From positions 1 to 30,042 of the IMG/VR virus record IMGVR_UViG_3300049826_000034: a DNA stretch of 30,042 bases. The stretch is one strand, 5' to 3'. Below the pieces are notes generated by a model. The model was not told the origin of the DNA, made no database searches, and worked only from the letters and a program-made list of their open reading frames with translations. Position numbers and translations under genes: made by a program. Source of the stretch: a virus. This document shows, piece after piece, positions 1-30,042 of the stretch (the stretch's first letter is position 1; every line of letters begins with the position of its first letter).

Positions 1-152
1 GGGTTTAGGCTGTCGATTAACTTATAGAACAAGTAGTTCTGCTGCCTCGATGTGTAGCGGACAATGCGCTGGAGTTCTCTCACCCGGCTCAATAGGAGAA
101 CGGATAAAAGAAAATTGGACGCAAGCCACGCCACTAGCACGAGGAAGTACAT
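1..152 (-). CDS. Partial small membrane protein, runs off the left edge
   Basis: An open frame starts at the ATG at 152-150, two bases after the stop of the upstream gene, and stays open to the window edge (about 50 residues seen). The N-terminus reads MYFLVLVAWLASNFLLSVLL, a single strong transmembrane helix at residues 2-21, followed by a charged helix rich in Arg and Gln. No strong ribosome site is visible (only GGTG just upstream), so translation is probably coupled to the preceding gene. Position after the tail fibre and beside another one-helix protein suggests a lysis-cassette member (holin or inner-membrane spanin), but this is inference; the C-terminus is not visible. Confidence 0.55.
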   Translation of the reverse strand, partial: MYFLVLVAWLASNFLLSVLLLSRVRELQRIVRYTSRQQNYLFYKLIDSLN

Positions 153-154
153 TA

Positions 155-403
155 CTACACCGCGCTCAACAGAGCGACCAGAGCGGCCTTGGCTTCAGCA
201 CGGATCGGCTCAAGCAATGCCTTGTCCCAGTCGCCGGGAATGGTGGCCTCTAGTTTGTCGATAGCTGTGTCGATGATCTTGTTCACCGGCTCAACAACCT
301 TAGCTAGTGGATATGCTACGCGCAGTTCTAGATTGCCATTGTCGATGTATGCTCCGGCCTTAGCACCGTCGCCACCAATGGCTTGCTCAACCAATGTCTT
401 CAT
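155..403 (-). CDS. Small hypothetical protein (82 aa)
   Basis: Not recognised. The ATG at 403 is preceded by a strong GGGGGGA ribosome site seven bases upstream. The product is mostly predicted helix with Ala, Lys and Glu (PVNKIIDTAIDKLEATIPGD in the middle, then an Ala-rich C-terminus). There is no obvious signal peptide or transmembrane helix. It lies between two genes that each encode one transmembrane segment, in the block after the tail fibres where lysis genes are often found, so a lysis or virion-associated role is possible but not shown by the sequence. The stop is two bases before the next start. Confidence 0.6.
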   Translation of the reverse strand: MKTLVEQAIGGDGAKAGAYIDNGNLELRVAYPLAKVVEPVNKIIDTAIDKLEATIPGDWDKALLEPIRAEAKAALVALLSAV

Positions 404-417
404 ATAATCCCCCCGGA

Positions 418-756
418 TTAATAGGTTTTGTTTTTTGGCCTGATGGCCGCTTCAAGTCCGTCGATTCTGTGCTCAAGACGGTCGTCCGTCCTGTTTGTCC
501 TGGCCTCAGACTCTTTTATCTGTTCCAGGATTATGTCTCTGCTGTAGGTCACAGTTGTTTTTAATTCGGTCAGGTCTTTCCGCATGTACTCAAGTTGGAT
601 GGCTACCTGGGCACCCTCTTCTCTAGTGACAAAAGTCTCTTTGAGATATGGGGCTAGAGCAACTGCCAGCCCAATTAATCCCGTCGCACCTATTTGCCGG
701 TGCGATAGAGTAACAGTCTTCCTTGTCTTGTTTGCGACATCCGTGTCGTCAGCCAT
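418..756 (-). CDS. One-helix membrane protein with coiled coil, holin candidate
   Basis: 112 residues. A polar N-terminus of about 20 residues is followed by one hydrophobic helix (IGATGLIGLAVALAPYL, about residues 22-38), then a long charged helix with heptad-like spacing (EGAQVAIQLEYMRKDLTELK onward, about 46-105) that probably forms a coiled coil. The ATG at 756 abuts the TAA of the upstream fibre gene (TAAATG), with GGAGA inside the upstream gene as ribosome site. A membrane anchor plus coiled coil just after the tail fibres fits a holin-like or spanin-like lysis protein; the XhlA family has similar parts in the reverse order. I see no sequence motif that fixes the function. Confidence 0.6.
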   Translation of the reverse strand: MADDTDVANKTRKTVTLSHRQIGATGLIGLAVALAPYLKETFVTREEGAQVAIQLEYMRKDLTELKTTVTYSRDIILEQIKESEARTNRTDDRLEHRIDGLEAAIRPKNKTY

Positions 757-1479
757 TTATGGTCTCCATCCCGAGATGGGCACTTCAAAGTCAATAGATG
801 CCAGTCCTGAGGTATAGGAGAATGAGTTGGCGTTTGTTGGAATTAGGGGCGAGGTGGAGGAAGCATTCCATACCTGACCTGCGTACACTAGAGTCGTGCT
901 AGTTCCGGTGGCCGTTACAATTGCCACCTGGGAGGACACCCCTCCCTGACCAGTCCAGTGTCCCATTAACTGACCTCCGCTGGCCGTCGTATTTGCCAAA
1001 GAAATGAGGGCGCTGTCTAGGGCCGAACTGGAGGGCAAAGTCATAGAGAATAAAGACGCCGCTACCGTTCCATTTGCATGGGATCCCCCCACCTTCATGT
1101 AGTTTCCTCTTCTGGACCAGAAGTAGCTTACTGACGTAACAGTTCCCAGTCCTGTAAACGTCGGGGTATAGGCCACTGGAGCGGTGCGGGCATAGTGCTC
1201 AAGTATCTGCCAGTTCGCACCGTCACTGATTACCTTCAAGGACTCCTGGTTTGTATAGAGAGCATAGGAACCAGAGGCAATTCCGCCTATGGTTTGACCG
1301 CCAGTAGTGGCGAGTGTGTAGACCTGCGACAAAGAGGTGCCCAAGTGCTTAATCACGTACTGCTTCCCCGCCACCCCCACTGCTGTGGGGAAAGTCAGGG
1401 TAAAACTAGCTCCGCTACATGTGACCACGTCGTCAGTAGTCAGGATGCTATAGGTGGTTGTCTGCGCTGTGATGGCCAC
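757..1479 (-). CDS. Tail fibre, distal part (out of frame with the proximal part)
   Basis: 240 residues if started at the GTG at 1479, but the coding frame clearly extends upstream to 1626: it reads PLTADGDIIYGGTGG and then TRLPAGSNGLYLGLSGGIPS, the glycine-rich linker typical of phage fibres. The rest is Thr/Ser/Gly/Ala-rich beta sequence with a C-terminus (SIDFEVPISGWRP) like those of many fibre tip domains. There is no convincing ribosome site at the GTG. I therefore read this as the C-terminal part of the fibre begun at 2809, separated from it by a +1 frame change near 1610. It probably contacts the host surface. Whether it is made by frameshifting, made separately, or is lost to mutation cannot be told here. 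Confidence 0.7.
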   Translation of the reverse strand: MAITAQTTTYSILTTDDVVTCSGASFTLTFPTAVGVAGKQYVIKHLGTSLSQVYTLATTGGQTIGGIASGSYALYTNQESLKVISDGANWQILEHYARTAPVAYTPTFTGLGTVTSVSYFWSRRGNYMKVGGSHANGTVAASLFSMTLPSSSALDSALISLANTTASGGQLMGHWTGQGGVSSQVAIVTATGTSTTLVYAGQVWNASSTSPLIPTNANSFSYTSGLASIDFEVPISGWRP

Positions 1480-1537
1480 TGACCCAGCGGGGGACGACCA
1501 TGAAGGAATTCCGCCGGACAGTCCCAGGTAGAGTCCG

Positions 1538-2809
1538 TTAGATCCGGCAGGTAAGCGGGTGGCCGTGCCTCCAGTACCCCCGTAGATAATGTCTCCATCG
1601 GCTGTCAGTGGGGCTGTACCAAAGTTCTACTGTCTTCTGCGCTGGCACCAGGATGTCAGCAGCGCCAGGTAACTTCAATCTGTCTGCCGCCGCAGCACTT
1701 CCATTCTCGTGTTTTAAAGTCACAGTTGCCGTGGAGATATTGTGTAGGACAATGACCTTAGACATCGTCAAGGCCGTCGAGTTGATACCCTGGATGTCAG
1801 TTGCAGTAGACCCTGTAAATTCTACAACTGCCTTAGTGGCAGACAGCTGCACGATGGTGGCAGTAGTGGCCACTGTCTGGGAGTCGAGTTCAAGTAGTGG
1901 CACCTTGAGAGTGGCCAAGGGGTTCACCTTGTCACCGATATCCATTTTGTTTGTAGGAGTAGTGCCTCCAGTAGGCGAGGTCAGAAACGATAGCTTTGTA
2001 CCACGGGCAGAGCCCGTGTGGGCCTCTGTTGCGACGGCCTTGATGCTTGCCGATTGAACAACGGCACTTGCCGAGTCCTTGGTATTGATGACAAGTTCGC
2101 CAAGTTCATCGGCGTTTTGAGAGGCTCCTGTGCCAGCCACTCGGCCTTTTTGAAGAGTAATCTTTGCCGGACTAGCACTATCGGCAGCCAATTCCGACTT
2201 GATGCCAGTCGTTCCTTTCGTGTGGACGAGTGCGTCCGGGGCCACAGTTCCAAGGCCGAGGAAACCATTCATCAGACGCATGTGCTCTACGGCCGTAGCC
2301 GACAAAGCAGGAGTGGACTCCCAGGAGAGGTAGACGCCGCTGGCTGTAGCCGTCTCATTTTCCTGGGCAACTACTTTCATGGATGCCACTACCGGATTGC
2401 TTGAGTCATTAGCGCGGCCAATGATTTGAATGTGGCCTACGATATCCCCGGCTAGTACCTGGCCGTTAGATGCTACGCGCCGCTTGACCAGTTTTAAAAT
2501 CGGCCCCACAGCGTCGGCTGTGAAACGGTCGATCTCGAAAGTACTGTCAGCCCCGGTAATGGATGCCGACCCAGTGGTCAGATTTAGGCGGAAGACCTCA
2601 ATGTCCACCGCGCCTGTATACATCTTATATGACCAGTAGGTGGGGTCATTCGTGATGTCGACCCAATACCCGCCAGCTAGAGTGGCGGATGGTCTCGACG
2701 TGCCGCTCATTCCAGACATCAGCGCGGCCTTGAAATCGTTTAGGTATGTGGCAAGCTGTGTGCCTGAGGTAGCCGCTGGGTTAATATCTGAGAATATCGT
2801 CTGACTCAT
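1538..2809 (-). CDS. Tail fibre, proximal part
   Basis: 423 residues from the ATG at 2809, with AAGGGG seven bases upstream and the J-gene stop 12 bases before it. The N-terminus (MSQTIFSDINPAATSGTQLA) is of the kind found in fibre proteins that attach to siphovirus tail tips. The body is Thr/Ser/Ala-rich and beta-like, with a segment near residue 187 (FLGLGTVAPDALVHTKG) typical of peptidase-type or chaperone-type fibre domains, though I see no active site. Residues about 395-406 (VELWYSPTDSRWR) match a recurring fibre motif; the next 20 or so residues (HYLRGYWRHGHPL) look unlike a fibre and are probably out-of-frame translation. See the frame-break entry at 1606-1630. Confidence 0.75.
   Translation of the reverse strand: MSQTIFSDINPAATSGTQLATYLNDFKAALMSGMSGTSRPSATLAGGYWVDITNDPTYWSYKMYTGAVDIEVFRLNLTTGSASITGADSTFEIDRFTADAVGPILKLVKRRVASNGQVLAGDIVGHIQIIGRANDSSNPVVASMKVVAQENETATASGVYLSWESTPALSATAVEHMRLMNGFLGLGTVAPDALVHTKGTTGIKSELAADSASPAKITLQKGRVAGTGASQNADELGELVINTKDSASAVVQSASIKAVATEAHTGSARGTKLSFLTSPTGGTTPTNKMDIGDKVNPLATLKVPLLELDSQTVATTATIVQLSATKAVVEFTGSTATDIQGINSTALTMSKVIVLHNISTATVTLKHENGSAAAADRLKLPGAADILVPAQKTVELWYSPTDSRWRHYLRGYWRHGHPLTCRI
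1606..1630 (-). other. Frame break joining the two fibre ORFs (+1 shift at a C4 run)
   Basis: On the minus strand the proximal frame reads TAC-AGC-CCC-ACT. Skipping one base at the CCC codon (1612-1610) gives AGC-CCC-CTG-ACA, which continues as SPLTADGDIIYGG, the standard start of a fibre repeat, and stays open to 757 (about 683 residues in total). The distal frame is blocked upstream by a TAG at 1629-1627. The CCCC run (1613-1610) is a plausible site of a one-base insertion or assembly error. CCC-N is also a known +1 slip context in phage genes (SPP1 tail tube, Listeria phage PSA), so programmed shifting is possible but less likely. Confidence 0.6.
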
Positions 2810-2821
2810 TCCTGTTCCCCT

Positions 2822-5800
2822 TTAAATAACGCTCAAGTTCTTTCTTCCGTAGCCCTTGACCGCGACGTCGAACTGCCTAGCCACCTGCACGTTGGAGCTA
2901 TTGTAGAACCTAATCGAAAATCCGGTCAAATTCTTGTAATCAAATGCCCAATAGTCTCCGCTAGACGCCCCGTCTATTGAAATCTGGACGTTCGGGCTAG
3001 TGCCTGGACCATAGAACGCCGTGCTGTAGTTCACCACATACCCGCCGCTGGCGGTGGATAATAGGTTTTCAAATGACTCAACTCGGTCTGGCATGTCCGC
3101 CGAAATGGTTCCGTCAAACACCCTTGGAGATACGTCCACCGTATTGCTAATAAGCCTTAAGCGGAATTGGAACACACGGGCAGTAGCATCTCCAATGAGA
3201 AATGTTCTCCACGGGGTGAAAAGTGTAGACAAGCCCTCATTGATGGCCGTTATGGAGGACAGCGTTGTCCATGCCGACATTACGTTTAATTGGTCCGTAG
3301 AGCGGTACTGAGTCTCGACTCCCCATGCCGACACCCCGGTGCTGGACAGGAGCAGTACAGAGGCGAGGTCTGTCCAGGAGGACATCAAATCGCCGTCTGA
3401 AAATCCCTCGGCCTGAATGCTGGACTGCAAACGGACCGTGTATATCTCGCCTAGGTCCAAAAGGCTTTGGTAGTAGTAATATCCTTCTGAATAATACTCT
3501 CCTACTCCCACGCCTCCAGGCACAGCTTTGTCCAGGAGTAGCGCGTCGGTGGAATTGACCACACGGTCAAAGGTTCCGTTCCATGTCGGAGAGTCAGAAA
3601 TACTGTCCACCACGTTCAAATTAAACAAGTTTGGAATAGTGGTTATAGTCGAGGCGGCGTTGGCCGACTCCGTACCATTGAAATCCACGGCCTTGATTAG
3701 ATAGATGCCAGTACGGGCCTGGGTAGTCGCTGTCCCGGTCTTCGCGTCAATGCGAAGGATGGGGATAGTAGTTTCCCAAATGGCAGATGTATTTGGCGAA
3801 TATCTGACCAAGTAGTCTGACACATCACAATCATCTACCCGGTCCCAAGATAGCTGTAGAACTTCGTTGGTGATGTCAGAGGACAGCTTCACTACGTCAC
3901 TTGGGGGAGTGGATTTGACTGTGGGAGTAGCCGTAACCGGAGTGATAGACCCCAAAGGAAGTTTTCTTCCTGTGGCGGATACGGCCAGGACTTTAAATCT
4001 GTGCTCAAGGCCTAGCTTCTCGATCTTGACTGAGTATTTATAGACTGTGGTGCGAGTCGTGTCGACTCGGTCATAGCCACTTCCATAATCCACGTAGACT
4101 TCGAATAACTCTGACACACCGCTGGCAGGTAGATCCCAGGCAAGGTCCACGAAGTAGTCATAGCCGGTGCCAGTGGCATTGCAGTCATATCCGGTATCGG
4201 CTACCGCTAGGTTTCTCACCTCCCCCGGGGGCTGCCTATCCGGGTCGAGTGTGCCGGATATCTGCGGGTCGTAGTCGGGCAACACATCTGTAGACTCGTA
4301 GGCATAAATGCCGTCAGCCTTTTCAATTAGAGTCAGAGTGGCGCTGAGATCATCGTTTGGGGATATGGCCTTTACCAGGCAGTCAAACGTGATGCTGCCG
4401 ACTTCTCCGATGACGATCAAGTCACCTACTGCCGGGACCGTACCATCCACCTGGAATGTATTGGGGGTCAGTGGGGTTAGGGTGGATGTGTAAATGACTC
4501 CTGAGGGGTTACGGAATGTGTATCCGTAAGAACCCATTCCAGTCTCGATACTGTCGTCTGTGGTGATGACATCAACTGCCACTGCTTTTACCCGGCACGG
4601 AGTTCCACCTACACGCATGACGTCCTGTGTGACCTGGACATAGTCCCCGCGAGTACAGACAAGGTATTCGAAGTCGACAGTGATGGATATTGTCTCCTGG
4701 CGAAGTCTGTTCTGGGCAATCATGTATCGGCCAAAGCGCCACGCTTGCTCGTTATTAGTACAAGCAAATGAGGTCATGTCCTCTATGGTCTCGGCTGTGG
4801 CGGCGTCAAAACCATTGTCGTACGCCGTTACTTCTCGGACTTCCCAATTGGCAAATGGATCCACATATTTAATTTTAAGTCCATCTGGACGAGGCCCATA
4901 GATTCTCGACGATGAAAAGTCCTTGGAGTTCCTGGGAGTAAATATCTGGACCGGAGTGGTGCGGTACTTGTCGATCAGTACGCCATACTTGCCGTCGACT
5001 ATATTTAGACTGGCCTGGGCTGCACCCGCCACCTGATTAAGAATTCCCTGCAACTGTGTAGAGAAATCCAAAACAAAATTGGTGGCAAATCTAGGCTCAA
5101 GAAAAGTCTGAGACGGAGGGGGAGTGGGGACCTCGTCGCAATACTCTGCCCACTCGACAAGACTTGGCATGTGCAAGCGAGTTAGTGGTAGGGCTTTTTT
5201 ATTTATCTCCCCGGTCATCAAGTCCGTGAATACCCAAGCAGGATTGCTTGTCAGCTGTCTGGACCAAGTCTGTGTGTTGTCGTCGTACACCTGGAGGGCC
5301 GAAGACACTACTGCTGATAGGTTGGAGACAGTTCCGTTCAACTGGCTAGTGGCACGGATCTTCAACTCCATGAAGACATGTCGCTTAGTCGTATTGATCG
5401 GAGACTTATCAAATCTAGTGGTGATAGATGTCCAGGTAAGTTCATTGGCCGTCTGTGAGCTATATTGGCTGGCCGTGGTTATGCGTCTAACGCGAACTTT
5501 ATATTGCCCAGGCAATCTCGGCGTGAACTTGAATGTGGAATTGACAGCAGCCGTATCCGATCTCTCAATGCGGCCACGTCCAATACTATTTCCTGTGGTC
5601 TTGATGCTCCCGATAACTTGTGCTGTGCCGCTGGTGAACACACCTCCAGCAGTGGCCTCTCCAACAAAAGTAAATGCAGGGATGTTACCTGAGTAGTCGC
5701 TGGCTACGATGACCGTATAAATGGGGTTACTGTATGGGTAGGAATTGATTACTACCCCTCCATAGTGATACCCGTTCACAAATATGGGGCTTCCAATAGT

Positions 5801-7108
5801 TACTTCTGTGTCGGGAGGGAGGATGACCAGGAAGTCATTATCCTGAGTGCGGTAGTTTCTCTTGGCCGCCCATGGAGGTCCCGTGGTCGCATTGGTGGGC
5901 TCAAGATAGAATATATTAGTACCGCCAGGACCGTCCTGCACCACTGTGTAGAATATCTCTCCGTTAGATCCACCGATAAAGTTGGAGTCTACAACCTGCA
6001 TGGGCAGATTCAGTTCTACTGTCCCGTTCTGTCCTCCGACCGAATCGAAATGGGAGACGTAGTCCATGTCGGAGTACTTCTTCCAGTCATCTTCTCCTAC
6101 CTTAGAGAATTCTATCTCAAGAGTTATGCGTCCATACCCCTTAGCCCCCGATGAGGAGAAGCTGTATAGTCCTCTAGGGCATGTGAAGTTTAGAATTATC
6201 TCTTGCCCCACGCCATCCGGATTTGGCGCTGAGTTCTTTATGGACTCCCAGGTATCTTCGTCATCCCCTGCGTCCTGGTTTCCATTCAAGGACACTGAGA
6301 AAGAATCTCCCTCAATGTCGCCTTTGTAGAACGCGAACTCTTTAGTTAGAGCATCGTCCCACTCACCCTCTGATACGTCAGGCTTATTGGGGTCTACTAG
6401 GTTGTATTGGAAGTCGCTGAAGTTCTCAGACGTGAGCGGGGAGTCGCCTATCTTGATATCGGATATCATGGCCGGACCTAGGCCAAAGTCATATATGACA
6501 TGGAGATACTGGGCCAATTCCCCGCTAGCTGGGTCTGCTTGCATCTCCATATACGGAGTGGCAGCTACGTTGGGAAACATTCTGTGGCGGCCATATACCT
6601 TGGGGACAAGTTCAAAACGCTTTACCTGATTGGACTGTCCGCTCAAGGTGTACATCTGAGAGGACTCGTAGCCTCCTCCCGTGGACAGGTCGCTATTATA
6701 GTTTGGAGGAGGTATCAGGGCGTTAAGGATCATGGAGGCTGCGATTGTTATCGCGCCCACCGCCACGCCACTGATAACCCCGGCTCCTCCTACAAGTGGG
6801 GGAACATAGATGGCGGCCACCGCAGTCACTACTACGAGAAGGGCTTGCTTAAACAGTTGTCCGCTCTCCCCTGATTTCAAAGCAGGGGTTACAAGGACAG
6901 TGTCCTCTTTCCTAAGTCTGGTAAATCCCCATAGTTCGCCCTCGATATGATGGCCATTAACCACCGCCTGAAATACCTCCCATGCATCCCTTCCTTGGAG
7001 GGGAACTCCATCGAGTGCTCGGCCAAGTGCGGTAGAGAGTAGCTCCCCGTCCTCGATATCAAATGACCTGTCCGAGTCACCACCGAATGTCAGTCTTAAT
7101 TTAATCAT
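2822..7108 (-). CDS. J: Tip attachment protein J / tail hub with I-like N-terminus
   Basis: 1428 residues, the largest gene here. It forms the tail tip that recognises the host and starts DNA ejection. Residues 1-76 resemble the beta-grasp domain of lambda gpI, and residues 86-133 are strongly hydrophobic, as in gpI; in lambda this is a separate gene, here it is fused. From about residue 155 the J core begins (VPKVYGRHRMFPN near 168, then YLHVIYDFGLGP). Two fibronectin-type-III-like repeats follow at about 960-1055 and 1065-1150 (PPGEVRNLAV and PPSDVVKLSS starts). The C-terminal 250 residues are likely the variable distal part. The ATG at 7108 overlaps the NlpC/P60 stop by four bases (ATGA). 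Confidence 0.9.
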   Translation of the reverse strand: MIKLRLTFGGDSDRSFDIEDGELLSTALGRALDGVPLQGRDAWEVFQAVVNGHHIEGELWGFTRLRKEDTVLVTPALKSGESGQLFKQALLVVVTAVAAIYVPPLVGGAGVISGVAVGAITIAASMILNALIPPPNYNSDLSTGGGYESSQMYTLSGQSNQVKRFELVPKVYGRHRMFPNVAATPYMEMQADPASGELAQYLHVIYDFGLGPAMISDIKIGDSPLTSENFSDFQYNLVDPNKPDVSEGEWDDALTKEFAFYKGDIEGDSFSVSLNGNQDAGDDEDTWESIKNSAPNPDGVGQEIILNFTCPRGLYSFSSSGAKGYGRITLEIEFSKVGEDDWKKYSDMDYVSHFDSVGGQNGTVELNLPMQVVDSNFIGGSNGEIFYTVVQDGPGGTNIFYLEPTNATTGPPWAAKRNYRTQDNDFLVILPPDTEVTIGSPIFVNGYHYGGVVINSYPYSNPIYTVIVASDYSGNIPAFTFVGEATAGGVFTSGTAQVIGSIKTTGNSIGRGRIERSDTAAVNSTFKFTPRLPGQYKVRVRRITTASQYSSQTANELTWTSITTRFDKSPINTTKRHVFMELKIRATSQLNGTVSNLSAVVSSALQVYDDNTQTWSRQLTSNPAWVFTDLMTGEINKKALPLTRLHMPSLVEWAEYCDEVPTPPPSQTFLEPRFATNFVLDFSTQLQGILNQVAGAAQASLNIVDGKYGVLIDKYRTTPVQIFTPRNSKDFSSSRIYGPRPDGLKIKYVDPFANWEVREVTAYDNGFDAATAETIEDMTSFACTNNEQAWRFGRYMIAQNRLRQETISITVDFEYLVCTRGDYVQVTQDVMRVGGTPCRVKAVAVDVITTDDSIETGMGSYGYTFRNPSGVIYTSTLTPLTPNTFQVDGTVPAVGDLIVIGEVGSITFDCLVKAISPNDDLSATLTLIEKADGIYAYESTDVLPDYDPQISGTLDPDRQPPGEVRNLAVADTGYDCNATGTGYDYFVDLAWDLPASGVSELFEVYVDYGSGYDRVDTTRTTVYKYSVKIEKLGLEHRFKVLAVSATGRKLPLGSITPVTATPTVKSTPPSDVVKLSSDITNEVLQLSWDRVDDCDVSDYLVRYSPNTSAIWETTIPILRIDAKTGTATTQARTGIYLIKAVDFNGTESANAASTITTIPNLFNLNVVDSISDSPTWNGTFDRVVNSTDALLLDKAVPGGVGVGEYYSEGYYYYQSLLDLGEIYTVRLQSSIQAEGFSDGDLMSSWTDLASVLLLSSTGVSAWGVETQYRSTDQLNVMSAWTTLSSITAINEGLSTLFTPWRTFLIGDATARVFQFRLRLISNTVDVSPRVFDGTISADMPDRVESFENLLSTASGGYVVNYSTAFYGPGTSPNVQISIDGASSGDYWAFDYKNLTGFSIRFYNSSNVQVARQFDVAVKGYGRKNLSVI

Positions 7109-7479
7109 GCCGGTAGCTCCCGGTGCCTGTAGTATCCGGCAATGAGTCGGTGATACCTCTCAAGCCTGTCCATGTTGCTGCCGATGTTCTTCGCTGAGTG
7201 CAGAAATTTAGTGCCTTCGACTACGACACCTAGGTGGCATTCAATTCCGTAGAGGCGAATGACCACTATGTCCCCGAACCTAATGTCTTTCCAGTTCTTC
7301 ACTTCTTCAAAGTCGCCTTTATTGGTGGCGATAAGTGATGAGACCTCTGCACGTCCAGGAACAGACCCCTCAAAATAGTTTTTAACCTCTAGTCCAAAGA
7401 AGTCCATGTAGAACTCTTTTACTAGGTCTAGACAGTTGTAGCTCTCGTAGGGTCTGCCAATATACTTCTTGAGGTCCAC
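7105..7479 (-). CDS. NlpC/P60 tail-tip cysteine peptidase (lambda K-like)
   Basis: 124 residues. NlpC/P60 fold with the expected triad visible: Cys16 in YNCLDLV, His82 in ECHLGVVVEG, and His94 in KFLHS as the likely third residue. FGDIVVIRL (residues 68-76) is the usual strand before the catalytic His. In phages this protein sits at the tail tip and cuts peptidoglycan peptides or helps tip assembly; lambda gpK carries the same domain after a Mov34/JAMM domain, which is missing here. The start is GTG at 7479, overlapping the upstream stop as TAGTG, with GGGGA as ribosome site. It lies directly before J, as in lambda. Confidence 0.85.
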   Translation of the reverse strand: MDLKKYIGRPYESYNCLDLVKEFYMDFFGLEVKNYFEGSVPGRAEVSSLIATNKGDFEEVKNWKDIRFGDIVVIRLYGIECHLGVVVEGTKFLHSAKNIGSNMDRLERYHRLIAGYYRHRELPA

Positions 7480-7952
7480 TAGAAAATCCCCGGGAAATTG
7501 GTGTACGTATATTTCTCGGATGTTATCTCCACCCCAAGGAAGCTGTCCATGGCGATGCGGGCCGATATGCGTCTGGCTGTGTAACTAAGAGAGACTATGG
7601 CTAGGTCCTCTTGAGACATCTGCACATCGTCCGGTATTGAAGCCAATATCATTTCAAACTTGACAGAGATGCGAGTGGTTACTGTCCTAATCTCCTCGAT
7701 CAATTCTAAAGAGGCATTATCCATCTCTAGATTGAAGTCACGCTGGGTCTCACCGTCGTCCATGGGGAGGCGAATTTTCATCGGGAAGGCAGTGAACACA
7801 TTGCCGCGAGACGTAATATTGACAGTGTTGTTTACGAGGCGGATGTCCGAGGCAAATGACGGATGCGACAATGTCACGAGCGTGAGGAAGGGGTCTCCAG
7901 ACTCCTGGGCAAATATCTCGGCCAGCAATTCCGGCGACAGAGAATTGGACAT
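7479..7952 (-). CDS. DUF1833-type minor tail protein (L-like position)
   Basis: 157 residues from the ATG at 7952, which overlaps the previous stop as TAATG; an ATG 21 bases upstream would add seven residues but lies inside the previous gene. The sequence matches the DUF1833 pattern: LAEIFAQESGDPFLTLVTLS, then IRLVNNTVNITSRGN, FTAFPMKIRLP and a C-terminal half with MDNASLELIEEIRT. Proteins of this kind occupy the slot of lambda gpL between M and K and belong to the tail tip. The lambda-L Fe-S cysteines are not present. No catalytic residues are evident. Confidence 0.75.
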   Translation of the reverse strand: MSNSLSPELLAEIFAQESGDPFLTLVTLSHPSFASDIRLVNNTVNITSRGNVFTAFPMKIRLPMDDGETQRDFNLEMDNASLELIEEIRTVTTRISVKFEMILASIPDDVQMSQEDLAIVSLSYTARRISARIAMDSFLGVEITSEKYTYTNFPGIF

Positions 7953-8305
7953 TAGCCTGGCATCCTTTCCCATTTCATATTGACACGGAATATTCTGCCG
8001 CCTAGTGGGCGGATATCAATTGGGTCGATGAATCTAAACTCATCGGTAGCCAGGGTGAACGGGTTTACAAATGAAAAAGTTTTGGCCCCGTTGTTGAGTG
8101 TAGTCTTGTAGAAATCATAAAGAACATCGTAGTCGTCATAGTCTAGGTCTATGGTGCATGAGTACAGGTCAACGGCGTCAGTGAATCGACTGCGCACCTT
8201 AGCTGGTCCGACGTCCGTCTCCGACTTAACTAGGGTGTTGCCGAACACGACAGTAAAAGAGTCGACGTTTAGTTTTTGTTGGAGTTGGCTTGGCCATACT
8301 TCCAT
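7952..8305 (-). CDS. Minor tail protein (M-like)
   Basis: 117 residues, close to lambda gpM (109). The N-terminus MEVWPSQLQQKLNVDSFTVV and the central FYKTTLNNGAKTFSFVNPF are typical of the tail-tip protein that follows the tape measure. It probably docks to the tape-measure C-terminus and the distal tail ring during tip assembly. The ATG at 8305 overlaps the tape-measure stop as TAATG, so its translation is coupled. Function is assigned mainly from position between the tape measure and the DUF1833 gene, with modest support from sequence. Confidence 0.7.
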   Translation of the reverse strand: MEVWPSQLQQKLNVDSFTVVFGNTLVKSETDVGPAKVRSRFTDAVDLYSCTIDLDYDDYDVLYDFYKTTLNNGAKTFSFVNPFTLATDEFRFIDPIDIRPLGGRIFRVNMKWERMPG

Positions 8306-10608
8306 TATGAACCTCTCCGCTTAAGACCATAGGACTGCTGTAGGGTCTTATCATACGTTCCAGATGCCAGCCCCTCTTTAACCTTTGCAGCTATTAGAAT
8401 CTCAATCTGCCTTTCGCCACTGGGTCCAGTCGACTCTTTGGTCTGTACGTCAGCACCGGAGTTGTTAGTGATGTTGATCGTGACGGGAGTTACCGATGCC
8501 TGTACTCCAAGCTGTCCACCGGCCCCGCGAGACAGTGGTAGGATAGCCTCTGGGCCAGCCTCTCCCATAACGCCAGTCTTGTTGCTGCCGTACCTAAACG
8601 CAGTGGGGGCTCCGACTATGCCGCCCGAGGCAAACATCTTAACGCCGCTGTTGAACACTCCGCCGTTGGCGAAACCCGGAGTAGCAAATTGTCCGTTAGA
8701 CCCGGGAACAGTTGTCTGTGTCCCGGCAGTAGCAGCGGGGCTTAGAAAACCAAGTAGGCCCTGAGCTATCGGCTGGATGACCGAGGCTCGAATAATGATT
8801 TTAAGCAAGTCATCCAAGACAGCCTGAGTAAACTGGTTGAAGTTATATGTGCCCTTTTTGGTGAACTCGAATAGGGCCGTCTCAAGACCCGTGAATGCAC
8901 TTGTGATGGCTGATGCTGTTTGTGATGCTGTGGTCCCTATTGAGTCTAAGTAGTTCTGTGTGCCAAGTGCAAACGATCCCCCTGGAGAGATGGAGTTGCT
9001 GATCTTGGCCAGTTCTGCATTGTACTCTTTTAGGCTTATAGTTCCCTGGTCAACCTTGGCATTGAGCGCGTCTATCTTGGCGCCCTCGACCATCTTGTTG
9101 TACTCCTGAAGAGTGACAACCCCATCATTCAAGAAACGGTTGTACTTCTGGAGGTCGAGTTCCTCTAGTTTTTGTTTGTAGGCGATTAGGTCCAGCTTGC
9201 CTTCTGAGAATTCTCGATTGAGTTTGTAGACCTGGAAGTCTACCAACTCATTTCCATACTCTCTGGCATTGATGCGGCCCTTGATATATTCCTGGTTTAA
9301 TTCAGCAAGGACTTCTTTAACTTTTTGAGTCTTAGCTCCGACTCCCTCTAGAGCTTTCTGTCTTGCAATTAGATCATCAAATATTCTCTTAGCGTCTGAC
9401 TCAGGCCCCTTAGGAATCTCCACAGAGTTCTTACGAGCCTCTGCCGCCAGGTTCTTGTACTGGGTTACTACTCCCTGGAGAAGGTCAGTGTCGTTTTTAT
9501 ATTTGCCGCCAAGGTCAAAGAAGCTGGCCACAGAAAGATATGCTTCCCTAAACCTGACTCTCACCTCAATCATTGTGGCGATGAGGTCATAGAACTTAGC
9601 CTGTAGCTTAAATAATTTTTGGGTGAAGGTATCCGTAGACTCCCCCATCACATTGATGAGAGCTATGATTGCCGTAACTATCCCAAGGAATGCGGCAGAC
9701 CATGGGTTCGATATTGAGAACGCCACTAGAGTTTCCCCTAGAAGAACTATACGTCCTATCAAAAATGGTATGGCCACAGCTGCTACTATTGTGGCTATGC
9801 CGCCAAGGTTTTTTATAGCTGACGACATTAGATCGGCAAATATTAGTGAGGCTCCCAACTCCTTGTTGAGTTCCCCTATCTCGAACTTCAACTGTCCTAT
9901 TCCCTTAGTTACCGTCTGCTCAAACGTGGGAGTAAGTTTCTTGGCCGCTGTGTTGATCTCGTCCATGTGCTTGGCCAGTACCTCCATCACAGATGAGATA
10001 CTGATGAGCCCCTTCTCCGCGTCGGCTGCTAAATTCTTTCCAAACTTTTCACGCAGCAATCCGGCAAGTGTGGCGTTTTGCAGCATGACGGAACGAAGTT
10101 CCTGGCCGCGAAGTGTTCCGCTGGCAAATGCCTGGCTCAACTGAATGATGGTGGCCGAAGTCTCAGAGGTAGTAGACCCAGAGATACGGAATGAGTTTGT
10201 CAGTACCTCGGTCAGGACAATAAGTTCCTCAGTCGTAGCCTTGGTGGCCTTTAAAGACGTGCCTAAGCGAGTGTAGACCTCACCAAGATCACTGACTGAT
10301 GTATTTGTCCTGTTGGCCAACTCCAGCAATTGCTTAAGCGCATTGGTGGCACCTTCTTGGCTGCCGGTAAGAATGGACAAGCGGTTAGTTAGGTTCTGCA
10401 TCTCGTCCGAGAATGCAGCTAGTTGCCTAACACCAAGGTACGCGACAAAGCTCTGGAAGGCATTGGACAAGAGGCCCAAGTCTCCGGCCATCTTCTTGGT
10501 CTCTTTATTTATGCTTTTCATTCCGTCAGAGATAATCTGTAGCTGTTGCTTGCTATCGCCCGCGTTTACCCGGACTTCTATTACTCTTCTCTGGTTTGCC
10601 GGTGGCAT
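8305..10608 (-). CDS. Tape measure protein
   Basis: 767 residues. It spans the tail lumen and sets tail length; by the usual 0.15 nm per residue it predicts a tail near 115 nm. The tape-measure N-terminal domain is visible at residues 157-180 (LSQAFASGTLRGQELRSVM). Hydrophobic segments lie at 270-296 and 303-320, the kind thought to enter the host membrane. A helical stretch follows at 400-530. The C-terminus carries the lambda gpH-like motif GVMGEAGPEAILPLSRGAGG (near residues 672-691). The ATG at 10608 has GGGGAG upstream and lies 56 bases inside the preceding chaperone frame. Confidence 0.9.
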   Translation of the reverse strand: MPPANQRRVIEVRVNAGDSKQQLQIISDGMKSINKETKKMAGDLGLLSNAFQSFVAYLGVRQLAAFSDEMQNLTNRLSILTGSQEGATNALKQLLELANRTNTSVSDLGEVYTRLGTSLKATKATTEELIVLTEVLTNSFRISGSTTSETSATIIQLSQAFASGTLRGQELRSVMLQNATLAGLLREKFGKNLAADAEKGLISISSVMEVLAKHMDEINTAAKKLTPTFEQTVTKGIGQLKFEIGELNKELGASLIFADLMSSAIKNLGGIATIVAAVAIPFLIGRIVLLGETLVAFSISNPWSAAFLGIVTAIIALINVMGESTDTFTQKLFKLQAKFYDLIATMIEVRVRFREAYLSVASFFDLGGKYKNDTDLLQGVVTQYKNLAAEARKNSVEIPKGPESDAKRIFDDLIARQKALEGVGAKTQKVKEVLAELNQEYIKGRINAREYGNELVDFQVYKLNREFSEGKLDLIAYKQKLEELDLQKYNRFLNDGVVTLQEYNKMVEGAKIDALNAKVDQGTISLKEYNAELAKISNSISPGGSFALGTQNYLDSIGTTASQTASAITSAFTGLETALFEFTKKGTYNFNQFTQAVLDDLLKIIIRASVIQPIAQGLLGFLSPAATAGTQTTVPGSNGQFATPGFANGGVFNSGVKMFASGGIVGAPTAFRYGSNKTGVMGEAGPEAILPLSRGAGGQLGVQASVTPVTINITNNSGADVQTKESTGPSGERQIEILIAAKVKEGLASGTYDKTLQQSYGLKRRGS

Positions 10609-11005
10609 CGCTACTCCCCGCCTTGGGTTTCTTCTTCTCCGCTTCGTCCGCTACGATCTTCAAGTACGCATTGTCGAGACTTCTAATTATAAATAGGAAG
10701 TCCTCCAAGTCCTCAATATCGAACACCCGGCAGTACTCCGCAATTGCGGTAAAGGGAATGGCTTGTATGTCCATTCCCCCCGGCCTACACGAGGATAGTT
10801 CCCTAAAAGCCTCCATGTAGAATTCGAGTCCGGATATATTTGGCTCAAGTTCTTCTGGTCGGCTGTCAAAAAATCCCCTTCGTTCAAGGTCATAGTACTG
10901 TCCGGTATTCAGAGCCTCACGCCACTTATAGGACCACTTCAAATAGCGCGTTAAAAGTTTCCCACGTCCTCCCGAAAGTTCTTGAAGTCCTGGGTATGGT
11001 TCCAC
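10553..11005 (-). CDS. Tail assembly chaperone T domain, read by -1 frameshift from G
   Basis: This frame has no usable start of its own: its first candidate (GTG at 11005) has no ribosome site and lies inside the G gene. It is almost certainly translated only as the C-terminal half of a G-T fusion after a -1 slip at 10963-10957, giving a product of about 264 residues (lambda gpGT is 279). The core ISGLEFYMEAFRELSSCRPG and then IPFTAIAEYCRVFD match the T-like domain that contacts the tail tube protein, and the Lys/Arg-rich C-terminus (PEKSNRSPGKRGR) is typical. The coding part used in the fusion is 10957-10553. It overlaps the tape-measure start by 56 bases. Confidence 0.85.
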   Translation of the reverse strand: MEPYPGLQELSGGRGKLLTRYLKWSYKWREALNTGQYYDLERRGFFDSRPEELEPNISGLEFYMEAFRELSSCRPGGMDIQAIPFTAIAEYCRVFDIEDLEDFLFIIRSLDNAYLKIVADEAEKKKPKAGSSDATGKPEKSNRSPGKRGR

Positions 11006-11346
11006 AGGGTTAAGAATAAATCGGGTAGGCCGACAAAGAATTCGAGTGCTACTGCGGGGTCACACTCAGATACCTTGCCGTCAATCTCGACACCTTTCCA
11101 GTCCACGAGACACGCCTGGATAAATATTTTGACGTTGATCTCAAGTACCTTAGCGTCGTCCAAGGTTCCCATTTCAATCTGTCTAGAATATGGCTTATAG
11201 AGTTTAGCCATAGCTGCTTTGACAGAAGGGTTGGTGGCCTTGAATGGGCGAAGCAAGAACCCGGTATCAGAAGAGATGTTAAACCACACCCCGTTCTTCT
11301 CTAGGTCCTCGTCCGCCTTAAAAAACTTATCTAAATTAGTTTTCAC
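10951..11346 (-). CDS. Tail assembly chaperone G
   Basis: 131 residues (lambda gpG is 140). It coats the tape measure while the tail tube polymerises and is absent from the finished virion. The acidic, helical C-terminus (ALEFFVGLPDLFLTLWNH) and the place between tail tube and tape measure fit this family. The start is a GTG at 11346 with AAGGGG five bases upstream. The gene ends in GTG-GGA-AAC-TTT-TAA, which contains the slippery heptamer used to make the G-T fusion. Confidence 0.85.
   Translation of the reverse strand: MKTNLDKFFKADEDLEKNGVWFNISSDTGFLLRPFKATNPSVKAAMAKLYKPYSRQIEMGTLDDAKVLEINVKIFIQACLVDWKGVEIDGKVSECDPAVALEFFVGLPDLFLTLWNHTQDFKNFREDVGNF
10957..10963 (-). promoter_or_regulatory. 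-1 ribosomal frameshift site GGGAAAC
   Basis: The heptamer G-GGA-AAC fits the X-XXY-YYZ rule exactly in the zero frame of G and lies two codons before its TAA. After a -1 slip the ribosome reads LLTRYLKWSY and continues into the T domain. Lambda uses GGGAAAG at the same place for G-T. The frame relation (G in coordinate phase 0, T in phase 1 on this strand) is the one a -1 slip requires. Confidence 0.9.
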
Positions 11347-11359
11347 TGACTCCCCTTAT

Positions 11360-11395
11360 GTTTGAATTTGCATTTTTAAAGTATGCAATTCAAAC
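11360..11395 (-). repeat. Imperfect hairpin before chaperone G
   Basis: Inverted arms GTTTGAATTTGCAT (11360-11373) and ATGCAATTCAAAC (11383-11395) pair over 13 bases with one bulged base and a nine-base loop. It lies between the terminator-like hairpin after the tail tube gene and the ribosome site of G, so in the transcript it could protect an RNA end or limit entry into G. Confidence 0.6.
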
Positions 11396-11421
11396 CCCCT
11401 GAGTCAACCAAGACTCAGGGG
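11396..11421 (-). terminator. Hairpin after the tail tube gene, terminator-like
   Basis: A perfect 10-base stem, CCCCTGAGTC (11396-11405) with GACTCAGGGG (11412-11421) and a six-base loop, begins eight bases after the tail-tube stop. Only a short GTTT follows on the transcript, so it is a weak or partial terminator, or an RNA-stability element that raises tail-tube mRNA over the chaperone mRNA. Confidence 0.6.
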
Positions 11422-11429
11422 CTACTACC

Positions 11430-12914
11430 TTACACGGAACGATAGATGATTAGGGCGCTCTCTCCGTTGGCTCCGACCTTGGCCTGTCCGGTCATATCCA
11501 TGGAGATATCCTGGTTGGCTCCACCAGACGCCGGGTCATCGAATGACACCTGGATAGCTGGCATATAGAAGCCGTACCATCCGTCAGTGTTCTCGACTTC
11601 AAATCCGAGGCCGAAAGAGTCCTGGGACAGTTTACGTGCCAGCATGTCCCAGTTGGAATCCTTGAGGTATGACGACAAGGATACTTCGATCTTGGCCGTG
11701 CCGGGGTTATAGTTCTCCGGAGCCGCCTTACCGATACATGTCTGAGTGGTCAAGTTGTTGGACAGGTTCATATTGAGGGACTGGATACAGAAGGTGCCAG
11801 ACTCAAATGATCCAGTAACGTCCGTGGCCAAGAACGGCATGTCTACAGAACCGTTTAGGGACTGTGTAGTTGCCGGGTCATCAATGTACGACTGATAGGT
11901 CAGGAACTCAGACGCAGCGTCGGCAGTAGTATAGTCATTGCCGGACATTGTGAACGAGCCGGAAATCAAAGACCCATACTCAACTTTCAACTCCATGCCA
12001 GAAGCCAACATGCCTTTGTAGTTAATGGCCTTGGTGGTGAGGTCGAGGAAAGACTTCTCGATAGAGAAGGATTTCTTCGTGGTCCCGATGGACAGCTTGT
12101 CGCCGCGCTGAAGGGTGGTAGTTCCTCCAGTTCCGTTGACCATGCCCTCTGGGCCGACATAGGTAAGGACGAGTGCCGTGACATCGGTGAGCATCACAGT
12201 GACATTGTTCTCGGCATTTGTGTATCCACCTAGGCGTACGAAATCTCCCACCACAAGGCCGTCAGTGATGTAGCTACCCGAAGCCGACGTGATGGTCTTG
12301 GCCGTAGCGTTGATCGTAGCTGCGCGGGTGATGAGGCCCATCGAACTCCATGCGTTGAACATGGCAGACTCCATGAAGTCTTCGACAGCGGTCTCCTTGG
12401 CCAATTCGATGTCATGCTTGCCTCCGACTGTGAGGCCGGTAACGACCTGGCCAGAAGACATGCGGTCAGTACGAATTTGCTGGGACTCAGTAGTCTCCGG
12501 GGTTCCAGAGTAGGACTCTGACACGAAACGAGCCGTCGACCATTCGCCCGAGCCGCTGGCCAAGTTGGTGGCCGCTGTAGTAATCTGTGGGTCGCTGGCC
12601 GTGCCGGTGATGGCGCGGGTGACGAGAGCCAAGGCTGCGGCACTGGCTCCAATGGCCGTATTGACCTGGGTGGCAGTAGAAACTCCAGACTGGATACCCA
12701 CCAAAATGGCATTGCCAGTAACGGTCACAGTTTCCGATCCGGCAGTAGCGGTGTTCGCGTATTGGATCGTGATGCTGTTTCCTTGGCTACCACCTTTGAC
12801 GGCGGTGTAGGTGATGTCATCAATGACGACAGTCGCCTTAACCGACGCCGGAGTGACGCCATAAGTTACTTCCTTTTTAAAAGCCAATCTGACCAGATTT
12901 GAACTCGACATCAT
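11430..12914 (-). CDS. Major tail tube protein with inserted domain
   Basis: 494 residues. It builds the tail tube. The tube-protein core is split: residues 1-24 (LVRLAFKKEVTYGVTPAS) and 123 onward (GEWSTARFVSESYSGTPETT, then QQIRTDRMSSG) form the usual continuous start, but residues about 26-122 are a separate Thr/Ala/Gly-rich domain (TYTAVKGGSQGNSITIQYAN onward) of a kind found as add-on domains in phage structural proteins. It probably projects from the tube surface. A double ATG (12914 and 12911) follows GGGGGA; spacing favours the second. A hairpin follows the stop. Confidence 0.85.
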   Translation of the reverse strand: MMSSSNLVRLAFKKEVTYGVTPASVKATVVIDDITYTAVKGGSQGNSITIQYANTATAGSETVTVTGNAILVGIQSGVSTATQVNTAIGASAAALALVTRAITGTASDPQITTAATNLASGSGEWSTARFVSESYSGTPETTESQQIRTDRMSSGQVVTGLTVGGKHDIELAKETAVEDFMESAMFNAWSSMGLITRAATINATAKTITSASGSYITDGLVVGDFVRLGGYTNAENNVTVMLTDVTALVLTYVGPEGMVNGTGGTTTLQRGDKLSIGTTKKSFSIEKSFLDLTTKAINYKGMLASGMELKVEYGSLISGSFTMSGNDYTTADAASEFLTYQSYIDDPATTQSLNGSVDMPFLATDVTGSFESGTFCIQSLNMNLSNNLTTQTCIGKAAPENYNPGTAKIEVSLSSYLKDSNWDMLARKLSQDSFGLGFEVENTDGWYGFYMPAIQVSFDDPASGGANQDISMDMTGQAKVGANGESALIIYRSV

Positions 12915-12928
12915 TCCCCCTATTTAAT

Positions 12929-13381
12929 TTATAAATCCACATCAAAATAATAAGACATCAAAAACGAGGCGGACATATATCCACCTTCGAATTGAAGTGT
13001 CGCACCGCCGTCGAAATTCAACGGCGTCACGCTCTCCACCACCACCCCGCTTATATTCTGTCCTCTGAATAAATTACGCAAGGCTTCCCCCCGCGTCAAT
13101 AGGGTGTTCCCAACTCCTAGCCTTGCTACTTCAACGCAATGAATATACACGGCGCCGGTCTCCCGGTATTTTCCTATGACGTTATTGGCGGCCAGACCAA
13201 TGGGCAGTTCATCGGACCCAATGAATTGGACCCCAAGCCAGGGGGAGTCAGGCTGGACTCCTGAGTCGGCCACGAATTCTTTAATCTCCCCGAACTGGGA
13301 GGTGAGGTCCACCACCGACTCAGTCGGTGCATTGGTGTCCAGAAAATCGAATATGGCTGTTCTGACGGCTGCGCTGCTCAT
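12929..13381 (-). CDS. Tail terminator protein (gpU-like)
   Basis: 150 residues. It likely caps the tail tube and provides the surface that joins the head. The pattern of an N-terminal helix (AVRTAIFDFLDTNAP), a central strand set (PDSPWLGVQFIGSDELPIG), and a C-terminal strand block ending in a membrane-like but structural YYFDVDL resembles DUF4128/gpU-type terminators. Position between the tail-completion gene and the tube gene agrees. The ATG at 13381 overlaps the upstream stop (ATGA), and the next gene starts 15 bases later. Confidence 0.7.
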   Translation of the reverse strand: MSSAAVRTAIFDFLDTNAPTESVVDLTSQFGEIKEFVADSGVQPDSPWLGVQFIGSDELPIGLAANNVIGKYRETGAVYIHCVEVARLGVGNTLLTRGEALRNLFRGQNISGVVVESVTPLNFDGGATLQFEGGYMSASFLMSYYFDVDL

Positions 13382-14190
13382 AGGATCCCACTTTCAGATA
13401 CGGATATGACGATGGATGGATACAGATACGTCCTTGGCTTCTTGCTCTTTCTCCCGGGACTCGACGTCTTAAAAGTAGCCGTAAGACCAATGTTAGCTCC
13501 AGAGGTGAAGTAGAATTTTATAGAGGCCCTGTTCTTGAATCTCCTCGACACAGAACGGGCTGCCAAGAAATATGCCCCGTTGGGGGCCAGTACCTTGCCT
13601 CCTGGATTTCTACGGTCCCGGCCTTTGGTATATCTCTCTGACCTGTTGGAATAGTAGTTACCGCCCGGAGTTGTATTTCCGGTGATGCCATGGCGCTCTA
13701 GCTTCCTGGCGTAGGGCTGGATGTTGACGAATCTAATTCTGTCCTTCTCCTGGAATACTGGCTTAGACGCCAGCCATGTTTCGAGACCAGACAGGTTAGT
13801 GGCCACTTGAGACCCGTTGAAAAATACGTAGTGGCTATCCTTGTATCTCCCGGTCAACACCGGGGACCTTTCCAGTAGGGCCTTATAGGTGTCGAGAATA
13901 ATATCGTTCATGTCCGACCGTGCAAACATCTCGATCTTGCCTAGTGGACTAACATCTATAACCGGCTTACCTACTTTGCCATCGACAGCAATGACCGGCT
14001 TCTTGTCAAAGCCTAGTGCCTGTTCTTCTTTGAGGGTCTGATCGGCGATTATGATTAGGCTAGACTTGGTAAAGTCCAGGAGAGCCGCCAAAGTGATCTC
14101 ACCGTTAAGGTCCGTGTCCAGAGTGTACTCTGGGGCCTTCCTGCCATTCTCCTCGACTGATAAAGAGACCTTAAACGACAGTCCCGACAT
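13378..14190 (-). CDS. Tail completion / neck protein (HK97 gp10-like)
   Basis: 270 residues. The stretch SPVLTGRYKDSHYVFFNG (about residues 110-127), followed by NIQPYARKLERHG (about 156-168), is the hallmark of HK97 gp10-type proteins, in which tG..kdS and pYA..lE motifs recur. These proteins act at the neck or tail-completion step. It is longer than the usual 110-150 residues: about 100 extra residues at the N-terminus (with the repeat-like KPVIAVDGKVGKPVIDV) and a basic C-terminal tail (SPGRKSKKPRT). The ATG at 14190 overlaps the upstream stop as TAATG. Confidence 0.7.
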   Translation of the reverse strand: MSGLSFKVSLSVEENGRKAPEYTLDTDLNGEITLAALLDFTKSSLIIIADQTLKEEQALGFDKKPVIAVDGKVGKPVIDVSPLGKIEMFARSDMNDIILDTYKALLERSPVLTGRYKDSHYVFFNGSQVATNLSGLETWLASKPVFQEKDRIRFVNIQPYARKLERHGITGNTTPGGNYYSNRSERYTKGRDRRNPGGKVLAPNGAYFLAARSVSRRFKNRASIKFYFTSGANIGLTATFKTSSPGRKSKKPRTYLYPSIVISVSESGIL

Positions 14191-14525
14191 TATTCGACCC
14201 GAACACGATATGCCATTATGTCGCCGCCGAAGTCTACCATCTCAGTAACCTCGTCAATGGCCATACTTCCGAATACCGTGTCGCCTATTTTATCCCCGCG
14301 TTTGATGATAGGGGAGAACTTATTTACGATGCTGTCGACTGGGATGATGAATTCTCTGCCGCGCACGATGATTTGGCTAGGGCCTTCCAGGTTCCTAAAG
14401 AAGTTCGACGGAGTGATGCGGATGTCTGTGATCGACTCGTCTTCATTCTTGTTAAAACGAGTGAGCGTAGCCTTGCGGCTGTGGAGCCTGGTAAGCGCGT
14501 TGAATGCTTGTCTCAAGACCGCCAT
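14190..14525 (-). CDS. Head closure / stopper protein
   Basis: 111 residues. It has the size, place and strand-rich pattern (FIIPVDSIVNKFSPIIKRGD, then GSMAIDEVTEMVDFGGD) of head-closure proteins such as SPP1 gp16 or lambda gpFII that plug the connector and receive the tail. An N-terminal helix (LRQAFNALTRLHSRKATLTR) precedes the barrel. It lies between the connector and tail-completion genes, the normal spot. The start is nine bases after the connector stop, with GGAGCAAT as ribosome site. Confidence 0.7.
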   Translation of the reverse strand: MAVLRQAFNALTRLHSRKATLTRFNKNEDESITDIRITPSNFFRNLEGPSQIIVRGREFIIPVDSIVNKFSPIIKRGDKIGDTVFGSMAIDEVTEMVDFGGDIMAYRVRVE

Positions 14526-14534
14526 CTATTGCTC

Positions 14535-15164
14535 CTACAGGTACGTTAGTTTGCCGCTGCCAGTGATGGACCGTTCGCTTCGGTAATAGTCGAGCACGTT
14601 TATCTGAGATCCGAGGATGGTTCCAAACGGAGTCTTTCTATCATTGTTCGATAGCGAGTAGTCGAAGTCGATAGAGATAGCTCCTGGTATGGATATGCGC
14701 TGGACGTCGCTGCCAAAGTTCAAATCAACACCGCTGTTTTTCTTGTTGTACCGCTCCTGTACCAGAGTGTAGACGACGCTTTTTATCGGGCTTGGGATAG
14801 CGGCGTACCCGGATGTATAGGTGACAACGGTTTCAATGGGACAGGCAAAGAAGTAGCTGTCTGGCCTGGTGATTATGCCTGTCGGCTTGTTGATTCGGTA
14901 TAGCGATGAATCAAGAGTCGTACCGTCCTCAACTATAGAGGTCACAGATACCAGAGGGAAGTGAAACAAACTCAACTCGTGAGTCTGGTCAAAGTCCGTG
15001 CGATAGAATGTTTGAACATAACTGGATGATGAAAAGACTCTCCTTGTGTACGCCTCGATGACGTCAGAGATGAGAGTTATCTGCTCCGTCAAAAAGGTGT
15101 CGTGAGAAGTATCGGATGTCTGGACTCCGAGGTATGATTTCATTTCTGCAAGTGTGACCAGCAT
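14535..15164 (-). CDS. Head-tail connector protein (gp6-like adaptor)
   Basis: 209 residues. The start LVTLAEMKSYLGVQTSDTSHD is typical of the HK97 gp6 / SPP1 gp15 adaptor family, as are the helices ISDVIEAYTRRVF (about 33-45) and the later SPIKSVVYTLVQERYNKKN (about 132-150). It forms the ring under the portal. Residues about 60-125 are strand-rich. The ATG at 15164 has a strong GGAGGAG upstream and follows the previous stop by one base. Confidence 0.8.
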   Translation of the reverse strand: MLVTLAEMKSYLGVQTSDTSHDTFLTEQITLISDVIEAYTRRVFSSSSYVQTFYRTDFDQTHELSLFHFPLVSVTSIVEDGTTLDSSLYRINKPTGIITRPDSYFFACPIETVVTYTSGYAAIPSPIKSVVYTLVQERYNKKNSGVDLNFGSDVQRISIPGAISIDFDYSLSNNDRKTPFGTILGSQINVLDYYRSERSITGSGKLTYL

Positions 15165-15165
15165 G

Positions 15166-15444
15166 TTACTCCTCCACGTTTACGTCAGAGCGTTGGCCGC
15201 CCCAGTTCCAAATTTCTTTAACGCTAGAACTTCCGTGAAGAGACGAGAAGCAGTGATACTCCTCGCCGCTGACGGCCCACACAATGAAATCAAGTGCTCT
15301 CGCAAAGGGGTATGCTGTTGTGTTTCCAGCCAGTACTGCTCGGCCTAGTCTCTGAGATACTGTATCGTCAGGATGTCCTCCCAGTATGGTGGAGGCTAGC
15401 TGGTCCGCTGCAAACAATAGATTTAGAATATACTGGAGAATCAT
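15166..15444 (-). CDS. Small phage protein with GHPDDT motif (92 aa)
   Basis: Function unknown. It has the pattern of a common small phage protein: an N-terminal hydrophobic helix (ILQYILNLLFAADQLASTIL, residues 2-21), then GGHPDDTVSQRLGRAV, a second helix (ARALDFIVWAVSG) and a His-Cys pair (EEYHCFSS). Homologs of this general pattern are usually hypothetical proteins near fibre, lysis or structural genes. Here it lies between an unknown gene and the connector. The ATG at 15444 overlaps the upstream stop (ATGA), so it is coupled. Confidence 0.65.
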   Translation of the reverse strand: MILQYILNLLFAADQLASTILGGHPDDTVSQRLGRAVLAGNTTAYPFARALDFIVWAVSGEEYHCFSSLHGSSSVKEIWNWGGQRSDVNVEE

Positions 15445-15932
15445 AGTCCAACCCTCGTGGCTATTTTAGCCTTGAGAGAGTTTATCCGTTCCTGGCTAAA
15501 CCAATGGTACGGCATCGTCATGTCGTCCGGCTCCATATACGACAGAACCACAAAAGCTGTCTCTAAGTCCCCGGATATGACAAGGTTCATAAGGTCTATA
15601 GTGAGAGGGAGTCCCCCAACTGTGATGTCAATTGCACGAAGCCTATGATGAACATGAAGAGAAACCATAATGGCCAGGTCATTAGGCACAGAGTTTTCTA
15701 GGAAGTAGGCCAAGTTTTCTTTTTTGAACTCTTCAATTATCTCATCTGCCCAAGCGCGGGACTGCAATACTGTCCTCTCTAGTGCGACATATGTCTGCTC
15801 CTCAACAGTAGGCGGGGCCGCAGCATAGGGAGAGAGCTTTCCTTCCCACTCCTCTTCTGTCCAAGATATTCCTTCCGGTTCGGATATCTCTCCAAGCTTG
15901 TTTCCTAGGTAGTCTAAAATATCTCTAGTCAT
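15441..15932 (-). CDS. Unknown protein after the glycine-rich fibre (163 aa)
   Basis: I choose the ATG at 15932, with AAGGGG seven bases upstream; a longer frame to 15977 lies inside the fibre gene and adds only a basic stretch. The N-terminal region (DYLGNKLGEISEPEGISWTE, then EEWEGKLSPYAAAPP) has the look of short segments found in other phage virion-associated proteins. The rest is mixed helix, with YMEPDDMTMPYHWFSQERIN near the end. Placement directly after a fibre gene raises the possibility of a fibre-assembly chaperone, but no motif confirms it. Confidence 0.55.
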   Translation of the reverse strand: MTRDILDYLGNKLGEISEPEGISWTEEEWEGKLSPYAAAPPTVEEQTYVALERTVLQSRAWADEIIEEFKKENLAYFLENSVPNDLAIMVSLHVHHRLRAIDITVGGLPLTIDLMNLVISGDLETAFVVLSYMEPDDMTMPYHWFSQERINSLKAKIATRVGL

Positions 15933-15942
15933 AAGTTTCCCC

Positions 15943-18060
15943 TTAAGCCAGCGTAGCCGTAGTAGTGGCCCCAGCACCGCCAGAAGACCCAGAGTTTAAA
16001 GCGCCAGAACTGGATACAGAATGCACCCCAGTAAGCGTACCAAAGTTAATAAGATCTATGTATCCACTCTCCGCCCCTCTAGCCCCTGTGCCAGCGGTGG
16101 AGTTAGTTCCCGTCCCTGTTCCGCCGTTACCACCGTTACCGCCGTTGGCCTGGAAAAGAGACACTACTGATGGGCCGGTGTGCAGATTGTATGCACAATA
16201 TATATATCCACCTCCACCGCCACCACCGCCACCTCCGCCTCCGGCTCCGTTGATACCATTGGCTCCGTTACCGCCATTGCCGCCGTTGGCTTGAATGACT
16301 CCCGCTGGAGTAGACCCAGAGGTGATGATCTCGTCCGCATAGATGACGACGATACCGGCTCCTACAGCACCGCCGCCTCCACCACGTCCTAGAACTGCGG
16401 CTCCGTCGCCACCTCCGGAAGATCCGCCGCGACCAGAAGATCCGCCAGAGATCAATGAAGCACCGCGAGTAAACTGAGTCTCAAATCTTGCGAAAGTGAT
16501 CCTGTTAGTAACAGTTCCAGAAGATGATGATGCTCCTCCGGCATTGACCCCTGTTCCACCGGCTCCTGTCTGCCCGCCCTGTCCCCCGTTTCCTGGGTTA
16601 AGGGCTCCTGTAGCTCCACCAGTGGTTCCAGCCCCCGTGGTTCCGGTGGCACCAGCCGTTCCGTTACCGCCTCCTCCACCGACTAGGCCAGATGGCGTGT
16701 TGGAAGTCGCCGCAGTACCGCCAGTTTGGTTGGCCGCGTTGTTTCCGTTCAATCCGTTCGCTATGATTGCTCCCGCTGGAGCATTGGAAAGATCAAGAGT
16801 CTTACAGTAAATAGGATATCCGTTTACTGTAATTGCGGCGCCAGCCGTTAGAGTTAGTTTGTTGTAGTAGACAGGGCCAGATAGAGGCAGAGGGGCGCTC
16901 AGGGTTACGTCTCCAAGGTATCCGTCGCCGAAATCCTGTCCTAAGTTCTCGTCACTCCACTCTGGAACACCGGCCACCACCCTAAGTAATTGATCGGTGA
17001 TTCCTATGGGGAGTCTTCCAAGAGCCCCCGATGCCCGGCGAATTATATCGCCGTTTGTGGTTGTGGGGTCTGTTGCCTTTAATGCCAAAGCATCGAATAC
17101 AGCATTTCTAGATGGAGCGTGTGTCGTGTCTGCGTCAGCAATAGAGTCAATAACAACCGCTGTCTGTGCCCTGCCATCAGTGTAGAACTTATTGGTTCCC
17201 TCTGTCATGTCATCCGTAGTCAGGGTCACAACACCTTGCTTGCCAGCGACACTCACCACTTGGTCTGTATTATCTACTTTTTCCCATACAGACCCATTGA
17301 AGATGGCCCAGTCATTTACTTTCCATTCAGATGTTCCGTCTAGACTGGTAGAACCAGCGTTGTTTACCCTGTAGTAATATCCTTTCGTGCCAATACCAGA
17401 TGCCAGGGCTGGGGAATTAGAGCCAGCGTCCCACGTTCCCTGGTACGAAACTCCTCCCACCACTGACGCCGGTAACTGGGAGACAGGTATTTTAGATGAC
17501 CCGTCAAGAGTGGCGAGTCCGTTGGCCGCAGCTTTTTGAGCGGTTATTCTGGCGTCAGCAGCCGTGCTGAAATCAGAAACAGTAGCCGCTAGTTGTGTGC
17601 CAGTGTGGTTGGCTCTTTGAATGGAAAATGCTTGCACAGCCGCATCCGCTGCTGCTTGAGCAGTGCTGACCGGCTTGTTTACATCCGACGTGTTGTCGAC
17701 GTTGCTCAGGCCCACATCCGCTTTTACTATTCCTGTCGGACTATTTATTACTGGAGAAGTCAAAGTCTTGTTTGTCAGAGTGGCCGTGGCTGAGTTCTTA
17801 GTGGCGTCACTTGTGTTGTCGACGTTGCTCAGGCCAATATCGGACTTGGATAATACCACCACCCCCGAGTATCCATTGACTGATACTACTGACACCGCAC
17901 CAGCTGTGTAATACGCCAGTGAGTTCCATAGTGTCGACCCATCTCCTATCTTGAGTTTACCTGTGTCGGACTCATAGGCCCACTCACCAGCCAAAAGCAG
18001 GGAGTTTGCCGATGTCCAGTTAGCCGCTGTGTCTACTCGTGCCTGTATTCTGTTAGCCAT
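15943..18060 (-). CDS. Glycine-rich fibre/appendage protein with Mtd-like N-terminus
   Basis: 705 residues from the ATG at 18060, chosen because GGAGGAG lies 11 bases upstream and the start reads MANRIQARVDTAANWTSANS, then GEWAYESDTGKLKIGDGSTL, an N-terminal module found in phage fibres and in the Mtd tropism protein. Two copies of GLSNVDNTSD (about residues 75 and 116) mark a shaft repeat encoded by a 22-base DNA repeat. From about residue 440 the protein turns extremely glycine-rich, including an unbroken run of 12 Gly near residue 622 and NGGNGGNG blocks, resembling polyglycine sandwich tips of T-even adhesins. Likely a host-binding or capsid-surface appendage. Confidence 0.8.
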   Translation of the reverse strand: MANRIQARVDTAANWTSANSLLLAGEWAYESDTGKLKIGDGSTLWNSLAYYTAGAVSVVSVNGYSGVVVLSKSDIGLSNVDNTSDATKNSATATLTNKTLTSPVINSPTGIVKADVGLSNVDNTSDVNKPVSTAQAAADAAVQAFSIQRANHTGTQLAATVSDFSTAADARITAQKAAANGLATLDGSSKIPVSQLPASVVGGVSYQGTWDAGSNSPALASGIGTKGYYYRVNNAGSTSLDGTSEWKVNDWAIFNGSVWEKVDNTDQVVSVAGKQGVVTLTTDDMTEGTNKFYTDGRAQTAVVIDSIADADTTHAPSRNAVFDALALKATDPTTTNGDIIRRASGALGRLPIGITDQLLRVVAGVPEWSDENLGQDFGDGYLGDVTLSAPLPLSGPVYYNKLTLTAGAAITVNGYPIYCKTLDLSNAPAGAIIANGLNGNNAANQTGGTAATSNTPSGLVGGGGGNGTAGATGTTGAGTTGGATGALNPGNGGQGGQTGAGGTGVNAGGASSSSGTVTNRITFARFETQFTRGASLISGGSSGRGGSSGGGDGAAVLGRGGGGGAVGAGIVVIYADEIITSGSTPAGVIQANGGNGGNGANGINGAGGGGGGGGGGGGYIYCAYNLHTGPSVVSLFQANGGNGGNGGTGTGTNSTAGTGARGAESGYIDLINFGTLTGVHSVSSSGALNSGSSGGAGATTTATLA
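17691..17835. repeat. 22-bp direct repeat inside the fibre gene
   Basis: The same 22 bases occur at 17691-17712 and 17814-17835; they share the core GTCGACGTTGCTCAGG. On the minus strand they encode the fibre motif GLSNVDNTS. They are coding shaft repeats and also a site where homologous exchange or slippage could lengthen or shorten the fibre by 41 codons. Confidence 0.85.
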
Positions 18061-18250
18061 TTGCGTCTGCTCCTCCAAGGACTTCACTTGAAACGAAAGT
18101 GGCCGTAGCACCCGCTCCGCCTAAAGTTCCTAGGTATGTAGTTGGCCCCGGAATTCCCACGGGCGCGGTCTCAATAACCAAAGTCTGTACTGGTGCCACC
18201 GTGACAGAGATATTATCGACCTCTGAAATGACGACTTCAACATCACTCAT
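18053..18250 (-). CDS. Small hypothetical protein (65 aa) before the fibre gene
   Basis: Unknown function. The sequence begins MSDVEVVISEVDNISVTVAP, is rich in Val, Thr and Gly, and contains APVGIPGPTTYLGTLGG, a Pro-Gly stretch of the sort found in small proteins encoded just upstream of phage fibres. It could be a short trimeric adaptor or a fibre-base protein. The ATG at 18250 overlaps the upstream stop (ATGA), and its stop overlaps the fibre start by eight bases, so both junctions suggest coupled translation. Confidence 0.6.
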   Translation of the reverse strand: MSDVEVVISEVDNISVTVAPVQTLVIETAPVGIPGPTTYLGTLGGAGATATFVSSEVLGGADANG

Positions 18251-18606
18251 CGAGTTACCTCTGCGCTAAGGAGTGCCGACCCTTGTATGAGCCTGGTGAC
18301 TGTGCTTCCGACAGTGGCCTCAATATCGTAAACCAGATTTGTCACCGGGCCGTCAGCTGGGATTGCTGAAGTATCAGTGTCGGTTAGAGATACCAGGACC
18401 TCTCCGGTATTCGATATCTGATTCTGGATCGTGAAAGTGAAATCGGCTAACACTGTAGCGTCGGTGGGGGACCTTCTAATTTGTCCGGCAAATAGCCAGG
18501 TGGTTATATCAATAGGCGTCGGCGTGACCCCCGGAGATTTGATAGTCAACAGCAGGTTAAAAGTGGATCCCTGCTCCACCGTGATATTATATTTAGCCGC
18601 TGCCAT
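18247..18606 (-). CDS. BppU-N-like small structural protein (119 aa)
   Basis: 119 residues, beta-rich. The pattern KYNITVEQGSTFNLLLTIKS, IDITTWLFAGQIRRSP, then LVSLTDTDTSAIPADG and a C-terminal YDIEATVGSTVTRLIQGSA ending in VTR is shared by many small phage proteins and resembles the N-terminal domain of baseplate upper proteins (BppU). Such domains serve as adaptors that fix a fibre to the virion. It precedes the 65-residue gene and the glycine-rich fibre, which may be its partner. AAGGGG lies eight bases before the ATG. Confidence 0.65.
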   Translation of the reverse strand: MAAAKYNITVEQGSTFNLLLTIKSPGVTPTPIDITTWLFAGQIRRSPTDATVLADFTFTIQNQISNTGEVLVSLTDTDTSAIPADGPVTNLVYDIEATVGSTVTRLIQGSALLSAEVTR

Positions 18607-18622
18607 TACTCACCCCTTAGGA

Positions 18623-19690
18623 CTATTTCAGTCCTAGAAATTTACCCACAGTCAATAGTTTCTGAATGAACGCGCCGAAGGTCCCTGACGTAGTGTGGCT
18701 GCTCATGGCCCTATTCCACACCGCATCTGCTACTGCGTTGGCGTCGGCAGCAGTGTTTAGAGTACCCGTCTTTGTCCCGTTGTCATAGGTCACTCCGCTC
18801 TGTACGGCGGACTCTGCCGGAAGGTCGAGTGTGCCTGTTGTGGCGTCCACAGCCGTCCCCAGACGCACGTTAGCTGCGGACGGGATTGCTGCTGTGCCTG
18901 TCTTAGAAAGGCCCGTATAAGTGTAGCCGGTGCCGCTACGGACGTTTGCCACTCCTGGGTCGGAATATGAGAAGCCTTCAAAGTTTGTCACAGCGACATA
19001 CTGGGTTCTTGATGCCCCGTTCAAGGACCCGGTGCCGCCAGTAAGGGCCACAGAGGTCGGAGTAATAAGGCTGTCCCAGATAACTACTTCGTCAATCTTT
19101 GTCCTGGTGTTTAGCAGGGCCGTAGAGTCATCGGCCCCTATAGCAATCAGACGGTTGTTGACTTTAGTGGGGCTGGACCACACATCGACGGCGTTGTTGG
19201 GGCTCAGGATGTTAGTCCCGTCACGATATAGATTTATAGATGCCCCAGACGCCGTGGTACTGCAATCGAGTACGAGGACAAAATCATAATAGACTCCTAC
19301 AGACGGAGTGAAGGCGACAGACCCGGTGTTGATCGTAGCTCCTGTAGTGTCATGCCCTACTGATATGGATATTGTGTTAGTAGACGTATATCGCATTACC
19401 ACACGGCCAATAAGGCCAAAGCTGGAAATGGATATCATCGTCTGGTTAGAGCCTGTCTCTCCAAATGCTCCGCGCCAGAGTATGGATAGAGTTCTATTGC
19501 CGCTCAAATTCCCCCGGCCAATATAGAACAGACTGTGCTGGCCAAGGGCGCCCTGGTCTAAATTAATTATGCTGTTGCCTATCCCAGCACCAGAGTCGAC
19601 CGAATTGGTGCCTATCTCCGTGGGGGTCTTAAACCCCCCGGCGTAGTAGGCATCCTTACTGGTTCCCCTGAGGGCAAAGGTAATTGCCAT
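18623..19690 (-). CDS. LamG-like appendage protein (355 aa)
   Basis: The first 210 residues have the strand-rich pattern of a concanavalin-like (LamG) jelly roll: FYIGRGNLSGNRTLSILWRG, then VGVYYDFVLVLDCSTT and INLYRDGTNILS, VNNRLIAIGADD, KIDEVVIWDSLIT. Such domains often bind glycans. The C-terminal 130 residues carry short repeats (PGVANVRSGTGYTYTG, then AANVRLGTAVDATTGTL, QSGVTYDNGTKTGTL), followed by a helix (ADANAVADAVWNRAMSSH) and a hydrophobic end. It is probably displayed on the virion, near the head or neck by gene position. The ATG at 19690 follows the previous stop by one base. Confidence 0.65.
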   Translation of the reverse strand: MAITFALRGTSKDAYYAGGFKTPTEIGTNSVDSGAGIGNSIINLDQGALGQHSLFYIGRGNLSGNRTLSILWRGAFGETGSNQTMISISSFGLIGRVVMRYTSTNTISISVGHDTTGATINTGSVAFTPSVGVYYDFVLVLDCSTTASGASINLYRDGTNILSPNNAVDVWSSPTKVNNRLIAIGADDSTALLNTRTKIDEVVIWDSLITPTSVALTGGTGSLNGASRTQYVAVTNFEGFSYSDPGVANVRSGTGYTYTGLSKTGTAAIPSAANVRLGTAVDATTGTLDLPAESAVQSGVTYDNGTKTGTLNTAADANAVADAVWNRAMSSHTTSGTFGAFIQKLLTVGKFLGLK

Positions 19691-19691
19691 C

Positions 19692-20810
19692 TTATCCGTA
19701 ACTCAATGAGGCACGGTTGTCCCAGATGTTGGAGAAAGAATCACTAGAGTTAGCCCACTCGATTGACGTCTCTGTCCCTGAGATTAAAATCTTTTTTATC
19801 TGCCAGATGGCGTCGGCGGTGGATGCCCCGATATAGGCTTTGCCTACGTAGGTGACGGTGGATGATGGCTCATCGACTCTTGTCTCATACTCCGTCACAG
19901 ACCCTCCGCCTCTCCCGCCGCCTATGACATATGTCTTGGCCGCAGGAATATCTATCCCAGATGTTTCCAGCATTGTGCCATCTGAGAATTCAAAAACAAA
20001 CACTAGCCCGTCTTTAGTCTGCCTCGTGTCAATCGCCACTATGTGAGGAGCGTCCAGTCCGTCCGATCCATTGAGGCCATTGATGCCTGGTGATCCTGGG
20101 AGTCCTCTTAGACCTACTGGACCTGGCAGACCCCTGATTGACAAGCCGTCCTTGCCGTCACGTCCGTCGACCCCGTTCTTACCTCTTTGCCCTCTGGCTC
20201 CTCTAGCGCCACGAAGGGACAATCGCTCGTCGTCAGTGAGGTCAGAGAAACGTAGTTTTAGTGTCGCCTTTTCCTCTTCGGTGAGATCCGAAAAGTGGAG
20301 TCTGAGGTCTTCAATTTCTTCTTGGGTGAGGTCTGAGAACTTGAGTTTGAGAGAATCAAAATATTCCCTGTGCTCATCGAATACAAAATCACGCCCGTCC
20401 CTGCCGTCACGTCCGCGAGGACCACGTATCCTTTCGATATCGTCGCTGTCCAAGTCAGAGAACTTGAGTTTAAGTTCCTCGCGCATCTCATCAACTGTCG
20501 ACTTAACGACTTCAAGAACTCCCTCTCGGTTCTCTTCCCATACGAAGTTCTTGCCATCTGTCCCATCCTTCCCGGCTGGACCACGGAGTTGGGCTATCTC
20601 CTCGTAAGATAGGTCCGAGAACTTAAGCGCATACTCCTTGGCCCATGACCTTATTTCTTCCTCATGTTCGGAGAAAACAAAGTCCCTTCCGTCACGCCCA
20701 TCGGCACCGGCTGGGCCACGAAACCCCCTAGGGCCATGGGATGACGGGAGAGATTTTATTCTCTCGTCAATGTGCTTAGACATTAGAGCTATGAGAATCT
20801 CAGCGTTCAT
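19692..20810 (-). CDS. Collagen-like rod protein with FSDL repeats
   Basis: 372 residues. Three units of about 50 residues alternate Gly-X-Y collagen stretches (starting near 26, 77 and 130), a DFVFxEH-type segment (FVFSEHEEE, FVWEENREG, FVFDEHREY), a charged helix and an LKFSDLxxEE motif. FSDL occurs five times (64, 117, 158, 173, 188). A longer Gly-X-Y run spans 201-252. The C-terminus (YVGKAYIGASTADAIWQIKK ending IWDNRASLSYG) is a recurrent phage structural end. It is likely a trimeric rod on the virion surface. The ATG at 20810 lies four bases after the portal stop. Confidence 0.75.
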   Translation of the reverse strand: MNAEILIALMSKHIDERIKSLPSSHGPRGFRGPAGADGRDGRDFVFSEHEEEIRSWAKEYALKFSDLSYEEIAQLRGPAGKDGTDGKNFVWEENREGVLEVVKSTVDEMREELKLKFSDLDSDDIERIRGPRGRDGRDGRDFVFDEHREYFDSLKLKFSDLTQEEIEDLRLHFSDLTEEEKATLKLRFSDLTDDERLSLRGARGARGQRGKNGVDGRDGKDGLSIRGLPGPVGLRGLPGSPGINGLNGSDGLDAPHIVAIDTRQTKDGLVFVFEFSDGTMLETSGIDIPAAKTYVIGGGRGGGSVTEYETRVDEPSSTVTYVGKAYIGASTADAIWQIKKILISGTETSIEWANSSDSFSNIWDNRASLSYG

Positions 20811-20814
20811 AGCC

Positions 20815-22134
20815 CTACTTCGTCAGATAGGTGATGACCGATTTTTTTAGTTCCTGGTCCAACTCGTTGCTTACTGTCTGGGTATCTTCAGGAGGAGTAT
20901 CTGGCTTCGCCGCTGGCTTATTATCACTGCCCTGCTTGCCAGAAATCTGGGCATCAATGACTTCATCCATGCGGTCTACTGGAGTGAAGTTATTGGTGGC
21001 GATGTAGTAGTTGTCGCCTTCTTCTCCATACCCAGCCATTCCCTCGCGGGAGCGGATTTGGTTAGGGGTGATGGCCCCCACAGCCATGAGTGACTTGAAG
21101 TATTCCGACCGGGTTTTCATGTCGCCACGGAATACCGCATAGAGGTCTAGCTCCGTAAACCTGCCGCCATGTCGGTTGTTTAGGATCTTGATGTCGGCTT
21201 CCATCTCTAGGTTCACGGCCCATGCATCTAGAGTATCGGTGGCCACTTCAAGGTTCGCGTTTTCTACGTTCGAATAGGTGGCGGCAGTGATGTCAAAAAG
21301 CTTCGTCGGAGGGATGCCAAGGAAGCGGGCCACTTCAAGAACACCAAACTGTCTGGACTCTAAGAACTGCAATGCCTCCGGAGGCACATTGATGCCCTGG
21401 TATTCCACGCCTTCTTCTAGGAGAGCGGTGCCACCGGCTTTTCGTCCTCCGTGTTGCTCCGCCCAGCTGTCTTTCAAACGCTTATAGGCTTCGTCCGATA
21501 GTGTTCCGGGGTGCTTTAATACTCCGGAAGGGACTCCGCCGTTGTTGAAAATACCAGAGGCCATTTTGTCTGCGGCAAGGATGATGCCTAAGGTTTCGGA
21601 AGCATACTGGACCACTCCCTGGCCCACGAGACCGTCCTTGGTATGGAAGTTCCTAGTATGGAACACGTCCCTGGGAGGTAGGTAGACATCTTTGGACTGG
21701 TTAACAGAAACTTTATAGGCCAGGTCTCCGGAAGTCGACCTGACCAACTCTACGCACTTACTTGGAAGGGGCCAGATTGCAATTGGTTGGCCGCTATTGG
21801 ACCGCTCAATCTCTGCGTAGGAATTGCCGTGGATGATTGCGTTCTGGACGGCAAACAGCCGGAACATGAATGCGTTCATCTCAGGGTTAGGGGCCAAGGC
21901 CAGGAGATTAGCGACTTCGCCGGACAATATCTCATTGTCCTTGTCTTTGATCTCCCATGGCAGCTTTGCAATTTGGGTTGAGACGTATGTGACGCCGCGA
22001 TGGAATGCTGACACCGACATGGAGGTGTCTTCGTTCACCTGGGCTGTATTCTTATTGTAGAACCCCCGTCTTACGACAGAGACATTCTCGGCCTTTGATT
22101 TCCTGGAAAAGAACTTGCCGAAACTAATGGCCAT
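20815..22134 (-). CDS. Portal protein (HK97 family)
   Basis: 439 residues, normal for HK97-type portals (about 400-450). Family features: SVSAFHRGVTYVSTQIAKLP near the start, FRLFAVQNAIIHGNSYAEIE (about 90-110), DVFHTRNFHTKDGLVGQGVV, and ESRQFGVLEVARFLGIPPTK (about 259-278), then ATYSNVENANLEV. It forms the dodecameric DNA entry ring. The C-terminal 40 residues are acidic and disordered. GGGGGAT lies seven bases before the ATG at 22134. Unusually, the gene follows rather than precedes the protease and capsid genes. Confidence 0.92.
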   Translation of the reverse strand: MAISFGKFFSRKSKAENVSVVRRGFYNKNTAQVNEDTSMSVSAFHRGVTYVSTQIAKLPWEIKDKDNEILSGEVANLLALAPNPEMNAFMFRLFAVQNAIIHGNSYAEIERSNSGQPIAIWPLPSKCVELVRSTSGDLAYKVSVNQSKDVYLPPRDVFHTRNFHTKDGLVGQGVVQYASETLGIILAADKMASGIFNNGGVPSGVLKHPGTLSDEAYKRLKDSWAEQHGGRKAGGTALLEEGVEYQGINVPPEALQFLESRQFGVLEVARFLGIPPTKLFDITAATYSNVENANLEVATDTLDAWAVNLEMEADIKILNNRHGGRFTELDLYAVFRGDMKTRSEYFKSLMAVGAITPNQIRSREGMAGYGEEGDNYYIATNNFTPVDRMDEVIDAQISGKQGSDNKPAAKPDTPPEDTQTVSNELDQELKKSVITYLTK

Positions 22135-22146
22135 GGATCCCCCGAA

Positions 22147-22407
22147 TTACTTTTTGTCAGATGATCTCATAATCGTAGCCTCAGGCTCATCTCCGTCCGT
22201 GTCAAGAACAGCGGCCTTGGACGGCTTAGACCATTTCTTGGTCTGGGTCACAGGCTTCTTCTTCTCCACAGGAGCTTCCTCGACAATGGATCCGCCGCGC
22301 TTTAGCCAACGGTTTACCATCTCTATCGGGACCTCGTAAACCTCACCGGCTTTATAAATTACGTCCCGGTTGTAGTACTTGTCCTCAGTAAAAATCATTT
22401 TCGTCAT
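22147..22407 (-). CDS. Small hypothetical head-region protein (86 aa)
   Basis: The N-terminal 50 residues form a compact domain (YKAGEVYEVPIEMVNRWLKR then GGSIVEE), a pattern seen in small phage proteins encoded between capsid and connector genes. The rest is Lys/Pro/Asp-rich and probably unfolded (KKPVTQTKKWSKPSK). The protein might link the capsid or portal to other parts, but no function is established. It starts at 22407, with GAGAGG upstream and the hairpin at 22431-22452 just before it. A start at 22398 is also possible. Confidence 0.65.
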   Translation of the reverse strand: MTKMIFTEDKYYNRDVIYKAGEVYEVPIEMVNRWLKRGGSIVEEAPVEKKKPVTQTKKWSKPSKAAVLDTDGDEPEATIMRSSDKK

Positions 22408-22430
22408 TGGGTGCCTCTCTCAGAAACAAA

Positions 22431-22452
22431 GGGGAGCGTTTTCACGCTCCCC
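22431..22452 (-). terminator. Hairpin with GAAA loop after the capsid-associated gene
   Basis: On the transcript GGGGAGCGT pairs with ACGCTCCCC (nine bases) around a GAAA tetraloop and is followed by TTTGTTT. This has the form of an intrinsic terminator, probably leaky because the portal and all later genes lie downstream without an obvious new promoter. It follows the stop at 22487 by 34 bases. Confidence 0.75.
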
Positions 22453-22486
22453 CGTATGGTCCAGTGGATTGTCCTAAGACAGGGGA

Positions 22487-22969
22487 TTAAACAGCCTGTC
22501 CGTAGGGCGGGTTGTTGTCGGGGCCAAGGAACATAACCAAACACGCGCCAATTTTAGCGGCGGTGGTGTCGGCGATGCTCAAAGACACCCATGCGAAGTC
22601 ACCTTCGACGTCGAGGTCTTCGGCCAGGACTTCGAAAACTGCAATGCCTTCTTGAGCGGCAAAGTCAGTGCTGATGTCGAAGGTCGAAGCAGACGACGGG
22701 GATACCTTGGTGAACGAGGTGGCGGCGCCAGCCTTGGTGTAGTACGGGTTAGCGTGAGCCAAAACCTTCGACGTACCGCCAGAAGCAGCGTTGTGCTGGT
22801 TGAAAGTGGCTTGCACAACAGCACCAGTGCTGTCACCCATTTGGACAACAAAAGCGATGCGCTTGCAGTTTTTAATGCTGCAACGGGCGCCAGTGTTGGC
22901 CGCAGTGTTAAGGTCGACCGGCAGGAAACCCTGCTTCATGTTCACAACTTCCATCAAGTAATTTTCCAT
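22487..22969 (-). CDS. Likely capsid-associated (decoration) protein
   Basis: 160 residues, beta-rich: RCSIKNCKRIAFVVQMGDST, AVVQATFNQHNAASGG, TFDISTDFAAQEGIAVFEVL and DFAWVSLSIADTTAAKIGAC. Position directly after the major capsid gene, strong ribosome site (GAGGAG eight bases before the ATG at 22969), and flanking hairpins on both sides suggest high expression, as expected for a decoration or cementing protein. No specific family is certain. The codons are dominated by C- and G-ending forms like the capsid gene. A different virion role (for example a minor head protein) cannot be excluded. Confidence 0.65.
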   Translation of the reverse strand: MENYLMEVVNMKQGFLPVDLNTAANTGARCSIKNCKRIAFVVQMGDSTGAVVQATFNQHNAASGGTSKVLAHANPYYTKAGAATSFTKVSPSSASTFDISTDFAAQEGIAVFEVLAEDLDVEGDFAWVSLSIADTTAAKIGACLVMFLGPDNNPPYGQAV

Positions 22970-23016
22970 TTTAAGAACTCCTCATAAGGTTGAAAAACAA
23001 TTTGGGACTAGGACAC

Positions 23017-23038
23017 GGGGCCGCCGTTAAGCGGCCCC
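23017..23038 (-). terminator. Hairpin after the major capsid gene
   Basis: GGGGCCGC and GCGGCCCC form a perfect eight-base stem around a six-base loop, beginning seven bases after the capsid stop. No U-tract follows directly (TTGTTTTT appears about 20 bases on), so it may act as a partial terminator or protect the 3' end of capsid mRNA. Confidence 0.6.
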
Positions 23039-23045
23039 ACTCATA

Positions 23046-24317
23046 TTAGCGGGCTTCCAGGAGTACGAAACCTGACATCTGGTGCGAACCAAACTCAGTC
23101 GTAACCGGCGACAGGAACGGACACTTACCGTCCACGCGGAGCGAGAAACGGAAAGAGGTGAGTTCTTTGTCGAAGTTCAAGTGGATCGACGAAGCCGACT
23201 TAACGCCAACTGCCTTCTCGATCATGTAGTAGTACTTGAGGTTTGCGAAGATGATATCGCCGAGGTCTCCAAGGGCGGGCATACCGCTCATCATCGGATA
23301 CACGGGGCGGCCCATCAACAAGCCATAGGGCGACTGGTTCATCTGGCTGCCGGGAGCCAAGTAGATGAAGTTTCCGACGTCGTCCTTCATCATGTACAGT
23401 TCCGCTTCACATGCAGCGTTCATGTACCAGGCGCCACCGGCACGAGCGTCCGGAATCATGCGGCTATACATCTTGATGATGTTACGTGCCACGATGCTGT
23501 CAGCAGCTTGACCCGACTCTTTCGATACCGTGGTAGCGAAGGGCGAGTTGATGATACCTTGGGGCTTGCCAGCACCGTTACCGCTGATGATTGCACTGTT
23601 CAACTTGTGCATGATGGCAGCAGGAGCCGACGTCTTGATGTAGCTCTCAAGAGCAGTTGCGTCATCAAGCAACTCGTCAGTGGCCGTAACCAATGCAGCG
23701 AGTTTCTGGAGGCGCCACGACGCCTGGGTGAAGGATGCCTTGCTCTGAGTGATGGTCGCGCCTTCAGCGGTCCAGTAGGCCTGGATACCCTGGTTCCAGG
23801 GCTGGGTCTCGTCCAACGTCAAGGTAAGGGCGTTGCCGCTGACCTTGTAGCTAGTCGTACCGGCCATGAGGGACTCGTTCGACTCAAGCTTCTTGACGAT
23901 AGCTTGGCTGATTTCCTCGGGCACCAAGAAGCCGCCGTCTTCGCCAGACTTCTCATAGGCCACGTTCTGGAAACGCTTGTCGATGTCGCCATGCGTTCCG
24001 GCGCGTTTAACGGCCATCAAGAAATCGCCGCTTGAGCTAAAGCCGCCGAAGCGGTCAGTGGCGCGGTTGGCGCCGACCTCGACGCGGGTAGCTGGCTTTA
24101 CGGGCTCAGTCTTGCGACCGGCGCTAGCCGAAGCCTTGGCCTTCATGGACTCGACCTTTTCAGCGGCGTCGAGTTGCTTGGTGAGGCCTTCGAACTCAGC
24201 GTTCAAAGACTCGATTTCAGTCAACTGGGCCTCAGTGTAACCGTCGTCGCTAGCAGAGATGCCTTCCAAGGCATTCTGAATTTCCATCAGTCGTGCGCGA
24301 ATTTGTTCCGGATTCAT
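23046..24317 (-). CDS. Major capsid protein (HK97 fold)
   Basis: 423 residues. Residues 1-75 are a charged coiled coil (the delta or scaffold domain: RARLMEIQNALEGISASDDG and LTEIESLNAEFEGLTKQLDA) that the adjacent protease should remove. The mature part shows HK97 features: GEDGGFLVPEEISQAIVKKL (about 128-147), WTAEGATITQSKASFTQASW (about 182), LVTATDELLDDATALESYIK, IISGNGAGKPQGIINSP, and a final SHQMSGFVLLEAR. The order helix-scaffold, E-loop, P- and A-domain is intact. AGGGGAAT precedes the ATG. A hairpin follows the stop, in keeping with high mRNA needs. Confidence 0.93.
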   Translation of the reverse strand: MNPEQIRARLMEIQNALEGISASDDGYTEAQLTEIESLNAEFEGLTKQLDAAEKVESMKAKASASAGRKTEPVKPATRVEVGANRATDRFGGFSSSGDFLMAVKRAGTHGDIDKRFQNVAYEKSGEDGGFLVPEEISQAIVKKLESNESLMAGTTSYKVSGNALTLTLDETQPWNQGIQAYWTAEGATITQSKASFTQASWRLQKLAALVTATDELLDDATALESYIKTSAPAAIMHKLNSAIISGNGAGKPQGIINSPFATTVSKESGQAADSIVARNIIKMYSRMIPDARAGGAWYMNAACEAELYMMKDDVGNFIYLAPGSQMNQSPYGLLMGRPVYPMMSGMPALGDLGDIIFANLKYYYMIEKAVGVKSASSIHLNFDKELTSFRFSLRVDGKCPFLSPVTTEFGSHQMSGFVLLEAR

Positions 24318-24363
24318 TTTATTCCCCTACCTTTGGTGGTTTTCGTTTTTCGGTGTCTCTGCG

Positions 24364-25080
24364 CTATTTGCGAGAAATACGATCCGAAATTTTCTTTTTC
24401 AAACTGTTCAAAGCCGTATCAACTGCTGCTTTTTCCGATTTGTAGGTCTTTGGCTTTTTGTTGATCCATTTAGAATCAAGTACCGAGGCGGCAATCGGAA
24501 GCGCCTCTTCAGCCTTTTTATCTACGAAGCCCTTCTCAATGGCCTGGTCAGCGTCCATCCAGGTCTCAGCCTCAAGCATGGCCTTAATCTCGGAACGGCC
24601 CAGGCCAGTCTTTTTGGCGTAGATGGAGATCAGTTGCTCCTCAACATCCATCAAGCGGTTAACCGTGTTGTCGAGTTCCATGCGATTGCCCATGGCAAAA
24701 GTCCATGGAAGGTGAATCATGTAAAGGGCTCCGTCACCGATATAAATCTCGTCCCCAGCCAGGGCGATAATCGAGGCGATAGAAGCAGCCAGGCCGTCGA
24801 TGTGTACAATGATCTTGGCTTTGTGCTGCTTCAGTCGATTGTAGATAGTGACCCCATCAAAAACGTCACCACCGACCGAGTTTATACGTACGGTGATCTC
24901 GTTGACGGTAGAATCTAATTTCTTTAACTCAGCATCGAACTGCTTTGCAGACAACGCATCGCCCCAAAAACTCTCTCCGATAGCCGAATAAATGACGATC
25001 TCGGCTTTAGTGGCCGACTTATTCGTGATTTTAAAAGGCTGGCCCTGTTCGGGCTTACGAAAACCTAAAATTTTTGGCAT
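24364..25080 (-). CDS. ClpP-like prohead maturation protease (S14)
   Basis: 238 residues. S14 peptidase of the phage type that cleaves the capsid scaffold domain. The catalytic triad is visible: Ser100 in GLAASIASIIALAG, His123 in YMIHLPWTF and Asp175 in ETWMDADQAIEKGFVD. The oxyanion-side motif INSVGGDVFDGVTIYNRLKQ (about 66-85) is present. The C-terminal 40 residues are Lys-rich and may be an autocleaved tail. It directly precedes the capsid gene, as usual. It starts at the ATG at 25080 with GGGGAGT upstream and has its own promoter-like sequence. Confidence 0.92.
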   Translation of the reverse strand: MPKILGFRKPEQGQPFKITNKSATKAEIVIYSAIGESFWGDALSAKQFDAELKKLDSTVNEITVRINSVGGDVFDGVTIYNRLKQHKAKIIVHIDGLAASIASIIALAGDEIYIGDGALYMIHLPWTFAMGNRMELDNTVNRLMDVEEQLISIYAKKTGLGRSEIKAMLEAETWMDADQAIEKGFVDKKAEEALPIAASVLDSKWINKKPKTYKSEKAAVDTALNSLKKKISDRISRK

Positions 25081-25098
25081 GGGTACTCCCCAACGCAG

Positions 25099-25128
25099 AT
25101 AATGGTCAGGGATTTATTTCCATTTCAA
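25099..25128 (-). promoter_or_regulatory. Candidate promoter before the protease-capsid genes
   Basis: TTGAAA (25128-25123) and CATTAT (25104-25099), separated by 18 bases, fit a sigma-70-type promoter (5/6 and 4/6 matches). They lie in the 97-base gap between TerL and the protease, the largest gap in the structural block. Matches are imperfect, so this is suggestive only. Confidence 0.4.
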
Positions 25129-25165
25129 GTAAATTTTACGATGTCTGGACTAAAACCGTGTTGCA

Positions 25166-25190
25166 CCGTACCAACGGCTAGATGGTACGG
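25166..25190 (-). repeat. Inverted repeat across the TerL stop
   Basis: CCGTACC (25166-25172) and GGTACGG (25184-25190) form a seven-base stem with an 11-base loop; the TerL stop (25180-25178) is in the loop. No U-tract follows, so I do not call it a terminator. It could slow release of ribosomes or mark an mRNA 3' end. Confidence 0.45.
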
Positions 25191-26854
25191 ATGCCTCGTT
25201 CCTGATAAACCGAATCTTTTGAATCTGTCTGAAGCCACATTGCCAGGGCCATGAGTATGGCAATAATCGGGTCAATCTTTAGCCGGACGTGGGACTTGCG
25301 AGGATAGACATTTGAGTTGTGGTCTTCCTTGGCCACGACGTTGCCTAGGCACCAGCGAAGAAGTGGAGACCCGTTGTGCCGGATCTTGCCCTCTCGCATG
25401 AGTGTGTCCAGTTTCTTCATGGGCTCCGACAGGTTGGCCGTATTCATGGCGAACTTTACCATCTCGATCTTGCCTGACAACTTCTGGGCCATCTCGGTGG
25501 CGTTCCAGGAGTCAAAGGCACACTCCTGTACCCGGAAGTCTTTGGCAATCTTCTCAGCCTCCTCCCGGATAAAGTCGTAGTTGATGGCATCGCCTTTGGT
25601 CCTGATAAGGTGGCCTTTGGATATGCAGTCGTCATACAAAACATTCTTGGCCTCGTTAACAGTCCCCTCAGGAATGTAGGTCCTGTCAAAAATGTAATAG
25701 ACCCCGTCTTTACGAAATATGATCCCGATGCTCGTCAAGTCGACATGAGAGGCCAAGTCGATACCCAGGCGACATTGCTGTTTGGAGAAGTCCTCGATCT
25801 TTAGCGAGGGGTCGGCACACTCATCCCATTTGTTCTGGTCATAGAATGCATGGGCCTCTTGGATCCACATATTCATGTGCTTAATTTTTATGTTCGGCAC
25901 ATCTGCTGGAGTCACTAGCGCCTTTTCAACTTTGGCCTTGAGCGTGGCCACATCTACAGACACGCCCAGATTAGGGTTAGCCTTTATCCAAACGCTCTCA
26001 TCAGCCCAGTCGTCTTTATCCTCCAGGCAATACACAGCCGCGAAAAACTGATCGTCCTCTACTTCCCTGAGGCAAACTTTCTTGGCGTAGGCACTTTGAG
26101 AGAAGCCAACGCTGTCGATGTCCGACCCTGCGGTTGTGATACATGCCAATAAGCTGTCGGCACGTTTCGACATACCCGACGATATAACCTCAAAGGTCTC
26201 CCGCTTCATGGCATGTAATTCATCGCAGATTGCCAGAATGTCATTGAGTCCATCCATGCCGGAAGAGTCAGACGCCAGGGCTCTCATCATGGAGTTAGAT
26301 GCTGGGTGCACGAGAGTATGTGCTAGAACCTTAACGCCAGTGTGCTTCAGGTATGACGGATTTTTCCTGGCCATGAATCTGGCCGAGTCGAGAACAATCC
26401 TAGCCTGGTCCTTCTTTGTGGCTACCGTAGAAATTTGGTTCCCGGTAGGGTTGTCCAGAGCCAACTCATATAGCGCCAGCTGGGAGGACATAGTTGACTT
26501 GGCATTGCCTCGTCCAATCTCAAGGTGGGCTACCCTAAATCTCCTGTACCCATTCTCCCTAAACCTAAATCCCTGGATGCACATCCATACCCAACACTGC
26601 CATGGCTCAAACACAATGTTCTTGGACTTCCATAGGCCTATTGGGTGGGTGAATCTTTGTACCGCTCTCAAGAACTTCTCCGCCTTGTCGGCGTCAAAGA
26701 ACCACTCACAATCTTTTTCGAGGTCCCGCAAATATCTCTCACACGCTCCGATGATGTATTTGTTGGCCAGTATCCTACCAGCCACCACATCTTCGGCGTA
26801 TTTGTGCCCTCTGGACACATTGGGATATTTTTTAGGATCGAACTTTATGACCAC
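25178..26854 (-). CDS. terL: Terminase large subunit
   Basis: 558 residues. The ATPase and nuclease that packages DNA. ATPase: Walker-A-like GRGNAKST (114-121), Walker B ILAICDELH with Asp211-Glu212, coupling motif TTAG (240-243). RNase-H-like nuclease acids are visible: Asp366 in RLGIDLASHVDLTSIGI, Asp448 in CAFDSWNATEM and Asp528 in RLKIDPIIA. Family: HK97/P27-type large terminase. The start is a GTG at 26854, ten bases inside TerS, with GGAGAGGA as ribosome site. No intein or intron is visible. Confidence 0.94.
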   Translation of the reverse strand: MVIKFDPKKYPNVSRGHKYAEDVVAGRILANKYIIGACERYLRDLEKDCEWFFDADKAEKFLRAVQRFTHPIGLWKSKNIVFEPWQCWVWMCIQGFRFRENGYRRFRVAHLEIGRGNAKSTMSSQLALYELALDNPTGNQISTVATKKDQARIVLDSARFMARKNPSYLKHTGVKVLAHTLVHPASNSMMRALASDSSGMDGLNDILAICDELHAMKRETFEVISSGMSKRADSLLACITTAGSDIDSVGFSQSAYAKKVCLREVEDDQFFAAVYCLEDKDDWADESVWIKANPNLGVSVDVATLKAKVEKALVTPADVPNIKIKHMNMWIQEAHAFYDQNKWDECADPSLKIEDFSKQQCRLGIDLASHVDLTSIGIIFRKDGVYYIFDRTYIPEGTVNEAKNVLYDDCISKGHLIRTKGDAINYDFIREEAEKIAKDFRVQECAFDSWNATEMAQKLSGKIEMVKFAMNTANLSEPMKKLDTLMREGKIRHNGSPLLRWCLGNVVAKEDHNSNVYPRKSHVRLKIDPIIAILMALAMWLQTDSKDSVYQERGIRTI

Positions 26855-27396
26855 TCGTTATCCTCTCCACCGGACTCCGTGCTCTTGTCAGTGCTAAGTA
26901 ATAGGCCCAGCATCTTAGAGTAACTTCTAATCTCTGCTTGCACCCGGTTTATCTGAGTCACTTGCGGATACGGCTTAACTATTCTGCCCTGCCTTCCAAG
27001 GGCTACGTATGTGTATCCCTTCGTACGAATGAATTTAGCCAGGGCATCGTATTCTACGTAAAGGTCGCACAGAATCTCTAGCTGGTATAGATGTCCAACT
27101 TTAAAATTGTCCCGGCTTACCACCCCACGGATGAGATTGTCCCATCGTTTTCTAAACTCAGGGTTCTTCTTAGGAGAGGGGTACTTGGCCTGGATGGGGC
27201 TTAGTGGTCCCGGGTCATCCAAGTCGTCAAGCAATGGGTCTGGTCCCGTCGCATCGACAACGCTGTCCTCTACTTCCTCTGGGTCCGGTTTTTCTTTTGG
27301 CTCAATCCTAAGACTAGGATCTTGTCCTGGATAGAGTCTCTTTGACGTCCTAGGCCTTCCAACTTTTCTCTTTGGCTTAACTTCTTCATCGGTCAT
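26845..27396 (-). CDS. terS: Terminase small subunit (P27 family)
   Basis: 183 residues. The C-terminal part (EYDALAKFIRTKGYTYVALG, then RQGRIVKPYPQVTQINRVQA, and EIRSYSKMLGLLLS) matches P27-type small terminases, which recognise phage DNA and regulate TerL. The N-terminal 70 residues are Pro/Asp/Lys-rich and probably unfolded and include an AT-hook-like GRPRTSK (13-19), which could bind A/T-rich DNA. GGGAG lies seven bases before the ATG. It sits between the helicase gene and TerL. Confidence 0.82.
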   Translation of the reverse strand: MTDEEVKPKRKVGRPRTSKRLYPGQDPSLRIEPKEKPDPEEVEDSVVDATGPDPLLDDLDDPGPLSPIQAKYPSPKKNPEFRKRWDNLIRGVVSRDNFKVGHLYQLEILCDLYVEYDALAKFIRTKGYTYVALGRQGRIVKPYPQVTQINRVQAEIRSYSKMLGLLLSTDKSTESGGEDNEWS

Positions 27397-27405
27397 AGTA
27401 GCTCC

Positions 27406-28968
27406 CTACAGTAAATAGCTGTCTTCTCCAGAATCACTCTCGTCTCTTCTTTTATCATCCCTGCCCATCTTTGGTTTTTTGGATATCTCTATGACCCAGA
27501 AGTCACTCATCGTGTCCCCCTCGATCTTCTCCGTCTCAAAAACTTTTTTACCGTCCAGGTCACGATAGATATTTAAAAATGGCATGACGTGAGCAAAGTC
27601 TGGCACCACAACCCTGCTATTGTTTCCTGCTTTCCTTGGTACTTGGGCCGCAATAGTGGAGAATAAAAAACCTTTTTCTGGGTCGTGCTTAATTCTACCT
27701 CCAGGGGCAGCAGTGAGTAGGGACCTCACAACAACTTTCTGCCAGGAGAACATGCTGTCACTAGCTAGTCTCCAGAACATCGGGCCTTTATAGGCCAAGT
27801 GGGGCCACTTCTTAGAGCGGCCCCTGCGTTTTATCCACCTGGCTATCTGGGCCACGAACTCGGCGTCGAATTCCGGGGACTGCTCATCTACCTTTTTCTT
27901 GAGAGTATCTATCTCCTCATTGGTCATGCTGTGCAGTAGGTCGGTCTTACCGATGTCCAGAGGGGCGAACTTCCTAGCGTCGTAAGCTATGTAGTTATTT
28001 CTTGGGTCATTGTTGCTGATAACGAAAGAGCAGAAAATATCCGATGAGGGGGTGGAGTCCACTCCCTTTAGTTCAATGGACACCGTCTGGTTAGGAAGTT
28101 CCTTAAGACGCGGCTCTAGTTTGTGGGAGTACTCTAGCTCGTCAAACCAGTGGAGAGTGTTACCCACCAGCGCCCCGTTGAAATTGCTAGTCAGAGTTGT
28201 TAGTTTCCCGTCTACAGTGTTAGAGCGCCCGTGCAGGGCGGTCATAACGCTCTTGAGAGTATTCTTACCCACCCCAGGAGCCCCGCAAAGAACAAGAAAT
28301 GTTGCCGCCCTTCCGTACATTGAGTCGTGAAGCCAGCTGTAGAAAAAATCCCTCTCTACTGGGAGCGGGATTAGATGGTTAACAAGTTTTAGGAACAGGG
28401 CGGGCAATGTGTCCTTGGTCTTGCCCGGATATTTGGTCCATGCTGGGGGGATATAGGTGTTGAGGACTCGCTGTGTCGTACCGTCCCGGCATTTTCTCTC
28501 ACTTACTCCGGGCTCTCCTCTTGGCTGATACTCCGGGACCACATGCCTAGAAGCTATAACGGCTTCGGCTTCCGACATACCGCACACCTTGATGTAGGAG
28601 TTCCCGGTTATCGTAGTCATCTTGATATCGTCTTTGGTCAGAAAAAATGATGTGTCCTTAGAGGACAGGTCCATATTCAATTGATAGCCAGCGTATTCCA
28701 GGGGGATGACTACTTCCCTCTCTCCAGCCCATACCCCTGTATCCTTTGCATGGCCTATTAGAATTTCCTTCATAGCCCTATCGTCGTAGAGGGCATCGCC
28801 AAGTCCTGGGAACTTCTTAGCGTCCCTGCCAAGGGCTTCACGGAAGACATCTGTGAATGCCTCGGGGGTGAAATTGCCTTTAGAGGTCCGTATGGGCTTT
28901 ATCAGCTTCTCATCGTATTTTTTGATTTCAATCCGCGCCAAACTAAGCGCGTCGGCTATCTCACTCAT
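27406..28968 (-). CDS. SF3-type primase-helicase (DUF5906-like)
   Basis: 520 residues. Walker A GAPGVGKNT (229-237), Walker B WFDELE (274-279) and the SF3 sensor SNND (318-321) are clear, with a lysine-rich motif C region. Residues 1-170 are a partner domain without a visible catalytic primase motif. Related phage proteins unwind DNA at the origin or couple primase activity. The C-terminus (about 410-480) includes a possible DNA-binding winged-helix region (PEKGFLFSTIAAQVPRKAGN). It is the first gene of the packaging-head cluster: replication and packaging are in one transcript. GGGGAG lies seven bases before the ATG. Confidence 0.85.
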   Translation of the reverse strand: MSEIADALSLARIEIKKYDEKLIKPIRTSKGNFTPEAFTDVFREALGRDAKKFPGLGDALYDDRAMKEILIGHAKDTGVWAGEREVVIPLEYAGYQLNMDLSSKDTSFFLTKDDIKMTTITGNSYIKVCGMSEAEAVIASRHVVPEYQPRGEPGVSERKCRDGTTQRVLNTYIPPAWTKYPGKTKDTLPALFLKLVNHLIPLPVERDFFYSWLHDSMYGRAATFLVLCGAPGVGKNTLKSVMTALHGRSNTVDGKLTTLTSNFNGALVGNTLHWFDELEYSHKLEPRLKELPNQTVSIELKGVDSTPSSDIFCSFVISNNDPRNNYIAYDARKFAPLDIGKTDLLHSMTNEEIDTLKKKVDEQSPEFDAEFVAQIARWIKRRGRSKKWPHLAYKGPMFWRLASDSMFSWQKVVVRSLLTAAPGGRIKHDPEKGFLFSTIAAQVPRKAGNNSRVVVPDFAHVMPFLNIYRDLDGKKVFETEKIEGDTMSDFWVIEISKKPKMGRDDKRRDESDSGEDSYLL

Positions 28969-29119
28969 TTAGAATCTCCCCAAGGACCGTTGCTTGGGTT
29001 AAACAGTTAGCGATTGTAAAAGGGTTTGTAAATGTTATTGTTCGCCACAGTCCGCCAACTCCCCGGAAGTCTCCCAAGTTCAAATAGGTCGTTGCTGTCA
29101 AATTTGTCCACGCGGTCAC
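28961..29119 (-). CDS. Possible small ORF or remnant overlapping the helicase start
   Basis: An open frame of 52 residues from GTG at 29119 (no ATG). It reads TAWTNLTATTYLNLGDFRGV then GGLWRTITFTNPFTIANCLT and ends GEILNE, which looks like a genuine Thr-rich beta protein segment. Its stop overlaps the helicase ATG by eight bases. There is no good ribosome site, and a TAA lies eight codons further upstream, so it may be the 3' remnant of a longer gene. I am not sure it is expressed. Confidence 0.3.
   Translation of the reverse strand: MTAWTNLTATTYLNLGDFRGVGGLWRTITFTNPFTIANCLTQATVLGEILNE
28979..28998 (-). repeat. Hairpin over the helicase ribosome site
   Basis: CCCAAG and CTTGGG (six bases, loop of eight) sit ten bases before the helicase ATG and include part of its GGGGAG ribosome site. 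Folding in mRNA would hide the site, while translation of the small frame above would open it. This is a possible translational control element, weakly supported. Confidence 0.4.
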
Positions 29120-29201
29120 ACCGGGGGTTGGTGGACCGCTTTACAAAAAACACCGGCCCATAAAATCCGGCCACCAAAACTCTCTAAACCATAGTTACAT
29201 C

Positions 29202-29271
29202 AGAGAAAAAAAAACGAACACTGCCCCTTCCTTTCCGGGAAACAAATTTTATTATATTTTTTTTTTTCTCT
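29202..29271. repeat. A-rich/T-rich inverted repeat with nested GGGCAG pairing
   Basis: AGAGAAAAAAAAA (29202-29214) is complementary to TTTTTTTTTCTCT (29259-29271), a 13-base stem around 44 bases. CTGCCC (29221-29226) can pair with GGGCAG (29278-29283), which crosses the first stem and could make a pseudoknot. Inside are TATAAT (minus strand) and the dyad TTTCCGGGAAA (29234-29244). Confidence 0.6.
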
Positions 29272-29294
29272 AAGAATGGGCAGAACTCCACCTC

Positions 29295-29459
29295 GCCAAA
29301 TCGAATTAAAAAGCTGGAAATGCGTTATATTTGAGTACGAGCCATTTAAACCAAACCACTATGGGTGACAAAAGCGATACACTTTGCCCATACTACTATG
29401 GTTTAGGTGTATCGCTTTTGATTGTCATAGTGGTTTGGTTTAATTCTGCCAAATCGAAT
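29295..29459. repeat. 12-bp direct repeats flanking the hairpin
   Basis: GCCAAATCGAAT occurs at 29295-29306 and 29448-29459. Both copies lie outside the large hairpin, one four bases from it and the other about 39 bases away. They could be protein-binding iterons, or the target-duplication-like ends of an inserted element, though the unequal distances argue against a simple insertion. Confidence 0.7.
29346..29443. repeat. Large imperfect hairpin, 37-base arms
   Basis: Arms 29346-29382 and 29407-29443 are complementary except for one five-base internal mismatch (GGTGA facing ATTGT). The outer arm begins TTAAACCAAACCACTATG. The loop holds CCATA/TATGG, a small inner hairpin, and ACTATGGTTTAG (29395-29406), which is complementary to CTAAACCATAGT at 29184-29195. 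No U-tract follows on either strand, so it is not a standard terminator. Confidence 0.8.
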
Positions 29460-29520
29460 ATACGAGTTTAAATTGAGAATAGTTATCAATTAAAAAGAGC
29501 AAAAATGACCGTTTTTGGCC

Positions 29521-29805
29521 CTAATTTTCGTCCAAAATTATGACCAAAATTGGGTCTGGGTGGGACTTCTTCCAGGCCTTTTCACGGTTCACATCGTCCA
29601 TCGCTTTCTTGGCTATTTCTTGGTTTCTTTGCATGAAAGGATCGTCCGTATGATCGGTGAATCTGCGCTCCCCTCTTTCCGCTTTTAGGCGTGGCATATC
29701 TCTTGGAGAGATGGTCCACCAGCCATCAAAATTTGCCATATAGCTGGCACATCCAGTGCCCAAAAGTGACATCAAAACGACCGAAACTAGCCCCAGTTTT
29801 CTCAT
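29521..29805 (-). CDS. Small lipoprotein of unknown role
   Basis: 94 residues from the ATG at 29805, with GGAAGGCGGG upstream; a GTG at 29829 would add eight residues and spoil the signal peptide. MRKLGLVSVVLMSLLGTGC is a lipoprotein signal, with Cys19 as the lipidated residue; the -3 residue is Gly rather than Leu, so it is slightly off consensus. The mature part (about 75 residues) is polar with GWWTISPRDMPRLKAERG and a helical, Lys-rich end. Phage lipoproteins can block superinfection or act in lysis, but no motif decides. It stands alone, upstream of the noncoding region. Confidence 0.7.
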   Translation of the reverse strand: MRKLGLVSVVLMSLLGTGCASYMANFDGWWTISPRDMPRLKAERGERRFTDHTDDPFMQRNQEIAKKAMDDVNREKAWKKSHPDPILVIILDEN

Positions 29806-29892
29806 GTTTCCCGCCTTCCGTGACTTCACCTATCTATAGCAATCTATCGGCCACCCTTTAGAAACTCTTGAGAACTTCCGACAAGTGTATGC

Positions 29893-29913
29893 GTTTATGC
29901 AGAAGTTTATGCA
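29893..29913. repeat. Two GTTTATGCA direct repeats, 12-bp period
   Basis: GTTTATGCA occurs at 29893-29901 and 29905-29913; a related GTATGCG precedes them. Two close copies with 12-base spacing look like a regulator or initiator binding site upstream of the lipoprotein gene, about 88 bases before its ATG. Confidence 0.5.
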
Positions 29914-29937
29914 CAGCCAGTTTCCATGTATTTGCCC

Positions 29938-29980
29938 CTACCCGTAGTGTTTGAGTTCAAATCCCACACTACCCGTAGTG
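29938..29980. promoter_or_regulatory. Operator-like palindromes, two copies
   Basis: CTACCCGTAGTG occurs at 29938-29949 and 29969-29980, 31 bases apart, about three helix turns. The second copy extends to the dyad CACTAC-CC-GTAGTG. GTAGTGT (29944-29950) and ACACTAC (29966-29972) also pair with each other. This is the layout of paired operators for a dimeric repressor or activator in the region upstream of the lipoprotein gene. Confidence 0.6.
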
Positions 29981-30017
29981 GTGCCTTACTATCTCCACTA
30001 CATTCATTCTCATCTCT

Positions 30018-30023
30018 ATTATA
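30018..30023 (-). promoter_or_regulatory. Candidate -10 box (TATAAT) at the right edge
   Basis: A perfect TATAAT on the minus strand. Its -35 box would lie at or beyond the window edge, so it cannot be tested. Transcription from here would pass over the palindromes at 29938-29980, consistent with operators downstream of a promoter. Low confidence because A/T-rich sequence gives chance matches. Confidence 0.3.
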
Positions 30024-30042
30024 AAGGTGTAGGACTCCGAAA

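Follow-up and report, generated by a model that had tools for sequence, protein, structure and literature searches.

The question raised by this locus is what a long stem-loop does in the gap between two genes of a phage. The window, by which we mean the whole IMG/VR record IMGVR_UViG_3300049826_000034 (30,042 bp), is classed as linear and is possibly a fragment. Almost all of its genes lie on the minus strand, in the order tail fibre and tail genes, tape measure, tail tube, connector, portal, HK97-type capsid and protease, then the large and small terminases, a 520-aa protein and a 102-aa lipoprotein-like ORF. The hairpin is found in the 552-bp gap between the last two, about 78 nt past the stop codon of the lipoprotein-like ORF and 378 bp upstream of the start of the 520-aa protein, which we regard as a putative helicase. 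The helicase gene is directly followed by terS, and the hairpin lies two genes upstream of the large terminase gene. Searches for DNA similarity between the window and known phages gave only chance matches of 22-25 nt, and a tRNA search found none. No origin signal was seen in the GC skew of the window or of the records of its relatives, but GC skew is uninformative here because the genes all point one way and the records are fragments. Near the contig end, at 29938-29980, copies of a direct repeat, CTACCCGTAGTG, flank GTTTGAGTTCAAATCCCAC, a sequence similar to a tRNA T-arm although ARAGORN reports no tRNA; this repeat could be an attachment site. Farther away, 15943-18111 on the minus strand encodes a 722-aa protein with an Mtd_N domain. 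In major tropism determinants of the type known from Bordetella phage BPP-1, proteins that retroelements in some cases diversify, this domain makes up the N-terminus.

The hairpin is real and far beyond what chance would produce. Its arms (29346-29392 and 29397-29443) are 47 nt long and 81% complementary, so that the 37-base arm of the first-pass annotation becomes a longer but imperfect one. The outer parts, TTAAACCAAACCACTATG at 29346-29363 and 29426-29443, match perfectly. From the outside inwards the fold displays an outer stem of 18-19 bp, a symmetric internal loop, a middle stem of 14-16 bp, a second internal loop and an inner stem of 5 bp. Folded as DNA the hairpin has a z-score of -12, with 0 shuffles as good, while the RNA fold of 29180-29465 has a z-score of about -8 on either strand. 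A count over the whole record, with a minimum of 12 bp and a gap of at most 250, gave three perfect inverted repeats, all at 29184-29420, against a mean of 0.3 in shuffled records. When only the local region was shuffled, a perfect 12-bp inverted pair with the same gap limit appeared in 2% of cases. The arm 14-mer ACCAAACCACTATG is found in 119 stretches of viral contigs, none with a matching second arm, and these are taken as chance level.

It had also been noted that the loop carries a 12-mer complementary to 29184-29195, and a kissing RNA contact was proposed. The 12-mer ACTATGGTTTAG is indeed the exact complement, but it takes in no more than part of the loop and runs on through the 5-bp inner stem and an internal loop into the middle stem, where it contributes to two pairs. 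About five of its 12 bases are unpaired, TATGG being in the inner stem and AG atop the middle stem. Opening it costs 8-9 kcal/mol, as against -14.9 for the duplex with 29184-29195, and at this cost the contact would be marginal. The kissing reading was rejected since the 12-mer is mostly paired, neither it nor the arms are conserved in relatives, no Rfam family matches at its gathering score, and the pair is more simply, and best, read as two inverted copies of one repeat containing TAAACCA, a word found four times. The features of the region are collected in Table 1.

Table 1. Positions of the features in and around the helicase-upstream gap of the window, and arm/gap values of the stem-loops in the window and its relatives.
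Feature	Position	Strand	Remark
520-aa DUF5906 helicase, candidate initiator	27406..28968	-	C-terminal secondary-structure order in the model as in winged helix
Promoter-like box TTTACA-17-TAACTG	29004..29032	-	AATAACATTTACAA exact in window, L003, L004, L131, L140
Proximal stem, arms 29123-29138 / 29048-29063, span 91	29048..29138	-	ends 15 nt before promoter-like box
CTAAACCATAGT, candidate iteron copy	29184..29195	+	complement of 29395-29406
A/T-rich tract with inverted repeat AGAGAAAAAAAAA / TTTTTTTTTCTCT (gap 44)	29202..29271	.	candidate unwinding element
Direct repeat GCCAAATCGAAT, copy 1	29295..29306	+	relatives share CCAAAT then two G/C
98-bp stem-loop, candidate origin core	29346..29443	.	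middle and inner stems; 4-nt loop 29393-29396
CTAAACCATAGT, inverted candidate iteron copy inside stem-loop	29395..29406	-	top strand reads ACTATGGTTTAG
Direct repeat GCCAAATCGAAT(ATA), copy 2	29448..29459	+	identical 15-mer in L131
102-aa lipoprotein-like ORF	29521..29829	-	borders intergenic region; small lipoprotein-like ORFs likewise in several relatives
Main stem-loops, arm/gap			window 18/62; L004 15/58 and 14/45; L130 14/57
Main stem-loops, arm/gap			L140 and L142 16/56; L218 17/55; L167 19 with mismatches/50
A/T-rich pairs, arm/gap			13/44 in window and L134

According to the first-pass annotation nothing in the neighbouring coding genes accounts for the hairpin. We come to the opposite view, because the adjacent gene appears to encode a replicative helicase of the NrS-1/D5 type and stem-loops of similar geometry recur upstream of this gene in relatives. 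A DUF5906 domain is present in the window protein and in all eight aligned relatives; this domain is the AAA+ part of the pox D5 and NrS-1 helicases (PMC9611036). A structure model built from the window and locus sequences matched the C-terminal region of NrS-1 in a fold search (E 2e-8, prob 1.0) and, more weakly, SaPI5 Prim-Rep (E 0.01) and pox-type D5/E5 proteins. The model core, residues 250-331, lies below pLDDT 50 and the overall TM is about 0.35, and the proposed helicase identity is thus to be understood at the level of the fold. The C-terminal elements are a helix (408-419), a strand (433-435), two helices (436-442 and 458-467) and two strands (477-481 and 490-494). Judged by this order of modelled secondary structure, and with no database match, the C-terminal domain seems to be winged-helix-like. 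Pfam detects no primase domain in the protein; PHROGs names the matching family DNA primase. A sequence-profile search of the PDB gave no match, close relatives were found neither by a single-protein search with the helicase nor by a genome-contig search, and the cultured phages and plasmids in the searched collections have no detectable relative of the helicase.

Uncultured relatives in IMG/VR were found through helicase and terminase alignments and one DNA pattern. They comprise L003, L004, L130, L131, L134, L135, L140, L142, L218, L219 and L221, and the more distant L163 and L167; the nearer ones have helicases about 38-46% identical to that of the window. Most have an A/T-rich gap of about 400-1,200 bp upstream of the helicase gene, bordered upstream in several of them by a small lipoprotein-like ORF. 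The GC content of these regions is mostly 0.33-0.44, compared with about 0.51 for the whole window. The best inverted repeat of the contig or locus falls in this gap in the window, L142 (G008), L218 (G009), L140 (G007), L130, L003, L004 and L135. A fixed rule (score, in arm bp, of at least 13 and gap 40-70) picks out ten stem-loops from the 8.8 kb of helicase-upstream gaps and three from 299 kb outside them on the same contigs, while dinucleotide shuffles of the gaps contain 0.01 on average and at most one. The threshold was picked after the first cases had been seen, but this cannot explain the excess, the contrast with the shuffles being too large.

The main stem-loops of the relatives have arms of 14-19 bp that are 50-62 nt apart and span 85-89 bp (L004, L140, L142 and L167 88, L130 85, L218 89), against 98 in the window; in every case hardly any shuffle folds as well. 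Their arm sequences fall into four unrelated groups, and the arms and 12-mer of the window could not be aligned to or found in any relative. Conservation of these sequences was the test that the first-pass annotation had set; this was too strict a standard, since it is the geometry and not the sequence that recurs. With 91% identity over the region L140 and L142 are nearly the same, and the arm motif AGTAGGAA is common to L004, L130, L140 and L142, four of the six relatives whose geometry matches, so that the number of independent cases is about four. The strict geometry is absent from L003 (15-bp arms, gap 147), L135 (gap 127), L163 (gap 23), L219, L221 and the truncated L131, and in L140, L142 and L218 a small gene lies between the stem-loop and the helicase gene. 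The common AGTAGGAA arms argue that sequence matters besides structure. The C-terminal domains of the helicases paired with these arms are 48-62% alike and 38-40% alike to that of the window, a likeness which kinship by itself may explain.

Other hairpins were observed on the same contigs. L130 has a second, very long one at 18-208 (81-nt arms, gap 29), upstream of its 85-bp stem-loop, and L142 (723-841) and L140 at the equivalent place have another long imperfect hairpin directly after the lipoprotein ORF. In this last hairpin TGTTTAG/CTAAACA of L142 is matched by TATTTAG/CTAAATA in L140, which suggests one compensatory change. In L234 (G010, the contig of L219) there is a strong near-perfect palindrome, CTGTCTAATTTTTAGACAG..., at 46692-46748, near the contig end and away from the helicase region.

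Short repeats exceed those of shuffles in most helicase-upstream gaps, with a different word in each lineage group. In the window TAAACCA occurs four times (p = 0.007), a count that comes in part from the stem arms and is not fully independent of the hairpin, and ACTATGG occurs three times; the support for iterons in the window is modest. Other lineages have AGTAGGAA (three to four copies in L004, L130, L140 and L142), ACTTAGG (four in L163), TACAGTA (five in L167), CAACCTC and ATCTCCC, and the signal in L004, L140, L163 and L167 is stronger than in the window. The two 12-bp direct repeats that the first-pass annotation placed outside the arms are there, and 1.5% of the local shuffles contain a repeat of this length. 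They are copies of a second motif, CCAAAT and then two G/C, which is present in all six nearer lineages and in L218. This motif is weakly supported, since among 300 shuffles 10 had some word common to all six lineages. A MITE with a 12-bp target-site duplication was considered and discarded, the direct repeats sitting asymmetrically at 39 and 4 nt from the arm ends.

Closer to the helicase gene most relatives have a proximal stem of 8-19 bp (28 with mismatches in L163) and a span of 49-117 nt, which ends 3-33 nt upstream of a TTTACA or TTGACA box. The box is often followed by 17 nt and a TAAnnT-like hexamer, is found 46-96 nt before the helicase start, and is read as the putative helicase promoter. 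The p values of the individual proximal stems range from 0.016 to 0.26, and combine to about 1e-6 by Fisher's method without L142. Their sequences are mostly unrelated, as in L003 (1459-1544), L219 (2997-3065), L134 (214-291) and L167 (3639-3717). The proximal stem may be another element of the origin, or else a structured RNA. Matches to the box in L138, L139 and L141, contigs without a detectable helicase relative, and in the T4-like contig L243 are taken as chance.

The hairpin is probably the core of a phage DNA replication origin, acting at the DNA level. Structured RNA, replication origin and control switch had all been named for it at the outset, and the comparison with relatives supports the origin, the kissing-RNA form of the proposal having been given up. 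We infer origin activity and binding by the helicase from the stem-loop, its recurrence, the repeats and the fold of the neighbouring protein. The adjacent NrS-1/D5-type helicase would bind lineage-specific repeats through its C-terminal winged-helix-like domain, in the window TAAACCA/CCATAGT in the stem arms, on the loop-proximal strand and at 29184, and perhaps also the flanking GCCAAATCGAAT copies. Helicase rings might then form at the two inverted arms, which lie about 70-80 bp from each other, with melting of the A/T-rich spacer or of the neighbouring tract. For the stem two forms are conceivable: a cruciform extruded in the way that has been modelled for pRN1, or no more than paired inverted binding sites. 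A wider proposal is put forward tentatively: that a family of uncultured tailed phages with such helicases may initiate replication at stem-loops of fixed geometry and free sequence (about 88-98 bp in all, with arms of 14-19 bp and 50-62 nt separating them). A single architecture would then combine the structural type of origin found in pRN1 with the iteron type of P4 and SaPI, its arm sequences changing along with the DNA-binding domain of the initiator.

The same arrangement could be an operator or partition site, where inverted repeats and iterons bind a regulator or segregation protein that controls the helicase operon through DNA looping, the origin being elsewhere. A looping repressor would find suitable sites in the inverted repeats, which are about 70-80 bp apart and precede a promoter-like box, and a purely structural stem would not need an arm motif, AGTAGGAA, common to four lineages. 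We nevertheless find this unlikely, as no regulator or ParA/ParB gene is seen adjoining the region in the window and the neighbour is a putative helicase with functional counterparts, P4 alpha, SaPI Rep and Cch2, that bind repeats at the origins they themselves use (PMC4234260, PMC7581432). An even poorer prospect is that the leader of the helicase operon contains a structured or antisense RNA, similar to P4 CI or C4, in which pairing between the loop and 29184-29195 would decide termination or translation. The exact 12-nt complement does join the hairpin to a site nearer the helicase gene, the RNA fold is strong on both strands and the proximal stem is widespread, but besides the mostly paired state of the 12 nt and its opening cost, the same relation between loop and site is found in no relative. 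No Rfam family reached its gathering score (weak matches over the hairpin were eukaryotic miRNA and snoRNA models, as expected of any long hairpin), and C4 was unmatched even at E 5. The promoter-like box, moreover, is downstream of both elements, and a terminator scan gave one terminator-like site only, within the lipoprotein ORF.

That scan was negative at the hairpin, and neither arm is followed by a U tract. A terminator or insulator ending the lipoprotein unit, although in keeping with a long stem so soon after the stop codon of that ORF, is thus very improbable, the more so as the 50-62 nt between the arms of the relatives is unlike intrinsic terminators. This distance is also unlike telRL sites, which are palindromic. 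Slightest of all is the chance of a packaging site (cos/pac) or hairpin telomere (telRL), a palindrome that would be cut at packaging or resolved by a protelomerase: the hairpin is near the large terminase gene, its imperfect palindrome resembles telomere-resolution sites and several contigs (L130, L131 and L134) start near the region, but the scanned genes of the window, in a record that may be a fragment, include no protelomerase.

Like the C4 and P4 CI antisense RNAs, the element is structured, lies upstream of a replication gene and has a distant complementary segment; unlike them it has no Rfam match and its complement is not conserved, and DNA repeats explain it best.

The origin of P4 has an A/T-rich tract, and we know of no large constant-span stem-loop for it. 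The P4 alpha protein is a helicase-initiator with a winged-helix domain that binds repeats at the origin (PMC4234260). In both systems short specific repeats, here TAAACCA, adjoin the gene of an initiator-helicase, which in our case is a candidate. However, alpha carries a TOPRIM-type primase, while the 520-aa protein is without a detected primase domain. SaPI Rep and SCCmec Cch2 are initiator helicases of the D5/Primase_Cterm type whose C-terminal domain binds iterons beside their own gene; binding by Cch2 survived deletion of inverted repeats, whereas the direct repeats mattered (PMC7581432). SaPI5 Prim-Rep is a fold match of the 520-aa protein model, but the SaPI and SCCmec origins are downstream of the gene (PMC7581432) and the stem-loop here is upstream.

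The best precedent is the origin of the crenarchaeal plasmid pRN1, a 100-bp stem-loop beside the replication gene with a 21-nt stem, a 58-nt loop and an extra stem at 37 C; together with the replication operon it is necessary and sufficient, and its structure is conserved while its sequence is not (PMC4234260). The pRN1 authors proposed a homologous stem-loop origin for the Bordetella phage BIP-1, and the idea of pRN1-like origins in bacteriophages was put forward from this one phage group (PMC4234260). Here too a stem-loop of about 100 bp (98 bp in the window, 85-89 bp in relatives) lies beside a putative SF3-helicase replication gene, and its geometry is kept over four unrelated arm groups, though not in every relative. 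The pRN1 protein combines primase-polymerase, SF3 helicase and winged-helix parts, of which the helicase is suggested here by DUF5906 and the fold and the winged helix by the order of elements in the model. The origin of pRN1 is 3' of the gene and that of the window would be 5', the archaeo-eukaryotic primase domain of ORF904 has no detected counterpart in the 520-aa protein, and the iteron-like repeats seen here are absent from pRN1. Because of the 5' position and the primase domain that was not found, the element is not filed as a pRN1 member. With about 500 bp and one gene, a recurrent element of conserved geometry is a small target for studying the way in which D5/NrS-1-type helicases locate an origin and open it, and it bears on whether the stem is extruded or just spaces two binding sites. 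Taken by analogy, the element most likely works like the pRN1 origin.
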